The notes under the pieces were generated by a model. The model saw only the letters and a list, made by a program, of their open reading frames with translations, was not told the DNA's origin and ran no database searches. A stretch of DNA of 64,000 nucleotides from positions 33,527 to 97,526 of the forward strand of contig CAJXZB010000008.1 in the NCBI GenBank assembly GCA_913063405.1, given 5' to 3'. A program made the translations under genes and the position numbers. This document shows positions 1-64,000 of this stretch, one piece after another (the stretch's first letter is position 1; the number at the start of each line of letters is the position of its first letter). Origin of the DNA: an uncultured Ulvibacter sp. Lineage in GTDB: Bacteria > Bacteroidota > Bacteroidia > Flavobacteriales > Flavobacteriaceae.

Positions 1-465
1 GTGGGTTATTCTGAATCCTTTTTAATAGGCCTAAAAGAGTCTTATTACATAAGTGAACATGTTAATTATGACTTCGATTTCAGAGATTTAATTCACAATC
101 CGAAGTATCTTAATCGTGAAGAGATTTTAAAACAGTTCACTGCCTTTTGTTTTCAACTTCACGAAAACCACATCAATTTTCTGGATCATTCTCCTGGTAA
201 TACCTTGGTAAAAGATAGGGGAGACGGGAAATATGATTTCTATTTGATCGACTTAAACAGAATGCGATTCGAAGTACTCGACTTAGATCAACGAATGCAT
301 AACCTACGGAGATTATGGTTGTCGAAGACGATGATTAATATTATGTCCATTGAATATGCAGCACTTTTTGGAAATGAGATAGAAGAAGTACATCGCTTAT
401 TATCTAAACATAGCAGAGCTTTTCAGAAAAAAGTGAATTCGAAGAAATTGAGAAAAAGAAAATAG
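1..465 (+). CDS. Lipopolysaccharide kinase (Kdo/WaaP/InaA-like) family protein, 5' end cut off by the window
   Basis: This is the C-terminal 154 residues of a protein-kinase-fold enzyme of the kind that phosphorylates LPS core sugars. The catalytic loop reads NHINFLDHSPGNTLV, with the expected Asp and Asn, and is followed by a metal-binding segment YLIDLNRMRF in the position of the kinase DFG motif. The tail is very basic (KKVNSKKLRKRK), suggesting membrane association. The GTG at base 1 is probably an internal codon, because the N-terminal lobe (ATP-binding Gly-rich loop and Lys) is missing. The gene converges with dapD. The family call rests on these two motifs; the exact substrate is inference. 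Confidence 0.7.
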   Translation: MGYSESFLIGLKESYYISEHVNYDFDFRDLIHNPKYLNREEILKQFTAFCFQLHENHINFLDHSPGNTLVKDRGDGKYDFYLIDLNRMRFEVLDLDQRMHNLRRLWLSKTMINIMSIEYAALFGNEIEEVHRLLSKHSRAFQKKVNSKKLRKRK

Positions 466-481
466 TTTTAAGTAACTCAAC

Positions 482-1297
482 TTATACAGCCACATTATGT
501 TCTCTTAATGCATCATTTAGTGACGTCTTTTTATTAGTACTCTCTTTTCGCTTTCCAATAATTAACGCACAGGGAACATTGTAATCACCAGCTGGGAACT
601 TTTTACTATAACTGCCAGGAATCACTACAGATCTTGCCGGAACGAGCCCTTTACGCTCTATAGGGCTGTCTCCAGTAACATCTATAATTTTTGTCGAAGC
701 GGTGAGCACCACATTTGCACCTAATACTGCTTCACGCTCTATACGAACACCTTCCACTACAATACAACGAGAACCTATAAAAGCGTTGTCTTCTATGATT
801 ACAGGAGCTGCTTGCAAAGGTTCCAAAACACCACCAATACCAACACCGCCACTTAGATGTACATTCTTACCAATCTGTGCACAACTACCCACAGTTGCCC
901 AAGTATCCACCATGGTACCTTCATCAACATACGCCCCAATATTTACATAACTAGGCATCATAATCACCCCTTTCGAAATATACGCTCCATGTCTTGCAAT
1001 GGCGTTGGGAACCACACGAATACCTTTTTCTTCATAGCCTCTTTTTAAAGGGATTTTATCGTGGTATTCAAAAATACCAGCCTCCATAGTCTCCATTTTC
1101 TGAATTGGAAAATACAAAACCACACCTTTTTTCACCCATTCATTTACTTGCCAACCTGCTGCAGTTGGTTCTGCGCAACGTAAGGATCCTTCGTCACAAA
1201 GACGAACTACTTCACGGATAGCTGCTGTGGTTTCGGGTTGAGTTAATAGAGAACGATCGTCCCAAGCTTTTTCTATGATTTGTTGTAATTCGGTCAT
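482..1297 (-). CDS. dapD: 2,3,4,5-tetrahydropyridine-2,6-dicarboxylate N-succinyltransferase
   Basis: DapD transfers succinyl from succinyl-CoA to tetrahydrodipicolinate in the lysine/diaminopimelate pathway, in the cytoplasm. The 271-aa length is normal for the family. An alpha-helical N-terminal domain (about residues 1-100) is followed by a left-handed beta-helix of hexapeptide repeats (YVNIGAYVDEGTMVDTWATVGSCAQIGKNVHLSGG, about 115-200) and the conserved end segment VPGSY-like VIPGSYSKKFPAGDYNVPCALIIGKR. The gene is monocistronic, and a TATATTTG -7 box lies 19 bases ahead of the ATG. dapB, another gene of the pathway, lies at about 50 kb in this window and is not linked to it. Confidence 0.96.
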   Translation of the reverse strand: MTELQQIIEKAWDDRSLLTQPETTAAIREVVRLCDEGSLRCAEPTAAGWQVNEWVKKGVVLYFPIQKMETMEAGIFEYHDKIPLKRGYEEKGIRVVPNAIARHGAYISKGVIMMPSYVNIGAYVDEGTMVDTWATVGSCAQIGKNVHLSGGVGIGGVLEPLQAAPVIIEDNAFIGSRCIVVEGVRIEREAVLGANVVLTASTKIIDVTGDSPIERKGLVPARSVVIPGSYSKKFPAGDYNVPCALIIGKRKESTNKKTSLNDALREHNVAV

Positions 1298-1316
1298 AAT
1301 TCTTCAGAAATTTTTA

Positions 1317-1324
1317 CAAATATA
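1317..1324 (-). promoter_or_regulatory. Bacteroidota -7 promoter box for dapD
   Basis: On the minus strand this reads TATATTTG, an exact match to the Bacteroidota sigma-A -7 consensus TAnnTTTG, 19 bases before the dapD ATG. No convincing -33 TTTG was seen. Confidence 0.5.
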
Positions 1325-1377
1325 AAACCTCACGCTCAATATAATGTCCATTTTTAGCATAGTATTTAGTAATCACT

Positions 1378-1385
1378 TATTTTTG
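1378..1385 (+). promoter_or_regulatory. Bacteroidota -7 promoter box for ruvX-def
   Basis: TATTTTTG matches TAnnTTTG exactly and ends 8 bases before the ruvX ATG. The transcript would therefore have a leader of only a few bases. Confidence 0.5.
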
Positions 1386-1393
1386 CAGCGAAA

Positions 1394-1804
1394 ATGGGAA
1401 GAATTTTAGCAATAGATTATGGTACCAAGCGAACTGGGATTGCGATTACTGACGAACTTCAGTTAATTGCTTCTGGTTTAACGACTGTATCTACCAATGA
1501 ATTGATTTCATTTTTAAGGGATTATTTTGCTTCGGAAAAAGTAGAACTGATATTGGTTGGTGAACCAACCCAGAAAGATGGGACACCCTCAGACGTCGAG
1601 GAGGAAATTCAGAAATTTTTAAAGAAGTTTTATAAGACATTTCCTGCTCTTGAAGTTAAAAGGGTGGATGAGCGATATACCAGTAAAATGGCTTTTCAGA
1701 CGATGATCGATAGCGGTTTAAAGAAAAAACAACGAAGAAATAAGGCCTTGATTGATGAAATAAGTGCCACTATAATATTACAAGAATACCTTTACAATAA
1801 ATGA
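1394..1804 (+). CDS. ruvX: Putative pre-16S rRNA nuclease / Holliday junction resolvase-like protein RuvX (YqgF)
   Basis: RuvX/YqgF proteins are RNase H-fold nucleases implicated in 5' maturation of 16S rRNA. The 136-aa size is standard. The first acidic active-site residue is in the N-terminal strand ILAIDYGTKRTGIAITD, the second region is LILVGEPTQKDGTPSDVEEEI, and the last is VDERYTSKMA. The stop codon overlaps the def start (ATGA), so the two genes are translationally coupled. A -7 box lies immediately upstream. Confidence 0.93.
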   Translation: MGRILAIDYGTKRTGIAITDELQLIASGLTTVSTNELISFLRDYFASEKVELILVGEPTQKDGTPSDVEEEIQKFLKKFYKTFPALEVKRVDERYTSKMAFQTMIDSGLKKKQRRNKALIDEISATIILQEYLYNK

Positions 1805-2397
1805 TAATGATTTTACCTATAGTAGCTTACGGCGATCCGGTTTTGCGCAAAGAATGTGCAGCAATAACTAAGGATTATCCAAAATTAGATGTTTTATTGG
1901 AGGATATGTACGAGACTATGTATGCTTCCAAGGGAGTTGGACTTGCTGCTCCTCAAATAGGGCTTCCTATCCGTTTATTTTTGGTGGATGCATCTCCCTT
2001 TTCTGAAGATGAAGAGTTGTTGGAAACGGAGCAAAATGAATTAGCTGGTTTCAAAAGAACCTTTATAAACGCACAGATTATTGACGAAAGTGGCGACGAA
2101 TGGGCTTTTAACGAAGGTTGTTTAAGTATTCCAGACGTTCGTGAGGATGTTTTTAGACAACCAGATATAGTGATTAAATATGAGGATGAAAATTTTAAGA
2201 AACACAAAGAGACTTTCTCAGGTATTATTGCTAGAATTATTCAACATGAGTATGATCATATAGAAGGAATTTTATTCACAGATAAACTATCACCACTCAA
2301 AAAACGTTTGATAAAAGGAAAACTTGCCAACATATCAAAGGGAAAAATCAGTGTTGATTATAGAATGCGTTTTCCTAAATTGAAAAAGAAACGTTAA
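1801..2397 (+). CDS. def: Peptide deformylase
   Basis: Def removes the formyl group from the N-terminal Met of nascent proteins. All three metalloenzyme motifs are present: GVGLAAPQIG (about residue 45), EGCLSIP (about 118, Cys ligand) and HEYDHIEGILF (about 160, two His ligands and catalytic Glu). The ORF opens with two nearby ATGs; the first overlaps the ruvX stop by 4 bases and the third codon ATG (MILPIV) is an equally good start. The 198-aa length, including a basic C-terminal tail, is normal for Bacteroidota type I enzymes. Confidence 0.96.
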   Translation: MIMILPIVAYGDPVLRKECAAITKDYPKLDVLLEDMYETMYASKGVGLAAPQIGLPIRLFLVDASPFSEDEELLETEQNELAGFKRTFINAQIIDESGDEWAFNEGCLSIPDVREDVFRQPDIVIKYEDENFKKHKETFSGIIARIIQHEYDHIEGILFTDKLSPLKKRLIKGKLANISKGKISVDYRMRFPKLKKKR

Positions 2398-2474
2398 CAC
2401 CTTTGGTTATTTGATTCAAACCAAAGATATTTGCCCCCCTCTTTTAGGGGAAACAGAAAATTGATTTTTAGTAT

Positions 2475-3020
2475 ATGAGCTTAGAAAAAGTATTATCCAT
2501 TTCGGGGAAACCTGGTTTATACAAGTTGACAACCCAAACACGTTCGGGTTTTTTAGCTGAATCTTTGATTGATGGAAAAAAGATAAGTGTTAGCGGAAGA
2601 CATAATGTAAGTCTGTTATCTGAAATTGCTATTTATACGCTTACTGAAGAGCTTCCTTTACGAGAAGTATTCCTGAAGATTTCTGAAAAAGAAAAAGGAG
2701 GTGAGGCAATTAATCACAAGGTTTCTAAAGACCAACTTGAGGAGTATTTTTTCTCTGTTCTGCCCGATTATGATGAGGATCGTGTATACGTCAGTGATAT
2801 TAAAAAGGTAGTGCAATGGTACAATTTACTTACTAAAAATGGCATCACAGATTTTTCTGAAACTGAAGAAGTAAATGAAGAAGATCAAGCGAAATCTAAA
2901 GCTATTGAAGCGGCTAAGGTTACTGGTGCAAAGACGAGTACACAAAAGGCTTCAGCTCCTAAAGCATCATCTGCAAAGAAAGGTGGAGCTGCTAAAAGTA
3001 CTGTTGCTAGAAAAAAGTAA
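2475..3020 (+). CDS. DUF5606 family protein with a Lys/Ala-rich C-terminal tail
   Basis: The globular part (residues 1-130) matches the Bacteroidota-specific DUF5606 family as I know it: a start MSLEKVLSISGKPGLYKL, then a beta-rich segment and VSDIKKVVQWYNLLTKNGI. Function is unknown. Residues about 140-181 form a low-complexity tail of Ala, Lys, Ser and Thr (GAKTSTQKASAPKASSAKKGG) that resembles histone H1-like nucleic-acid-binding tails; that resemblance is only compositional. The gene follows def by 77 bases and ends at a strong terminator. Confidence 0.8.
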   Translation: MSLEKVLSISGKPGLYKLTTQTRSGFLAESLIDGKKISVSGRHNVSLLSEIAIYTLTEELPLREVFLKISEKEKGGEAINHKVSKDQLEEYFFSVLPDYDEDRVYVSDIKKVVQWYNLLTKNGITDFSETEEVNEEDQAKSKAIEAAKVTGAKTSTQKASAPKASSAKKGGAAKSTVARKK

Positions 3021-3041
3021 ATTATTTTCATATACATATTT

Positions 3042-3076
3042 ATCCTGCTATCTTGTAAAAGATAGCAGGATTTTTT
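3042..3076 (+). terminator. Rho-independent terminator after the DUF5606 gene
   Basis: A perfect 13-bp stem (ATCCTGCTATCTT / AAGATAGCAGGAT) closes on the tetraloop GTAA and runs into six T. Confidence 0.9.
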
Positions 3077-3123
3077 GTTAATGGTTTTTGATAACTCTCT
3101 CGTCTGTGCACGGAGATTTCGTG

Positions 3124-3131
3124 TAGCTTTG
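3124..3131 (+). promoter_or_regulatory. Bacteroidota -7 promoter box for mazG
   Basis: TAGCTTTG matches TAnnTTTG exactly and lies 21 bases ahead of the ATG at 3153, between the terminator of the preceding unit and mazG. No clear -33 element. Confidence 0.5.
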
Positions 3132-3152
3132 TTCTAATAATAATTGCAAAAA

Positions 3153-3926
3153 ATGAACTCCAGAGAAATCCAATTAAAAGCTTTTGATCGTCTATTGACT
3201 ATTATGGATGAGTTGCGTGAGAAATGCCCTTGGGATAAGAAGCAGACTATGGAAAGCCTCAGGCATTTGACCATTGAAGAAACTTACGAGCTAGGTGATG
3301 CTATTCTTGAAAATGACTTAGATGAAATTAAAGGAGAATTGGGAGATTTACTGCTTCACATTGTGTTTTATGCCAAGATAGGTAGCGAGACCAACGAATT
3401 CGATATCGCAGATGTGGCGAATCAAATTAGTGAAAAGCTAATTTCTCGTCACCCACATATTTATGGGGACGTAAAAGTAGCCGATGAGCATGAGGTAGCT
3501 AGAAACTGGGAAAACCTAAAACTAAAAGAGGGTAAAACCAGTGTTTTAGAAGGTGTTCCAAAATCACTTCCGGCACTGGTAAAAGCAAATCGTATCCAAG
3601 ATAAGGTTGCCGGTGTAGGATTCGATTGGGAAGAACCACAACAAGTTTTTGAAAAGTTACAAGAAGAGTTGGAGGAATTGCAGCACGAGGTTTCAGAGAA
3701 TAATAAAGATAAAATTGAGGCAGAGTTTGGAGATGTTTTGTTCTCTATGATAAATTATGCAAGATTTTTAAAAGTAGATCCTGAAAATGCCTTAGAGAGG
3801 ACTAATAAGAAGTTTATAAAACGCTTTCAGTATATAGAAAGTAAAACAAAAGATTTGGGTAAGTCTATGGAGGACATGACACTAGCCCAAATGGATGTGT
3901 TTTGGGAAGAGGCGAAACAATTGTAA
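3153..3926 (+). CDS. mazG: Nucleoside triphosphate pyrophosphohydrolase MazG
   Basis: MazG hydrolyses NTPs/dNTPs to the monophosphate and PPi, cleaning nucleotide pools. The protein has the usual two tandem all-alpha MazG domains: the first with EETYELGDAILENDLDEIKGELGDLLLHIVF and the second with EEPQQVFEKLQEELEEL and EAEFGDVLFSMINYARFL, both carrying the EExxE...ExxD metal-binding pattern. The ORF track begins at a TTG at 3144, but the ATG three codons later gives the typical N-terminus MNSREIQLKAFDRLL, so I place the start at 3153 (257 aa). It converges with the methyltransferase gene. Confidence 0.94.
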   Translation: MNSREIQLKAFDRLLTIMDELREKCPWDKKQTMESLRHLTIEETYELGDAILENDLDEIKGELGDLLLHIVFYAKIGSETNEFDIADVANQISEKLISRHPHIYGDVKVADEHEVARNWENLKLKEGKTSVLEGVPKSLPALVKANRIQDKVAGVGFDWEEPQQVFEKLQEELEELQHEVSENNKDKIEAEFGDVLFSMINYARFLKVDPENALERTNKKFIKRFQYIESKTKDLGKSMEDMTLAQMDVFWEEAKQL

Positions 3927-3938
3927 TGTCTAATTTTA

Positions 3939-4568
3939 TTAAGTTTTAAAAACAATTAATCTTTTGTTAATAGTCACCCCGGAAAAACCAAAATGTTCTT
4001 TTATCCAGTTTAGACTGCTTTCGGAGTAAAATACAACATGAGTAGGATCGTTTCTATAGTTCCAGTTTTCGAATTCACTTTTTTTCGGCAATAATTGCGT
4101 CATACAATACAAATTGCCCTTGGGTTTTAACAATTTCCGAAGCAGCTCAAATTCTTTGAATGGTACGTGAAAATGCTCCATAACTTCGCAACAAATAATA
4201 AAGTCATACCTCTTTGATAAAACACTTTTATCAGGATGGAAGAAAGGATCGTACAGAGAAATGTGATATCCTTTACCTGTTAGGAGTTTGGCTATTACAG
4301 GACCGGTACCTGCACCAAAGTCTAGTCCTTTTTTTGATGGAGAATGTTTTTGAATAATAACATTGACAATGGGTGCCACAAACTGTTGATAATGCAAATC
4401 TTCTACGTCATTCTCGTGTAAGAGGTATCGTGCTTTTTCCTTAGCAATCGAAGGAAAAAATTTTGAAGGCTTAAAAAGAAGCGAACATTGATCACATTCC
4501 AAAAATAGAATATTGCCTGTCACATCATACTCTTTTAAAGATTTAGAGTGACACAATGGACAGGACAT
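3939..4568 (-). CDS. Class I SAM-dependent methyltransferase with an N-terminal zinc ribbon-like motif
   Basis: The 209-aa protein opens with CPLC and CDQC pairs (residues 3-6 and about 25-28), a likely four-Cys zinc site. A Rossmann methyltransferase domain follows, with SAM motif I GLDFGAGTGPVIAKLL (about residue 80) and a post-motif FIICCEVMEHF (about 125) that is typical of the Methyltransf_23/11 group. The substrate cannot be read from the sequence. It lies 10 bases downstream of the DUF349 gene and is probably cotranscribed with it. Confidence 0.8.
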   Translation of the reverse strand: MSCPLCHSKSLKEYDVTGNILFLECDQCSLLFKPSKFFPSIAKEKARYLLHENDVEDLHYQQFVAPIVNVIIQKHSPSKKGLDFGAGTGPVIAKLLTGKGYHISLYDPFFHPDKSVLSKRYDFIICCEVMEHFHVPFKEFELLRKLLKPKGNLYCMTQLLPKKSEFENWNYRNDPTHVVFYSESSLNWIKEHFGFSGVTINKRLIVFKT

Positions 4569-4578
4569 CTTCTATCTT

Positions 4579-6591
4579 TTATTTACGCGCAGCTCTTATT
4601 TTTGAAAGTTTGGATTTCCAAACATCAAGTTGCTCTTTATGCCGTGCTATATTTGTGTGAACATCCTTAACCATTGGGTTTTTTTCATCTACATGTTTAA
4701 AGAATCCAAGGTTGTTTTCCAATTGGCGGATTTCGTTCTTACTTTCTTCGATCTTTTTCGAAATATAGAATTGTTCGTTTTGTAATTTCCTATCATCCTC
4801 TTGAGAAACCATAGAGCTCAATTTGTTTTCAAATTTTATAAGCTCAGTTTCTTTCTTACCTAGATCTAATTTGCCAAAGAGACCATCGAGTGCTTTATTA
4901 AACTCTTGTTCGATATTTCTTTTCGAATGAGGGACTCTTCCAATTCCTTTCCAATCGTTTATTTTTGTTTTAATGGCTGCAATATCTACCTTATGATCAC
5001 CAGTTAACTCAAAGCTGGATAGACCATCCAGCATCGTTTTCTTCGTCTCGTAATGGACCAAGTCCTCTTTGTTAGCTTCATCTTTTTGGGCGTGTAGTCT
5101 ATCAAAGTAATGGTTACAAGCTCCTTTGAATTTTTTCCATATTTTATCACTATCCTTACGAGGCACATGTCCAATGGTGCGCCAATCGTTTTGGATTTTT
5201 TTCATCAACGGAGTCACAACGTCAAAATCATCACTGTCCTTATTCTCATCTGCAATATGAATAAGCTCTTGCTTCTTTTCGAGATTGGTATATTGTTCTT
5301 TCTTTTGGTTTTTGTAGAAACTATTTTTTTCGTGATTAAAGGCTCGCGTAATCTCCTTAAACTCGTTCCAAACTTCTTTTTTTTTAGTTCGTGGTACTTT
5401 GCCAGTCTCGAAATAAATATCACGAAGTTCTTGTACCTTTTTAATGGCATTTTGCCAACCTTGGTGACTTGGTTTCACACTTGTAACAACAGTTTGTATT
5501 TGGGAGATAAGATCTTTCTTTATTTTGTAGTTGTCTTCAAAAGCCGCTTCCAGCTCCTTCAAACTTTCAAAACGCTTATCGTGAATTATTTTTGTAGCCT
5601 CACTAAATTTATCCCAAACACTATCGCGATACTCTTTGGCGACTGGTCCAATTTCTTCTTTCCACATTTTATGCAGCATCTGTAACTCACGAAATGCCTT
5701 ATTAATATTTTGTTCTTGAGCGAGTTCCTCGGCACGAACGATTAGTTTTAGTTTTTGTTCTAAGTTGTGTTTGAAATCGAGGTCTCTAAATTCACGATTT
5801 AAGTGAAGGAAATCATAAAAATTCTCCACATGGTGATGGTAGGTATTCCAAACCGTATTGTATTTATCTCTAGGAATTGCTCCAGCTTGGTGCCATTTTT
5901 CCTGAATTTCCTTAAAATGTTTGTAGGTTGTATTTATATTTTCCTCAGCATTCAAGAGACCTTTTAACTCTTCAATAAGCTCATTTCGCTTGTTAAAGTT
6001 GGCCTGTAGATCATTCTTGAGAGTTTTGTAATAGGCATTGCGTTTTTCCTTATAATCAAAGTATAAGGAATTAAATTCTTTCTTATCGGGGGTTGAATAA
6101 TGAAAATCTATAATATTTCCTCCCCCAGCTAGAAACTCTTCTTTCTTATGAGTTAATTTGTCTTGAAATTTTGAGTTGAACTCGGTGCGTATCTCCTCAA
6201 CATCATGTTTAAGCTCTTTAACCGGCATCGATTTGAGAAGTTGTTGTAATTCTGAAATCAGTTCTTTTGGAGAAAGGCTGTGGTAATCTTTTTGTCCTTT
6301 TTCCTCAACATCTTCTTCATGTTCATCATCGTCTGAGGATGCAACCTCATCTTCATCTTCTGAAGCGTCAGCCACAAGTACATCTGCATCTAAATTATCG
6401 TTGCTCTTTACAGTATCTTCTTTTACAGTTTCAACTTCGTCCGAAATCACTTCAGACTTGACTATGGAGGTTTCTTCCTGAGCTTCAACAATTTCTTCTA
6501 AAGGATCTTCGATTACAGCCTTCGTTGTCTGGATTTTTTCGGGAGTAGATTTTTTTGGTTCTACAGGTTTGCTTGTTTTCTCGTCTGACAT
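4579..6591 (-). CDS. DUF349 domain-containing protein
   Basis: This 670-aa protein has a strongly acidic, low-complexity N-terminal 110 residues (EDEDEVASSDDDEHEEDVEEK) followed by about five DUF349 repeats, seen as recurring W.A.G.IPRDKYNTVWNTYHHH, GWQNAIKKVQELRD, WRTIGHVPRKDSDKIWKKFKGACNHYF and WKGIGRVPHSKRNIEQEF units. The rest is charged, helical and probably coiled coil, with a basic end. It lacks a signal peptide, so it is probably cytoplasmic. DUF349 proteins have no settled function; a role in nucleic-acid or ribosome biology is only speculation. Confidence 0.85.
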   Translation of the reverse strand: MSDEKTSKPVEPKKSTPEKIQTTKAVIEDPLEEIVEAQEETSIVKSEVISDEVETVKEDTVKSNDNLDADVLVADASEDEDEVASSDDDEHEEDVEEKGQKDYHSLSPKELISELQQLLKSMPVKELKHDVEEIRTEFNSKFQDKLTHKKEEFLAGGGNIIDFHYSTPDKKEFNSLYFDYKEKRNAYYKTLKNDLQANFNKRNELIEELKGLLNAEENINTTYKHFKEIQEKWHQAGAIPRDKYNTVWNTYHHHVENFYDFLHLNREFRDLDFKHNLEQKLKLIVRAEELAQEQNINKAFRELQMLHKMWKEEIGPVAKEYRDSVWDKFSEATKIIHDKRFESLKELEAAFEDNYKIKKDLISQIQTVVTSVKPSHQGWQNAIKKVQELRDIYFETGKVPRTKKKEVWNEFKEITRAFNHEKNSFYKNQKKEQYTNLEKKQELIHIADENKDSDDFDVVTPLMKKIQNDWRTIGHVPRKDSDKIWKKFKGACNHYFDRLHAQKDEANKEDLVHYETKKTMLDGLSSFELTGDHKVDIAAIKTKINDWKGIGRVPHSKRNIEQEFNKALDGLFGKLDLGKKETELIKFENKLSSMVSQEDDRKLQNEQFYISKKIEESKNEIRQLENNLGFFKHVDEKNPMVKDVHTNIARHKEQLDVWKSKLSKIRAARK

Positions 6592-6693
6592 TTATTTCAA
6601 TGTTAAGGTTCATTTTTATTAAGTGGTCAAGATACTAACAACTCGTGAATTACCAAAGCTGGGGTAGGGTTTTAAAGATTTTTTAAGCCAATT

Positions 6694-7425
6694 TTATGAT
6701 TTCCAGATAGACCAAGCTTTTTTCGCCTGATATTCTAACATTTTAAACCCATTAGTGACTTTTGCACCTTTGCCATATCCCATTTTTAAAAATTCAGTCT
6801 CTCTTGGGTTGTAAATAAGGTCGAAAAGCACATGATCGTCGCCAAGAAATTGATAAGGAATATTTGGGTATTCATAAATGTTTGGGAAGGTTCCCAAAGG
6901 AGTACAGTTGATGATAAGAAAATGTTTTAAAATAATATCTCGATTAAGCTGCGCGTAAGATAGATTGTCTTCAGTTTTTGTTCGGGAGACGAATCGAAAA
7001 TTAAACCCCATAGCTTCCAAAACAAAGGCCACTGCCTTTGAAGCTCCCCCAGTTCCTAAAATCAAGGCAGTTTTTTCCTTAATTGGAAGAAGATCGGATA
7101 GTGCTTTTGCAAAACCGTAATGATCTGTGTTGTAACCTACGAGCTTTCCGTCCCGTGCTATTTTAATTGTGTTTACCGCGCCTATTTTTTTAGCTTCTTT
7201 GTCTACTCTGTCTAAGAGAGGAATAACACTTTCTTTAAAGGGAATTGTGACATTAAGACCTTTAAGATTGGAGTTTTCTTTGAGTATTTCTTCGAGTATG
7301 TCGATGCAATCAACATCGAAATTTTCATAGGTATCTTGTCTGTTTTCTTGTTCGAATTTTGAGGTGAAGAAAGTTTTCGAGAATGAAAAACCAATACCCT
7401 TTCCTATAAGTCCGTATTTAGCCAT
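6694..7425 (-). CDS. aroE: Shikimate dehydrogenase
   Basis: AroE reduces 3-dehydroshikimate to shikimate with NADPH in aromatic amino-acid synthesis. The shikimate-binding segments are present: GKGIGFSFSKTFF at the N-terminus, LNVTIPFKESVIPLLD with the catalytic Lys, and YNTDHYGF with the catalytic Asp. The NADP-binding loop is ILGTGGASKAVAFVLEAMG (about residue 123), and NCTPLGTFPN follows. At 243 aa it is slightly shorter than E. coli AroE, as usual in Bacteroidota. Its first 8 bases overlap the end of the upstream DUF368 gene, so it is probably translationally coupled to it. Confidence 0.95.
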   Translation of the reverse strand: MAKYGLIGKGIGFSFSKTFFTSKFEQENRQDTYENFDVDCIDILEEILKENSNLKGLNVTIPFKESVIPLLDRVDKEAKKIGAVNTIKIARDGKLVGYNTDHYGFAKALSDLLPIKEKTALILGTGGASKAVAFVLEAMGFNFRFVSRTKTEDNLSYAQLNRDIILKHFLIINCTPLGTFPNIYEYPNIPYQFLGDDHVLFDLIYNPRETEFLKMGYGKGAKVTNGFKMLEYQAKKAWSIWKS

Positions 7426-8440
7426 TTTTGGGGAATTTCAGTTTTTGATACCATTCCAAACTAAGAACAATTATTATTCCTGCAAAAATAAAGAATATTG
7501 CGAGAAAAGTTTCGAGAGAAAATTCTGATGGAACATAGCGATCATATCCAAAAATGACTTCTCTTCCATTTGTATCAAACAACTGATTTCCGTTGTTGTC
7601 ATATTTTAAAAGTTTAAGTTTCCAAGGCCAAACCACCCCTAAAGAACCAGCGATAAAACCTATTATTACTGCATAAGTAGCTTTTTTGTACTTTTTCAAT
7701 ACGTAACCTAAAAGGTGAGATAGGGAAACCAGCCCCGCCAAAGACCCTAATGAAAAAACAACTAAAACTTTTAAGAGCTCGACTCTTTCTGGATTATCCA
7801 TGAAAGCAAAATCTCCTTGAAAGATGTTTGCAATTGTGTCGTAAAGAGCATTAACTGAGTCTACCAATAAGAGTACATAATTCCCAAGGAGTATAAGTAT
7901 AAACGACCCTGATAAGCCGGGAAGTGTCATTCCAGATACACCAATAATTCCACAGAAAAACACAAAAATTAAGTTGCTATTTTCTTTTGCAGGTTCCAAG
8001 AAACTAATGCTTATCCCAACAATAATTCCAGACAGGAGGTAGGCAATATACTTCTTATTCCATTCTCCAAAATCTTTAGCAATAAAATAGATTGAACCGA
8101 TAATCATTCCGAAGAAAGTACTCCAAACGTATAACTCATAATTTTCAATAAGGTAATCTAGTATTTTGGAAACGCTGAAATAACTTATGATCATTCCGAG
8201 GATAAGCAGGCTTAGAAACTGCCCATTTATATAGGTATAGAAACTGCTAAACCTACGATTAAAAAGAAGCCAGAACGCTTTCCGGTTAATTTTTTGAAGA
8301 GAGTATATAAACTCCTCGTAAAAACCAGCAACAAAAGCTACTACCCCTCCAGAAACACCTGGAACTTTATTTGCCGCACCCATTGTTAACCCCTTGAGTA
8401 TGAGCCAAAATCTATCGGATAACGAACGTTCTTGAGCCAT
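7418..8440 (-). CDS. DUF368 family membrane protein (PopT-type undecaprenyl-phosphate translocase family), copy 2
   Basis: DUF368 proteins are polytopic inner-membrane proteins; family members named PopT have been reported to recycle undecaprenyl phosphate across the membrane. The signature repeats of the family occur twice: GLTMGAANKVPGVSGGVVAFVAGFYEEFI near residue 15 and GVSGMTLPGLSGSFILILLGNY near 165, an internal inverted-repeat style architecture with about eight to nine membrane segments. It starts the base after the stop of the paralogous gene upstream and overlaps aroE by 8 bases. The biochemical role here is inferred from the family. Confidence 0.82.
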   Translation of the reverse strand: MAQERSLSDRFWLILKGLTMGAANKVPGVSGGVVAFVAGFYEEFIYSLQKINRKAFWLLFNRRFSSFYTYINGQFLSLLILGMIISYFSVSKILDYLIENYELYVWSTFFGMIIGSIYFIAKDFGEWNKKYIAYLLSGIIVGISISFLEPAKENSNLIFVFFCGIIGVSGMTLPGLSGSFILILLGNYVLLLVDSVNALYDTIANIFQGDFAFMDNPERVELLKVLVVFSLGSLAGLVSLSHLLGYVLKKYKKATYAVIIGFIAGSLGVVWPWKLKLLKYDNNGNQLFDTNGREVIFGYDRYVPSEFSLETFLAIFFIFAGIIIVLSLEWYQKLKFPKNG

Positions 8441-9412
8441 TTAAGATGGATTTTTATTTACCGCTAATCGTTCTAAGATAAAAATGCTAAGAAAACCGAG
8501 AATCGTAAAAATAACTGCATAGATAACTAAGGAATCTCCATCATAATTGGAAGGAAGGATACTTTTTTCTATCAATGGAGTTCTTTCTCCGGAGTGATTT
8601 ATTCGGTATTCAATAACTTCTTTCCAAGGCCATATTTTGTTAAGAGCACCAACCATAAAACCGGTAAGAACGGCTAAAATTAAGTTTTTGTGATGCTTGA
8701 ACATCCAATTAAGAATTCTTGAGAAAACCTTAAGTCCAACAATAGCCCCTATCGCGAAAACACAAAGCTTCAAAAATGCTTCGGAAAAAATGTTCCAGTT
8801 GAGTCCAGTTATTCCATCTCCTAGTTGTGTGATGGTACCAATTATGGATTTATAAGCGCCTAACAATAACAAGATAAAGGCACCTGAAATCCCTGGTAAA
8901 ATCATCGCAATGATGGCTATAAAGCCTGCAAAGAACAGGAACCAAGTGCTACCTGTATCTCCAATGGGTTTTGCGAGTGTAATGGCATAGGACAAAGCCG
9001 CAGCAATTATCAATGAAATGACTGTGCCAATTTGCCATTTTGTTATTTGCTTTCCTACATATAAGATACTGGCAAGTACTAATCCAAAGAAAAATGACCA
9101 AACCAAAATAGGATGGTTTGATAATAACCACGTTATTAATTTGGCTAGAGAAAGTATACTTATGGTTATACCACTAAAAAGGGCTAGCAAAAAGATTAGA
9201 TTATAGTTATTCCAAGCCGCAAGGAATCCATCTTTTTTCCAGCTCTTTAAAAACCCAAAATCTAATTTATGAATGGTTTCAATGAGTTCTTCATAGATCC
9301 CAGAAATAAAGGCAATCGTTCCTCCTGAGACACCTGGGACAACATCTGCAGCACCCATGGCGAGTCCTTTTGCAGTAATAATAAGGTATTGAAATAAATT
9401 ACGGGATGGCAT
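8441..9412 (-). CDS. DUF368 family membrane protein (PopT-type undecaprenyl-phosphate translocase family), copy 1
   Basis: This is the upstream paralogue of the neighbouring gene, 323 aa, with the same two signatures: GLAMGAADVVPGVSGGTIAFISGIYEELI (about residues 14-42) and IAMILPGISGAFILLLLGAYKSII (about 165). Both paralogues also share a loop KIWPWK / VVWPWK near residue 260. The stop of this gene abuts the start of copy 2, and a TATTTTTG -7 box sits 19 bases upstream of the ATG, so copy 1, copy 2 and aroE look like one transcript. The two proteins may work as a heteromer or on different polyprenyl carriers; neither can be decided from sequence. Confidence 0.82.
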   Translation of the reverse strand: MPSRNLFQYLIITAKGLAMGAADVVPGVSGGTIAFISGIYEELIETIHKLDFGFLKSWKKDGFLAAWNNYNLIFLLALFSGITISILSLAKLITWLLSNHPILVWSFFFGLVLASILYVGKQITKWQIGTVISLIIAAALSYAITLAKPIGDTGSTWFLFFAGFIAIIAMILPGISGAFILLLLGAYKSIIGTITQLGDGITGLNWNIFSEAFLKLCVFAIGAIVGLKVFSRILNWMFKHHKNLILAVLTGFMVGALNKIWPWKEVIEYRINHSGERTPLIEKSILPSNYDGDSLVIYAVIFTILGFLSIFILERLAVNKNPS

Positions 9413-9431
9413 AGTATATAAGTCTGTCCAT

Positions 9432-9439
9432 CAAAAATA
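9432..9439 (-). promoter_or_regulatory. Bacteroidota -7 promoter box for DUF368-DUF368-aroE
   Basis: On the minus strand TATTTTTG matches TAnnTTTG exactly, 19 bases before the start codon, the same spacing as for dapD and the TPR gene at 41 kb. Confidence 0.5.
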
Positions 9440-9445
9440 CGTAAT

Positions 9446-10846
9446 TTAATGTGAAGGATTTCGGTGTTCTTTAATAATTTCTTTTACCAATTTCATCTTG
9501 AAAACGGCAGGGAATAATTCCTCTAAAATTAGCGTGAATTCTGGTTCAAAATGCAATCCGTTTTTTAAGTGATACTCTGCTTTGTTTTCTTCGGCTAGGT
9601 AAAAATAAACACCTGCGAGGCGAAATTCAATTTCCGCAGATTCTGGATAAAACTCGGAGGCTTGAAATAAATTTTTTACCGCCGCTTCGTATTCTCCTAG
9701 CTTAATTAATATATCACAACGTGTAAGCCAAGTCTCCAATTCGTAGTTGCCCAATTCCAAAGCCTTTCTAAAACCAACTTCTGCTTCTTCAAAAAGACTT
9801 AGTTTGTTATTTATTTTTGCGTAGCGTTTCCAATAAAATACATTTTCGCCATCAATATTGATCGCTTTATCAATATAATATAGTGCTTTTTTATAGTCTT
9901 TAAGTTTACAGTAAAAGTCGGTGATGGCAATCCAACCTTTATCAAGTAAGGGGTCTTCTTCGACACATTTTGTGTAAAATTGAAGTGCCAAGTCACTATT
10001 ACCCAATTTATCGTGGCACTTTCCTATTCGTAAGAGTGCAAAAGATGTTGGATCATCCAGACCCAAAGTAACGGTATAGCTCTCGATAGCCTCTTCATAT
10101 CTTTTGAGTTTCTCAAGTACTTTTCCTTTTTCCAGGTAAGCACCAATGAATCTATCATCACTAATAATGGCAAAGTCGAACGAAGCCAATGCTTTTTTGT
10201 ATTCTTCTAATATAGAGTATTGCTTTCCAACTTGGTGCCAAGCTACTTCACAATACGGATTCTTATTAAGAAAATCATTTAAATAATTGATGGCAGCTGC
10301 GTGTTGTTCTAGAAATTCGAAGCAGTATATAATGTTGTAAAGTGCAGAATAATCTCCTTCATCGGCCTCAATACATTTCATAAAATAGTATTTGGCATTC
10401 TCAAAATCTTCTAGAAATAGGTACTCCATTCCTATAAGTGACAGTACATCTGTCTCATCATTTGTAAGCTCTAGAGCTTTTTCTAAAAGCTCAATTGCTT
10501 TTTCGTGAGCGTCACGGCGTGAAAGAATGTTGGCCTTTTGAATATAGATTTCTTCATTGGATTGCTCCAACACGAATAATTGGTCTAGAAGCTTATCAGC
10601 AACGTCAAGTTGGTTTTCAAAAATGTACATCTCTACTTGAAACAACTTCAAGTCGGTAGAGGATGGGTGCTGCTCTAGCCCTAATTTAGTTGCCTTTTTT
10701 GCAAGTGAGATTTTTCCGTTCTCAAGGTAATAATGTATAATGTCTCCGAACTCATCAGAGTCGAAAAAAAACACACTATTCGTTTTAAGCATGGATTCAA
10801 AGCGGGTAAGAGAGAAATTGTTATGCTCGTTAGGACTCAATTGCAT
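9446..10846 (-). CDS. Tetratricopeptide repeat protein
   Basis: The 466-aa protein is built almost entirely from TPR units: recurring ALYNIIYCFEFLEQHAAAINYLNDFLNKNPYCEVAW, AWHQVGKQYSILEEYKKALASFDFAI, AYLEKGKVLEKLKRYEEAIESYT and similar 34-residue helices-turn-helices, roughly ten in total. There is no signal peptide or membrane segment, so it is probably a cytoplasmic scaffold. It has its own promoter region, which carries a 12-bp tandem repeat. Partners are unknown. Confidence 0.85.
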   Translation of the reverse strand: MQLSPNEHNNFSLTRFESMLKTNSVFFFDSDEFGDIIHYYLENGKISLAKKATKLGLEQHPSSTDLKLFQVEMYIFENQLDVADKLLDQLFVLEQSNEEIYIQKANILSRRDAHEKAIELLEKALELTNDETDVLSLIGMEYLFLEDFENAKYYFMKCIEADEGDYSALYNIIYCFEFLEQHAAAINYLNDFLNKNPYCEVAWHQVGKQYSILEEYKKALASFDFAIISDDRFIGAYLEKGKVLEKLKRYEEAIESYTVTLGLDDPTSFALLRIGKCHDKLGNSDLALQFYTKCVEEDPLLDKGWIAITDFYCKLKDYKKALYYIDKAINIDGENVFYWKRYAKINNKLSLFEEAEVGFRKALELGNYELETWLTRCDILIKLGEYEAAVKNLFQASEFYPESAEIEFRLAGVYFYLAEENKAEYHLKNGLHFEPEFTLILEELFPAVFKMKLVKEIIKEHRNPSH

Positions 10847-10923
10847 ACGCAGCGTTTTAACGGTTTCTTCAAAATAAAGATACTAATGTAAGCTAGAGTT
10901 CAATAGTTGTGCCGTTATTGTTG

Positions 10924-10959
10924 TTAACACGGTTATTAACACGGTTATTAACAGGGTTT
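10924..10959. repeat. Three tandem copies of a 12-bp unit
   Basis: TTAACACGGTTA is repeated twice exactly and a third time as TTAACAGGGTTT, in the 144-base gap between the aminotransferase stop and the TPR gene start. The units contain GTTAAC-like half palindromes. It could be a binding site array or simple slippage expansion. Confidence 0.75.
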
Positions 10960-10990
10960 TTACAGTTCAAAAAGTTGAAGATCAGAAGTG

Positions 10991-12184
10991 TTACTCTTTT
11001 TTTGGTTTGGAGATTCCATTTAGCACATCAGACAAAATGGCACAACCTTCCTTTATTTCGGCTTCTGAAATGGTCAAAGGTGGTGTAATGCGCACCGCTC
11101 GGGCTTCAAAAAGGAGCCAAAAGAGAATAAGTCCTCGCTTTTTGCAGTTTAAAATGACTTCTGAAGCAATTTCCGAAGACTCAAAAATCAGTGCTAACAT
11201 CAAGCCTTTTCCTCTTATCTCTTTTATAAGTGAATGTTGTAATAACGTTCTAAATAGTTGCTCCTTCTGAAGGGTTTGAGGAATCAAATCTGTTTCGGTC
11301 AGTTCTTTTAAAGTGGCTAATGCAGCCGACGCAATCACTGGATTGCCGCCGAAGGTAGTAATATGCCCAAGTTTTGGGTTGTGCTGCAATAAGGTCATTA
11401 GATCTTTTGAAGCAGTAAAGGCTCCTACGGGCAAACCACCTCCCATTCCTTTGCCCATTACCAGTATATCTGGAATAATATTGAAGTGTTGAAAGCCAAA
11501 TAGCTTTCCTGTTCTTCCAAATCCTGGTTGAATCTCATCTAGAATAAACAAAGTGCCGGTTTGGTTGCACTTATTGCGAACCTTTTCGAGGTAATCAGTT
11601 TTTGGGAGAATGAAACCGGCGCCGCCTTGAATTGTTTCAAGGACAATGGCAGCAGTGTTTCCGGTTATTTTTTCCAAATCCTCTTCGTAATTGAATTGGA
11701 TAGAATGGCAATCTGGAAGTAAGGGTTCAAATGCTTTTTTTCTTTCTTCAAATCCCATTATACTTAGGGCTCCAATTGTATTTCCATGGTATGCGTTGTT
11801 CGCGTACAAAATTTCAGTCCTTCCCGTAGCTCTTCTTGCTAGCTTTATGGCACCTTCAATAGCTTCAGTCCCACTGTTTACTAAATAGGTGGTTTGTAAG
11901 GTGCTAGGAAGATAACTAGCAAGTAATTTTGTAAACGCCACAGCTGGTTCTTGGATGTATTCTCCATATACCATTACGTGAAGGTACTTGTCCAATTGGG
12001 TTTTTACCGCCTCGACTACCCTTGGATGGCAATGCCCTAAACTGCAAGCGGAAACTCCAGCTACAAAATCCAAGTGCTTTTTACTGCTGGTATCGTAGAT
12101 ATAACTTCCTTCAGCATGGGAGATTTCCATCCCTAAAGGATATGGTGTGGTCTGTGCTTGATATTTAAAGAAGTCTTTTTTCAT
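10991..12184 (-). CDS. Class III PLP-dependent aminotransferase (acetylornithine/aspartate aminotransferase family)
   Basis: The 397-aa protein carries the fold type I class III signatures: SGTEAIEGAIKLARRATGR around residue 103, the aromatic YHGNTIGALS, the cofactor motif LFILDEIQPGFGRTGKLFGFQHF with the PLP-ring Asp, and LVMGKGMGGGLPVGAF with the Schiff-base Lys (about 247). The C-terminal RITPPLTIS is also typical. The family includes acetylornithine, GABA and other omega-aminotransferases. There are no arginine-pathway genes nearby, so the substrate is left open. It lies just downstream of the OstA-like gene on the same strand. Confidence 0.85.
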   Translation of the reverse strand: MKKDFFKYQAQTTPYPLGMEISHAEGSYIYDTSSKKHLDFVAGVSACSLGHCHPRVVEAVKTQLDKYLHVMVYGEYIQEPAVAFTKLLASYLPSTLQTTYLVNSGTEAIEGAIKLARRATGRTEILYANNAYHGNTIGALSIMGFEERKKAFEPLLPDCHSIQFNYEEDLEKITGNTAAIVLETIQGGAGFILPKTDYLEKVRNKCNQTGTLFILDEIQPGFGRTGKLFGFQHFNIIPDILVMGKGMGGGLPVGAFTASKDLMTLLQHNPKLGHITTFGGNPVIASAALATLKELTETDLIPQTLQKEQLFRTLLQHSLIKEIRGKGLMLALIFESSEIASEVILNCKKRGLILFWLLFEARAVRITPPLTISEAEIKEGCAILSDVLNGISKPKKE

Positions 12185-12235
12185 ACTGCGAAACGTGAAA
12201 ACACCTTTCAGAACTGAGAGGAACTTTTGGTTTTA

Positions 12236-14008
12236 TTAGTTTTCCGAAGCCTTTTTCTTTGGTATACTGTCATTTATAATTTTTCCATTGTCTTCCTCTG
12301 CCTTCCTCGTCATCAGTTTTGGATCATCCGGATTAACTCGAAGATCTTTTGGAAGCAATTTTGAAGCTTCGGGAATCACTAATTCATCTTCTGGGATATC
12401 TTCAAAGAATTCTCCTTCATCCTCAGGCAATGGGATCCCTTTAATTTTAGGCAAGACCGGCCTTGGTTTCCCTTTAAATAAATCTTCTTTTTTCATTAAA
12501 CGTTCATCGCCTCTCCAAATAAAACCTGGCAGCTGTCTTGCATTTGAAGGAAATTGTGAGGGTGGATATACCTTCCCGTTTGCTTTTTTTATGAATCGGA
12601 TGCCAGATATTTTTTGTTTCTTGAGATACATCTGTATGGAACTCGAAACCGTATTGTTGATACCAACTAGTTCTTGCTTATCATTTCTCGAATAAAAAAT
12701 CACCTCGGCGTTCTTATTAATATTTACAGTATCTAATTCGTTATTGGTGAACAAACCAATAAGACGTTGACCTTTCACCTGATTGTATCCAGCACTATCC
12801 TTTTGCACGAGAAAAGCATTGTTAAATACCTTTAGAGTATCAAGTTTCTCTGTTTTTTTGTTTGAGAGAATATGGATAGTGTCTCCTGTCATTTGATTTT
12901 CACCACTCCATAGGACTGGATTTCCCAAGAGTTTCGTTATTCCCTCTTTCTGCTTCACAAAAATTGAATCACATTTTCCGCTGGTAGGTTCTACTCCAGG
13001 GAGTCCCTGTTTAAAAAGCCGTGCTCGATAGAATCCTTTAATTACTCTATTTTCTGGTTTGCCAGTTACACGTAAGGTATCTGCATGAACATAAATTGAA
13101 TCTTGGTCTTTTAACGTAACCGCAACCGCTCTTTTGGTAATAAAAACCGAATCTTTTTCTCTGTATACTTCGGCATAATGACCACGGATAATACTTTTGT
13201 TCACAGTATCCAACACTCTAATATTGTTAGTTGCTGACGCAAAGCTCCTATTTCTATCAAAGTAAATACTATCTCCATAAAGGATACGGTTGTTATAATC
13301 AACACGTGAGTTTTTCACAAAGTATCCATTGTCATTTCGAGTATCGTAATAACCACGTTCGCAGTAAACTGTGCTTTCTTCACTTTCAATAGTAGATTTT
13401 CCATATAAATAAGCGCCTCCAGTTTCAGAATAGAAATCCAATTGAGCAGAATTCACTGTATACTTTGGGTTTTTAATAACTACATTAGAGAGAAACTGAT
13501 ATTTTTTGCTCTGGGCATAATACCTTCCAATTCTGCTCGTCAAAGTACTTGCTGTATCTACTACGGTTCCACCGCTTCGGTAATACGCTTGTTGTTTAAC
13601 TCGATCGAAGTACAGCGTGTCTGTTCTAAGCGTGGATTGTGGATTTTTCATAAATACGTCGCCACTGGCAAAGGCAAATTGAGTATTCCCGTTATACTCG
13701 GCGTATTTGCTGCTCATATTAATAGTGTCTCCTTGCGTTATGCGAACACTTCCGTAGGCTTTTACAAAATTATCTTTTAGATACACATAGGCTTGATCGC
13801 ACCACATCTCTACTCCCTCGTGAATGATATAAACTTGTCCTTCGGAATCTTTTGTGTAAATAATAGCATCAGGCAATTCTGGCTTTATTTCAAGATAACC
13901 AGACTTAATATCCACTTTTTGTTTTAGGGTGTCTTGCTGTGCATAAAGAACACTTCCCAAGAGAGAAAAAGAAAGAAGCAGTATATATTTATTCGTGTTC
14001 TGTTTCAT
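12236..14008 (-). CDS. OstA-like / LptA-type LPS transport protein
   Basis: The protein (590 aa from the ATG at 14008) has a signal peptide (MKQNTNKYILLLSFSLLGSVLYAQ) and an OstA/LptA beta-jellyroll region with repeating strands such as CDQAYVYLKDNFVKAYGSVRITQGDTINMSSKYAEYNG and FASGDVFMKNPQSTLRTDTLYFDR. Such domains bind LPS during periplasmic transport to the outer membrane. The C-terminus (Pro/Glu-rich) is not recognised. The ORF track starts at a GTG five codons earlier, but that GTG lies inside an exact -7 box, so the ATG is the better start. The protein is much longer than E. coli LptA, as usual for Bacteroidota. Confidence 0.8.
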   Translation of the reverse strand: MKQNTNKYILLLSFSLLGSVLYAQQDTLKQKVDIKSGYLEIKPELPDAIIYTKDSEGQVYIIHEGVEMWCDQAYVYLKDNFVKAYGSVRITQGDTINMSSKYAEYNGNTQFAFASGDVFMKNPQSTLRTDTLYFDRVKQQAYYRSGGTVVDTASTLTSRIGRYYAQSKKYQFLSNVVIKNPKYTVNSAQLDFYSETGGAYLYGKSTIESEESTVYCERGYYDTRNDNGYFVKNSRVDYNNRILYGDSIYFDRNRSFASATNNIRVLDTVNKSIIRGHYAEVYREKDSVFITKRAVAVTLKDQDSIYVHADTLRVTGKPENRVIKGFYRARLFKQGLPGVEPTSGKCDSIFVKQKEGITKLLGNPVLWSGENQMTGDTIHILSNKKTEKLDTLKVFNNAFLVQKDSAGYNQVKGQRLIGLFTNNELDTVNINKNAEVIFYSRNDKQELVGINNTVSSSIQMYLKKQKISGIRFIKKANGKVYPPSQFPSNARQLPGFIWRGDERLMKKEDLFKGKPRPVLPKIKGIPLPEDEGEFFEDIPEDELVIPEASKLLPKDLRVNPDDPKLMTRKAEEDNGKIINDSIPKKKASEN

Positions 14009-14022
14009 AGGTTTAATTGCCA

Positions 14023-14030
14023 CAAAGGTA
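14023..14030 (-). promoter_or_regulatory. Bacteroidota -7 promoter box for the OstA-like gene
   Basis: On the minus strand TACCTTTG matches TAnnTTTG, 14 bases before the ATG at 14008. It overlaps the upstream in-frame GTG, which argues against that GTG as start. Confidence 0.5.
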
Positions 14031-14200
14031 TCAAAGAATTGATATTTATGATTAAAAAATTTGATAAGCTCATATAAATACCAATATTAAAATTGTTTGG
14101 GCCGATAACAGTTATGAATAGGGGCATTTTTATCGGAGTTTACTACTGGTTATAAATAAATTCTTCAATTCGCATTACAATTAATTTTAACCATCCAACT

Positions 14201-15417
14201 ATGAGAAAGCTCTACATTATTATCCTTTTGTTTTTAAGTATTATTTGCCAATCACAGATCGTCTAAATCCCAGATGCTAATTTTAAAGATGCATTAATAA
14301 ACTCAAACTGTGTGGACTTAGACCTGGATGGGATTGGTGATGAAGATGCCGACACAAACGATGATAACGAAATACAGGTGAGTGAAGTTGAAGCTATATT
14401 GGGTTTAATTGTGAATAACAAGAATATTGACTCTTTAGAGGGAATTGCGAGTTTCACAAATCTTGTATTGTTGTTATGCAATTTTAATGATTTGATTAGT
14501 TTGGATATATCGCAAAATGAAAAAATTTGATGGGTGCTTTGTGACGCCAACCAATTGAGTAGTCTTGATGTTTCTCAAAACCTTTCCCTAGAGCAATTAA
14601 ACTGTACATTTAATCAATTAAGTAGTTTAGATGTTACCCAAAATCCGAATCTTAAATGGTTGCTTTTGATCATAACCAAATTACTGGTATTGATGTAACC
14701 CAAAACCCAAATCTGAAATGGTTGTATTGTTCGAGTAATCAACTGACGACTATCGATGTCAAGGAGAATACAGATCTCGAGTGGTTTAGTTTGAACAATA
14801 ATGAGATAACCAGTTTAAACGTAACCCAGAATCCAAATCTTATTTGGTTGGGTTGTATTAGTAACCAAATTGCAAGTCTAGATATGGCTCAAAATCCTTT
14901 TCTTCGAGGACTAAGCCGCAATAACAATCAATTAAAATCATTGAACCTAACCGAAAATGGATATCTAGAGCAACTCGATTGCTCTAATAACGAGTTAACA
15001 AATTTGAATATTCAAAATGGTAACAATGAGATCATAGAAAAAATGTGGTCATCAGAAAACTCGAACCTGCTATGCATTCAAGTTGATGACGATAGTGCCA
15101 TGTTCCCAAGTTGCAACCAGACTGGTGCTACTGGTTGGTGTAAGGATTCAATCTCTGAATATAGGAAAGAATGTACATTAGGTTTGGAGAATTATAATCG
15201 GATAACATTTACCTTGTATCCAAATCCAGTTACCCATTTTTTACAAATAAACACACAAAAAGAAGTTGATAGTGTGACACTACATGACGTAAATGGCAGG
15301 CTTATTAAAACAGAATATGCTCCTGTTGTGGACATATCTGAACTAAGTTCGGGTTTATATTTTATCTTGGTTCATGTTGATGGTCAAATAGAAACTAAGA
15401 GATTTATCAAACCGTAG
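14201..15417 (+). pseudogene. Leucine-rich-repeat protein with type IX sorting domain, broken by two stops and a frameshift
   Basis: Reading from ATG 14201 gives a signal peptide (MRKLYIIILLFLSIICQSQIV), then a TAA at 14264, the usual IPDANFKDALIN entry to flavobacterial LRR proteins, an acidic DLDLDGIGDEDADTNDD segment, a TGA at 14528, and LRR units of about 21 residues (LSSLDVSQNLSLEQLNCTFNQ). Near 14660 one base is missing and the frame switches into the 253-aa ORF with six more LRR units (LTTIDVKENTDLEWFSLNNNE). The end is a complete type IX secretion C-terminal sorting domain: FTLYPNPVTHFLQIN ... SGLYFILVHVDGQIETKRFIKP. Intact, it would be a secreted or surface repeat protein of about 405 aa. 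Confidence 0.88.
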
Positions 15418-15452
15418 TGTTGTGCTTCCATTTTTGAATAATGGTTGAGTTG

Positions 15453-16724
15453 TTACCTATGTATGGTTTGCTTTCGGTCTGGCCCAACAGAAACAACCTT
15501 AATTGGTATTTCCAGTTCCTTTTCCAAAAAAGCAATATAGTCGTTTAGTTCTTTTGGAAATTGACTAGTCTCAGTCATTTTTGTCAAATCTTCGGACCAA
15601 CATTTAAACTTGGTGTAAACCGGAGTGACATTTTCTGGCTCAATATTGTATGGAAAATGTTTGATCGTTTTTCCTTTGTACTTGTACGCAGTACAAATTT
15701 CGAGGCTGTCGAATCCAGACAAAACATCGCCTTTCATCATCATCAGTTGTGTTACACCATTTACTTCACAGGTATATTTTAAAGCGACAAGATCTAACCA
15801 ACCACAACGTCTTGGCCTTCCTGTTACAGCTCCAAATTCTCGTCCCACTTTTGCCATTTCTACTCCAACTTCATCGAATAACTCTGTTGGAAAGGGTCCA
15901 GAGCCCACGCGTGTAGTATATGCTTTAAAGATTCCATAAACATCTTTTACTTTATTTGGAGCGATTCCTAAACCAGTACAAGCTCCTGCGGCTGTTGTGT
16001 TCGATGAGGTTACAAAAGGGTAAGTTCCAAAATCGATATCAAGTAATGATCCTTGTGCTCCTTCAGCCAGAATAGTCTTTCCAGCCTTCATTGCCTGGTT
16101 TAAGTATTCTTCACTGTCAATAAAGGTTAATTCTTTCAATGTTTTTATCGCAGCGAAAAACTCGGTTTCCATTTCCTTGAGGTCATATTGCATATCTACG
16201 TTGTAGAAATCAATCATTGCTTCATGCTTATTTGCTAAGCTCCTATATTTCTCTTTCCATGTTTTAAGTTCAAGATCGCCTATTCGAATACCATTTCTTC
16301 CAGTTTTGTCCATGTAAGTTGGTCCAATGCCTTTTAACGTTGAACCAATTTTAGCCTTCCCTTTCGAAGCTTCAGAAGCAGCATCGAGTAGTCTATGCGT
16401 TGGTAAAATCAAGTGGGCCTTTCTGGAGATAATGAGTTTGTTTTTGTAATCAATGTTAAATTGATCCAAACCTTCTAACTCTTTTACAAAAACAACTGGG
16501 TCGATTACAACTCCATTTCCAATAACATTTATTGAATTTTCATGAAAGATACCAGAAGGAATGGTTCTCAAGACATGCTTTATACCGTCAAACTCCAATG
16601 TGTGCCCAGCATTAGGCCCTCCTTGAAAACGTGCAATAATATCATAATCTTTGGTAAGAACGTCTACGATTTTTCCTTTTCCTTCGTCTCCCCATTGTAA
16701 CCCAAGTAGTAAATCTACTGCCAT
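15453..16724 (-). CDS. purA: Adenylosuccinate synthetase
   Basis: PurA condenses IMP with aspartate using GTP on the way to AMP. The 423-aa length is standard. The N-terminal P-loop GLQWGDEGKGKIVD with the catalytic Asp, the GGPNAGHT loop with the catalytic His, GIGPTYMDKTGRNGIRIGDL, and the C-terminal base-recognition SVGPDRKQTI are all present. It lies 6 bases downstream of a fur-family gene and behind rsh on the same strand. Confidence 0.97.
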   Translation of the reverse strand: MAVDLLLGLQWGDEGKGKIVDVLTKDYDIIARFQGGPNAGHTLEFDGIKHVLRTIPSGIFHENSINVIGNGVVIDPVVFVKELEGLDQFNIDYKNKLIISRKAHLILPTHRLLDAASEASKGKAKIGSTLKGIGPTYMDKTGRNGIRIGDLELKTWKEKYRSLANKHEAMIDFYNVDMQYDLKEMETEFFAAIKTLKELTFIDSEEYLNQAMKAGKTILAEGAQGSLLDIDFGTYPFVTSSNTTAAGACTGLGIAPNKVKDVYGIFKAYTTRVGSGPFPTELFDEVGVEMAKVGREFGAVTGRPRRCGWLDLVALKYTCEVNGVTQLMMMKGDVLSGFDSLEICTAYKYKGKTIKHFPYNIEPENVTPVYTKFKCWSEDLTKMTETSQFPKELNDYIAFLEKELEIPIKVVSVGPDRKQTIHR

Positions 16725-16730
16725 AATATA

Positions 16731-17198
16731 TTAAGAATTGTCCCTTTTTGAATCAGGAGTTTTTTTATTTCCGTAGAAATATAGTGAATGGTTTGTAATT
16801 TCAATATCGAAAACTTCTTCGATGGTTTTTTTTATTATTTGAATTCGAGGATCACAAAACTCTATTACTTCTCCGTTTGATAGGATTATGTGATCGTGCT
16901 GTTTGTCAAAATAAGATTTTTCGTAGTGCGCTTGGTTTTGTCCAAACTGATGTTTGCGAACTAATCCACATTCTAATAATAACTCTATAGTGTTGTATAA
17001 CGTGGCCCGACTTACTCGGTAGTTTTTATTCTTCATATTGATGTACAGAGACTCAATATCGAAATGATCGTCAAGATCATAAATTTCCTGAAGTATAGCG
17101 TAGCGTTCGGGTGTTTTACGGTGTCCTTTTTCTTCTAAGAATCCTGTGAAAACATTCTTTACAACAGCTTGATTATTTGTGTCGGTTTTTGAACTCAT
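16731..17198 (-). CDS. Fur/PerR family transcriptional regulator
   Basis: The 155-aa protein has the Fur winged helix ([55 protein letters not shown]) followed by the dimerisation/metal domain with [17 protein letters not shown]. The HDH metal motif is kept, but the two CxxC pairs of the structural zinc site are absent: where CxxCG normally stands the sequence has LSNGE. It sits between rsh and purA with gaps of 23 and 6 bases, so it is probably read with them. Whether it senses iron, peroxide or another metal cannot be read from the sequence. Confidence 0.9.
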
Positions 17199-17221
17199 AA
17201 CAAAGCGACAAAGTTACTCAA

Positions 17222-19426
17222 TTATACTCTTGTAACTTTATCAATTCCGTTTATTTTTTTAATGTTTTGAACAAGGTTATCTAATGTTGACTTGTTCTTT
17301 ACAACCACCGTGATTCTTCCTGTAAACACTCCGTCGTCGCTATCAAAATGAACACTCTTCATATCGATGTGAAGGTTGTTGGATACAACTTTCGTAACAT
17401 CGTTTACCAAACCAACGGCATCAATCCCTGTTATTTTAAGCTCTGCCTTAAACTCACGTTGAGATGAGTCTATCCACTTGGCTTGTATAATACGATAGTT
17501 GTAATTGCTTTGCAACTGAAGCGCATTTGGACAATTAACCTTATGAACTTTTATACCTTCGTTTACCGTAACAAACCCAAAAACATCATCACCAGGAATT
17601 GGGTTGCAACAATTTGACATTTTGTAATCAAGTTTCTCTTCTTCTTTCCCAAATACAAGTTGATCAAACTTCTCGGTAATCTCCTCCTTGTAAATATCTT
17701 CAGGATTGGTTGGCTTTCTAATTCGGTTTTTGAAAAAGGACATTAGCGCGTTGCTTCGAGAGGCGGCAAAGTCCTTGAGTTTTGGATTGTCAATTATTCC
17801 AGCTCCAACGCGATAGAATAAATCTAAACTCGTTTTTACTTTGAAGAAACTTACCAATTGATTGATCGTTTTCTCATCTAGAGAAATTTTTAACGATTTC
17901 AATTTTCTGGTGAGAATTACTTTTCCCTCTGCTGCAATCTGTTTTTTCTCGTCTTTTAGGGATGATTTAATTTTTGAGCGAGCTCTTGCCGTGGTGGCAT
18001 AATCTAGCCAGTTTGCAGAAGGTTTGGCTTTTTCTGAAGTTATAATTTCTACTTGATCACCGCTTTTAACCTGATGACTTAACGGTACTAGTTTACCATT
18101 CACTTTTGTGCCACGTGTATGTAATCCCACCTCTGTATGAATGTGAAAGGCAAAATCTAAGGCAGTCGCGCCCTTTGGCAGGGAGTATAAATCTCCTTTT
18201 GGTGTAAATACAAAAATTTCTTTGGCATACAGATTTAGTTTGAATTCTTCAACAAAATCCACTGCACTGATGTCCGAATTCTCCAAGGTATCTTGGAGTT
18301 TATTTAGCCAATCTTCTAAACCTCCATCATCTTTATCCTCGTTTTTGTATTTGTAATGCGCTGCAAACCCTTTTTCCGCTATTTCATTCATTCGCTCACT
18401 GCGTATTTGAACCTCCACCCAACGTCCTTTAGGTCCCATTACTGTAATGTGTAAAGCTTCATATCCAGTAGACTTTGGAGATGAAATCCAATCTCTAAGT
18501 CGGATGGGGTTAGGACGAAAATGATCGGTAACTATAGAATAGATTTTCCAGGCAATGAATTTTTCGTTCTCTTCATCACCCTTATAGATAATTCTAACCG
18601 CGAATTTATCATATACTTCATCGAAGGTCACGTTTTGAGCAATCATTTTTCTTCGAATCGAAAAAATAGATTTAGGACGTCCCTTTATTTCGCACTCAAG
18701 TTTTTCAGCATTTAGCGAATCTTTTATGGTTTTAGAAAATGCAGTTATATAGGCATCCTGTTCTTCTTTGCTTTCTTTTATTTTGCTATTAATGTCTCTA
18801 TAAACGTCCGGTTCGGTATATTTTAAACCTAGATCTTCGAGTTCCGTTTTAATATTATACAAACCAATTCTATGCGCTAAAGGTGCATAGATATATAAGG
18901 TTTCTGAAGCGATTTTAACCTGCTTATGCGCTGGCATTGGATCCATCGTCTGCATATTATGCAACCGGTCTGCAATTTTTATAATGATTACCCGAATATC
19001 TTCGTTAAGTGTAAGCAACATTTTTCTAAAGTTCTCAGCTTGGAGAGATACGTCGCCATCATAGGGCATTTTGGATATTTTGGTTAAACCATCGACAATA
19101 CGTGCGACCGATTCCCCAAACAATTGTTCTAGATCCGCTAGGGTATACGTAGTGTCTTCCACCACATCATGAAGGAGGGCTGCAGCAATAGAGGTAGCGT
19201 CCAGGCCTATTTCTGAAGCAACAATTTTTGCAACAGCGATTGGATGGAAAATATAAGCCTCACCAGATTTTCGGCGTTGATCCTTGTGAGCGTCAACCGC
19301 AACATCAAAGGCGCTACGAATTAATTTTTTATCGGCCGCTGAAAGCGTACGATAGCTAATTTTAAGTAGTTGTTTGTATTGTTTTGTAAGCTCTTTTTTC
19401 TCCTCTTCTAATGCTGCCTCTGTCAT
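17222..19426 (-). CDS. Bifunctional (p)ppGpp synthetase/hydrolase (RelA/SpoT homologue)
   Basis: This long RSH protein (734 aa) makes and degrades (p)ppGpp in the stringent response. The order is HD hydrolase domain (AAALLHDVVEDTTYT near residue 85, KIADRLHNMQTM near 150), synthetase domain (RPKSIFSIRRKM, STGYEALHITVMGPKGRWVEVQIRS), TGS domain (IFVFTPKGDLYSLPKGATALDFAFHIHT, about 400-460), a conserved Cys region (SNCCNPIPGDDVFGF) and a C-terminal ACT domain (VNDVTKVVSNNLHIDMKSVHF). Both active sites keep their main motifs. It leads the rsh-fur-purA cluster, which joins ppGpp signalling to purine synthesis. Confidence 0.95.
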   Translation of the reverse strand: MTEAALEEEKKELTKQYKQLLKISYRTLSAADKKLIRSAFDVAVDAHKDQRRKSGEAYIFHPIAVAKIVASEIGLDATSIAAALLHDVVEDTTYTLADLEQLFGESVARIVDGLTKISKMPYDGDVSLQAENFRKMLLTLNEDIRVIIIKIADRLHNMQTMDPMPAHKQVKIASETLYIYAPLAHRIGLYNIKTELEDLGLKYTEPDVYRDINSKIKESKEEQDAYITAFSKTIKDSLNAEKLECEIKGRPKSIFSIRRKMIAQNVTFDEVYDKFAVRIIYKGDEENEKFIAWKIYSIVTDHFRPNPIRLRDWISSPKSTGYEALHITVMGPKGRWVEVQIRSERMNEIAEKGFAAHYKYKNEDKDDGGLEDWLNKLQDTLENSDISAVDFVEEFKLNLYAKEIFVFTPKGDLYSLPKGATALDFAFHIHTEVGLHTRGTKVNGKLVPLSHQVKSGDQVEIITSEKAKPSANWLDYATTARARSKIKSSLKDEKKQIAAEGKVILTRKLKSLKISLDEKTINQLVSFFKVKTSLDLFYRVGAGIIDNPKLKDFAASRSNALMSFFKNRIRKPTNPEDIYKEEITEKFDQLVFGKEEEKLDYKMSNCCNPIPGDDVFGFVTVNEGIKVHKVNCPNALQLQSNYNYRIIQAKWIDSSQREFKAELKITGIDAVGLVNDVTKVVSNNLHIDMKSVHFDSDDGVFTGRITVVVKNKSTLDNLVQNIKKINGIDKVTRV

Positions 19427-19492
19427 AAATCTAATGTACTACTTCGTAAAGTAATAAACAACTAAATTTATTTTCTGTACTAAGGATATAGA

Positions 19493-20699
19493 TTATTGAA
19501 TGATTAACTTTTTGACTTCAGTTTTATCACCGTTATTTAATACAACAAAATAGACACCACATTTAATATGGGAAAGATCAATATTAGACTCGTTGTTAAT
19601 ATTTCGTTTTTTTAGGATTTATTTTCCAAGGAGATCAATAATAGTAATATCCAAAGGCTCTTTTGAAGATATATTCAATATTCCTTTAGACGGGTTTGGA
19701 TAGATTGAAATATAACCTAACATGTTCCCTTGGACACTCAAAACTTCTAATGTTGAGTTTTCAGGTTCCATTACTTTTTTTGATAATCTGTGCCTTGTAT
19801 AAAAACGATTACTTCTAGATCGCAAATTTCTTCAATAAAAGTATTTGTTAAATCTACGAAAAGATTGAGGGTTATGGATTTATCTGGGACAAGAGTTAAG
19901 GGTGTTCCATTGGCATCAGGAAGCACCTTCATCATCACATTTCTAAAGGATGTTTCTCCGTTAGAACCAACGTTATCAAACGTTTCCTTTTCTAGAACCA
20001 CAACATGGACTGTAAAATCACCTTCGATTTTGGGTGCAATGTTTACTTCAATATTCATTTGATATTTTATCAATGAGAATGTCTCAATATTCTCATCTAA
20101 GAATTTATTAGTAAAATAATTATCATTAAAGAATTGACACGGACCGCAGGTAGAACTAGTGAACTTTTCATAAAGAACTTTCTGTTTTGGTGCTTCACCA
20201 CTCGCAACATTAACTTGTTTAATTAGGGTGTCGTTGTTTGGTTGGGTGGGTTGTAATCCTCTAAATCAAAACTTTGAGTTACCGGATTTGGAAGGTCGAA
20301 ATCAAATAGAGCAATTTGCGACCAATTATTTCCAGCATCAATAGAAATCTCAACAAACAATGAATGATTATACTCCCCGTATATCTCTCACTGTGCATGG
20401 TTGAATTCCAGTCTATATAAATCATTTGTTAGATCTAAAATTGGGGTTTGCAATGCGATGGAAGCACCTTGGAAATAATTCCAGAAACTCGCTGTAAAGT
20501 CCCCGCTCATTGGGCAAGGAATTCCTCCAGACCAATCTTCCCCAGTAAATGTACAATCACTGTTACTCCAAGAAATTCCAAATTCTTTGAAGACTTCTGT
20601 CATAGTACCCGGAATACCATTTTCAAAGTCTTCAAAGAATTGAGAATGTATTTGTGAGCTAACCAATAATAGTAGTATTGCGGTTCTTTTTCTAAGCAT
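19493..20699 (-). pseudogene. Decayed type IX secreted protein with a CGPC motif and sorting domain
   Basis: Starting at the minus-strand ATG at 20699 there is a signal peptide (MLRKRTAILLLLVSSQIHSQ), then FFEDFENGIPGTMTEVFKEFG and a beta-rich segment, a TGA at 20388, readable continuation (EIYGEYNHSLFVEISIDAGNNWSQIALFDFD), a frame change near 20225, FTSSTCGPCQFFNDNYFTNKF resembling the redox motif of Omp28-type/thioredoxin-like proteins, a beta-rich region, a frameshift at an A7 run (19775-19781), then ISIYPNPSKGILNIS, a TAA at 19619 and KCGVYFVVLNNGDKTEVKKLIIQ, a type IX C-terminal sorting domain. At least four lesions make this a pseudogene. The two halves may come from different parts of a longer gene that lost its middle. 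Confidence 0.82.
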
Positions 20700-20788
20700 G
20701 ATGGTAAGTGTTAAATTAAACAAACTAGTTGTCTACTTCCATAAAGTTAAATTGCATGTTGAATTAAAAAGTTAAAATCGATAATATC

Positions 20789-22021
20789 TTACTTTTTAAG
20801 GTTTCTAAAACGCTCAAGAAGGGTAGGATGTGAGTAATGGACAAAAACATAAGCTGGATGAGGGGTTAGATTGCTTAGACTGTTTTTTGATAATTTCTTT
20901 AAGGCCGAAACGAGAGGACGTCCCGCAAAAGTAGTTTTAGCATAATCATCCGCCTGATATTCGAATTTTCTTGAAAGGTAATTCATTACAAGTCCAGTGA
21001 TTTCTGAAATAGGGCTAAACAATACACCAAAGGCTATTAACCCGATGTGGAAAGAGGGGATTGGTACGTTTAATGCTTCGGAAAGCAAAGCGTTTCCAAT
21101 AAAAAGTGAGAGTACCCATAATGTAAACCCCGTAGTAAGAATGGAAGCAATAAGGTTGAAAATTATATGATTCTTCTTATAATGTCCCACTTCGTGAGCT
21201 AGAACAGCAACAATTTCATCTTCTTCCAAATCATTAACAAGGGTATCATAAAGAGTAACTCTTTTTTCACTTCCGAAGCCAGAGAAATAGGCATTGGCCT
21301 TTGTGCTTCGTTTTGAACCATCAATCACAAAAATCTTATCTAATGTAAATCCAACTTTCGTTGCATAGGTTTCAATTCGAGATCTTAGTGTGCCATCTTG
21401 TAAAGGTGTTTGTTTGTTGAAAAGAGGAACAATTAATCTGGCATAAAATAAATTCATAAAAACCGTGAAGATAGTAACGAGCATCCAAGTGTACCACCAA
21501 AAATTGGACCCCGTGGTTTCGTAAAACCAAAGTATCGCGCTTAGTAATAGTCCGCCAACGAAAATCATCATTAACCAACCTTTTAATTTGTCCAAAATAA
21601 AGGTTTTCGTGGTCGTTTTATTGAAGCCATATTTTTCTTCAATCACAAAGGTTTTATAATAACTAAATGGAGTACTTAGAATATCGCTTGCGAACATAAT
21701 AATTCCAAAGAATAAAAGAGTTATGATAATCTTGTTTTTGGAAAAGGAACGCGCTAAGGTATCGAGATAAGCAAAACCATCGAAAAAGAAAAAGACGAGT
21801 GTACCAATAATCGAAACAAATGAAACTAACAATCCAAACTTGTAATTCTCCTTTTTGTATTGCTGCGATTTTTTATATTCTTTTGTTTCATAAACATCAT
21901 TTAGGTCGTCTGGAATGGGATCGTTAAAACGTTTTGCGTTTAGATGATCCAGTAGTTTGTCGATAACGAAATTACCAATCAAAATTCCGATAATAATATA
22001 AAAAAGTGTTTGTGAATCCAT
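20789..22021 (-). CDS. M48 family zinc metallopeptidase (CAAX prenyl protease 1-like)
   Basis: This is a polytopic membrane protease of the Ste24 type, 410 aa from the ATG at 22021. It has five to seven membrane segments, the zinc motif VLAHEVGHYKKNHIIF (about residue 275) and the third ligand region RKFEYQADDYAKTTFAG (about 355). The ORF track begins 20 codons further upstream inside the preceding methyltransferase gene; MDSQTLFYIIIGILIG begins with the first membrane segment and is the better start. The substrate is unknown; bacterial members have been linked to membrane protein quality control. Confidence 0.9.
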   Translation of the reverse strand: MDSQTLFYIIIGILIGNFVIDKLLDHLNAKRFNDPIPDDLNDVYETKEYKKSQQYKKENYKFGLLVSFVSIIGTLVFFFFDGFAYLDTLARSFSKNKIIITLLFFGIIMFASDILSTPFSYYKTFVIEEKYGFNKTTTKTFILDKLKGWLMMIFVGGLLLSAILWFYETTGSNFWWYTWMLVTIFTVFMNLFYARLIVPLFNKQTPLQDGTLRSRIETYATKVGFTLDKIFVIDGSKRSTKANAYFSGFGSEKRVTLYDTLVNDLEEDEIVAVLAHEVGHYKKNHIIFNLIASILTTGFTLWVLSLFIGNALLSEALNVPIPSFHIGLIAFGVLFSPISEITGLVMNYLSRKFEYQADDYAKTTFAGRPLVSALKKLSKNSLSNLTPHPAYVFVHYSHPTLLERFRNLKK

Positions 22022-22049
22022 AGTTGTGTGTTTCCAAATAGACAACAGA

Positions 22050-22856
22050 TTAGTTAAACCCTCGCTGTCTTTTGGCTTCAAAGATAAGAATTCCCGCTGC
22101 TACTGAAACATTCATAGAATCAATTTCTCCTTGCATTGGAATGCATATATTCTGTGTGCTTTTATCTCTCCATTCTTGTGATAGGCCCGTTGCTTCAGTT
22201 CCTACAACTAGGGCAGAAGCAAGGGTGAAATTACAACTATGGTACGCAACAGAATCTTGCAGTATAGCGCTGTAAATGGAAATATCGTGTTTTTTTAAAT
22301 AGCTTATAATTTCAAATGAACTTCCCGTTGCAATTTGATTTGTAAATACACCTCCAACACTACTTCGAATAATATTAGGGTTATACAAATCTGTTTTAGG
22401 GTTGGCAATAATAACGGCATCTAGATTTGCTGCATCTGCAGTGCGGAATAATGCACCGATATTTCCAGGTTTTTCCGGCGCTTCAGCAACAAGAAGTAGA
22501 GGATTTTTTGATTTGAATTGTAATCCTTCTAAGGAAACGTCCTTAGTCTGGGCTATGGCGAAAATTCCTTCGGTTGAAGAGCGATAGGCAATTTTTTCGT
22601 ATACTTCAGAGGTGATCTCAATGAATTCGGTCTCAGAACTTGCCTGTTTTTTTATTGAGTACAACTCTTCTTCGGAAATAATCTCGGAACAAAATAGTAC
22701 TGTCGTTAGACGATATCCTCCCTTAAGCGCCAATTCGGTCTCTCGTTGTCCTTCAATTACAAAAAGATCCAATTTTTTTCGTTCTCTTGCTTTTTCAGAA
22801 AGAAGAATACATTGCTTTATCAGCGGATTTTGAAGACTGGAGATTTGCTTATACAT
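22050..22856 (-). CDS. SpoU/TrmH family RNA 2'-O-methyltransferase
   Basis: The 268-aa protein has an N-terminal substrate-binding domain (KKLDLFVIEGQRETELALKGGY, about residues 28-55) and a SPOUT knot domain with VAEAPEKPGNIGALFRTADAANLDAVI, IIRSSVGGVFTNQIA, LVVGTEATGLSQEW and IPMQGEIDSMNVSVAAGILIFE, which covers SpoU motifs 1 to 3. It probably methylates rRNA (RlmB-like), though tRNA is possible. The -7 box TATCTTTG ends only 4 bases before the ATG, so the message may be leaderless. Confidence 0.93.
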   Translation of the reverse strand: MYKQISSLQNPLIKQCILLSEKARERKKLDLFVIEGQRETELALKGGYRLTTVLFCSEIISEEELYSIKKQASSETEFIEITSEVYEKIAYRSSTEGIFAIAQTKDVSLEGLQFKSKNPLLLVAEAPEKPGNIGALFRTADAANLDAVIIANPKTDLYNPNIIRSSVGGVFTNQIATGSSFEIISYLKKHDISIYSAILQDSVAYHSCNFTLASALVVGTEATGLSQEWRDKSTQNICIPMQGEIDSMNVSVAAGILIFEAKRQRGFN

Positions 22857-22860
22857 GGTG

Positions 22861-22868
22861 CAAAGATA
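22861..22868 (-). promoter_or_regulatory. Bacteroidota -7 promoter box abutting the SpoU methyltransferase start
   Basis: On the minus strand TATCTTTG is an exact TAnnTTTG match that ends 4 bases before the ATG. Normal initiation would fall at or next to the A of the start codon. Confidence 0.5.
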
Positions 22869-22956
22869 TTTTATAGTTGCGAGTTAAACTATAGGCGTTG
22901 TTAGTTTTTACACAATTACACCCACTAGTATTTGTATCTTGTATAAAACTATCCGA

Positions 22957-24030
22957 ATGAAAAAATTACTTTCAGTCCTACTTCTTTTCTTTTTAGTTTT
23001 AGGAGCAAACGCACAAGTAGCTAATCAACCTTCAGACTTAGAGATTTGCGATGATGACTATGATGGTATCGCAGCATTCGATTTAACAATTACCGAACCC
23101 GAAATACTTGGAGCTCAAAATCCATCTGATTTTAATATCACATTTTATACAAATCAAACGGATGCTGCTGATGGTACAAATCCAATTATTACTCCTTCAG
23201 CATTTTATAATAGTGCAAATCCACAGGCAATTTATGTACGGCTAGAGGCTAATAGCAATGGGAATTTTGATACAACAGTCTTTGCTATAATTGTGATCCC
23301 ATTGCCTGTTCCAGCGACACCAACTTCCTTAGAGTTCTGTGATGATGACGGCGATGGTTTTGGGGAATTTACTTTAACAGATAAGGATGCCGAAATTAGT
23401 AATGGAGCGCCTAACGTTAGCATTACATATTATGAAGCATTGGCAGATACGGAAAGCGGGGTGTTTCCAATTCCGAGTCCTTATGTCAACATAGTGCCTT
23501 TTTCTCAAATTGTATTCACTAGAGTAGAAAGTGACATAAATGGATGTTATGTAATTGTAGAACTAGAATTAATAGTTTTGGATGGCTGCCCAATAATCGA
23601 TACAGATCCTATAGATTTATTCATAAACGAAGGAGACGGTGATGGTTCTGCAATTTTCGATCTTACCTTAAATGAAGCATAGATGTTAGGTTCACAGGAT
23701 CCAAGTATATATTTGTTTAGCTATCATGAAACCTTGGAAAATTCAATGGATGGTGTTAATGCTATTGTCAATCCAATGGCCTATCAAAATATTGCAAATC
23801 CACAAACCATATATGTTCGTTTAACAAATGATATCAACGGAAGCTATGTTTTGACTTCGGAAAGTACCGTAACTATCTTTAACCTTATAGGGAAGAAGGT
23901 CTTTTTTGAAACAATCATACCACAAAATGAAAGAATAACTTTAGATGCAAATACACTGTTTGCTGGAGTTTACTTCATTAAAGTATCTTCTGAGGAGAGT
24001 GTCACGGTAAAAAGATTTATCAAAAAATAA
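22957..24030 (+). pseudogene. Type IX secreted beta-repeat protein interrupted by a stop and with a shortened sorting domain
   Basis: From ATG 22957 (MKKLLSVLLLFFLVLGANAQ signal peptide) the protein has about three beta-sandwich repeats beginning ICDDDYDGIAAFDLT / FCDDDGDGFGEFTLTD, a recurring unit of flavobacterial adhesin-like proteins with acidic, probably calcium-binding, loops. A TAG at 23680 breaks the reading frame, which then resumes in the same frame (MLGSQDPSIYLFSYHETLENSMDG). At the end, STVTIFNLIGKKVFFETIIPQNERI ... GVYFIKVSSEESVTVKRFIKK is the second half of a type IX sorting domain. The YPNP half is missing, which points to an internal deletion. Confidence 0.82.
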
Positions 24031-24034
24031 AGTA

Positions 24035-24066
24035 TAAAAAAGAGGCTACCTTTTGAGTAGCCTCTT
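24035..24066 (-). terminator. Rho-independent terminator of cspA
   Basis: A 10-bp stem (AAGAGGCTAC / GTAGCCTCTT) with a 7-base loop, followed on the minus strand by six T. It lies between the convergent cspA and the pseudogene and may also act on the plus strand. Confidence 0.88.
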
Positions 24067-24088
24067 ACATTTCAAAACTAAGCGTATA

Positions 24089-24280
24089 TTATAAAACTTT
24101 TACGTTTACTGCGTTTAATCCTTTTTTACCTTCTGTTAGATCGAATTCAACTTCATCACCTTCACGAATTTCATCTACCAATCCAGAGATGTGTACAAAA
24201 TGTTCTTTGTTTGAACCTTCTTCAGTGATAAAACCAAATCCTTTGGCGTCATTGAAAAATTTTACTGTTCCTTTATTCAT
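24089..24280 (-). CDS. Cold shock protein (CspA family)
   Basis: A 63-aa single cold-shock domain: MNKGTVKFFNDAKGFGFITEEGSNKEHFVHISGL contains RNP1 (KGFGFI) and RNP2 (HFVHIS), which bind single-stranded nucleic acid as an RNA chaperone. The rest (IREGDEVEFDLTEGKKGLNAVNV) is the conserved C-terminal strands. It has its own terminator and an AT-rich 5' leader of about 50 bases, ahead of which CATCTTTG is one base off the -7 consensus. Confidence 0.95.
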   Translation of the reverse strand: MNKGTVKFFNDAKGFGFITEEGSNKEHFVHISGLVDEIREGDEVEFDLTEGKKGLNAVNVKVL

Positions 24281-24350
24281 TATTAAAAATTTAAATTAAT
24301 TACTTGTCTTAATTCAAAGATGATGCCACTAATTCTGGTGTCACCAATAA

Positions 24351-24605
24351 TTATTTTTTGCTCTTTGAAGACCTAAGGTATAGCCGCTCCACCTTTTCAC
24401 GAGCCCAGGGTGTTTTTCTTAAAAATTTCAAGCTAGATTTAACAGAAGGATTACTTGTGAAACAACGAATATTTATTTTTTCTCCAAGGCTTTCAAAGCC
24501 ATATTTGTCAACCAAGTACTCAAGAATATCGGCTAGTTTAACACCGTGTAATGGATTGTTAACTTGCGTTTGATTTTTGATTTTTTCTCTTTTCTTATCG
24601 TTCAT
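24351..24605 (-). CDS. VF530 family (DUF2132) DNA-binding protein
   Basis: The 84-aa basic protein has the VF530 core [61 protein letters not shown], a small helical family whose founding Vibrio protein was described structurally as DNA-binding-like. The function is not established. It starts 8 bases downstream of the flavin monooxygenase gene and is likely cotranscribed with it. Confidence 0.85.
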
Positions 24606-24613
24606 ACAGGATT

Positions 24614-25960
24614 CTAAAACATTTTCATATCATTCATTATCGTTTGTTCAACACCATTTATGGTTTTGTTCTGGAATTGGTGTAGTTGTGTATCTAATTT
24701 TCTTCCTTTCTTTTCGATCTTGTCAAGACGTTTATTTGTTTTATTAATCCATTTCAACACTTGTCCTCCTCCCATAAGATGAGAAGTTGGTAACGGTTCG
24801 CCCATTTCACGCAGCACTATTCCCAATGGAATGTTTATTTTATCTTGAATTTTTATCAAGTTTGCTAATAAGTCGGCGTAAGGTGCAATCAATGACCCAA
24901 CACCTCCTCTAGGTTGCATCCAACCAACTAGGTAAATTCCTTTATAGTCATCGTACATGCTAAATCCATATACTTTTACGTGACTATTTTCAACTCTATC
25001 CATTTTCTTTGGGAGAAACGGAAAACTAGTATGAAATCCTGTTGCATATACTGTGGTGTCAATCTCTTCGGAGCTACCATCCTCAAATATTACCCTAGAG
25101 TTCGCGAGTTTTTTTACGGCGCCTTTAATTTTTATTCGACCATGTTTTACATGCATCAATGTTTCGGTATTCACCGTTGGATGTCTCTCAAAAATTCCCG
25201 AGGTAGGTTTGGGTAATCCATATTCCTTATGACTGCCAATTGTAACCTTAAGCATCATTTTTACTAATTCCTCTTGTAACCAATCGGGTAATTTTGGTAG
25301 TTGTAGGGCAGCGAGTGGTTTTCCCATAAATGTTTTCGGAAAAATCCAAATACCTCGTCTTACACTTAAATAGCTGTTTGTGCTTACTCGGGTGCATTCT
25401 GAGGCAATATCGAACGCAGAATTTCCTGCGCCAATTACTAGTACCCTTTTATCTTTTATTTGGTTTGATGTTTTGTACTCTTTAGAGTGAAAAGAGTCAC
25501 CGATAAAATTACCTTCATAGTTTGGGTAGCGTTTATTCCAATGGTGTCCGTTACAAACGAGTACCCCCTTATAAATAGTGTTTGAACCATCATCAAAACT
25601 CACCTTCCATAAATTATTTTCAATGGGATTTACATAAACGACTTTGGTTTTAAATTGGATATTCTCCTTTAAATTGTAATTGTTGGTATAGGCTCTGTAA
25701 TAAGAAAGCATTTGGACACTACTTGGGAAGTCTGGATAGTCTTCTGGCATTGGAAAGTCGGGATATTCCATAACGTGTCTAGCAGAAAGGATATGTGCAG
25801 ATTTATACGTTCCATGGTACCAGTTACCTCCAATGTCGTCATCTGCTTCCACATGGTGATAGGGGATATTTGCTGCTTTTAATGATTTTGCAGTCGCCAA
25901 TCCAACGGGACCTGCTCCAACAACTAAGTAATGAGTACCCAGCGATGTATTTTTTGTCAT
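24614..25960 (-). CDS. Flavin-containing monooxygenase (FMO-like, NAD(P)-binding)
   Basis: The 448-aa protein has an FAD dinucleotide fold at the N-terminus ([16 protein letters not shown]), a second NADPH fold ([16 protein letters not shown], about residue 170), and just before it the FMO/BVMO signature [11 protein letters not shown], an exact FxGxxxHxxxY match. A late [15 protein letters not shown] (ATG motif) is also typical. It would hydroxylate or oxygenate a small nucleophilic substrate at the expense of NADPH and O2. The substrate cannot be inferred from context. Confidence 0.88.
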
Positions 25961-26114
25961 TTGGTTTTTCAGAAAAAAATTATAAAAGGTGAATATACGT
26001 TTTTTGAAAAAAATAATTTATTGAAATTTAATTCAATAAAGAAGGATTAATGGGTACTCCTAAAATATTCGTTAAATTTTTGACTCTTTTAATCATAGAA
26101 ATTAAAATTTATCA

Positions 26115-26122
26115 TAGTTTTG
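26115..26122 (+). promoter_or_regulatory. Bacteroidota -7 promoter box ahead of the yitT leader
   Basis: TAGTTTTG matches TAnnTTTG and ends 8 bases before the first leader ORF. No -33 element at normal spacing was seen. Confidence 0.45.
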
Positions 26123-26130
26123 CCATAGTT

Positions 26131-26193
26131 ATGAAACAAAACCGTCTACATAATACTATTTGTAAAATGAATTGGAAGTTTTCCAAGGCATAG
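26131..26193 (+). CDS. Possible 20-residue leader peptide (or non-coding start of a small RNA)
   Basis: ATG...TAG encodes MKQNRLHNTICKMNWKFSKA. The ATG is nearly at the predicted transcription start, so translation would be leaderless, or the region may be the 5' part of a roughly 125-nt RNA ending at the hairpin at 26218-26253. An inner hairpin TTGGAA/TTCCAA lies at 26172-26186. Coding status is unproven. Confidence 0.3.
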   Translation: MKQNRLHNTICKMNWKFSKA

Positions 26194-26217
26194 GACGTAG
26201 AATATATAAATATTATG

Positions 26218-26253
26218 AAAGCGTTCTTCCTTTAAAAGTTGAACGCTTTTTTT
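26218..26253 (+). terminator. Rho-independent terminator after the first short ORF
   Basis: A 9-bp stem AAAGCGTTC / GAACGCTTT with a 14-base loop runs into a T7 tract. Confidence 0.8.
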
Positions 26254-26270
26254 ATTAGTTAAATTTAAAG

Positions 26271-26351
26271 ATGAAGCAATTATTATCCATTTGTAGTATT
26301 TCTAAACGCATGTTTAATCATGCGCAGTTAAATATGCGACAAAGGGAATAG
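26271..26351 (+). CDS. Candidate 26-residue leader peptide of yitT
   Basis: ATG...TAG encodes MKQLLSICSISKRMFNHAQLNMRQRE. Its last codons (CGACAAAGGGAATAG) include the strand CAAAGGGA that can pair with TCCCTTTG of the downstream terminator. An upstream segment CGCATG (26307-26312) can pair with CATGCG just after it or with ATGCG at 26334. A ribosome position inside this ORF could therefore decide whether the terminator forms. No run of one amino acid codon is obvious, so the signal sensed is unknown. Confidence 0.4.
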   Translation: MKQLLSICSISKRMFNHAQLNMRQRE

Positions 26352-26410
26352 ATCTTATTTGAATAATATGTACTAATCCCTTTGATTTAAGTTAATCAAG
26401 GGGATTTTTT
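26340..26410 (+). promoter_or_regulatory. Candidate transcription attenuator (antiterminator/terminator) of yitT
   Basis: Two mutually exclusive pairings are visible. Antiterminator: CAAAGGGA (26340-26347) with TCCCTTTG (26377-26384), 8 bp. Terminator: AATCCCTTTGATT (26375-26387) with AATCAAGGGGATT (26394-26406), 13 bp with one G-U and a 6-base loop, followed by eight T. The terminator ends about 10 bases before the yitT ATG. Confidence 0.55.
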
Positions 26411-26420
26411 TTGAGGAATT

Positions 26421-27272
26421 ATGAGAAATATACTTACAATCAATTTTAAGAAAGAGAGGTTCATAGCAGAAGCTCTAAGCTACACTTGGGTTTTCTTAGG
26501 GTCATTGATTTTGGCCGTAGCCTATGTGCTTTTTATTATACCGCATCAATTAGTGCCAGGTGGAATTTTGGGGCTAAGTATTGTGGTAAATAATTTGACA
26601 CCATTAAGCGTTGGATTGGTTGCGTTGAGCATTAATATCCCATTATTGTTATGGGGAACGAAAGTCTTAGGTAGAAAGGTAGGTATTAAGACGGCTTTTT
26701 CTATGATATTGGTTTCATTGTTTATTGATCTATTTAGTTTTCTTACTGAAGGAAAAGCCTATGTTGACGATGTTCTAGTCTCTACACTTTTCGGTGGAGT
26801 GATAATTGGTGCTGCTGTGGCAATGGTTATGAACGCGGGTGCAACTACTGGAGGAAATGATATTTTGGTTAGAATTTTAGCCACAAAGATAAAATTGCCT
26901 TATAGTCAATTGATATTGATAATCGATGGGGCGATAATATTATTGGGAATTTTTGTTTTTGAAGATTTTACAATGGCTGCCTACAGTGTAATTGCAATTG
27001 TTGCAATAAGTAAAACGATAGATTACTACATCAAAAAATCCGTAAAGAACCGAACCGTTTTAGTTTTTTCCTCAAAGAACCTTTTAATTCAGGAGGAGCT
27101 TTTGAAAGGTGAAAACAGTGCTGATAGTATCTTAAAACTAATACATCACGATTCAAATGATAAACTAATTCTTGTGACTAAGAACAATAAGAAATTAGCA
27201 TCCTTGGAAAACATAATTTACAGTATAGATGAAAATGCTAGTGTTACTGTAATGGAGTCAAATAGTTTATAG
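26421..27272 (+). CDS. YitT family membrane protein
   Basis: The 283-aa protein has about five membrane segments in residues 15-200 (FLGSLILAVAYVLFIIPHQLVPGGILGLSIVVNNLT is the family-typical first unit; MNAGATTGGNDILVRIL the second) and a soluble C-terminal DUF2179 domain (about 205-283). YitT proteins are widespread, and their transport substrate is not established. Expression is probably controlled by the leader described upstream, since a strong terminator lies just before the start codon. The gene stands alone and converges with the amidohydrolase genes. Confidence 0.88.
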   Translation: MRNILTINFKKERFIAEALSYTWVFLGSLILAVAYVLFIIPHQLVPGGILGLSIVVNNLTPLSVGLVALSINIPLLLWGTKVLGRKVGIKTAFSMILVSLFIDLFSFLTEGKAYVDDVLVSTLFGGVIIGAAVAMVMNAGATTGGNDILVRILATKIKLPYSQLILIIDGAIILLGIFVFEDFTMAAYSVIAIVAISKTIDYYIKKSVKNRTVLVFSSKNLLIQEELLKGENSADSILKLIHHDSNDKLILVTKNNKKLASLENIIYSIDENASVTVMESNSL

Positions 27273-27339
27273 TTACTTCGAAAAAAATAAAAGCACCTGC
27301 TATTGACAGACGTTTTTTTTATTAGATACATTTACTTTT

Positions 27340-28632
27340 TTATTTTTGGTTATATTTCTCTGAATATCTCTTCCACAATTCTGTTTGATGGGTTTCTAAT
27401 GAAATTTCTCTGCCATCTATAAATGCATGTGTCAATTGATTTGTACGCATATCCAAGGCATCCCCTTCAGAAATAAATAGGGTTGCACTTTTTCCTATTT
27501 CTAATGTTCCATAAGCATCATCAATACCTAAAATTTTCGCGGTATTACCCGTAATAAGCTGAAGAGCAGTTTCCTTGTCCATCCCTTGTCCAACCAGTTG
27601 TCCAGCATAGAAAGGTAAATTTCTTGTTTGGAAATTGGATGTTCCGCTGTTTTCAAGAGCGACTAATAATCCACCATCAACTAATAACTTTGGAAGTTTA
27701 TATGGTAAGTCATAATCATCATCGTCTTTAGATGGTAGACTATGGGTATGTTGCACTAAAACAGGAATGTTATTTTCTTTCAGAAAAGGAATAATACGAT
27801 ATGCCTGATAACCACCAACTAAGACAATACTTTGAATACCATTCTCTTTAGCTGTACTCACGGCATCGATGATTTCTCTTTCGCCATCTGCGTAAATATA
27901 TAGTTTTTTAGAACCATTGAAAACACCTCCCATTTCCCCGTATGCCTCGTTTTTAGAAACTCCGATTCCTTTTCCATAGGCCTTCGCATTTTTCATAAAA
28001 GCAATAACCTCTTCAATTTGTATTTGGTATTTTTTGTTGGGTAGATAGCCTCTTGGTTCGCCTTCCCACCAACGTCCACGGCGGAAACCTCTTGGCCAAT
28101 GAAGATGAACCCCGTCATCTACTTTTATGGCTGCATCTTCCCAGTTCCACGCATCAAACTGAACTATGGAAGAAGTTCCTGAAATTCTACCTCCTTGAGG
28201 TGCAATCTGGCCTAATAATATTCCATTGGGGCGCATAGATTCCACTACTTTACTTTCAGCATTATAAGCAATTAAACTTCTTACATTCGGTATAAAATCA
28301 CCAAGTTCATCGTCGTCATTACTGGCTCTAACTGCATTCACTTCAATAAGTCCCAATGCCTTTGCAGGAGCAATTAACCCTGGGTATACATGTTTTCCGA
28401 CAGCTTCTATTTCACGCCCCCTTGAGGACGTACTCTCATTTCCAATGGCGGTTATCTTACCATGTTCAAATACAATTGTACTGTTTTCTATTATTTGTCC
28501 ATTTCCAATATGAGCGGTCGCTCCTTTGATGGTTATTGCAGCAATTTGAGCTGGTGCCGGTGTCTGTTGTGCAAGAACTTGAAATCCTGCAATCACTAAT
28601 ACTACTATTAAAAGTTGTTTTATTGTTTTCAT
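27340..28632 (-). CDS. Secreted amidohydrolase-family protein lacking the HxH metal motif
   Basis: The 430-aa protein has a signal peptide (MKTIKQLLIVVLVIAGFQVLAQ), an amidohydrolase composite fold start (ITIKGATAHIGNGQIIENSTIVFEHGKITAIG) and the family end (TGNTAKILGIDDAYGTLEIGKSATLFISEGDAL). In the position of the GxxDxHxH metal site it reads PGLIAPAKALGLIEV, with no His. A His pair QHTHSLPS occurs mid-protein. It is probably periplasmic. It may be a non-catalytic or atypical member and starts 7 bases after the stop of the larger paralogue, so both are likely expressed together. Confidence 0.85.
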   Translation of the reverse strand: MKTIKQLLIVVLVIAGFQVLAQQTPAPAQIAAITIKGATAHIGNGQIIENSTIVFEHGKITAIGNESTSSRGREIEAVGKHVYPGLIAPAKALGLIEVNAVRASNDDDELGDFIPNVRSLIAYNAESKVVESMRPNGILLGQIAPQGGRISGTSSIVQFDAWNWEDAAIKVDDGVHLHWPRGFRRGRWWEGEPRGYLPNKKYQIQIEEVIAFMKNAKAYGKGIGVSKNEAYGEMGGVFNGSKKLYIYADGEREIIDAVSTAKENGIQSIVLVGGYQAYRIIPFLKENNIPVLVQHTHSLPSKDDDDYDLPYKLPKLLVDGGLLVALENSGTSNFQTRNLPFYAGQLVGQGMDKETALQLITGNTAKILGIDDAYGTLEIGKSATLFISEGDALDMRTNQLTHAFIDGREISLETHQTELWKRYSEKYNQK

Positions 28633-28639
28633 TGCTGGA

Positions 28640-31600
28640 TTAGTTTATAGTTTCACAATGGAAGTGCTTATTTTCTTTTTTCATTGGAGGTTTCGTTTTC
28701 CCTCCATCTTCTTTTTCTTTAAGCATCATTTTTAGAAGCGTACTACGTTCGTCTTTAATAGCTCGTCTTTTCTGCTTATCCCGCTCCATGTCAAAATATA
28801 CAACTCCTTCGATGATGGTTTTTTCCGCTTTAGCATATACCGAAAGAGGATGGTCGTCCCACAAAACTAAATCCGCATCCTTTCCTTCTTTGATGCTTCC
28901 CACGCGATTATCGAGATGTAGAAGTTTAGCTGGATTAATAGTCACCATTTTCCATGCTTCTTCTTCTGTCATATTACCATATTTAACCACTTTGGCTGCT
29001 TCTTGGTTGAGCCTTCGAGACATTTCACCGTCATCACTATTAATAGCCACGACAACCCCTTCTTTAGCCATAATAGCTGCATTATAAGGGATGGCATCAT
29101 TTACCTCGTATTTATAGGCCCACCAATCACTAAAGGTGGAACCACCAACACCATGCTCCTTCATTTTATCGGCAACCTTGTAGCCTTCAAGAATATGTGT
29201 AAAGGTGTTAATTCTAAAGCCAAATCGTTCTGCAACTTTCATTAACATATTAATCTCACTTTGCACATAGGAGTGACAACTTATATAGCGGTCGCCGTTT
29301 AAAATCTGAGCCAATACCTCCATTTCTTCGTCATACCGAAATGGCTGTCCGCTTTTCTTTTTGGTGTCATACTCTTTGGCTCTGTTAAAGTAGTTTACGT
29401 ACAATTGTTCTACGCCCATTCTTGTTTGTGGAAAACGTTTAAAGCTCTGCCAATTGGATTGTTTTACGTTTTCCCCTAAGGCAAATTTTATAAACTTGGG
29501 ACTGTTATTATAGATCAGTTCATCTGCCTGCTCGCCCCATTTTAGTTTAATAATAGCGGATTGACCGCCAATAGGGTTGGCAGATCCGTGTAAAATTTGG
29601 ATAGAAGTAACACCTCCAGCAAGATTTCGATAGATATCAACGTCCTCGGCATCTATAACATCTTCGATGGAGACTTCGGCAGAGGAGTTATGCCCTCCTT
29701 CGTTAATCGATAAGGCGGCTATATGCGAATGCTCATCTATGATCCCTGCGGTTACATGTTTTCCAGTAGCGTCAATAACTTTTGCATCCTCAGGGTTTAG
29801 ATTTTTACCTATTTTGAAAATTTCACCATTTTTAACCAGTACATCCGTTTCTATGAGAATACCTTCGGCTTCACTTGTCCAAACCGTTGCATTTTTGAAT
29901 AGCATATCTTGCTGTTTTGGTTTAGAAACAAAACCATAACCAATGTTTGGATAGGTGAGGGGCATAATTTGTGGTTTCGAATCTTCATCCTCCTTCTCCT
30001 CTTTATCTTTTTCTGAAGCGTCCCCAGTGCGAGTTGCTATGAAACTATTTTCTAAACCATTAGGAAGAAGTAATTTACCCGTTATTCTCTCACCTTCTTT
30101 AGGAACGATCCCTGTAGCTTGGTAAATTTCCTTTGTAGCTTCATTGGTAAAGGAAAGTGTCAACCAATTATTCGAATATTTCAATTTGGAAGGATATTTT
30201 GTCTCGCCAATTTTTACTTCCGATTTTGGTTTGGAAGTTTTTCCACTAATGGTTAGTTCATAGTTTTTTCCATCCACTATCAATGAATAGTCTCCACTAA
30301 GGTCTTTTTGATCTTTTGAGTTGATTACATTTTTCTTTCCTTGAACCCAGTTTTCATAAAGAGTTGTTTCTTTATCAAAAACAGCTCCCGATGTTACTAA
30401 GAAGTTGGCATATCGACCTGGTTCCAGAGAACCTATTTTATCACTTTCTCCTAATAGTTGCGCGGGAATCGTTGTTAGCGCTGCAAGTGCTTTGGTTTCA
30501 TCGAATCCATATTTTATAGCCTTTAATAGATTATTCTTAAATTCAGAAGGCTTTTTTAAATCGTGGGTAGTTAGCGAAAAGGTAATTTCGTTATCCGAAA
30601 GAATCTTTGGGTTTGCCGGCGCTTGGTTCCACTCACGCATATCCTCTAGGGAAATATAGTCGGCTAAATTGGGGTCGCTTACATCATAAGCTTCAGGAAA
30701 ATTAATAGGAATGATATAACTAGCATTCGTTCCCTTTATGCTTTCAATAGCTTCAAATTCATCTCCGCCACCAATAATTATATAATTGAGATTGAATAAA
30801 TCCCCTATCTTATCTGCTCTTAAGTCATTTCCTTTGTCTCCAGCTTCGAAAAATGAAGTTTTTCCTTTATTCGCAATCAAGGCCTCAAGTGATCTGTCTT
30901 TTGTTGCTACATTTCCTTTTGAATACCAATCGGCGTCATAATGAAGCTGTCTCAATAAGGCCATGGCACCCATTAAAGAACCAGGATATGATTGTCGACT
31001 TGCTTTACTTTTTTCAAAAGAAAAAAACTGCCCGGAAACATCTTCAACGATACGATTTCCATCGCCACCATCGTCATTCAGCGCAACCAAAACTCCTGTA
31101 CCTCTTGCTATTCCGTCCATTAGATGCGTATTTAATACACCAAATCCAGCTTTTCTGAACTCCGCTGCTTTCTTTTTATCATATTTAAAAGAATCGATTC
31201 CCTTCTGTTCAGGTTTTATATGATCGTTCCAATAAAAACCTTCTCTAGAGGCTTCATATTGAGGAGAACGTCCTTGTCCGGGCTTGCCTTTAGGCTTTTC
31301 TATTCCGAAGCTCGTATATGGGTCGATAAAGGATGGATAAATGTGTTTTCCTTTAAGGTTTATCACCACAGCATTTTGAGGAATAGTAACAGATCGTTTT
31401 GCTTCTACTACCTTGCCGTTTTGAATTAGTAGTGTACCCTTTTTTATTACTTTGTTTGGTGTAACATAAATCGTTGCATTGGTAAATGCAGTGTAGTTAT
31501 TATTATCTTCCTTTAGCTCTTCATTCTTAGGGAAATAATCTTGAGCAATTCCACAAAAAGTAAAAAGGAGCAGAGATAAAAGCAGTTGTATTCTTTTCAT
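28640..31600 (-). CDS. Double-domain secreted amidohydrolase-family protein
   Basis: This 986-aa exported protein (signal MKRIQLLLSLLLFTFCGIAQ) contains two amidohydrolase domains. The first (about 35-430) ends normally (ALTTIPAQLLGESDKIGSLEPGRYANFLV) but has SFIDPYTSFGIE where HxH is expected. A linker of about 440-560 resembles a beta domain with an acidic run. The second (about 565-960) keeps the metal site (AGIIDEHSHIAAL), later His (SCHSYV, THILEGY) and Asp (INSDDGEM). It may be a periplasmic peptide or imide hydrolase; the substrate is unknown. It is cotranscribed with the 430-aa paralogue downstream. Confidence 0.87.
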   Translation of the reverse strand: MKRIQLLLSLLLFTFCGIAQDYFPKNEELKEDNNNYTAFTNATIYVTPNKVIKKGTLLIQNGKVVEAKRSVTIPQNAVVINLKGKHIYPSFIDPYTSFGIEKPKGKPGQGRSPQYEASREGFYWNDHIKPEQKGIDSFKYDKKKAAEFRKAGFGVLNTHLMDGIARGTGVLVALNDDGGDGNRIVEDVSGQFFSFEKSKASRQSYPGSLMGAMALLRQLHYDADWYSKGNVATKDRSLEALIANKGKTSFFEAGDKGNDLRADKIGDLFNLNYIIIGGGDEFEAIESIKGTNASYIIPINFPEAYDVSDPNLADYISLEDMREWNQAPANPKILSDNEITFSLTTHDLKKPSEFKNNLLKAIKYGFDETKALAALTTIPAQLLGESDKIGSLEPGRYANFLVTSGAVFDKETTLYENWVQGKKNVINSKDQKDLSGDYSLIVDGKNYELTISGKTSKPKSEVKIGETKYPSKLKYSNNWLTLSFTNEATKEIYQATGIVPKEGERITGKLLLPNGLENSFIATRTGDASEKDKEEKEDEDSKPQIMPLTYPNIGYGFVSKPKQQDMLFKNATVWTSEAEGILIETDVLVKNGEIFKIGKNLNPEDAKVIDATGKHVTAGIIDEHSHIAALSINEGGHNSSAEVSIEDVIDAEDVDIYRNLAGGVTSIQILHGSANPIGGQSAIIKLKWGEQADELIYNNSPKFIKFALGENVKQSNWQSFKRFPQTRMGVEQLYVNYFNRAKEYDTKKKSGQPFRYDEEMEVLAQILNGDRYISCHSYVQSEINMLMKVAERFGFRINTFTHILEGYKVADKMKEHGVGGSTFSDWWAYKYEVNDAIPYNAAIMAKEGVVVAINSDDGEMSRRLNQEAAKVVKYGNMTEEEAWKMVTINPAKLLHLDNRVGSIKEGKDADLVLWDDHPLSVYAKAEKTIIEGVVYFDMERDKQKRRAIKDERSTLLKMMLKEKEDGGKTKPPMKKENKHFHCETIN

Positions 31601-31695
31601 TGATAGGGTATTGGTTAATTAGTGTATTAAAGATATGAATGCAAAATAATTTTGCAAGGGCTTAACTTGGCTTTAACAACGAATTAAGAATTCTT

Positions 31696-32763
31696 TTAAA
31701 ACGATTTGTTTTCGAAATGATTCACAACTAGTGCCACCATATAACTATAGCTCATAATTCCTTTCGATTGGTTGTTTGCTTTTAAGAATTGGTCCCAAAA
31801 TGCCTTGGACAAGGTTTCAAAGGGATTTTGATAACTTTCCCAAAAGTCCCGCATTTCTTTATAACTCTTTAAAATCCCTGGATTGACAGTTTCTATAATT
31901 TCATGGTATTTGTCAATGTCTCTTCTTGCAACCTCATTAACACAATATCGCAAGGCAAAAATGTATCCAGTGTATTGAATTATTGGGTCATCGTTGTGAA
32001 GTGTTGCCAGTGTAGCAATAAAGTTGGCTTCATTTTCAGCTGCATAGCCCAATTGGTGCGCCTGTTCATGACAACTTACCACTGGAAATTTATAGGTTTT
32101 AATAAGATTATTTACTTGAGCCTCTCCAGAAAAGGGATTGTAATAACCGCTATATCCCATATAAGTAAGACCTAAACTCCATCCACTTTTTTTAATACTC
32201 TTAGGGTTATAAGATAGGTTGGGGTATTCATTTTCTAGGTTCATATAGCCGTTAATCGATTTATCAAAAATCTCTTTTTGGGTATATGGGATTTCTACTT
32301 TTACACTATCTAAAAATCCAAGTTGACGATGCATTTCATTGGCCTTTGTAATAAGACGCTCGGTTGTAGAGATGAGTTGCTCATTTGTATATTCGGTTTT
32401 TAAGGCCAATGTCTTGTGCAAAGGGAGACGATAATAATTCAATCCCCAAAGGACATTGAATACAAAATATATTACGGAAAGCGTTGCGGTAATATCTAAA
32501 CAGAATCGCACTGGTTCGTAAGTAATTCTTCTACTATTTTTATAGATCCAGCGCAAGGCCAAAATAGTGATTAATAGATAGAATATATCTCCAATAGAAA
32601 AAGGAATCCAACCAAATAAATATCGTGATATTGACGAAATAACTGGATACAAACCCTGGCTGTAATAGGTTTCGATAAAGCTTGGAAACTTCTTTAATAT
32701 TTGCAAAACTAGAACCTGTAACGGCAATAAAAATGATAAAATTAACATGGTTCTTTTTCGCAT
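31696..32763 (-). CDS. DUF3810 family membrane protein with HExxH motif
   Basis: From the ATG at 32763 (MRKRTMLILSFLLPLQVLVLQIL) the protein is 355 aa with about three N-terminal membrane segments and a soluble C-terminal domain holding VVSCHEQAHQLGYAAENEANFIA (about residue 240), a zincin-like HExxH followed by ENEAN. This is the DUF3810 family of Bacteroidota/Firmicutes, presumed metallopeptidases without a known substrate. A TATGTTTG -7 box ends 4 bases before this ATG, as at the SpoU gene; the ORF track start (TTG, five codons upstream) overlaps it and is less likely. Confidence 0.82.
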   Translation of the reverse strand: MRKRTMLILSFLLPLQVLVLQILKKFPSFIETYYSQGLYPVISSISRYLFGWIPFSIGDIFYLLITILALRWIYKNSRRITYEPVRFCLDITATLSVIYFVFNVLWGLNYYRLPLHKTLALKTEYTNEQLISTTERLITKANEMHRQLGFLDSVKVEIPYTQKEIFDKSINGYMNLENEYPNLSYNPKSIKKSGWSLGLTYMGYSGYYNPFSGEAQVNNLIKTYKFPVVSCHEQAHQLGYAAENEANFIATLATLHNDDPIIQYTGYIFALRYCVNEVARRDIDKYHEIIETVNPGILKSYKEMRDFWESYQNPFETLSKAFWDQFLKANNQSKGIMSYSYMVALVVNHFENKSF

Positions 32764-32767
32764 ATCC

Positions 32768-32775
32768 CAAACATA
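32768..32775 (-). promoter_or_regulatory. Bacteroidota -7 promoter box abutting the DUF3810 start
   Basis: On the minus strand TATGTTTG matches TAnnTTTG and ends 4 bases ahead of the ATG at 32763, which suggests a leaderless transcript. Confidence 0.45.
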
Positions 32776-32910
32776 CAAAATTCTTTTATCACATAATTTT
32801 TATAGCCGTTGTAAAACAGTAATTTTGTGGTAGTAGGATTTCTGATTTGATTTCCGAAAGTATGATTTGTTTAACTTTTAATGTATACCTGACTACGCAG
32901 GGAATGAACT

Positions 32911-34368
32911 ATGAATGAAGCAATAAGAAACCTCGAACCGAAAACACTTTGGAATAAATTCGCAGATTTAAATGCCGTGCCTCGCCCTTCAAAAAAAGAA
33001 GAACGGGTGATTGCATTTATGAAAGCCTTTGGTAATAATCTTGGCTTGGAAACAATGGAGGATAGTGTTGGAAACGTAATTATTCGAAAACCGGCGACTA
33101 CCGGGTTAGAGGATAGAATGACAATTGTAATGCAGTCCCATTTGGATATGGTGCATCAAAAAAATAGTGATACAATTTTCGATTTTGATACTCAGGGAAT
33201 TGAGATGTATGTGGATGGAGGTTGGGTACGTGCAAACGGAACTACCTTAGGGGCTGATAACGGCTTGGGAGTTGCCACGATTATGGCAATTTTGGAGAGT
33301 GATAGTATTGCACATCCAGCAATAGAAGCACTTTTTACTATAGACGAGGAAACCGGAATGACGGGAGCAATGGGTTTAAAAGGCGGACTACTAACAGGTG
33401 ATATTTTACTGAATCTCGATACAGAAGAAGATGACGAAATAGGAGTGGGGTGTGCTGGTGGAGTTGATGTAACTGCTAATAGAAGTTATACTGAAATTGA
33501 TGTTCCAGCGAATGTTGAGGTATATAACGTTAGTGTTAAAGGTTTACAGGGCGGACACAGTGGAATGGACATTATAAAAGGCCTCGGGAACGCGAATAAA
33601 ATAATGAATCGTTTACTTTATGCCGTAAAGGACTTGATCCACCTTTCTGAATTGAAAGGAGGAAGTCTTCGGAATGCAATCCCTAGAGAGAGTAGTGCAA
33701 CTGTTGTTGTTCCAAATGATGAGGTAGCTGCTTTTCTTTCAGAAGTAAAGAAAACAACTGAAGCTATTACTTCAGAATACAAATCATTGGAGTCAAATCT
33801 TTCAATAACTGCTCAAAAGACAGATACGATCCCTGAAAAAGTAATGGATGCCTCAGGACAAAAAGCTCTTATTAATGCTATTTATGCAGCTCATAATGGT
33901 GTATATAGAATGAGTCCAGCTATTGAAGACTTGGTAGAGACCTCTAATAATATTGCTAAAATAACTGTACAAAATAGTGAGATTAAAGTGGAATGTTTGT
34001 CACGATCTTCGGTGAAATCATCTATTGATGATTTAGTACAAACCCTAGCAGCCGTTTTTGAAATGGCTGGATTTGAGGTTGCAGCTACTGGAGAGTATCC
34101 AGGTTGGACTCCTAATATGGATAGTGATATATTAAAAGTTTTAGATACTCTATATGAAAAAATAAATGGTAAAAAAGCACATGTCGCTGCCTGCCATGCT
34201 GGATTGGAATGTGGTATTCTTGGACAGAATTATCCTAACATGGATATGATTTCTTTTGGCCCAACCATCAAAGGAGCGCATTCTCCAGATGAGCGGGCAA
34301 GTATTTCTTCGGTGCAAAAATATTGGAAATTTGTGCTTGCAATCCTTGAGGATATTCCGGGGAAATAG
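32911..34368 (+). CDS. pepD: Aminoacyl-histidine dipeptidase (PepD, M20C)
   Basis: PepD cleaves beta-Ala-His and other Xaa-His dipeptides in the cytoplasm. At 485 aa it has the full M20 metal set: VMQSHLDMVHQKN (His/Asp, about residue 77), LGADNGLGVATIMA (bridging Asp), DEETGMTGAMGL (catalytic Glu pair) and LNLDTEEDDEIGVGCAGG, plus the C-terminal GPTIKGAHSPDERASISSV with the last His. The lid domain lies at about 205-385. A TAATTTTG box lies 83 bases upstream. The gene is monocistronic. Confidence 0.95.
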   Translation: MNEAIRNLEPKTLWNKFADLNAVPRPSKKEERVIAFMKAFGNNLGLETMEDSVGNVIIRKPATTGLEDRMTIVMQSHLDMVHQKNSDTIFDFDTQGIEMYVDGGWVRANGTTLGADNGLGVATIMAILESDSIAHPAIEALFTIDEETGMTGAMGLKGGLLTGDILLNLDTEEDDEIGVGCAGGVDVTANRSYTEIDVPANVEVYNVSVKGLQGGHSGMDIIKGLGNANKIMNRLLYAVKDLIHLSELKGGSLRNAIPRESSATVVVPNDEVAAFLSEVKKTTEAITSEYKSLESNLSITAQKTDTIPEKVMDASGQKALINAIYAAHNGVYRMSPAIEDLVETSNNIAKITVQNSEIKVECLSRSSVKSSIDDLVQTLAAVFEMAGFEVAATGEYPGWTPNMDSDILKVLDTLYEKINGKKAHVAACHAGLECGILGQNYPNMDMISFGPTIKGAHSPDERASISSVQKYWKFVLAILEDIPGK

Positions 34369-34430
34369 GAAAAGGAATGATAATTGTATTAACTTTATCA
34401 TAATATTAATCTATAATACAAAACAAACAC

Positions 34431-34928
34431 ATGGGATTATTTTCATTTATTAAAGATGCTGGAGCAAAGGTTTTTGGTATTGGTAAAACGACTGCCGAAG
34501 AAAAAGCCGAAGCTAGGCTTGAAGAGACGGCAAGAATTGAAGCACAAAACGAACGCGCTTCACAACGACTAATTAATACAATTAGTGATTTAGGGTTTGA
34601 AGTTGAAAATATTTGCGTTTCTATTGACGGAGATGTTGCAACGGTAAACGGAACTGCTAAGAATCAAGAGACACGGGAGAAAGTGATTTTGGTTATTGGC
34701 AATACCGCTGGAATTGCAGGTGTAGAAGACGCTATGGATGTAGCGATTGAAGAACCGGTAGCTACCTTTCATACGGTAGAGAGAGGCGATACATTAGGTA
34801 AAATTGCTAAGAAAGTTTACGGAAACGCAATGAAGTATCCTGTAATTTTTGAAGCAAATAGACCTATGCTTACACATCCAGATAAAATTTATCCTGGACA
34901 AGTTTTACGTATTCCTGCTTTGGACTAG
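34431..34928 (+). CDS. BON and LysM domain protein (LysM peptidoglycan-binding, Kbp/YgaU-like)
   Basis: The 165-aa protein has a short N-terminal helix (MGLFSFIKDAGAKVFGIGK), a BON domain (LINTISDLGFEVENICVSIDGDVATVNGTAKNQETREKVILVIGNTAGIAGVEDAMDV, about 44-105) and a LysM domain (FHTVERGDTLGKIAKKVYGNAMKYPVIFEANRPMLTHPDKIYPGQVLRIP, about 112-163). This order is that of E. coli Kbp (YgaU), a potassium-binding protein. There is no cleavable signal, as in Kbp. A strong bidirectional terminator follows. Confidence 0.93.
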   Translation: MGLFSFIKDAGAKVFGIGKTTAEEKAEARLEETARIEAQNERASQRLINTISDLGFEVENICVSIDGDVATVNGTAKNQETREKVILVIGNTAGIAGVEDAMDVAIEEPVATFHTVERGDTLGKIAKKVYGNAMKYPVIFEANRPMLTHPDKIYPGQVLRIPALD

Positions 34929-34935
34929 AATTAAC

Positions 34936-34991
34936 AATAGGCATAAAAAAACCGCCCTGCCTTTTGGCGGGGCGGTTTTTTTATGCCTATT
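34936..34991. terminator. Very long bidirectional terminator hairpin
   Basis: A 26-bp inverted repeat (AATAGGCATAAAAAAACCGC... ) with a TTTT loop and a single G-U pair. Both strands show a GC-rich core followed by T7, so it can stop transcription from the LysM gene and from the convergent PPIase gene. Confidence 0.95.
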
Positions 34992-35000
34992 AATAAAGAA

Positions 35001-36110
35001 CTACTTCTTTACAATGTCTGTAAGTTCCAACTCGAAGACGAGATCTGAATTGGGAGGAATGAGACCTCCAGCACCTTGCTCTCCATATCCTAAATGAGCA
35101 GGAATAAATATAGTTGCTTGATCACCCACACTCATCATTAATAATCCTTCTCTAAACCCAGGGATTAACCGAGCTTCTTTACTATAATCTGATGGCATAG
35201 GAGTATAACTATTTCTAGCTATCTTTTGATCGCTTAGCATTTCGAATTTCTCTTCTTTTTCTCGAATGTTCGAATCGAATAACGTACCATTTGAAAGATA
35301 TCCGGCATAGTTCATTAATATTTTGTCTCCTTCGTTTGGTTTAGCGCCATCTCCTTTATTAGTAAAGAATACTTTAACTCCAGAAGGTAATTCTTGTGCT
35401 TTTCCTTTTAGTTCTTCAAATCCAACAGCCACATCAGCGCCAATTTTTGTTTTACGAGCTTCAGCTTCTTTTTTCGCAAGCTCGATGTTCTCCATCTCTT
35501 TTGTAAAAGAAGGAATTTTAGTACCAGATGTATTAATGATGCTTACGGTTTGAAGTATAATTGGATCAACTGGTTTGTCTCCTGGCTTTGCTGTTTCAAC
35601 AGTCCCTAAAGAGTCAATTATTTCTTGTCCTTTTACTATTTCTCCAAAAATAGTGTGCTTCCCGTTTAACCAAGGAGTTTCCTTAAGGGTAATAAAAAAC
35701 TGACTTCCGTTCGTGCCAGGACCCGAATTAGCCATTGAAAGAATACCTTTTTTACTGTGAGTTAACGAGTCTGCAAATTCATCAGGAAAACGATATCCAG
35801 GATTTCCTGAACCATCTCCTTTTGGATCTCCACCTTGTATCATAAAATCTTTTATAATACGATGAAACGTAAGTCCGTCATAAAATGGCTTCCCTTTATA
35901 GAGAGAATCAACCATATCGTTTGTTCCTTCAGAAAGTGCAACAAAATTTGCAACTGTAAGTGGCGCCTGTTCGTTATAAAGTTTAGCGACAAATGTTCCT
36001 TTGTTGGTTACAAATTCAGCATAAACACCTTTGTCCAGACCTGGGTACTTAGTTTGACATGAGGCAAATGCCAATGACATGAATAAAAATAAAATAGCTA
36101 GATTTTTCAT
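35001..36110 (-). CDS. Lipoprotein peptidyl-prolyl isomerase with cyclophilin and FKBP domains
   Basis: From ATG 36110 (369 aa) the protein is a lipoprotein (MKNLAILFLFMSLAFASCQ). Residues about 30-195 are a cyclophilin with FHRIIKDFMIQGGDPKGDGSGNPGY, the catalytic Arg in FHRI, and GTNGSQFFITL and WLNGKHTIFGEI. Residues about 240-369 are an FKBP with EGDKILMNYAGYLSNGTLFDSN and IPGFREGLLMMSVGDQATIFIPAHLGYGEQG. A short coiled linker joins them. It follows gldI by 7 bases. It probably assists folding of exported or outer-membrane proteins. The ORF track start 10 codons upstream overlaps gldI and would spoil the signal. Confidence 0.9.
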   Translation of the reverse strand: MKNLAILFLFMSLAFASCQTKYPGLDKGVYAEFVTNKGTFVAKLYNEQAPLTVANFVALSEGTNDMVDSLYKGKPFYDGLTFHRIIKDFMIQGGDPKGDGSGNPGYRFPDEFADSLTHSKKGILSMANSGPGTNGSQFFITLKETPWLNGKHTIFGEIVKGQEIIDSLGTVETAKPGDKPVDPIILQTVSIINTSGTKIPSFTKEMENIELAKKEAEARKTKIGADVAVGFEELKGKAQELPSGVKVFFTNKGDGAKPNEGDKILMNYAGYLSNGTLFDSNIREKEEKFEMLSDQKIARNSYTPMPSDYSKEARLIPGFREGLLMMSVGDQATIFIPAHLGYGEQGAGGLIPPNSDLVFELELTDIVKK

Positions 36111-36117
36111 AAATAAA

Positions 36118-36675
36118 TTAATTTTCTTGAGTTTGTTCAATTGATTTTAAGGTTACTTTACTTTGGACTGGTACATTAGTGTCCAGTTTATCCGTGATTC
36201 CGTAGTAGCCGTAGGCTTTATAGGACGGAAAAAAGAAGGTGATTGTCTCACCAACCTTCATAAGTTTAAGTCCATCACGCAATCCAGAAATTAAATCTTG
36301 ATTGGATTGATCGACTTTATAATTTTGTAATCCATTTTCTTCAGAAGAAAGAACTTCGGCTCCGTTTAACCGTTTTACGTCATAAGTGAAGGTTATAACA
36401 TCACCAAATTTTGGTTTGTGACTTTCAATAGAGTCTTGTTTTGTGTTGTAATAATACCAGAATCCACCGTCCGAAGCGAAGTAAGTATTTTCAGTATCGG
36501 TATCCATGATATTTTTGATCGCCACTTTCTCTTCTTCGTAGAGTTTTTTGTTACGTTCTGCCGATTCCTTAATAAACGAACCAGAAGATGACTGCACGGG
36601 TTTTCTTGCTTCAGGACCCTTACACGAAACAATTGAAACGCAAACTATTAAAATAAAGAAAAAAAAACGGGTCAT
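36118..36675 (-). CDS. gldI: Gliding motility-associated FKBP-type peptidyl-prolyl isomerase GldI
   Basis: GldI is a periplasmic lipoprotein required for gliding/type IX secretion in Flavobacterium johnsoniae. The 185-aa protein has a lipobox (FILIVCVSIVSC), then an FKBP domain (FGDVITFTYDVKRLNGAEVLSSEENG ... LISGLRDGLKLMKVGETITFFFPSYKAYGYYGI). It has the FKBP hydrophobic pocket residues broadly conserved. The preceding gene is an NrnA-like DHH phosphoesterase that ends 2 bases upstream, and the dual PPIase follows, so all three are likely cotranscribed. Confidence 0.9.
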   Translation of the reverse strand: MTRFFFFILIVCVSIVSCKGPEARKPVQSSSGSFIKESAERNKKLYEEEKVAIKNIMDTDTENTYFASDGGFWYYYNTKQDSIESHKPKFGDVITFTYDVKRLNGAEVLSSEENGLQNYKVDQSNQDLISGLRDGLKLMKVGETITFFFPSYKAYGYYGITDKLDTNVPVQSKVTLKSIEQTQEN

Positions 36676-36677
36676 AA

Positions 36678-37691
36678 TTAGGTTAAGGCATTTTTATAGG
36701 CAGGCAATATACTAATAAAATCAGTAATAGTAGTGTTAAGGGAATGTGAACTTCTACCCCCTGCGGCATTGGTGTGACCTCCCCCATGATAATGCGTTCT
36801 TGCAAACTCGTTCACCGAAAAATCTCCCTTGCTGCGCAATGACATTTTTACGATATTGTCCTGTTTATTTTCAATAAAGATCACTGCGAAAATAATTCCT
36901 TTTATAGAAAGAGCGTAGTTAACAAAACCTTCAGTATCTCCTTTTTTAAAATTGTTATCGTCTAATTCTTTTTGAGAAAGTACAATATATGCTGTACTGT
37001 ACTCAGGAAGAATGGTTAGATTTTTCAGGGCAACACCTAAGAGACGCATACGATTTGGACTATTTGTATCGTATATGTTTTGATGAATGCTTGAGTTCTT
37101 GGCTCCTGATTCGATTAGCCTTGCCACAACCCTGTGAGTCGTTGCGGTAGTTGACGGAAATCTGAACGAACCAGTATCAGTCATAATCCCTGTATAAAGA
37201 TTGGTTGCGATTTCTGAGTCCAAATATGATAAGCCATCGAGTGCATCCATAAAGTGAAATACCATTTCGGCAGTGGAACTCATAGCAGTATCACTATACA
37301 TTGCAACGGCATAATTATCTGGCTGTTGGTGATGATCGATCATCACGAACTGAGCGTTGCTTTTTTCAAGTTGCTCCCGTACGTCTCCAATTCTGGATAA
37401 TGAGTTAAAATCGAGTGTGAAAATTACCGAAGCGTCGGAAATGGTCACAGCGCTCTTATCTGTTTCTTTTTCGTGAATAATAATAGTTTCACAACCAGGC
37501 ATCCATTTTAAGAAATCTGGAAAATCGTTTGGCATGAGTACTGTTACTCCATGGCCGAGTTTCTTCAGAAAAAAATAAAGCCCCAAACAAGAGCCAATGG
37601 CGTCTCCATCTGGATTTTTATGACCAACCACAACAATCTTTTTGGGAGAATCAAGTAGCTGTTTTACGACCTGGATAGTTTCAATATTCAT
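36678..37691 (-). CDS. DHH/DHHA1 phosphoesterase (NrnA-like nanoRNase / PAP phosphatase)
   Basis: From ATG 37691 it has 337 aa. The DHH domain carries VVGHKNPDGDAIGSCLGL, IFTLDFNSLSRIGD and FVMIDHHQQPDNY (the DHH motif); the DHHA1 domain carries KMSLRSKGDFSVNEFARTHYHGGGHTNAAGGRS with the GGGH substrate-binding loop. NrnA-type enzymes degrade short oligoribonucleotides and 3'-phosphoadenosine 5'-phosphate. A -7-like TATCTTCG with TTG 22 bases upstream lies in the 78-base divergent region shared with the phoD-like gene. The ORF track start six codons upstream is unlikely. Confidence 0.9.
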   Translation of the reverse strand: MNIETIQVVKQLLDSPKKIVVVGHKNPDGDAIGSCLGLYFFLKKLGHGVTVLMPNDFPDFLKWMPGCETIIIHEKETDKSAVTISDASVIFTLDFNSLSRIGDVREQLEKSNAQFVMIDHHQQPDNYAVAMYSDTAMSSTAEMVFHFMDALDGLSYLDSEIATNLYTGIMTDTGSFRFPSTTATTHRVVARLIESGAKNSSIHQNIYDTNSPNRMRLLGVALKNLTILPEYSTAYIVLSQKELDDNNFKKGDTEGFVNYALSIKGIIFAVIFIENKQDNIVKMSLRSKGDFSVNEFARTHYHGGGHTNAAGGRSSHSLNTTITDFISILPAYKNALT

Positions 37692-37740
37692 ATAGGCGCG
37701 AAGATACAATTTAATACTATTTAGATGCCAATGGTTTTAT

Positions 37741-37748
37741 TACTTTTG
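37741..37748 (+). promoter_or_regulatory. Bacteroidota -7 promoter box for the phoD-like gene
   Basis: TACTTTTG matches TAnnTTTG and ends 21 bases before ATG 37770, with a GGAGG ribosome-binding site in between (37751-37755). Confidence 0.5.
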
Positions 37749-37769
37749 AAGGAGGTTAAATCGATCAAG

Positions 37770-38769
37770 ATGAAAAGTATTTGTTTGCTTATTTTATTAG
37801 CTCTTATGGTTTCTTGTAAAAAGAAAGAAAATTTCACATTGGTTTTTGCAAGTTGTAACGATCAAAATCGAGAGCAACCGCTTTGGAAGCCGATCATGGA
37901 AAACAAACCAGACTTATTTGTTTGGGGCGGAGATAATATCTATGCGGATACGGATGACATGTCTAAAATGCAATCTGATTATAACAAAGTTCATGCAAAT
38001 TAAGGATTATACCAAGTTGTTGGAAACTGTTCCTGTTATTGGAACATGGGATGATCATGATTACGGAAAAAATGATGCAGGAAAGGAATGGGAACAAAAA
38101 GTAGCTGCGAAACAGCTGTTTTGGGATTTTCTGAAATTTCCAAAAGATGATCCACTTCGAGACCAAGATGGAGTGTACTATTCAAGGAAATATGGGACAA
38201 GTAATGGAAGTGTGAAAGTTATTTTATTAGATACTAAGACTTTCCGCGATTCGCTTCGGAAAAGTGAGATTGAAGGTCGTCGATTTGATCCCTGGGAAAC
38301 AAATGAGGGGAGAACAGTTCTTGGAGACACACAATGGAAATGGCTGGAAGAAGAACTGAAAGATTCCACTGCAGATTTCAATGTTATAGTAAGTAGTATT
38401 CAATTTCTTGCAAATGAACACGGTTGGGAGAAATGGGGTAATTTTCCTTCGGAAGTACAAAAAATGAAGAATACTCTTAGAAATGCTAAAGCTAAGAATA
38501 TACTTTTTGTTAGTGGGGATAGACATTTGGCCGAGTTTTCTGTAACCGAGGTAGAAGGACTTTCTTATAAATTGATAGATTTTACGACTAGTGGATTGAC
38601 GCATACCTATCCCGATAGCCCAGATGATCCAAATCGATATAGAGTAGGAAAACTGGTTAAAGACCTTAATTTCGGGGTCCTCCGATTTGATTTTCAAAAT
38701 AAAAAAGTAACGATCGAAATTAGAGGGGAAGACAACCTTCTTTTAGATAAATTAGATCAGCAATATTAA
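37770..38769 (+). pseudogene. Alkaline phosphatase D / PhoD-like lipoprotein with a single-base frameshift
   Basis: ATG 37770 opens a lipoprotein (MKSICLLILLALMVSCKKK) with FVWGGDNIYADTDD, a metallophosphatase metal site. It then runs into a TAA at 38001. From about 38004 the reading continues one base over: KDYTKLLETVPVIGTWDDHDYGKNDAG (the GxWDDHDYG motif), and later FVSGDRHLAEFS. Removing one T at about 38001 (GCAAATTAAGG) restores a single 332-residue protein. The rest of the sequence is intact, so this is either a very recent mutation, a sequencing error or an assembly error. A complete protein would be a calcium/iron-type periplasmic phosphodiesterase/phosphatase. Confidence 0.85.
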
Positions 38770-38784
38770 ACTAAATTTAACTGC

Positions 38785-38814
38785 TTGCATATGATACTTA
38801 AAGTGCTATTTTTG
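38785..38814 (+). promoter_or_regulatory. Promoter of ndk
   Basis: TTG at 38785-38787 and TATTTTTG at 38807-38814 are separated by 19 bases, a good fit to the Bacteroidota TTTG-N17-23-TAnnTTTG promoter. The ATG is 21 bases downstream. Confidence 0.6.
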
Positions 38815-38835
38815 CACAAAATTTAAAAGATCGTA

Positions 38836-39255
38836 ATGAGAACAGACAGAACGTTTACTATGTTAAAGCCCGATAGTGTTGAAAAAGGACATGTTGGAGC
38901 AATTCTTGAAAAAATAACGGCTTCCGGTTTTAGAATCGTAGCAATGAAATTAACACAAATGACTACTGCAGATGCACAGGAGTTTTACGCAGTTCACAAT
39001 GAGCGTCCGTTCTTTGGAGAATTAGTAGAGTATATGACTCGTGGACCTATTGTAGCAGCAATTCTTGAAAAAGATAACGCTGTTGAGGATTTCCGCACTT
39101 TAATTGGTGCAACTAACCCTGCTGATGCGGCTGACGGAACAATTAGAAAATTGTATGCAGCCTCTATTGGTGAGAACGCAGTTCATGGAAGCGATAGTGA
39201 TGAAAATTCGGCTATTGAAGGAGCATTTCATTTCTCTGGTAGAGAGATGTTTTAA
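38836..39255 (+). CDS. ndk: Nucleoside diphosphate kinase
   Basis: Ndk transfers phosphate from ATP to other NDPs. The 139-aa protein has the start [14 protein letters not shown], the catalytic His region [14 protein letters not shown] and the upstream GSDSDENSA stretch. The usual motif NxxHGSDS reads [13 protein letters not shown], with the active-site His. It has its own promoter and terminator and is monocistronic. Confidence 0.96.
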
Positions 39256-39280
39256 CCTTTTTTCAAAAATAATTTATAGA

Positions 39281-39316
39281 AACGTCGTTCACTTTAAAGT
39301 GGACGACGTTTTTTTT
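39281..39316 (+). terminator. Rho-independent terminator of ndk
   Basis: A 12-bp stem (AACGTCGTTCAC / GTGGACGACGTT, one G-U) with loop TTTAAA and a T8 tract. It lies within the 3' end of the convergent DUF721 gene. Confidence 0.85.
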
Positions 39317-39620
39317 ACCGTAAAACTAATTTTGAAACCAAGTCTTTACCAAGTTCTTCGTTAAGAAGCTTAACAATTTTCTCCTTCCCATAACTCAGTT
39401 CTTCACGGAGTACAGAGGAGCTTAATTGCACAAAAAGGGTGTCACGCTCTAATAAGACATTCGTTGTATATTTTGAAATGGCCGTTCCCATAACAGAATG
39501 CCAAGCTTCCTTCACACCAACTTTATCCAACCCTTTTTCCAATTTGTTGGTCTGGATAAAATCCTTGAGGGCATCCCCAATACTTGTATTTTCTGCTTTT
39601 CTTTTTGCCAATGGGATCAT
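39315..39620 (-). CDS. DUF721 family protein (DciA-like replicative helicase loader)
   Basis: The 101-aa protein has the DUF721 core: LKDFIQTNKLEKGLDKVGVKEAWHSVMGTAISKYTTNVLLERDTLFVQLSSSVLREELSYGKEKIVKLLNEELG. DciA of this family loads DnaB helicase in bacteria without DnaC/DnaI. The assignment here is by family only. It lies 4 bases downstream of a lipoprotein gene, itself 4 bases overlapping recF, so it may be part of a recF-linked replication/repair transcript. Confidence 0.8.
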   Translation of the reverse strand: MIPLAKRKAENTSIGDALKDFIQTNKLEKGLDKVGVKEAWHSVMGTAISKYTTNVLLERDTLFVQLSSSVLREELSYGKEKIVKLLNEELGKDLVSKLVLR

Positions 39621-39624
39621 ATTA

Positions 39625-40041
39625 TTAGTCCGTAAAGTTAAACTTTACAAATTTCTTATAGCGATAAATTTTAGCATCTTTGTTTTTTATTTCTAGTAGA
39701 CTGTCGGTTACTTTTAAAACCACTTCTTTCCAACTATCAAAGGGAGTGGTGTAATATAAATTCAAGCTGTTGTTTTCAATTTTGATAGTGAATTTTTCGA
39801 CTACTCCATTATTTTTAAAACTCCCATCTAGTTGAGGAGCAACTTTTGTTCTGATTCCGTTTGTTTCAGAAACCTCTATAAAGTCAATTATTGGATTAAA
39901 CTCAAAATCCTTTTTGGTCCCATCGCTCATTTTAACCGATTGAATTACCCAATAACCAGGAAGTTTGTCTTTAAATACTGATGGGTTTGGTTTGGAACAA
40001 CCAACTATTAGGACTAATAGAAAACTGAAAATAGATTTCAT
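39625..40041 (-). CDS. Putative lipoprotein, lipocalin-like
   Basis: The 138-aa protein begins with a lipobox ([15 protein letters not shown]) and continues as a beta-rich region with [31 protein letters not shown] and [21 protein letters not shown], resembling small lipocalin-like proteins of Flavobacteriaceae. I do not recognise a function. It is between recF (4-base overlap) and the DUF721 gene. Confidence 0.7.
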
Positions 40042-41117
40042 AACTTAAACATTTTATACGTCTGACCAACCTTTTTTATGACCGTCTCAGTTCTATCTGC
40101 GTGGGTGTCACTAATGAACAATTGCCCAAAGTTTTCGTTATGAACTAAGGAAATGATATGCTCTACACGTTGCTCATCGAGTTTGTCAAAAATATCATCC
40201 AAGAGTAAAATTGGATTCACGTTGCTTTGCGCTTTTATAAAATCAAACTGTGCCAATTTTAGAGCAATTAAATACGATTTTTGTTGTCCTTGAGAACCAA
40301 ATTTTTTAATAGGATGTCCATCTATTTGAAAACTAAGGTCGTCCTTATGAATGCCAAAATTAGTGTATTGGGTGATCTTATCCTTACCTATGTTTTCTTG
40401 TAAAAGTTGGATTAGCCCTTTCACTTTTAATTGGCTACTGTATTCTAAGCTAACAGATTCTGATCCGTTGCTAATAGATAAATATCGCTCAAGAAATATA
40501 GGCATAAACTCCTCCAGGAATACGCTTCTTTTCTGAAAAATTTCAGAACCAAACTCATGCAGTTGTTCGTTGTAAATATCGATGTTGTCTTTGTTAAACG
40601 TATTATTCACGGCAAAATATTTTAACAATGAGTTACGCTGGGCTAGTACTTTATTGTAATTTATTAATATGTGAAGGTAGCGTGAATCTCCCTGAGAGAT
40701 CACACCATCCATAAATTTTCTACGGGTGTCACTTCCTTCGATAATTAGGTCTCTATCTGATGGAGATATAATCACCAGAGGAAGAAAACCTATATGCTCA
40801 CTAAATTTCTCATAGGCTTTTGCATTACGCTTAATAATTTTTTTCTGACCTCTTTTGGCGCTTACTATAATTTTTTCATTCCTCGTTTCTTTCTTGTATT
40901 GCCCTTCGATCACAAAAAAATCTTCCCCATGTTTTATGTTTTGTCCTGTTATTGGATTGAAATAACTTTTTCCGAAGGATAAATGATAGATTGCATCAAG
41001 TACATTCGTCTTTCCAACACCATTATGTCCTACCAGACAGTTGATTTTTGGGTCGAATATGAAGGTTTCAGTTTGGAAATTCTTGTAATTAAGAAGCGAT
41101 AGTTTTTCTAACAACAT
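40038..41117 (-). CDS. recF: DNA replication and repair protein RecF
   Basis: RecF is an SMC-like ATPase that loads RecA at gaps with RecO and RecR. The 359-aa protein has Walker A ([28 protein letters not shown]), the signature segment ([21 protein letters not shown]) and Walker B/D-loop ([21 protein letters not shown]). The length is standard. Unlike in many bacteria it is not beside dnaA-dnaN; here it leads a group with a lipoprotein and a DciA-like gene. Confidence 0.95.
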
Positions 41118-41238
41118 GGTTATGAGATGATTGTCTGTTTTACTTTTGAAATATATTTTTTAGAAAACATTGTAAAATGGCTCTGCAAATTATTGAAAAA
41201 TAAGAAATCTTTTCCCTTTTAAATTCTAATAAATATTT

Positions 41239-41246
41239 TATTTTTG
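41239..41246 (+). promoter_or_regulatory. Bacteroidota -7 promoter box for the TPR-ribH operon
   Basis: TATTTTTG matches TAnnTTTG exactly and ends 19 bases before ATG 41266. Confidence 0.5.
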
Positions 41247-41265
41247 CGCTTCAACAAACAAAACT

Positions 41266-42030
41266 ATGGCAACGTACAAGAAACGAGGTGGTAAACCAAG
41301 AACTAAAGCTGAAAAAGACCTTAACATAGAAGAAGGTAGTGCAACTGCCGAGGTATTTAATACTTTGGATGAAGGCGCATCTAAAACGGAAGCGTGGGTA
41401 GAAAAGAATCAAAAATATATTCTAGGATTTATTGGTGTAGTAGCTGTTTGTGTTTTGGGTTATTTAGCGTTCCATGAGTTCGTTCAAAAACCGAAAGAGG
41501 TGGAGGCTACAAATGAAATGTACCAGGCGCAAACTTATTTTGAGCAAGCGTTAACTACTACAGCTAAGGATTCATTGTTCGATTTATCTCTTAATGGTGG
41601 TGAAGGAAAGTATGGTTTTCTAGATATTATAGATAACTACGGAGGCACTAAAGCGGGTAATCTTTCGAAATACTATGCTGGCATGGCTTATTTAAATACC
41701 AATAACTATAAAGAGGCGATCAATTATTTAGATGACTTTAGTAGTGACGATGCGATAATTGGTCCTTTGGCAAAAGGAGCCATCGGCGATGCGTTCGTGC
41801 AACTTGAACAAGAGGATAAGGCACTTGGTTATTATGAGGCTGCCGCTAGCATGAGCGATAACGAATTTACAGCACCAAGATTTTTACTAAAAGCAGGAAC
41901 TACAGCATTAAATTTAGGAAATACAAGTAAGGCCATTAAGCATTTTACTGAAATCACTGAAAAGTACCCTAAAGCGACTGAAGCCGTAAAAGCCGAAGCG
42001 AATATTGGTAAAGCCGAAGCAATGCAATAA
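41266..42030 (+). CDS. Membrane-anchored tetratricopeptide repeat protein (YfgM-like)
   Basis: The 254-aa protein has a basic N-terminus (MATYKKRGGKPRTKAEKDLN), a single membrane segment (YILGFIGVVAVCVLGYLAFHEFV, about residues 55-77) and several TPR units in its outside part (LSKYYAGMAYLNTNNYKEAINYLDDFS, APRFLLKAGTTALNLGNTSKAIKHFTEITEKYP). The topology is that of E. coli YfgM, a periplasmic chaperone-associated protein; that function is inference. It is followed 2 bases later by ribH. Confidence 0.82.
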   Translation: MATYKKRGGKPRTKAEKDLNIEEGSATAEVFNTLDEGASKTEAWVEKNQKYILGFIGVVAVCVLGYLAFHEFVQKPKEVEATNEMYQAQTYFEQALTTTAKDSLFDLSLNGGEGKYGFLDIIDNYGGTKAGNLSKYYAGMAYLNTNNYKEAINYLDDFSSDDAIIGPLAKGAIGDAFVQLEQEDKALGYYEAAASMSDNEFTAPRFLLKAGTTALNLGNTSKAIKHFTEITEKYPKATEAVKAEANIGKAEAMQ

Positions 42031-42031
42031 A

Positions 42032-42529
42032 ATGGCTACTGAAAACAACAATTTATCTGGTTATGATAAGACAACAATCCCAAACGCGAAGGACTTTCGG
42101 TTTGGGATTGTTGTTTCTGAATGGAATCATAAGATCACCGAAGGAATGTTTCAAGGAGCTTTTGACGCATTGAAAGATTGCGGTGCTATCAATGATAATA
42201 TAGTTCGTTGGAATGTTCCAGGTAGTTTCGAGTTGATCTACGGCTGTAAACGCATGCAACAGAGCTATGATATGTTGGATGCCATTATTGCCATTGGGAA
42301 TGTTATTCAAGGTGAAACAAAACATTTTGATTATGTGTGTGAAGGGGTTTCTCAAGGGATTAAAGATCTAAATGTACAAGGCAATATCCCTGTTATTTTT
42401 TGTGTATTGACAGACAATAATATTCAACAGTCTATTGATCGAAGTGGAGGAAAGCATGGTAACAAGGGTGTCGAAGCGGCCATCGCAGCAATTAAAATGG
42501 CACAACTGCGCAAAGAGTCTAAATTCTAG
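42032..42529 (+). CDS. ribH: 6,7-dimethyl-8-ribityllumazine synthase
   Basis: RibH makes lumazine from 5-amino-6-ribitylaminouracil and dihydroxybutanone phosphate in riboflavin synthesis. From ATG 42032 it has 165 aa with FGIVVSEWNHKITEGMFQGAFDAL, WNVPGSFELIYGCKRM, DAIIAIGNVIQGETKHFDYVCEGVSQGI and IPVIFCVLTDNNIQQSIDRSGGKHGNKGVEAA. The ORF track adds nine residues, but those overlap the preceding gene and the family N-terminus fits the ATG at 42032. Confidence 0.96.
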   Translation: MATENNNLSGYDKTTIPNAKDFRFGIVVSEWNHKITEGMFQGAFDALKDCGAINDNIVRWNVPGSFELIYGCKRMQQSYDMLDAIIAIGNVIQGETKHFDYVCEGVSQGIKDLNVQGNIPVIFCVLTDNNIQQSIDRSGGKHGNKGVEAAIAAIKMAQLRKESKF

Positions 42530-42623
42530 GACACAATACCCTTTCAAATTGACCCATCAAAAAGGGTACAATAGTTGTTTATAATTAACCAAAGTTTGTA
42601 TTTAAAAAACAGGCTAATTTAAG

Positions 42624-42631
42624 TAACTTTG
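42624..42631 (+). promoter_or_regulatory. Bacteroidota -7 promoter box for the small membrane protein-mutL-rhomboid unit
   Basis: TAACTTTG matches TAnnTTTG and ends 17 bases before ATG 42649. A TTTG lies 25 bases upstream, slightly farther than the optimal spacing. Confidence 0.5.
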
Positions 42632-42648
42632 AAACACGGGATATTATT

Positions 42649-42951
42649 ATGGGACCAATAAAATTTACGGTAATTAAGCGTTTAAAAACGAACAATCGTT
42701 TTAACTATACTCCTCGATATTATAAAGGAAAGGAAGACGTAGAAGAAGGAAAACATCCTACAAAGTTCGACGCCTATAGCGATACTTATAATGATAATGA
42801 TTTTGGTTCCCATTGGAGGGAAGCTCGTTTATCTAAAAGAAATCGTGGTAATACAGGATTAAATACTACAATTCTAATTATAGCTACTATACTCCTATTA
42901 GGATTCCTTTATATAATTGATTTCGATTTGTCCATATTTTCACAATACTAA
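42649..42951 (+). CDS. Small membrane protein, conserved in Flavobacteriaceae
   Basis: The 100-aa protein has a basic soluble start (MGPIKFTVIKRLKTNNRFNYTPRYYKGKEDVEEG), a charged middle with SKRNRGN, and one C-terminal membrane segment (TTILIIATILLLGFLYIIDFDL, about 72-94). I recall relatives next to ribH/mutL in flavobacteria that databases have sometimes labelled riboflavin synthase subunit beta; nothing in the sequence supports that label. Function unknown. It lies 3 bases before mutL. Confidence 0.7.
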   Translation: MGPIKFTVIKRLKTNNRFNYTPRYYKGKEDVEEGKHPTKFDAYSDTYNDNDFGSHWREARLSKRNRGNTGLNTTILIIATILLLGFLYIIDFDLSIFSQY

Positions 42952-42954
42952 TTA

Positions 42955-44799
42955 ATGGCAGATATCATTCAACTTTTACCAGATCATGTGGCGAATCAAA
43001 TTGCTGCGGGAGAGGTCGTTCAACGCCCAGCTTCGGTTGTAAAGGAGTTGTTAGAAAATGCTATTGATGCTGGAGCAACCGAGGTTACTTTGGTAATTAA
43101 AGAAGCAGGAAAGACATTAATTCAGGTAATCGATAATGGGAATGGAATGAGTACAACAGACGCCCGTTTGTGTTTTGAACGTCATGCTACCTCAAAAATT
43201 AAATCGGCTGAAGATCTTTTCAGTTTACACACCAAAGGATTTCGAGGAGAGGCTTTGGCTTCTATCTCGGCAATTGCACATGTGGAGTTAAAAACAAAGT
43301 CTGAAACTTCCGAAGTTGGAACGAAAATAACAATTGAAGGAAGTAAGGTAATTTCACAAGAACCGTCTGTAGTTCAACAAGGAACTACCATTTCTGTAAA
43401 AAACCTCTTCTATAATATTCCCGCTCGTCGTAATTTTTTAAAAAGTAATACAGTTGAGAGTCGTCATATAATAGATGAATTTCACAGGGTGGCGTTGGCC
43501 CATCCTCAAGTGGCGTTTCATATGCTCAATAATGGTAGTAATGTTTTTAATCTTCTCGCCAGTAATTCACGTCAACGTATTGTTGCTATTTTTGGTGCTA
43601 AAACAAATGAAAAATTAGTTCCTGTTTCGGAAGAAACAGAAATTCTAAAGATTGAAGGGTTTGTTATCAAGCCAGATTTTGTAAGAAAGAGCAGAGGAGA
43701 GCAGTTTTTCTTTGTTAATGATCGTTTTATTAAGAGTTCATATTTACACCATGCGGCACTGTCTGCCTTTGAAGGATTGATAAAAGAAGGAACTCATCCG
43801 GGGTATTTTTTATTTTTAGAGGTGGACCCAAAGTCGATTGATATAAATATACATCCTACCAAGACCGAGATCAAATTTGAAGATGAGCATGCAATGTATG
43901 CGATGCTTCGCTCAACCATAAAGCATAGTTTGGGACAGTTTAGTATTGCTCCTGTTTTAGATTTTAATAGAGATGCTGGCTTCGATACTCCCTATGAGTA
44001 TACGAAGAAATTCCCAGTGGCGCCGACAATAGAAGTGGATTCGAAATTTAATCCCTTCAGAAAAGAGTCTGGTGGGGTTGGAGCTTCTACTTTGAATTAT
44101 AAAAAAAATGATGGGGCTGCCTGGGAGTCCTTATATGTTGGCTTAAATGATGCCGATACGACCTCTGGTATTGCGAATATTGAATTTGAAAGTGAGGAAG
44201 TGACGGGAAAACTCTTCGAAGCGGAAACGGAAGAAGCCGGACAAACAACCTTTCAATTACATAACAAATACATAATTAGCCCAATAAAATCTGGCATGAT
44301 GATAATTCACCAGCATTTAGCACATCAGCGTGTTTTGTATGAAGAATTATTGAAAAACATTACGGTACAGGAGGCGGTGAGTCAGCAGTTATTATTTCCT
44401 TTGTTATTTAACTTTTCCAAGGGCGATGTAGCAATTTTGGAAAAAGTACGAGAGCAATTGGAGCATACTGGCTTTGTTTTTTCGACTACCAAAGAAGATA
44501 GTTTAGAAATAAGTGGGATTCCAGTGAGTTTGCCCGAAAGTCAAGTAACGGCTGTTTTAGAGCAGTTAATTAAAGATATTAAAGAAGAGGTACCAGATGC
44601 CGGTTTTAGTCAAAATGATTTACTGGTTAAATCTATGGCCAAAAGTATGGCTGTAAAGTCTGGTACGGCATTAACAAGAAAAGAGCAAGAGTATTTAATA
44701 AATCAGCTCTTTGCTTGTAAGGAACCGAGTATTGCTCCGAATAATAAGGCGATATTGGTAACAATGGATGTGAACGATTTTGATAAAAAATTTATTTAG
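42955..44799 (+). CDS. mutL: DNA mismatch repair protein MutL
   Basis: MutL links mismatch recognition by MutS to downstream excision. The N-terminal GHKL ATPase is complete: VVKELLENAIDAGATEVTLVI, IDNGNGM, LHTKGFRGEALASISAIA. A linker follows (about 330-440), then the dimerisation domain. The endonuclease motif DQHA(X)2E is replaced by HQHLAHQ (about residue 448), and the later ACR/CPHGRP-type Cys and His motifs read AKSMAVKSG and ACKEPSIAPNNK, so nicking activity is doubtful. It abuts the first rhomboid gene with no gap. Confidence 0.94.
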   Translation: MADIIQLLPDHVANQIAAGEVVQRPASVVKELLENAIDAGATEVTLVIKEAGKTLIQVIDNGNGMSTTDARLCFERHATSKIKSAEDLFSLHTKGFRGEALASISAIAHVELKTKSETSEVGTKITIEGSKVISQEPSVVQQGTTISVKNLFYNIPARRNFLKSNTVESRHIIDEFHRVALAHPQVAFHMLNNGSNVFNLLASNSRQRIVAIFGAKTNEKLVPVSEETEILKIEGFVIKPDFVRKSRGEQFFFVNDRFIKSSYLHHAALSAFEGLIKEGTHPGYFLFLEVDPKSIDINIHPTKTEIKFEDEHAMYAMLRSTIKHSLGQFSIAPVLDFNRDAGFDTPYEYTKKFPVAPTIEVDSKFNPFRKESGGVGASTLNYKKNDGAAWESLYVGLNDADTTSGIANIEFESEEVTGKLFEAETEEAGQTTFQLHNKYIISPIKSGMMIIHQHLAHQRVLYEELLKNITVQEAVSQQLLFPLLFNFSKGDVAILEKVREQLEHTGFVFSTTKEDSLEISGIPVSLPESQVTAVLEQLIKDIKEEVPDAGFSQNDLLVKSMAKSMAVKSGTALTRKEQEYLINQLFACKEPSIAPNNKAILVTMDVNDFDKKFI

Positions 44800-45534
44800 A
44801 TGGGGAGAATAACAGATACAGTTAAGGGCTTAATAATTGTGAACGTATTATTTTTTCTGGGAACTCAGTTTACAGGAGATGTCGCTTATAAACTGTTCTC
44901 GCTGTACTATTTTGATAGCCCAAACTTTAAATTATGGCAGCCTATTACGCACATGTTTATGCATGGGGGTTTTGGACATATATTGTTCAATATGTATGGT
45001 CTATGGGCATTTGGGACCCCGCTTGAAGAACGTTGGGGGCGAAATAAGTTTTTATTCTTTTACTTTTCTGCTGGCCTTGGAGCGGCATTGGTTCATACTT
45101 TGGTTAACTATTACCAAGTTCAAGGTGGAATGGATGCATTGCTTGCGGCTGGGGTTTCTCAAGGTCAAATAGCCGACCTTCTGGCTACAGGAAGCTATAA
45201 TTCAAGTATATTAAGTAGTGTTCCTCAGGATACTATACAGTCTTTATATGATGCTTATAATACTCCAGCTGTTGGCGCTTCGGGTGCCGTTTATGGAGTG
45301 TTGGTGGCATTTGGACTAATGTTTCCTAATGTTGCACTAATGCTAATCTTTTTGCCCGTTCCAATTAAGGCGAAGTACTTTATCCCTTTAATAATTCTTG
45401 GGGATTTATTTTTTGGAATTACAGGTTCTCCTTTTGGAATTGCTCATTGGGCTCATATTGGTGGTGCCTTGTTTGGGTTTATTATGGCCTATTACTGGAA
45501 GAAGAATAGTTTTAACGATCATCGGTGGAATTAG
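44800..45534 (+). CDS. Rhomboid family intramembrane serine protease
   Basis: The 244-aa polytopic protein carries the rhomboid set: MFMHGGFGHILFNMYGLWAFGTPLEERWGRNKFLFFYFSAGLGAAL in the L1/TM2-3 region, the nucleophile motif VGASGAVYGVLVA (GxSG, about residue 165) and the catalytic His in HWAHIGGALFGFIMAY. An insertion of about 60 residues between TM3 and the GxSG helix is notable but typical for Bacteroidota relatives. It starts right after mutL and precedes a second rhomboid gene. Confidence 0.92.
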   Translation: MGRITDTVKGLIIVNVLFFLGTQFTGDVAYKLFSLYYFDSPNFKLWQPITHMFMHGGFGHILFNMYGLWAFGTPLEERWGRNKFLFFYFSAGLGAALVHTLVNYYQVQGGMDALLAAGVSQGQIADLLATGSYNSSILSSVPQDTIQSLYDAYNTPAVGASGAVYGVLVAFGLMFPNVALMLIFLPVPIKAKYFIPLIILGDLFFGITGSPFGIAHWAHIGGALFGFIMAYYWKKNSFNDHRWN

Positions 45535-45536
45535 GT

Positions 45537-46409
45537 ATGGCAGCAAATAATCTTACATATCAGTTTAAAACAGCCAACATAGTTGTAAAGATAATCGCTA
45601 TTAATGTGCTTATCTTTTTATTGGTTCGGTTGTCGGCGTTTTTAATGCAAACTACACCAATGGCTGTTACAAGTTGGTTTGTACTACCAGATGGACTAGG
45701 AGCGTTTATAACTCAACCTTGGTCAATAATTACCTATAGTTTTTTACATTTCGGGTTCTTTCATATCTTTTTCAATATGTATATTTTGTATTGGTTTGGA
45801 AGAATCGTGCTAAACCTATTTAACGAAAAACGATTTCTCGCCATTTTTTTACTAGGTGCTATTTGTGGTGGTCTGTTATATATGTTAGCGTACAATTTGT
45901 TTCCTGTGTTTATAGGAACTAATGGTTATCTTTTAGGTGCCTCAGCAGCGGTTCGCGCTATTATGATTTTTATAGCCGCTTATTCGCCTAATACAGAGGT
46001 TATGATTTTTAGGTTTAGAATCAAACTATGGCATATAGGCCTTGCTGTTATTTTACTTGATTTAATTCAAATACCAACCTCTGGAAATGCTGGAGGACTT
46101 ATTGCGCATTTAGGTGGTGCCTTGCTCGGTTATCTTTATGCGATTCAATTAGCAAAGGGAAATGACATTGGTAAATGGTTTGAAAATATATTAGATTGGT
46201 TTGAGAATTTGCTTAAGCCGAGAACAAAAAAACCTTTCAGAAAAGTACATCGCACAACACAACAGAATTCCCCGCGTTCTAAGTCAAAAGTGGACGCTAG
46301 TGACCATCAAAAAAAGGTTGATGGTATCTTAGATAAAATTGGAAAGAGCGGCTATGAGAGCCTTACCAAAGCGGAAAAAGATTTTCTATTTAAGGCAGGA
46401 AAAGAATAA
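45537..46409 (+). CDS. Rhomboid family protein, second copy, with a C-terminal extension
   Basis: The protein has 290 aa from ATG 45537 (the ORF track GTG lies inside the preceding gene). It has the rhomboid HFGFFHIFFNMYILYWFGR and the His helix LIAHLGGALLGYLYA. The nucleophile motif is GASAAVRA rather than GxSG, so Ser remains but the following Gly is Ala. The C-terminus (about 220-290) is a basic cytoplasmic tail ending in DKIGKSGYESLTKAEKDFLFKAGKE, which is also seen at the end of other Bacteroidota rhomboids. Substrates unknown. Confidence 0.88.
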   Translation: MAANNLTYQFKTANIVVKIIAINVLIFLLVRLSAFLMQTTPMAVTSWFVLPDGLGAFITQPWSIITYSFLHFGFFHIFFNMYILYWFGRIVLNLFNEKRFLAIFLLGAICGGLLYMLAYNLFPVFIGTNGYLLGASAAVRAIMIFIAAYSPNTEVMIFRFRIKLWHIGLAVILLDLIQIPTSGNAGGLIAHLGGALLGYLYAIQLAKGNDIGKWFENILDWFENLLKPRTKKPFRKVHRTTQQNSPRSKSKVDASDHQKKVDGILDKIGKSGYESLTKAEKDFLFKAGKE

Positions 46410-46419
46410 AAACAGGGGA

Positions 46420-47496
46420 TTGTTGAAAAAATCAAGTTTTATTGTAAAAGTCATTTTCTGGCTAAATAATATTGCTGCCGTATTGTTGGTAGTTTCCTTT
46501 GTGTTGCCTTATTTTCCACCTAAATCTTTCCCGAACTTATCACTATTAAGCTTGGGTGTCTCTCCTTTGATTGTTCTTAATTTTGCTTTTGCGTTTTATT
46601 GGTTGCTTCGGAAGAAGCGGAAGATGTTCCTGTCGATTACGGTTCTGGTGCTTACCTACTTCTTCTTTAATCCTTTTGTTAAGTTTTCTTCAGAAGGGAA
46701 TACAGAAGATTTTGAAAATAGTGTTAAACTCATGTCATATAATGTGCATTTGTTCAATGCCTACGAAAAGAATTCAGATAAAAACGTTTCAGAGATATTT
46801 AGCGATTTATTGCAGCAGGAAGATCCAGATATTGTATGCATTCAAGAATACTACCGAGATAATGCCCCAGTTTTTGAAAACTATCCATATCAATACGTTC
46901 ATTTTAAAAAGACTACCAATAAGAAAGGGGTTACCAAAGAGAATACACTTGGACATGCTATTCTATCGAAATTTCCAATAGTGAATACTGGTGCTTTTGA
47001 TTTTATAAAAACCTATAACAACAGTATTTATACAGATGTGGTAATTAGAAATGACACTATAAGAGTCTATAACTTACATTTAAAGTCCATGAGCATTCTG
47101 CCTTCGGTTTCGTTCTTGCAAGATGGCGATAAGGATAAATTACGCCAGCGAATGGCAAATGCTTTTATGGCACAGCAAGAACAGGTAGAGGCCATCTTAG
47201 AGCATAAGAAATTGTCACCTTTTCCGGTATTGATATCTGGAGACTTTAATAATACGCCTTTTTCTTATATCTATCGGAAGGTTCAAGGAGACATGAAGGA
47301 TGCTTTCTTGGAAAGCGGAAATGGTTTAGGGACTACGTATCTGTTCGATTCTTATCCAATGCGGATTGATTATATTTTTGTTTCGGAAGAATTCGAAGTA
47401 CTAAAATTTAAGACGGTTAAGAAGACATTTTCAGATCATTACCCTGTTAGTGCTACCCTTGGTTGGGGTTTCGAAACTGAAGGAGCAAATCAATAG
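46420..47496 (+). CDS. Membrane-bound endonuclease/exonuclease/phosphatase family protein
   Basis: About 358 aa. Three hydrophobic segments (VKVIFWLNNIAAVLLVVSFVLPYF, LLSLGVSPLIVLNFAFAFYWLL, MFLSITVLVLTYFFF) precede an EEP domain with VKLMSYNVHLFNAYEKN, DIVCIQEYYRDN (catalytic Glu), TDVVIRNDTIRVYNLHLKSM, VLISGDFNNTPFSYIYRKV and RIDYIFVSEEFEVLKFKTVKKTFSDHYPVSATL (catalytic Asp and His). The start is uncertain: the ORF track ATG overlaps the rhomboid gene by 70 bases, and I prefer one of the two TTG codons (46420/46423) after an AGGGGA. It might be a nuclease or lipid phosphatase on the periplasmic side. Confidence 0.82.
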   Translation: MLKKSSFIVKVIFWLNNIAAVLLVVSFVLPYFPPKSFPNLSLLSLGVSPLIVLNFAFAFYWLLRKKRKMFLSITVLVLTYFFFNPFVKFSSEGNTEDFENSVKLMSYNVHLFNAYEKNSDKNVSEIFSDLLQQEDPDIVCIQEYYRDNAPVFENYPYQYVHFKKTTNKKGVTKENTLGHAILSKFPIVNTGAFDFIKTYNNSIYTDVVIRNDTIRVYNLHLKSMSILPSVSFLQDGDKDKLRQRMANAFMAQQEQVEAILEHKKLSPFPVLISGDFNNTPFSYIYRKVQGDMKDAFLESGNGLGTTYLFDSYPMRIDYIFVSEEFEVLKFKTVKKTFSDHYPVSATLGWGFETEGANQ

Positions 47497-48117
47497 TTAC
47501 CATATTTTCTGCTGTTCTAGATAATTCAGCGTATTAGGGCCTTCATTAAACAACAAATCTATGACCGATAGGTTGGGTAAAAACCCATGATGTTCCTCGA
47601 GTACCTGCGTATATGGATCTAAGTTGAACTCTTTTCTTTTCTTTACCTCAATCAAACTTCGTAAGTCCTTATGTGCAGTCTTGGGTTCGTAGCGTTCTGT
47701 TATAGACACTTCAGCTGTCACACCAATTAAATCACAAAGCAGCTCAAAAATCTGCAAATTAAAATCCAACAATGAGCTCACTGGGGTTTTGAATAATGGT
47801 TCCAACTCGTCTTCGTAATATTCGAAGAATGGGGAAGTTCGATAGGCAGTTTGTATTGACTTCCAATGGTGGGAAGGCCAAGGAAAGTTATTTTCTATTT
47901 GCACATCTTTCATCTTCAATCGACTGCCATTTTTAACGTGCTTAACAGGAATATTAAGTAACAACTCGCCATTGTTATGAGCGATATAAGTTCGGTTGCG
48001 ATAGGTCTGCTTTTGGTAATTGTCTTCAACTTCCAATACAATTTCCACCGCTTGAGAAACCGCTATCATTTGCACAATAGAGGGGAGATAAGCCGGATGA
48101 ATTAAAACTTTGGACAT
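47497..48117 (-). CDS. WbqC family protein
   Basis: The 206-aa protein has the WbqC-like start (MSKVLIHPAYLPSIVQMIAV), QTYRNRTYIAHNNGELLLNIPVKHVKNGSRLKMKDVQIENNFPWPSHHWKSIQTAYRTSPFFEYYEDEL and LDFNLQIFELLCDLIG, which are shared by this family. WbqC proteins occur in O-antigen and other polysaccharide loci and have no firm function. It ends at the base where the EEP gene of the other strand ends, and follows lepB by 26 bases. Confidence 0.85.
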   Translation of the reverse strand: MSKVLIHPAYLPSIVQMIAVSQAVEIVLEVEDNYQKQTYRNRTYIAHNNGELLLNIPVKHVKNGSRLKMKDVQIENNFPWPSHHWKSIQTAYRTSPFFEYYEDELEPLFKTPVSSLLDFNLQIFELLCDLIGVTAEVSITERYEPKTAHKDLRSLIEVKKRKEFNLDPYTQVLEEHHGFLPNLSVIDLLFNEGPNTLNYLEQQKIW

Positions 48118-48143
48118 AAGAAATCAATGAATAAACAATCCAA

Positions 48144-49721
48144 TTAACTACTTTTAGCCTTTCTTTTTTTTCTAAAGAAATCAAAGACAAACCAACCTGC
48201 CACAAAGATTAAAAAGAATTTAAAATAGGAAAATGGTTTGTCATCTCCACCCACTGTTGTGAACATGCGATTCCATCGTATTTTATTCATTACCCCTTTG
48301 GCGTTGGTATCCCAACTCATCCATACAAACACTGGTTTCCCAACCACATGAGTAAATGGTACAAAGCCCCACATACGTGCATCTTGAGAATTGTTACGAT
48401 TATCGCCCATCATCCAATAGTAGTCAAGTTTGAAAGTGTATTCCGTTAGTGGTGACCCATTTAAAAATACTTGAGTGCCAGATTGAGAAATCTTGTTTTC
48501 CATTCCTATTTCACTACCCTCATACACTTCTATAATACGTCTGTATAGGGGTAAGCTTTCTGGTGTAATCGCAACCGTTTTTCCGGCTTGAGGGATATAC
48601 ATAGGACCAAAGAAGTCTGTATTCCATTCATAGTTTGGACTATGTGGGAAAGCGACTGGGTCTGCGACTCCTTTTTGTCCTTTAATTCTGAAAATGGTAT
48701 CCATCTCTGGATAATTCTTAAACTTAGCGAAAGCTTCATCTGTCATCATTGCTCTAAACACTCGATAACTAGGTGGATTGTCCATTGGATACATATCCGT
48801 AATATCATATCGCTGCGCTGCATACAAAGGGTTCAGTTGTTTTTTCGTTCTAAAGGCATAACTAAATTGCAATTTAGCGCGACCTGGCAATTCGTTTTGC
48901 TTTCCATTGATATAAACATAGCCATCACGAATTTCGAGAGAGTCTCCTGGCAAACCAACACAACGTTTTACATAATTGGATTTTTTATCCAGAGGCTTAA
49001 TATCTACCTTACTTCGCGGATCCGTAATATTTGTCAAAGTATCTGGAGGCCAACTAAAGACCACAATATCATTTCTTTTTATCTTTTGAAAACCAGGAAG
49101 CCTAAAGTATGGTATTTGAAGGTTTTTTAAGTAGGATTTCGCTTTTAGTACCGGAATCGTATCATGCACCATGGGAAAAGATATCGGTGTCATCGGTGTC
49201 CTTGCACCATAATGGAACTTACTCACAAATAAGAAATCACCGACCAATAAAGTTTTCTCTAAGGAAGAAGTGGGGATAGTAAATGGTTGCATCACATAGG
49301 TGTGTACCACAGTGGCCGCGACAATTGCAAACAAAATAGAACTTACCCAGTCACCAACGCCAGTTCTGGGAACCAGACTTCTGTCTTTTATATGTGCCAC
49401 TTCCTGAGTATAATTAATATAATAGATATAAAGACCAAATGTTAAGAGGCCTAAAAGAGTATCGGTGTTACTATTTCTACCAAAACTTCGCAACGTCTCC
49501 ACCCAAATTACTGGAAACATTATTAGGTTTACAATTGGGATGAATAGTAAAATGGTCCACCACCAGGGGCGGTTAATAATTTTCATTAAAACAACCGCGT
49601 TATAAACAGGAATACCTGCTTCCCAAGCTTGCCTACCGGCTTTTATATATAATTTCCAAGTTCCTAGGAAGTGTATTACTTGAACTATAACGATAAAAAT
49701 CAACCAACCTGTCCAACTCAT
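48144..49721 (-). CDS. lepB: Signal peptidase I
   Basis: LepB cleaves signal peptides of exported proteins at the membrane. At 525 aa it is far longer than E. coli LepB, typical for Bacteroidota. There is a Gram-negative-unlike N-terminal region with three membrane segments (residues 1-130), then the catalytic Ser region MQPFTIPTSSLEKTLLVGDFLFVSKFHYG, the catalytic Lys region SNYVKRCVGLPGDSLEIRDG, and YYWMMGDNRNNSQDARMWGFVP. A C-terminal membrane segment (FKFFLIFVAGWFVFDFF) precedes the basic end. The signature PTSSLEKTL has Leu in place of the more common Met after the catalytic Ser. It is in the parAB-dapB-lepB-wbqC run. Confidence 0.93.
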   Translation of the reverse strand: MSWTGWLIFIVIVQVIHFLGTWKLYIKAGRQAWEAGIPVYNAVVLMKIINRPWWWTILLFIPIVNLIMFPVIWVETLRSFGRNSNTDTLLGLLTFGLYIYYINYTQEVAHIKDRSLVPRTGVGDWVSSILFAIVAATVVHTYVMQPFTIPTSSLEKTLLVGDFLFVSKFHYGARTPMTPISFPMVHDTIPVLKAKSYLKNLQIPYFRLPGFQKIKRNDIVVFSWPPDTLTNITDPRSKVDIKPLDKKSNYVKRCVGLPGDSLEIRDGYVYINGKQNELPGRAKLQFSYAFRTKKQLNPLYAAQRYDITDMYPMDNPPSYRVFRAMMTDEAFAKFKNYPEMDTIFRIKGQKGVADPVAFPHSPNYEWNTDFFGPMYIPQAGKTVAITPESLPLYRRIIEVYEGSEIGMENKISQSGTQVFLNGSPLTEYTFKLDYYWMMGDNRNNSQDARMWGFVPFTHVVGKPVFVWMSWDTNAKGVMNKIRWNRMFTTVGGDDKPFSYFKFFLIFVAGWFVFDFFRKKRKAKSS

Positions 49722-49845
49722 AATATGTTATTTGTTTTATAGCCTTAGACTACACTTTTTTTATTACTTATTCCCGCCAATTTCTATGGGGTGTATTAAA
49801 TTATTTTATCTCTCAAAGCTAATCAAGTTAAAGAGAGTTACAACT

Positions 49846-50547
49846 TTAACCAATCCCTAACACATCTTTCATGGTAAATATACCTGTTTTCGTCTGAAGC
49901 CACTCGGCAGCCAGGATCGCACCAATTGCGAATCCATTTCTGTTATGTGCTTCATGTTTAATTGAGATAGTATCAATTTCCGAAGTATAAGAAACTACGT
50001 GTGTTCCTTTTACATCGTTAATCCGCTCAGCAGTTATAGAAACTTCACCTTCTTTTGTTCCGTTCAATTTCCATTCTTTTTTTTCTGAATGTTTTAAAAT
50101 TCCTTCTGCAATTGATATCGCCGTTCCACTAGGAGCATCCTTCTTTTGTGTATGGTGAATCTCGGAAATAGAAACATTGTAATTCTTCCAAGTACCCATC
50201 ATTTTTGCAAGTTTTTCGTTCAGGTTAAAGAATAAATTTACTCCAACACTGAAGTTTGACGCATAGATAAAGCTTCCGTTACTCTCTTCACATAACTTTA
50301 TGATTTCATCATAATGATCCAACCAGCCCGTGGTGCCTGAAACCACTGGAATTTTTGCCTGAAAGCAATCTTTTAGATTCTTCACTGCGGCTTCTGGAGT
50401 TGAAAACTCGATAGCTGCATCTGCTTCTTCCAAGTTTCCTTCAGATAAACTACTAGAGCTTTTGAATACAATAATGTGCCCCCTATCTAGTGCTAATCGC
50501 TCGATGGTCTTTCCCATTTTTCCGTATCCAAGTAGAGCTAGTTTCAT
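49846..50547 (-). CDS. dapB: 4-hydroxy-tetrahydrodipicolinate reductase
   Basis: DapB reduces HTPA to tetrahydrodipicolinate with NAD(P)H in lysine/DAP synthesis. The 233-aa protein has the cofactor loop MKLALLGYGKMGKTIE, VSGTTGWLDH, the active-site ISEIHHTQKKDAPSGTA and the C-terminal HEAHNRNGFAIGAILAAEWLQ. It overlaps the DUF5683 gene by 4 bases (ATGA) and is followed by lepB after 124 bases. Confidence 0.96.
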   Translation of the reverse strand: MKLALLGYGKMGKTIERLALDRGHIIVFKSSSSLSEGNLEEADAAIEFSTPEAAVKNLKDCFQAKIPVVSGTTGWLDHYDEIIKLCEESNGSFIYASNFSVGVNLFFNLNEKLAKMMGTWKNYNVSISEIHHTQKKDAPSGTAISIAEGILKHSEKKEWKLNGTKEGEVSITAERINDVKGTHVVSYTSEIDTISIKHEAHNRNGFAIGAILAAEWLQTKTGIFTMKDVLGIG

Positions 50548-51140
50548 TTCAAACGGTAAGTGAGTGACAGTCCATAATTAGGCCGTGCGTTTAGAGAATT
50601 AAAATTCAAGTTTGGCTGTAGCGATAGATCATCGTTCACATTATATTGTCGTAGATGTGAATCTACATTGGCGTCTACAATATTAAGTAAGTAGAAAGCG
50701 ACCGTCACAATAATACTAACATCCTTATTTTTTTGAGCCGTTTTTTGAGCATCAATCAGTCGATCATCAGAAATCACAGGGGTAGAACCTGTTCCGTAGA
50801 ATTCATCATCTGTATATCCTGCTAATCGTCTTTTATAAGCGTCCCGAAAGCGATCATAGTCTTTATCGTTTTGAAGGTAGAAATAGATTCCGGCTCCCAT
50901 CCCAGCATAAACGATAGGAATTTTCCAATATTTTTTGTTATAAGCTTGACCTAATCCAGGGATCACTGCCGAATAGAAAGCAGCTCTAGCTGGAGCCAAA
51001 GGATCGTATGGCTCCTTTGCCGAGAGTGAATCCTTTACTACTAGAACCTTTTCTTCCTTAACAATTAAGGAATCTGTTTTTTGGGCAAAAATTGACATTG
51101 CCAGTAGAAAAAATAAGATATTGAGTGCCTTACTTTTCAC
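50544..51140 (-). CDS. DUF5683 family exported protein
   Basis: The 198-aa protein has an N-terminal signal (MKSKALNILFFLLAMSIFAQ), the family core PARAAFYSAVIPGLGQAYNKKYWKIPIVYAGMGAGIYFYLQNDKDYDRFRDAYKRRLAG, a second hydrophobic segment (VSIIVTVAFYLLNIVDANVDSHL) and a beta-strand end. DUF5683 is a Bacteroidota family usually found between parB and dapB, as here; its function is unknown. The start overlaps parB by 11 bases. Confidence 0.85.
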   Translation of the reverse strand: MKSKALNILFFLLAMSIFAQKTDSLIVKEEKVLVVKDSLSAKEPYDPLAPARAAFYSAVIPGLGQAYNKKYWKIPIVYAGMGAGIYFYLQNDKDYDRFRDAYKRRLAGYTDDEFYGTGSTPVISDDRLIDAQKTAQKNKDVSIIVTVAFYLLNIVDANVDSHLRQYNVNDDLSLQPNLNFNSLNARPNYGLSLTYRLK

Positions 51141-52032
51141 TTTTTATGAGCTTCAAGATACGTTGGAAATCTTCCTTATTTTTAAACGGAACTACTAATT
51201 GTCCCTTTCCAGAGTTAGAAACTTTTATATCAATCTTACTATTTAATAAGGACGTAAGCTCTTTTTTGGCATCCTTCGCAAAGGAAGGTGTCGATTTTTT
51301 TGAGGGTAAAGATTTCTTCTTATTACCTGATTTATATGATCTAACGATAGCCTCGGTATCTCTTACAGAGAGGTTTTTACTTACTATTTTTTCATAGATA
51401 TCCAATTGGAGACTGGCATCTTCCAAATTAATTAAAGCTCTACCGTGACCCATAGAAATAAAGCCGTCTCGCATCCCAGTTTGGATAATAGGGTCTAATT
51501 TTAATAAGCGAAGGTAGTTTGCAATTGTCGATCTATTTTTACCCACACGGTCACTTAGTTTTTCCTGAGTAACCTGAATTTCTTCTATTAGACGCTGATA
51601 GGAAATGGCAATCTCAATAGGATCTAGGTCTTGACGTTGGATGTTTTCAACCAGAGCCATTTCCAATGATTCTTGGTCATTTGCAATACGAATATAGGCT
51701 GGAACAGTTTTTAATCCAACTAATTTTGATGCACGAAAGCGTCGTTCACCACTTACTAACTGGTACCTATTAAAGTTTAATTTACGAACAGTTATAGGTT
51801 GAATAACTCCCAATTCTCTAATGGAAGAAGCCAGTTCCCTGAGAGATTCCTCATTAAAACTTGTACGGGGCTGAAAAGGGTTCACTTCAATAGCATCCAA
51901 CTCTAACTCTACAATACTGCCTACTACTTTATCTGCATTTTTGTCACTAACAGATTGAATATCATTAGAAGGGTCCTTCAATAATGCTGAAAGGCCTCGA
52001 CCTAAGGCTTGTTTTTTTGTTGCTTTCGCCAT
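51130..52032 (-). CDS. parB: Chromosome partitioning protein ParB
   Basis: ParB binds parS and spreads along DNA to organise the origin region. The 300-aa protein has the CTP/ParB core LDAIEVNPFQPRTSFNEESLRELASSIRELGVIQPITVRKL, LVSGERRFRASKLVGL (the GERR motif that binds CTP), NIQRQDLDPIEIAISYQRLIEEIQVTQEKLSDRVGKNRSTIANYLRLLKL (HTH) and a C-terminal dimer domain. It lies 6 bases behind parA. I did not find a clear parS palindrome nearby. Confidence 0.95.
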   Translation of the reverse strand: MAKATKKQALGRGLSALLKDPSNDIQSVSDKNADKVVGSIVELELDAIEVNPFQPRTSFNEESLRELASSIRELGVIQPITVRKLNFNRYQLVSGERRFRASKLVGLKTVPAYIRIANDQESLEMALVENIQRQDLDPIEIAISYQRLIEEIQVTQEKLSDRVGKNRSTIANYLRLLKLDPIIQTGMRDGFISMGHGRALINLEDASLQLDIYEKIVSKNLSVRDTEAIVRSYKSGNKKKSLPSKKSTPSFAKDAKKELTSLLNSKIDIKVSNSGKGQLVVPFKNKEDFQRILKLIKSEK

Positions 52033-52038
52033 CTTCTC

Positions 52039-52803
52039 CTACTTAGTTTTCTCAATTAATTCTTGGGCTAAACTTAGATAATTATTAGCACCTATACTAC
52101 CAGCATCATAGCTAATAATACTTTCACCGTAACTTGGTGCTTCTCCTAAACGCACATTTCGTTGGATGATTGTTTCAAAAACCATTTCTGCGAAGTGCTT
52201 TTTTACTTCCTCCACAACCTGATTTGACAATCGCAATCTAGAATCGTACATCGTCAATAATAGGCCTTCAATGTCCAAATCAGGGTTATGAATCTTTTGA
52301 ACACTTTTTATCGTATTCAAAAGCTTTCCAAGCCCTTCTAGGGCAAAATATTCACATTGTATAGGTATTATAACAGAATCCGCCGCAGTTAAAGCGTTGA
52401 GTGTCAATAGGCCCAACGAGGGAGCGCAGTCAATTAAAATATAATCGTAGTCTTTTTTCAAATCATCGATTGCTACTTTTAGCATAGATTCACGATTTTT
52501 CTTATCAACTAACTCAATTTCTATTGCAACAAGATCGATATGGGCTGGAATTATGGCTACGTTAGGAGAGGTAGTGTCGACGATAGCATCTACTGGCTTG
52601 ATGGTATGTTCAAGTACTTGATACGATCCGGCGGCAATACTTTCCACGTCAAGACCCAGTCCAGAAGTTGCATTGGCTTGAGGGTCCGCATCAATCAGCA
52701 ATACTTTTTTCTCTAGAACCCCAAGAGAGGCTGCTAAATTTACCGATGTTGTGGTTTTACCAACACCTCCTTTTTGGTTTGCGATAGCAATAATTTTACC
52801 CAT
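52039..52803 (-). CDS. parA: Chromosome partitioning ATPase ParA
   Basis: ParA/Soj is a deviant-Walker ATPase that moves ParB-DNA complexes. The 254-aa protein shows ANQKGGVGKTTTSVNLAASLG (deviant Walker A with the signature Lys), LIDADPQANATSGLG (Walker A' with catalytic Asp) and YILIDCAPSLGLLTLNALTAADSVIIPIQCEYFALEGL (Walker B region). It heads the parA-parB-DUF5683-dapB-lepB-wbqC run. Confidence 0.96.
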   Translation of the reverse strand: MGKIIAIANQKGGVGKTTTSVNLAASLGVLEKKVLLIDADPQANATSGLGLDVESIAAGSYQVLEHTIKPVDAIVDTTSPNVAIIPAHIDLVAIEIELVDKKNRESMLKVAIDDLKKDYDYILIDCAPSLGLLTLNALTAADSVIIPIQCEYFALEGLGKLLNTIKSVQKIHNPDLDIEGLLLTMYDSRLRLSNQVVEEVKKHFAEMVFETIIQRNVRLGEAPSYGESIISYDAGSIGANNYLSLAQELIEKTK

Positions 52804-53112
52804 TAACTTTTTCTAAAATTTGCCTTAAAAATACAATTAAATATGCGGACTTAAAATGAATTTTGTTAACAGGAAGTGAACAATTAGATTTATCCATTTC
52901 GAGTCTCGATGAACTACTTGGAAAGTCAATTTAGAATGCAAAATAATATATCTAAGTATCAACTATTTACTTTTCTTAAAGCCAATCCTTGTGGTTTAAT
53001 TACTAATGTCAAATGCTACAAAATTGTTCCTATTGAATCGATCTGTTTTTATCATTCGGGACTATTCACTTCGTTATGAATCAATACTCGAATCCAATAA
53101 AATAGGAACGGT
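52804..53112. other. 309-base intergenic region between the SDR gene and parA
   Basis: The region is AT-rich. It holds no ORF I can support, no hairpin with a T tract, no exact TAnnTTTG box for parA and no parS-like palindrome. It should contain the parA promoter. Confidence 0.4.
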
Positions 53113-53994
53113 TTATTTACTTTTCTTCGAACGTACCATGGCCTCTAGCATATCCCACATTTGTTCTGGAACTTGCTCTAATAGGTTCATTTGTCCTGCG
53201 CCTTTTAGCCATTCACCTCCATCAATTACAATAACTTCTCCATTAAGATAAGCGGAGAAATCGGAAACCAAATAAGCGGCTAAGTTTGCTAATTCTTGAT
53301 GATCACCTACTCTTTTAAGTGGTACTTTTTTTGCCAGATCAAACTTTTCTTTTAAGTCACCTGGTAATAATCGATCCCATGCACCCTTGGTAGGGAATGG
53401 GCCTGGGGCAATGGCGTTAAATCGCATACCATACTTTGCCCATTCTACGGCCAAAGAGCGGGTCAGTGCTAAAACTCCTGCTTTGGCCGTAGCGCTTGGC
53501 ACAACGTAGGCCGAGCCGGTAAAGGCATAGGTTGTTACTATGTTCAAGACCGTTTTGTTAGTTTCTTTTTGGGCGATCCAATGTTTTCCAAAGGCAAGTG
53601 TACAATTTTTGGTTCCTTTTAGAACAATGTCTATTACAGTGTCAAAGGCATTTGCCGAAAGTCGTTCAGTAGGAGAGATAAAATTACCAGCGGCATTGTT
53701 TAAAAGGACATCTACTTGTCCAAACTCAGCAACCGAAGCAGCAACCATTGCCTCAACTTCGTTATAATTTCGAACATCACATTTAACGGGAAGTACTTTT
53801 CCGCCAGTTTGTGTTTCCAATTCTATTTTGACGGCTTCAAGCTTTTCAATATTACGAGAAGTGATGACCACATTTGCGCCTAGCTCCAAGAAGTAGGTTG
53901 TCATGGATTTTCCCAAACCGCTTCCTCCGCCCGTCACTACAATTGTTTTTCCTTTTAGCGCATCATCACGCAGCATTTTTGCTTTTAAATCCAT
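53113..53994 (-). CDS. SDR family oxidoreductase, 2,4-dienoyl-CoA reductase-like
   Basis: The 293-aa protein has the SDR NAD(P) loop VVTGGGSGLGKSMTTYFLELGANVVITSRN, the NNAAGNFISPTERLSANAFDTVIDIVLKGT segment characteristic of the peroxisomal/mitochondrial dienoyl-CoA reductase group, and an active-site region SAYVVPSATAKAGVLALTRSLAVEWAKYGMRFNAIAPGPF with the Lys of DECR-type enzymes. It would act on unsaturated fatty acyl-CoA in beta-oxidation. It lies beside the methylmalonyl-CoA mutase operon, which fits acyl-CoA catabolism. Confidence 0.85.
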   Translation of the reverse strand: MDLKAKMLRDDALKGKTIVVTGGGSGLGKSMTTYFLELGANVVITSRNIEKLEAVKIELETQTGGKVLPVKCDVRNYNEVEAMVAASVAEFGQVDVLLNNAAGNFISPTERLSANAFDTVIDIVLKGTKNCTLAFGKHWIAQKETNKTVLNIVTTYAFTGSAYVVPSATAKAGVLALTRSLAVEWAKYGMRFNAIAPGPFPTKGAWDRLLPGDLKEKFDLAKKVPLKRVGDHQELANLAAYLVSDFSAYLNGEVIVIDGGEWLKGAGQMNLLEQVPEQMWDMLEAMVRSKKSK

Positions 53995-54117
53995 GAGTTC
54001 TATAATTTTCAGTAAAAATAGCGAATCTATTGCAAACTATTATGCTTGCATAGTAAATTATTTGTTATCGGTTGAATTTGTCAATAGAGAAAATATTGAA
54101 TCAAAAAATCATGGGTC

Positions 54118-54657
54118 CTATAGCTTAGAGCGATACACCAGGCAATGTTCAAATCTTGGATCATCAATAATTGCGGGATGTTGAACTGTTCCTATGTACT
54201 CCATCCCTATTTTTTTCATCACATTTTCTGAAGGAGTATTTGTATTGGTCGCAAAAGAAAGCACTTCTTTTATGCCAAATTTTGAAAAGGCTTCTTTTAA
54301 ACATCCTTGAGCGGCTTCAGTTGCAAAACCTTTTCCCCAAGCCGATTGCTTTAACCTCCAACCAATATCCACACAGGGTGTATACTCGCTTTGCCAGGTT
54401 TGATTTTTTATACCGGCGAACCCAATAAACTCGTTATTTTCCAACAAATCAATGGCGAAATAAGTGTAACCATATTCGTTAAAATGATTTGATAAGCGAG
54501 TAATAAGTTCTTTGGTCTCTGGAGCAGATAAAGTAGAGGGAAATTGCTCCATTACTTTTGGATCTGCACACATATTTGTGAATGGTATTATATCGCTCTT
54601 TTGCCAATTTCGCAATCCAAGACGCTCGGTTTTTATAACATAGGTTTTCTCAGTCAT
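54118..54657 (-). CDS. GNAT family N-acetyltransferase (RimJ/RimL-like)
   Basis: The 179-aa protein has TERLGLRNWQKSDIIPFTNMCADPKVMEQFPSTLSAPET and the acetyl-CoA loop region IGWRLKQSAWGKGFATEAAQGCLKEAFSKFGIKEVLSFATNTNTPSENVMKKIGMEYIG, typical of RimJ/RimL-type acetyltransferases. It starts 3 bases after the large mutase subunit stop and is likely the last gene of that operon. The acceptor is unknown. Confidence 0.87.
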   Translation of the reverse strand: MTEKTYVIKTERLGLRNWQKSDIIPFTNMCADPKVMEQFPSTLSAPETKELITRLSNHFNEYGYTYFAIDLLENNEFIGFAGIKNQTWQSEYTPCVDIGWRLKQSAWGKGFATEAAQGCLKEAFSKFGIKEVLSFATNTNTPSENVMKKIGMEYIGTVQHPAIIDDPRFEHCLVYRSKL

Positions 54658-54660
54658 GCT

Positions 54661-56793
54661 TTATGCTACCGAATCTATTAAAACCTGAAGCATTTCAATG
54701 GCGGCATCGCTAATTTTGGTTCCAGGGCCATACACTGCCACAGCCCCAGATTCAAATAAGAATTTGTAATCTTGAGGCGGAATTACGCCACCTACAATGA
54801 CCATAACATCCTCCCTTCCATAATTCTTTAACTCTTTAATAACTTGAGGCACCAAAGTTTTATGGCCAGCGGCGAGTGAAGATACTCCTAGAATATGAAC
54901 GTCGTTTTCAATGGCTTGCTTTGCTGCTTCAGCTGGTGTTTGAAACAAAGGACCTATGTCCACGTCAAAACCCACATCTGCGTATCCCGTTGCTACCACT
55001 TTAGCGCCACGATCATGGCCATCCTGTCCCATTTTTGCAATCATGATCCGTGGACGACGTCCTTCCAATTCGGCAAATTGATCGGCCATTTCTCTTGCTT
55101 TTGCAAAGGAGGGGTCTTTCTTAATTTCTTTACTATACACTCCGCTAAATGATTTTATTTGTGCCTTATATCGTCCAAAAGATACTTCTAGAGCATCACT
55201 TATTTCACCTAAAGTTGCTCGTTCCCGTGCCGCTTCAATAGCTAAAGCTAATAAATTTCCTTCACCTGTTTTAGCACATTGGGTTAATTTTGAAAGGGTT
55301 TTAGAAACTTTTTCAGTATTTCTTTCGGATTTTATCCGGTCTAGTCGTTCAATTTGGGACAATCGTACTTTCTGATTATCAACATCCAAAATCTGGAGCG
55401 GATCTTCCCTTTCTAATCTGTATTTATTTACACCAACGATGATATCCTGCCCGCTGTCAATCCTTGCTTGTTTTCTAGCTGCTGCTGCTTCAATTCTTAG
55501 TTTTGGAATTCCGGCTTCTATAGCCTTCGTCATTCCACCCAATTCTTCTACCTCCTCGATAAGTTTCCAAGCTCTATTTGCAATTTCATTGGTAAGACTT
55601 TCGACATAGTAACTTCCTGCCCATGGATCAACAGTTTTTGTTATTTGTGTTTCTTCCTGAAGGTAAATCTGTGTATTTCTCGCAATACGAGCGGAGAAAT
55701 CTGTTGGCAAAGCAATTGCCTCATCAAGTGCATTGGTATGTAATGATTGTGTTCCTCCAAAGGCAGCTGCAGAAGCCTCGATACAAGTTCTAGCAACATT
55801 ATTGAATGGGTCTTGCGCTGTCAAACTCCAACCACTGGTCTGACAATGCGTGCGAAGCGCTAGGGATTTCGGATTTTTAGGGTTGAATTGTTTTACAATT
55901 TTTGCCCAGAGCATACGAGCTGCACGCATTTTTGCAATTTCCATAAAATGGTTCATTCCAATGGCCCAAAAGAATGAAAGACGTGGAGCAAAGGAGTCAA
56001 TATCCATTCCTGCATTTATTCCAGTGCGAATGTACTCTAGTCCGTCTGCCAACGTATAAGCCAATTCGATATCGCAAGTTGCGCCCGCTTCCTGCATGTG
56101 ATAACCAGAAATAGATATAGAATTGAATTTGGGCATTTTTTCCGTAGTAAATTCAAAGATATCACTGATGATTTTCATCGATGGAGTGGGAGGGTAGATA
56201 TACGTATTTCGTACCATAAACTCTTTAAGAATATCATTTTGTATTGTTCCTGCCAGTGCATCCGGAGGAATACCTTGTTCCTCGGCAGCAACAATATAGA
56301 ATGCCATAATTGGTAGCACCGCACCATTCATGGTCATAGAAACGCTCATTTGATCCAGTGGAATCTGGTCGAATAATATTTTCATGTCTTCAACGCTGTC
56401 AATGGCCACTCCGGCTTTTCCAACATCTCCAACTACACGTTCGTGATCGCTGTCGTAACCACGATGTGTTGCTAAATCAAAGGCAACGGACAAGCCTTTT
56501 TGTCCTGCTGCAAGATTTCGACGATAGAATGCATTACTATCCTCAGCAGTCGAAAAACCGGCGTATTGACGAATTGTCCAAGGGCGACGAACAAACATTG
56601 TCGAATAGGGGCCACGTAGGTTAGGTGCAATTCCGGCTATATAATCTAGATGAGGGAGTTCTTGAATATCTTCAGCTGTGTACTGTTTTTTTACATCAAT
56701 AGTTTCGGCAGTTGAAAAAGTTTCAATTTCTAACTTCTCACTTTCGTCTTTCGACTTCTTCAATAAAATATGCTCGATGCTTTTTCTACTCAT
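54661..56793 (-). CDS. Methylmalonyl-CoA mutase, large (catalytic) subunit
   Basis: The enzyme interconverts methylmalonyl-CoA and succinyl-CoA with adenosylcobalamin, in propionate metabolism. At 710 aa it has the TIM-barrel substrate domain ([88 protein letters not shown]) and the C-terminal B12 domain with [36 protein letters not shown], i.e. the DxHxxG motif near residue 590 whose His ligates cobalt. Its first 8 bases overlap the upstream lipoprotein gene. Confidence 0.96.
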
Positions 56794-57382
56794 TTGAATT
56801 AATTTCGGACAAATCGAGATCCATTAGATATTGATAATAGGTGTCAAGTGCTATATACATTAGGAAATTTGGTTGATCAAAGTCGTCTACGACATTAGTT
56901 ATAAGTCTATCAGAAAGGAGTTTTGGATTTAAACTACCAGTAGTTTTAAGGGCCATTATCGTGGTTCTCATAGACGAATCCTCGATGTTTGAAAACAGAC
57001 AGGAAACAAACTCAGAATCATAATTGAGATTACTTGAATTGGAGGTGTAATCCCATAGCTGTTCATCCTGCTTCAATTTTTCTAAAAGCTTAAGGCTATG
57101 TTTGGATACAATGTTCCTAAAATCCGCGTCGCCCTTTGAGCCCTTATAGATAAAATTTGCATATGCTTCTGTACTCGACATTGGACGTTGTACTCTGGAG
57201 GCATAATAAACAGAGATATCGTTAAAAAAGCTATATAGTGCTTCATTAAGTAACTCCTTGTCGGCTCCACCACAAGTCACCATCATTGGTTTAGTATCAT
57301 ATTTATATTCTACGGATTCTTGGCATCCAAAAACTAGAAATACAATTAAAATTGAAAAAACAGGTTGCTTTACTTTATTCAT
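56786..57382 (-). CDS. Putative lipoprotein encoded between the two mutase subunits
   Basis: The 198-aa protein opens with a lipobox signal ([23 protein letters not shown]) and continues as a mostly helical, Ser/Asn/Asp-rich domain ([60 protein letters not shown]). I do not recognise the family. Its 5' end overlaps the small mutase subunit gene by 8 bases and its 3' end overlaps the large subunit gene by 8 bases, so it is translated in step with them. Whether it is functionally linked to the mutase or only rides the operon is unknown. Confidence 0.72.
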
Positions 57383-58745
57383 TGTTTAGTCTAATTTGTT
57401 CCATTTTTTCTGCAAGCCTTCGTTCAATTATTGGACTAATAAGCGTTTTTCGCACTTTGGTCTTTATAAATGGAAATAATTCAAGGTCATCTTTCATTCG
57501 ATCACTGGCATTAGGGTGTTTGTTCGTTCCTAGAAGAACAAGTTTTGCATCATCAAATAGCTCTTGTTCCTTGTTAGCGCTTTCTTTGATTTTTCTTTGA
57601 ATAGTACCTTCTTTGAGTTGGCTGAGAAATCCTCCGTTTCTTTCTATGTCCTTAAAAAGCGCCAAGGATTTTTCGGCTAACTCATCTGTTAACTGCTCAA
57701 TGTAATATGCTCCATCTGCGGGGTTTGAAACTGTTTCAAAATAGCTTTCCGCCTTTAAAATTAACAATTGATTTCTTGAAATTCGTTCACCAAACTTATT
57801 ACTTTTATGATATAAATAATCATAGGATATGTTTCCAATTGTATCAGCACCACCAAGTACTGCACTCATACATTCGGTGGTGGTTCGTAACATATTTACA
57901 TTATAGTCATAAATTGTTTTATTGCGTTTAGAGGGCCTAGCGATTACATGGCAAGTTTCAGACACATTAAATTCAGAGGCCAATAGTGCGTATAGTTTTC
58001 GAAGTGCACGAATCTTAGCAATTTCAAAGAAATAATTGGATCCATTGGCAATTTGGAACGTCATTTTTGGGTTTTTCGCACCGTCTGCCGTAAAATGATT
58101 TAGATATTCTGCTGCATGAGCCAACCCGTAGGCCAGCTGTTGTACCATATTTGCCCCAGCGTTTTGATAAAACCCCGTATCTACACTAAGTATATTTTCG
58201 AATCTATTTTCTGAAATTATTTTTTCTAGAATTGCATGATCTTGATTTAAGTTGTGAAACCAATTTCCGGAACGTGCAAGGTTACCGATGATGTCTATAT
58301 TGTAAAATACAGCTGCTTTTTTTTCTGAAAGAAATTGCTTCAGTTGAAAGAAGAAATTTTCTGAGAGAAATTGTAATTTGAAATAAATGGTAACACTTTC
58401 AAATGAGAAATTCTTAAAAATTTTAGAAGGATCAAACTCTTTTTCCGAAGCTAATACAATCGCTTCCGTTCCATTTTTTATAGCTTCCAAAATCAATCCG
58501 TTAACTATAGATTCGTCGTCAACAAAGAACTCTTGGGCGATGGACCACTTTTTTGGATGACCAGGAACCGCGCTAAACGTAGCCTGAAAATCATCTCTGT
58601 GATAAAACGGTTTTACGTTAATACCTTCAGTGCTATTCCATACCAGTGTGTCGTTATAATTGGCGCCTTTTAAATCAACTTGTATTTTTTGCTTCCATTG
58701 TTTGGCAGAAATGGTCTCGAATTCGTTAAATAGGAACTCACTCAT
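57375..58745 (-). CDS. Methylmalonyl-CoA mutase, small (beta) subunit
   Basis: This 456-aa protein is homologous to the substrate-domain part of the mutase: FETISAKQWKQKIQVDLKGANYNDTLVWNSTEGINVKPFYHRDD, AQQLAYGLAHAAEYLNHF, FFEIAKIRALRKLYALLASEFN, AVLGGADTIGNISYDYLYHKSNKFGERISRNQLLILKAESYFETVSNPADGAYYIEQLTDELAEKSLALF. It lacks a B12-binding domain and ends shortly after the barrel, as expected for a short non-catalytic subunit that forms a heterodimer with the large one. The start overlaps the ftsB-like gene by 4 bases. Confidence 0.93.
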   Translation of the reverse strand: MSEFLFNEFETISAKQWKQKIQVDLKGANYNDTLVWNSTEGINVKPFYHRDDFQATFSAVPGHPKKWSIAQEFFVDDESIVNGLILEAIKNGTEAIVLASEKEFDPSKIFKNFSFESVTIYFKLQFLSENFFFQLKQFLSEKKAAVFYNIDIIGNLARSGNWFHNLNQDHAILEKIISENRFENILSVDTGFYQNAGANMVQQLAYGLAHAAEYLNHFTADGAKNPKMTFQIANGSNYFFEIAKIRALRKLYALLASEFNVSETCHVIARPSKRNKTIYDYNVNMLRTTTECMSAVLGGADTIGNISYDYLYHKSNKFGERISRNQLLILKAESYFETVSNPADGAYYIEQLTDELAEKSLALFKDIERNGGFLSQLKEGTIQRKIKESANKEQELFDDAKLVLLGTNKHPNASDRMKDDLELFPFIKTKVRKTLISPIIERRLAEKMEQIRLNNE

Positions 58746-59074
58746 CGTTCTTTTTTTATATATATGCTGTCTTCGTGTTCTATTATAAAAATATCTTCTT
58801 TTTCTTTCTTGAGGTAGTACTTTTCACGAGCAAATTTTTCAACCTCGCTACTATCTTGCATTTTTTCGATAAAGGTCTTATCATTTTTCATTTCCTTTTT
58901 ATAAAACTCTTTATTGCCTTCTAGTGCTTTAATGTCATGATTTAATTCATTGTGAATTAAAAAGGAATTGGTGTCAAAAAATAACATCCAAAATAGGAAA
59001 AGGATAAGTATAAGCACGTATTTATTGCTTATAAATCGGAACCATTTTTTTTGTTTTATTTCTGAAAATTTCAC
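58742..59074 (-). CDS. Septum formation initiator family protein (FtsB/DivIC-like)
   Basis: The 110-aa protein has a short basic N-terminus, one membrane segment (YVLILILFLFWMLFFDTNSFL, about 19-39) and a periplasmic coiled coil (HNELNHDIKALEGNKEFYKKEMKNDKTFIEKMQDSSEVEKFAREKYYLKKEKEDIFII). The end AREKYYLKKEKEDIFII is the FtsB/DivIC C-terminal motif. It would join FtsL and FtsQ in division. It lies between udk (7-base gap) and the mutase genes (4-base overlap). Confidence 0.88.
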   Translation of the reverse strand: MKFSEIKQKKWFRFISNKYVLILILFLFWMLFFDTNSFLIHNELNHDIKALEGNKEFYKKEMKNDKTFIEKMQDSSEVEKFAREKYYLKKEKEDIFIIEHEDSIYIKKER

Positions 59075-59081
59075 CTTTTGT

Positions 59082-59690
59082 TTATGCTAATTTTTGATGA
59101 ATGATTGTTCTAATAAGATTAACCGCTACCGTATTATAGCGGTTTGTAGGGATAATAATATCAGCGAACTCTTTTGTAGGTTCTATAAATTGCTGATGCA
59201 TTGGCTTCAGGGTGTTTTGATACCTTTCCAATACCTCTTTTAAGTCTCTGCCGCGTTCCGCTATATCACGCTTTAAACGTCTTATAAGCCGTTCGTCACT
59301 ATCTGCGTGAACATATACTTTAATATCGAACATTTCACGAATTTCCAGATGTGTTAATATCAAAATTCCTTCAACAATAACTACTTTTTTAGGATGGGTA
59401 GTGATGGTTTCTCGAGTACGATTATGATCTACAAAGGAATACGCAGGTTGCTCAAATGAATTTCCTTTACGCAATTCCTCCAAATGCTCTACAAGTAGTT
59501 CAAAATCAATCGAGTTTGGGTGATCAAAGTTTATTCCCACTCGCTCATCGTAGCTTAAATGGCTGGTATCTTTGTAATAAGAATCTTGAGAGATTATACA
59601 TACTTCATTCGGCGGAAGTTCTGCAACGATTTGTTCAACTACCGTGGTTTTTCCACTTCCAGTACCGCCTGCGATGCCTATTATGAGCAT
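59082..59690 (-). CDS. udk: Uridine kinase
   Basis: Udk phosphorylates uridine and cytidine with ATP or GTP in pyrimidine salvage. The 202-aa protein has the P-loop IGIAGGTGSGKTTVVEQIV, the nucleoside-binding ISQDSYYKDTSHLSYDERVGINFDHPNSIDFELL, VDHNRTRE, VVIVEGILIL and RRLKRDIAERGRDLKEVLERYQNTLKPMHQQFIEPTK. It heads the operon; a TATTTTTG -7 box lies 16 bases upstream of the ATG. Confidence 0.96.
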   Translation of the reverse strand: MLIIGIAGGTGSGKTTVVEQIVAELPPNEVCIISQDSYYKDTSHLSYDERVGINFDHPNSIDFELLVEHLEELRKGNSFEQPAYSFVDHNRTRETITTHPKKVVIVEGILILTHLEIREMFDIKVYVHADSDERLIRRLKRDIAERGRDLKEVLERYQNTLKPMHQQFIEPTKEFADIIIPTNRYNTVAVNLIRTIIHQKLA

Positions 59691-59706
59691 AAATTAAGGG
59701 TTTTGA

Positions 59707-59714
59707 CAAAAATA
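59707..59714 (-). promoter_or_regulatory. Bacteroidota -7 promoter box for the udk-ftsB-mutase operon
   Basis: On the minus strand TATTTTTG matches TAnnTTTG exactly, 16 bases before the udk ATG. A TTG lies 25 bases further upstream. Confidence 0.5.
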
Positions 59715-59751
59715 GCTATTAAGTTATTACCTTAAAAACCAAAAGCTATTA

Positions 59752-60201
59752 TTATTTTTCAACACTTGAAACTTCGGCTTCAGTAACCATAGAACTCTGA
59801 GTATTTCCCCAAGAATTCATAATATAGTTTAACACGTCTGCCACTTCCTCAGCGCTTAAACCCATTGGTGTCATAATGCCGTCATATTTTATACCTTTGA
59901 CCTCTATTTCTCCCTTTTGCCCATATTTAACCACATGTATGCTTTCTTTTCTTTTTTCTGTTAGCCAATTAGATCCTGCTAATGGTGGGAAATTATTCGG
60001 AATTCCTTTCCCATTGGCCATATGACATTGGATACAAAAGTCCTTGTAGACGGACTTCCCTTGTTCGAGGCTTTTCTGAAGTTCCGTTTGAGGAACCTTA
60101 CCTTCTTGTTGAATAGAAATGTCGTTTTTTTTCTTTTCTGAATTTGTGTTGCAAGAAAGTACAAAGAATAGCACTGTCGTGATAAGTAATGATTTGTACA
60201 T
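59752..60201 (-). CDS. c-type cytochrome lipoprotein
   Basis: From ATG 60201 the protein has 149 aa with a lipobox signal (MYKSLLITTVLFFVLSC). The haem motif is DFCIQCHMANGKGIPNNFPPLAGSNWL (CxxCH near residue 58) and the axial Met lies in MTPMGLSAEEVADVLNYIMNSW. It is a class I-like electron carrier on the periplasmic side. It follows the PQQ-type dehydrogenase gene on the same strand, so it probably accepts electrons from that enzyme. The ORF track start 19 codons upstream would hide the signal. Confidence 0.88.
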   Translation of the reverse strand: MYKSLLITTVLFFVLSCNTNSEKKKNDISIQQEGKVPQTELQKSLEQGKSVYKDFCIQCHMANGKGIPNNFPPLAGSNWLTEKRKESIHVVKYGQKGEIEVKGIKYDGIMTPMGLSAEEVADVLNYIMNSWGNTQSSMVTEAEVSSVEK

Positions 60202-60269
60202 GTTTTTATTTAGGGTAGTTTGTTGAACGTTTGTTAGGTTGATATGAATATGTTTCATGGATAGAAGCC

Positions 60270-61418
60270 TTAATTTGGGATGATTTTTACGATTCCCCGT
60301 CCTTCAATTCCAATATAAATATAGCCGTCTGGACCCATTTTGACATTGCGAACGCGTCCAACATCTTCGGCGATATTTTCACGACCTACAACCTTGTTTC
60401 CATTTAGCTTTATTAATTCGACATAGTTAAATTTTAAAGAGCCAACGAGCAGATGTCCTTTCCAATCTGGGTATACGTTCCCAGTTACGAAATCCATTCC
60501 ACAAGGCGCGATTGATGGAGTCCAATAGTGAACAGGCTGCTCCATACCTTTTCTTGTTGTTTCTTCAGTGAATTTAGTGCCGCTGTAATTAACGCCATAG
60601 GAGATAACTGGCCAGCCGTAATTTGCACCCTTTTTTAAAATATTGATTTCATCCCCTCCCTTTGGGCCGTGTTCATGAACCCATATTTCACCAGTTTTTG
60701 GGTGTTTTGCCATTCCTTGGGGGTTGCGGTTTCCGTAGGTGAAAATTGCCTTTTTTGCTTGCGTATCGTTCACAAAAGGATTGTCCTTTGGTATGCTGCC
60801 ATCGTCGTTTAGACGATAGATCTTTCCGCAGTCACGAGTAACATCTTGCGGATTCACATCACGATCTCCTCGGTCTCCTATGGAGAAATAGAGGTAGCCA
60901 TCATCATCAAATTCGATTCGTGACCCGAAATGCTGTCCACGAGTTGAATTAGGGCTTGCCTTGTAAAGTGTTTGAATATTTGTAAGAGATTCTCCTTCGA
61001 GTTTGCATCGAACTAATGCGGTATTACCACCGTTGCCCGTGCCTTCTGTAGAGGAATAGGTGATATAGATCCAGCCATTTTCCGAGTATTTTGGATGTAA
61101 CGCTATGTCTAATAAACCGCCTTGTCCTCGATTGTATATTTCGGGGACGTTTTTGATTTCCTTTTTTTTGCCGTTTTTAAAATGGATAAGGTCCCCACTT
61201 TTTTCAGTAATTAACATACTCCCGTCTGGAAGCCAGGTCACTCCCCAAGGATTAGAAAGGTTATCCACCACTGTTTTTATACTGTAGGTTCTTTGATTAG
61301 TTTCAAGAGTGTATTGCAAAGATTTTTCCTTGGAAGTGATTATCGCTGTTGTTTCCTTGGGCTTCTTACAGCTAACCAAAAATATCAGGGAGATTAGCAG
61401 GAGAGAATATTTGTACAT
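60270..61418 (-). CDS. PQQ-dependent sugar dehydrogenase (glucose/sorbosone dehydrogenase family), lipoprotein
   Basis: The 382-aa protein is a lipoprotein (MYKYSLLLISLIFLVSC) with a six-bladed beta-propeller of the sGDH/sorbosone family: LSNPWGVTWLPDGSMLITEKSGDLIHF, DIALHPKYSENGWIYITYS, RGQHFGSRIEFDDDGYLYFSIGDRGDRDVNPQD, YGNRNPQGMAKHPKTGEIWVHEHGPKGGDEINILKKGANYGWPVISYGVNYSG and SIAPCGMDFVTG. The PQQ/calcium-binding His and Asp regions of the family (GDRGDR, HEHGPKGGDE) are present. It would oxidise sugars in the periplasm and feed the cytochrome encoded downstream. The substrate is unknown. Confidence 0.9.
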   Translation of the reverse strand: MYKYSLLLISLIFLVSCKKPKETTAIITSKEKSLQYTLETNQRTYSIKTVVDNLSNPWGVTWLPDGSMLITEKSGDLIHFKNGKKKEIKNVPEIYNRGQGGLLDIALHPKYSENGWIYITYSSTEGTGNGGNTALVRCKLEGESLTNIQTLYKASPNSTRGQHFGSRIEFDDDGYLYFSIGDRGDRDVNPQDVTRDCGKIYRLNDDGSIPKDNPFVNDTQAKKAIFTYGNRNPQGMAKHPKTGEIWVHEHGPKGGDEINILKKGANYGWPVISYGVNYSGTKFTEETTRKGMEQPVHYWTPSIAPCGMDFVTGNVYPDWKGHLLVGSLKFNYVELIKLNGNKVVGRENIAEDVGRVRNVKMGPDGYIYIGIEGRGIVKIIPN

Positions 61419-61554
61419 AACGAATTCTATTCTATGAAAAGATACTAAAAAAGATGGAATGGATATGACCCTATAGTGTGATAATGGTTTTTTTTCATTT
61501 ACCCGGCGTAAATTGATGGATTAGATTTATTTAATAATAAATATGAAAAGTTGC

Positions 61555-61584
61555 TTGCCATACTCTTTATTTTAGTTATTTTTG
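61555..61584 (+). promoter_or_regulatory. Promoter of tRNA-Pro
   Basis: TTG at 61555-61557 and TATTTTTG at 61577-61584 are separated by 19 bases, the same arrangement as for ndk. The tRNA begins 13 bases downstream. Confidence 0.6.
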
Positions 61585-61596
61585 CACCTCAGTTTT

Positions 61597-61671
61597 CGGG
61601 GTGTAGCGTAGCCCGGTTATCGCGCCACGTTTGGGACGTGGAGGCCGCAGGTTCGAATCCTGCCACCCCGA
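61597..61671 (+). tRNA. tRNA-Pro(TGG)
   Basis: The 75-nt sequence folds as a cloverleaf: acceptor CGGGGTG / CACCCCG with discriminator A, anticodon stem CCACG / CGTGG enclosing TTTGGGA with anticodon TGG, and T stem GCAGG / CCTGC with loop TTCGAAT. The 3' CCA is not encoded. It reads CCN proline codons. Confidence 0.97.
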
Positions 61672-61677
61672 CTGATA

Positions 61678-61708
61678 AAATCCAATCACTTTTGTGGTTG
61701 GATTTTTT
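61678..61708 (+). terminator. Rho-independent terminator of tRNA-Pro
   Basis: A 12-bp stem (AAATCCAATCAC / GTGGTTGGATTT, one G-U) with a TTTT loop and a T6 tract. Confidence 0.85.
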
Positions 61709-61833
61709 GTTTTAGCTTAATTCGCAATTTAATTTGAAATTGTTTGGCAAATACTCTATTGGAACAATAAAAATATATTTCTAAGAACTTGTGACTTTTC
61801 TAAAAACTTGTGTCCTAACTTATAAGGACAATA

Positions 61834-62413
61834 ATATCGCTATTTACCCTGGAATCTACAAAACCTGAACATAAACTAAGTGATGATGAATTAATAGTAA
61901 GAGTTTTGGGGTCAAACGATACCCATTCGTTTGCTATTCTCTATGATCGTTATGCTCAAATTGTATTTAATAAGCGCATAAGTTTTTCGAAATCAAAAGA
62001 AGAGGCAGAAGACTTAACCCATGATATTTTTGTCTTGCTTTTTGCAAAGCTTAGAACATACCAGCGGAGATCCAAATTCTCGACCTGGTTATACTCTTTC
62101 GTTTACAATTATTGTGTCAATTATGTCCAAAGGACACTTAAAAAAAAGAATGAAAAATTTGTCGTTATGGATGATGTTCATAAATACGCGGAAGAAGAAG
62201 TTCCAGATGAAAAAATATATGAGTTAAGATCAGATTTGTTGCAATTTGCGTTGAAAAAGTTAAAGCCAGATGACAGGAGGATTTTACTAATGAAATACCA
62301 AGACGATATATCTGTAAAGGATATAATGGATACTCTTGAATTGGGTGCAAGTGCGTAAAATGAGACTTAAACGTGCCAAGGTGAAATTAATAACTATATA
62401 TAATAAGCTATAG
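61834..62413 (+). pseudogene. ECF-type sigma factor gene with a lost start codon and a frameshift in region 4
   Basis: In frame with the 150-aa ORF, translation can be followed upstream to SLFTLESTKPEHKLSDDELIVRVLGSNDTHSFAILYDRYAQIVFNK, a normal sigma-70 region 2 start, but there is no ATG/GTG/TTG at that end; ATA at 61834 stands 6 bases after AAGGA, where an ATG would be expected. Region 2 (AEDLTHDIFVLLFAKL, TWLYSFVYNYCVNY) and region 4 (LKPDDRRILLMKYQDDISVKDIMDTLELGASA) are recognisable. A TAA at 62356 interrupts region 4, and KMRLKRAKVKLITIYNKL continues one frame over to 62413. The ORF track TTG start at 61906 would drop the N-terminus. Pseudogene or sequence error. Confidence 0.8.
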
Positions 62414-62414
62414 A

Positions 62415-62597
62415 ATGGAGAACCCTTTCAAAAAAATCCTGCGGGATGAAAAACTCTCTTTAATTGTGAAATCTAAAGTGATGCAAGATGTAGAAAGACT
62501 TAAACTAGTAATTGATTTTGCAGATTTATTTGCAGTGAAGCATCCAAGTGTATTAAACGATATTTTAAAAACTACTAGAAATAAGATTAAAAACTAA
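62415..62597 (+). CDS. Small charged protein downstream of the sigma-factor gene
   Basis: The 60-aa protein MENPFKKILRDEKLSLIVKSKVMQDVERLKLVIDFADLFAVKH... is helical and charged, and ends in a basic tail. There is no signal or membrane segment. I do not recognise a family; the position one base after the (restored) sigma-factor stop suggests translational coupling and perhaps a regulatory role. It is followed by the MscS gene after 7 bases. Confidence 0.6.
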   Translation: MENPFKKILRDEKLSLIVKSKVMQDVERLKLVIDFADLFAVKHPSVLNDILKTTRNKIKN

Positions 62598-62604
62598 ATA
62601 AACC

Positions 62605-63414
62605 ATGGAAAGATTTTTAGAATTAAAACCCTTTGAGAATTTGTTGAATGAATTAAGTTCCTTTTTACCCAAACTATTGGGAGCGATAGCCTTATTCATT
62701 ATTGCTTTTGTACTCTTAAAACTTATTTTATTTGTTGTAAGGAAGTCTTTAAAAATAACTAAAGTTGATCTATTCGTTGCGAAAGTATTTGAGAAGGGTG
62801 AAATATTTAACACTTCAATTAAGATCCAACCAACACGAATAATTATTGCTTTTGTTAAGTGGTTTTTAATCTTGGTTTTGGTAATAATTGGAGCATATTT
62901 AATAGGATTAACAATGGTTTCGAATGAAGTGGGTAAAATAGTTAGTTATCTCCCTCAGGTTTTTAGCGCGTTTGTAATTTTTGGATTTGGTGTTTATCTA
63001 GCGACTGTTTTAAGTAAATCTACAAAAACGATGCTGGATACCTTTGACCTAAACGGCTCTAAGCTTATCAGTCGGATTGTATTTTATCTTGTATTCCTAA
63101 TAGTAACAATTATTGCGTTGAATCAGGCTGGGGTTAATACAATGGTTATTACTGATAATCTGTCAATTATACTTGGTGCTTTGTTAGCTTCATTTGCTCT
63201 TGGTTTAGGGTTGGGATCCAAGGATGTTATTTCTAGATTGCTTTTTTTGTTTTATGCTAGGAAAAATTATCAGATTGGTCAATTAATCCGAATTGATGGA
63301 TTTGAAGGGAGAATTCTAACAATAGACAATATTTGTATGGTGGTAGAAAGTAATACCGAAAAAAGGGTGTATCCAATTAAAGAGGTTTCAAATAAATTGG
63401 TTGAACTTATTTAG
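62605..63414 (+). CDS. Mechanosensitive ion channel family protein (MscS)
   Basis: The 269-aa protein has about four membrane segments (LLGAIALFIIAFVLLKLILFVV, FVKWFLILVLVIIGAYLIGL, FSAFVIFGFGVYLATVL, ISRIVFYLVFLIVTIIALNQAG) and a pore-like helix (SIILGALLASFALGLGLGSKDVISRLLFLFYARKNYQIGQLIRIDGFEGRI) joined to the MscS beta domain. It is short, lacking a long C-terminal vestibule. It probably releases osmotic pressure, but channel activity is inferred from the family. It lies in one run with the sigma-factor and 60-aa genes. Confidence 0.85.
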   Translation: MERFLELKPFENLLNELSSFLPKLLGAIALFIIAFVLLKLILFVVRKSLKITKVDLFVAKVFEKGEIFNTSIKIQPTRIIIAFVKWFLILVLVIIGAYLIGLTMVSNEVGKIVSYLPQVFSAFVIFGFGVYLATVLSKSTKTMLDTFDLNGSKLISRIVFYLVFLIVTIIALNQAGVNTMVITDNLSIILGALLASFALGLGLGSKDVISRLLFLFYARKNYQIGQLIRIDGFEGRILTIDNICMVVESNTEKRVYPIKEVSNKLVELI

Positions 63415-63446
63415 ACATGAATCATCTCGATCTTAATCCATTTTAA

Positions 63447-63475
63447 TGTGACCTAAATACATTTTATGGGTCACA
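63447..63475. repeat. Inverted repeat TGTGACC-N15-GGTCACA
   Basis: Seven-base arms flank a 15-base AT-rich centre, between the MscS gene and the 45-codon ORF. It could be an operator or a leader hairpin; no T tract follows. Confidence 0.45.
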
Positions 63476-63496
63476 CTAGAAAAGGAAGCTATCAAG

Positions 63497-63634
63497 ATGA
63501 TTATTGTTTTTATTGTAATTCAGCTATTTGCACTGTTAATTATTGGTTTAATGTTGATGAATTCTAGGAGAGAAAGAAAAATAATAAAAAAAGACCTAAT
63601 AATTGGTAATCAAGCAGCGAAGATAGTGAAGTGA
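63497..63634 (+). CDS. 45-residue single-pass membrane peptide
   Basis: ATG 63497 to TGA 63634 encodes MIIVFIVIQLFALLIIGLMLM followed by a basic tail (NSRRERKIIKKDLIIGNQAAKIVK). An AAGGAAG ribosome-binding site lies 8 bases upstream. This is below the ORF track limit. The short basic-tail topology suits an inner-membrane peptide. Function unknown; the nearby MscS gene and the transposase are its only neighbours. Confidence 0.55.
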   Translation: MIIVFIVIQLFALLIIGLMLMNSRRERKIIKKDLIIGNQAAKIVK

Positions 63635-63646
63635 TTTAAACTTTTT

Positions 63647-64000
63647 TCAGTTCTCTCTTTTGAATTTTTTAACAGCTATAATGATGAGTGACAGGTAATT
63701 AAGCCCTAACCAACTAGCTATGGTAGTATCAAACCTATTGAGCAGCGACCTATAGCTATCCATCCAAGCATTTGTTCTCTCTATTGCATATCTTTCATTG
63801 TAGAGTTCTTGGTCGAAATATTCATCTCTGTCTAAGTCTCCATTACGTTTATTGAAACATACATTTGCATTAATATCCTTTTTATCACATGAGTTTCTAA
63901 AGTCCTTGGCGTCAAAGCCTGCATCTGCATTGAGAAATAACCCTCCTATAGGAATATTAGCATCTTCCAATGTTGCTGTTACCACCTCGAATTGTACCTC
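63647..64000 (-). mobile_element. IS5-like transposase, C-terminal part, cut by the window edge
   Basis: The minus-strand ORF is open to the window end. It reads LNADAGFDAKDFRNSCDKKDINANVCFNKRNGD, then ELYNERYAIERTNAWMDSYRSLLNRFDTTIASWLGLNYLSLIIIAVKKF, which is the C-terminal half of the DDE domain of the IS5 family (DAGFD aspartate, then the ERxxxW glutamate-helix region). Its N-terminus and both inverted repeats are outside or not visible, so whether it is a complete element cannot be told. Confidence 0.8.

Follow-up and report, generated by a model that had tools for sequence, protein, structure and literature searches.

Classical trp and his attenuators consist of a leader peptide and alternative antiterminator and terminator structures, as do the leaders described here upstream of yitT; these differ in having no conserved protector (1:2) pairing, so an untranslated yitT leader would also be expected to read through. 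Two short ORFs and attenuators in series, mgtM and mgtP, precede the mgtCBR transport operon of Salmonella, where one of them senses an amino acid through its codons (PMC3641672). The Salmonella units sense ATP and proline and are additive, whereas both yitT leaders carry the same candidate codon. Leader ORFs with Cys codons and proposed cysteine sensing have been described for cys operons of Mycobacterium and Propionibacterium and for cbs of Bifidobacterium; these contain runs of Cys codons and no terminator hairpins were found with them (PMC1262725), whereas in the yitT leaders the Cys codons stand singly, and intrinsic terminators and antiterminators are present.

Within Flavobacteriaceae, transcriptomics of F. 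psychrophilum gave clues for leader-peptide attenuation before amino-acid biosynthesis operons (PMC9723704). A covariance model of the first yitT leader unit (unit 1) produced seven matches at 101–122 bits, all at yitT loci, and a next tier at 45–52 bits that includes six leaders rich in Ile/Val codons (L038, L039, L042, L045, L046 and L048). The next long ORF was read by eye as IlvD in L039, L045, L046 and L048; for L038 and L042 the reading stopped short of the downstream gene. These flavobacterial leaders have the same build as those of yitT: an ORF of ~20 codons, a hairpin read at the corresponding place over its last codons, an antiterminator at the stop codon, and an intrinsic terminator. 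Three of them (L038, L042 and L045) also carry a second leader and terminator in tandem (1501 onward), and the other three have a single unit; Flavobacteriaceae may be prone to placing attenuators in tandem. The ilvD leaders differ in having many Ile/Val codons and a biosynthetic enzyme as target, whereas each yitT leader has only one to three Cys codons and precedes a membrane protein gene. Given the shared build and the F. psychrophilum clues, the yitT units would belong to a class already working in this family.

We analysed a 64,000-nt stretch of DNA from an uncultured marine Ulvibacter sp. (the window), in which two units of leader ORF plus terminator lie in series upstream of yitT, unit 1 at 26131–26253 and then unit 2 (Table 1). 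A sequence-only reading of the window had placed one attenuator before yitT. Our comparison supports an attenuator there and identifies two in series, with a single recognisable promoter before the first. The orthologue set comprised 20 YitT proteins from five Flavobacteriaceae genera, drawn from eight carriers among 400 genomes of the family plus genus searches; for the genus of the source genome the search set includes U. litoralis and U. antarcticus. Judged from these alignments, both units are highly likely to be tandem ribosome-mediated transcription attenuators, and very probably ribosome stalling, perhaps at cysteine codons, switches yitT on. As the earlier reading had supposed, no described attenuator for yitT was found in the literature searched, which includes few subscription papers.

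Two leader units in series

Table 1 Features of the yitT leader region (window coordinates).
Feature	Position	Strand	Details
Promoter -7 element TAGTTTTG	26115..26122	+	Bacteroidota consensus TAnnTTTG; 8 nt before ORF1 ATG
Leader ORF1, 20 codons, MKQNRLHNTICKMNWKFSKA and stop	26131..26193	+	Frame open in 19/19 orthologues, other frames 0/19
Hairpin UUGGAA/UUCCAA	26172..26186	+	Last ORF1 codons, between Cys codon and stop
Unit 1 antiterminator strand	26191..26198	+	Begins at ORF1 stop codon; partner 26221–26227
Unit 1 intrinsic terminator AAGCGTTC...GAACGCTT, U-run	26218..26253	+	Ahead of ORF2
Leader ORF2, 26 codons, MKQLLSICSISKRMFNHAQLNMRQRE and stop	26271..26351	+	Frame open in 20/20 orthologues, other frames 0/20
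Unit 2 antiterminator strand	26340..26359	+	Last ORF2 codons, stop and beyond; partner 26365–26384
Unit 2 intrinsic terminator	26375..26412	+	Stem 26375–26406, 13 pairs (one G-U), loop 6, then T to 26412
yitT	26421..27272	+	PF02588, E = 4.5e-52, 176.9 bits (cut-off 24.3)

Unit 2 contains the 26-codon ORF that had been recognised from the sequence alone, and a 13-pair terminator stem was located where it had been claimed. The stem is not perfect, as one pair is G-U, and the terminator ends 8 nt before the yitT ATG. Shuffled sequence would be expected to yield 0.1 such terminator sites in the region, and one was found. The last ORF2 codons (CAAAGGGA, 26340–26347) do pair at eight of eight positions with the 5' arm of the terminator (TCCCTTTG, 26377–26384), and these segments belong, as its core, to a longer antiterminator whose arms of 20 nt each are 80% complementary (z = -3.9 for the segment in this window). 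Every one of the 20 orthologues gives this antiterminator as the MFE fold when its pre-terminator segment is folded (mean z -2.4). The columns of its core, CAAAG/CUUUG, are paired in 18 of 18 aligned sequences and the flanks are less regular; over the alignment 80% of cells are paired compared with 31–53% when the strands are slid, with no excess over shuffles. The terminator is paired in 100% of 214 cells, four of them changed on both sides, so both pairings proposed from this one genome persist among its relatives. Its arms AATCCCTTTGAT/ATCAAAGGGATT hardly change, with 8 of 12 pairs constant throughout, and the antiterminator partner varies more. Double pairing may not explain all of this near-invariance.

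A third pairing, CGCAT with ATGCG, had completed a proposed 1:2, 2:3, 3:4 layout. It is present in this genome, inside a 12-bp hairpin (26307–26318 with 26327–26338), but is not kept in relatives, and no conserved protector pairing that would block the antiterminator was found in the orthologues. The antiterminator and terminator of the layout are thus upheld across orthologues, whereas its 1:2 pairing is specific to this genome, which leaves the classical four-segment scheme with a protector unsupported. A protector pairing is not required in all leader-peptide attenuators.

In unit 1 the Cys codon, UGU at 26161–26163, lies nine codons before the stop of ORF1. The hairpin that follows excludes the antiterminator strand and shows two-sided changes at three pairs across orthologues, a count that is too low because genus g170 carries the hairpin in a shifted register. 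The unit 1 antiterminator is paired in 98.2% of 112 cells (26–67% when slid), with no excess over shuffles and no two-sided changes, and is the MFE fold of the segment ending in the terminator 5' arm in all 19 sequences (mean z -2.5). For the terminator the figure is 99.3% of 144 cells, with two-sided changes at two pairs. In all units the antiterminator overlaps the stop codon or last codons and shares the terminator 5' arm. Antiterminator z-scores are moderate singly, and the weight we would give them lies in their consistency across 39 units.

The 145-nt leader of the window folds strongly (z = -4.25, with none of 200 shuffles as good). Together with the conserved unit 1 hairpin, this would fit a metabolite riboswitch or a protein-binding leader in which the ORFs are incidental, an explanation we regard as quite improbable. 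The stated ORF frame is open in 39/39 units and other frames in 0/39, and there is no conserved aptamer-like core; what stays invariant is the Cys codon region together with the antiterminator and the terminator. Rfam covariance models applied at gathering score to the whole window matched only a tRNA and no riboswitch or leader family.

All 20 orthologues carry the promoter motif TAnnTTTG 7–10 nt upstream of the first leader ATG (30-nt search range; 2.8% in shuffles). In L009, the one orthologue without unit 1, it lies directly before unit 2. A candidate internal promoter before ORF2 (TAAATTTA) belongs to this genome, is not conserved in orthologues, and was rejected.

We propose that transcription would start from this single promoter a few bases before ORF1, and that in each unit the region of the stop codon, whose sequence complements the 5' arm of the next terminator, would act as the switch. 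If the ORFs are translated, a ribosome that has come to the stop codon would mask the antiterminator strand, the terminator would form, and transcription would end. A ribosome held ~9–12 codons upstream would leave the strand free, allowing the antiterminator to form and RNA polymerase to continue. With the usual ribosome footprint, a ribosome waiting at the Cys site would leave the antiterminator free and one at the stop codon would mask it. Full transcription of yitT would require that both terminators be passed, an AND arrangement.

Conservation across Flavobacteriaceae

Close orthologues of this YitT are rare (8/400 Flavobacteriaceae genomes), and the leader is found wherever they occur. 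Unit 2 is present, with both ORF and terminator, in 20/20 orthologues and unit 1 in 19/20, the exception being L009. A covariance model of unit 2 matches exactly the eight yitT carriers among the 400 genomes and nothing else, and in a second sample of 388 genomes it again matched carriers only. At the thresholds used, neither the unit 1 nor the unit 2 model revealed leaders shared with other genes. The gene neighbourhoods of yitT differ between genera, indicating that the leader accompanies yitT itself and is not a property of the locus. These comparisons bear on whether the arrangement arose by chance from an upstream small RNA or 3' terminator and a fortuitous ORF. The intergenic region is AT-rich, and short ORFs and terminators are common. 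However, every part is conserved in 20 genomes from five genera with different neighbouring genes, and co-occurrence with yitT is perfect. The comparative data thus refute chance, to which we assign only a vanishing likelihood.

The leader peptides vary freely in sequence. Over the three codon positions the substitutions number 106/133/118 in ORF1 and 235/277/333 in ORF2. The amino acids thus show no sign of purifying selection, which fits leaders whose translation counts rather than the peptide made. This is unlike an arrest sequence, and weighs against leaders that respond to a ribosome-targeting compound or to nascent-chain arrest, with YitT serving in tolerance or efflux. Such leaders do have parallels: ermB is preceded by two leader peptides in series (PMC8274638), and YitT-family missense changes occur in macrolide- and pristinamycin-selected mycoplasmas (PMC10240068, PMC13148045). 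The mycoplasma mutants, however, have several further mutations, including known 23S rRNA ones, and we consider a drug- or arrest-responsive leader improbable.

In L008 and L102, ORF1 (..SICKMNW) resembles the first part of ORF2 (..SICKINK) in nucleotide sequence (ATTTGTAAGATNAAT), a likeness such as duplication of one unit would leave. ORF1 and ORF2 may be partly duplicated, and their evidence would then not be fully independent.

Candidate codons for sensing by the leaders

Of all residues, cysteine is the one that the conserved sites of the two ORFs have most in common. A UGU codon occupies this place in 18/19 copies of ORF1, 9–10 codons before the stop, and the MC site of ORF2 in 17/20, 9–12 codons before the stop; all 45 of the 45 leader Cys codons are UGU. 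The leader ORFs contain 4.5–4.9% Cys versus 0.58% in the proteins of the window (p about 1e-6 to 1e-7, one sequence per genus). Measured against random codons of matching base composition, which give about 2.6% Cys, the excess is marginal (p = 0.03–0.06, one sequence per genus). Some lineages have lost the first ORF2 Cys and kept the second.

Cysteine has been lost at the conserved site in four units: ORF1 of L093 (Ser) and ORF2 of L100 (Phe), of L009 (Arg) and of this window (Phe, with UUU at 26313–26315). The ORF2 of this window keeps only an earlier Cys codon (26292–26294), and the L093 and L100 units have no Cys codon at all. Such losses count against cysteine, since under an AND arrangement one would expect a unit that lacks the codon it senses to remain largely closed. 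Given these losses, cysteine is the likeliest cue on codon evidence at no better than about an even chance.

The two units with no Cys codon, in L093 and L100, retain ORF, antiterminator and terminator, as might be expected if the attenuators are tandem but the stall is caused by another codon, such as the Lys or Ile beside Cys, or by general amino-acid shortage. In ORF1 the neighbouring Ile and Lys match Cys in conservation (18/19 each). At the ORF2 site, however, Lys and Ile are not kept (MCN, MCS, KCK) where Cys mostly is, and in L099 ORF1 both residues flanking Cys have changed (SICK to SKCQ) while UGU is kept. We consider a stall at other codons unlikely, though deserving of some weight. 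Tryptophan was rejected as the sensed residue: UGG is frequent in ORF1 but falls within the hairpin, one Ulvibacter and genus g170 lack it, and ORF2 has almost none.

Returning to a stall at cysteine codons, the likeliest hold-up would be the UGU codon awaiting charged tRNA-Cys, so that cysteine shortage would turn yitT on, with YitT as a presumed importer of cysteine or of a related thiol or sulfur compound. Taken in full, from tandem attenuators in an AND arrangement and a stall at Cys codons to induction by cysteine shortage of a cysteine, thiol or sulfur importer, this is the reading that we somewhat favour from the comparative sequence evidence. More tentatively, and at rather less than even likelihood, we suggest that a tandem cysteine-sensing AND attenuator controls yitT and that this YitT subgroup is a cysteine/thiol importer induced by cysteine shortage.

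Links between yitT and sulfate-assimilation genes were sought by presence/absence, neighbourhood and shared leaders, and none was found; no Cys leaders were detected before cysH/cysD loci. Sulfur auxotrophy was rejected as the reason for a Cys importer, as PAPS-reductase-family genes are present in most carriers and in most same-genus non-carriers. Unlike most of its relatives, U. litoralis (L118, G002; 99% complete) has no PAPS-reductase-family gene and possibly lacks sulfate assimilation. This is not a pattern.

YitT and the significance of its leaders

The AlphaFold2 model of this YitT has a pLDDT of 80.8. Its C-terminal part resembles the DUF2179 structure 3hlu and the PII-like PstA, with TM to target of 0.54–0.74 at weak Foldseek E-values (0.08–0.3). 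No solved YitT relative was found by sequence, and by fold only this PII-like part resembles anything. No leader terminators were found before distant YitT homologues (22–29% identity) of Bacteroidota and Firmicutes. The genome studied here (G000) has a second, distant YitT-like gene on contig C19 (L005), with 23% identity and no leader terminator upstream.

The YitT family is widespread in many bacteria, and no substrate assignment for any of its members was found in the literature searched. Gene neighbours were discarded as a source of functional clues to yitT because they differ among genera. Regulatory codons of a leader that name a metabolite would offer such a clue, and if the cysteine reading is true, YitT would be a cysteine- or thiol-related importer. 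Leader-peptide attenuation in Flavobacteriaceae, noted for operons of amino-acid biosynthesis, would also come to include the gene of a membrane protein, and the conserved layout of two leaders in series raises the question of why two switches have been kept.
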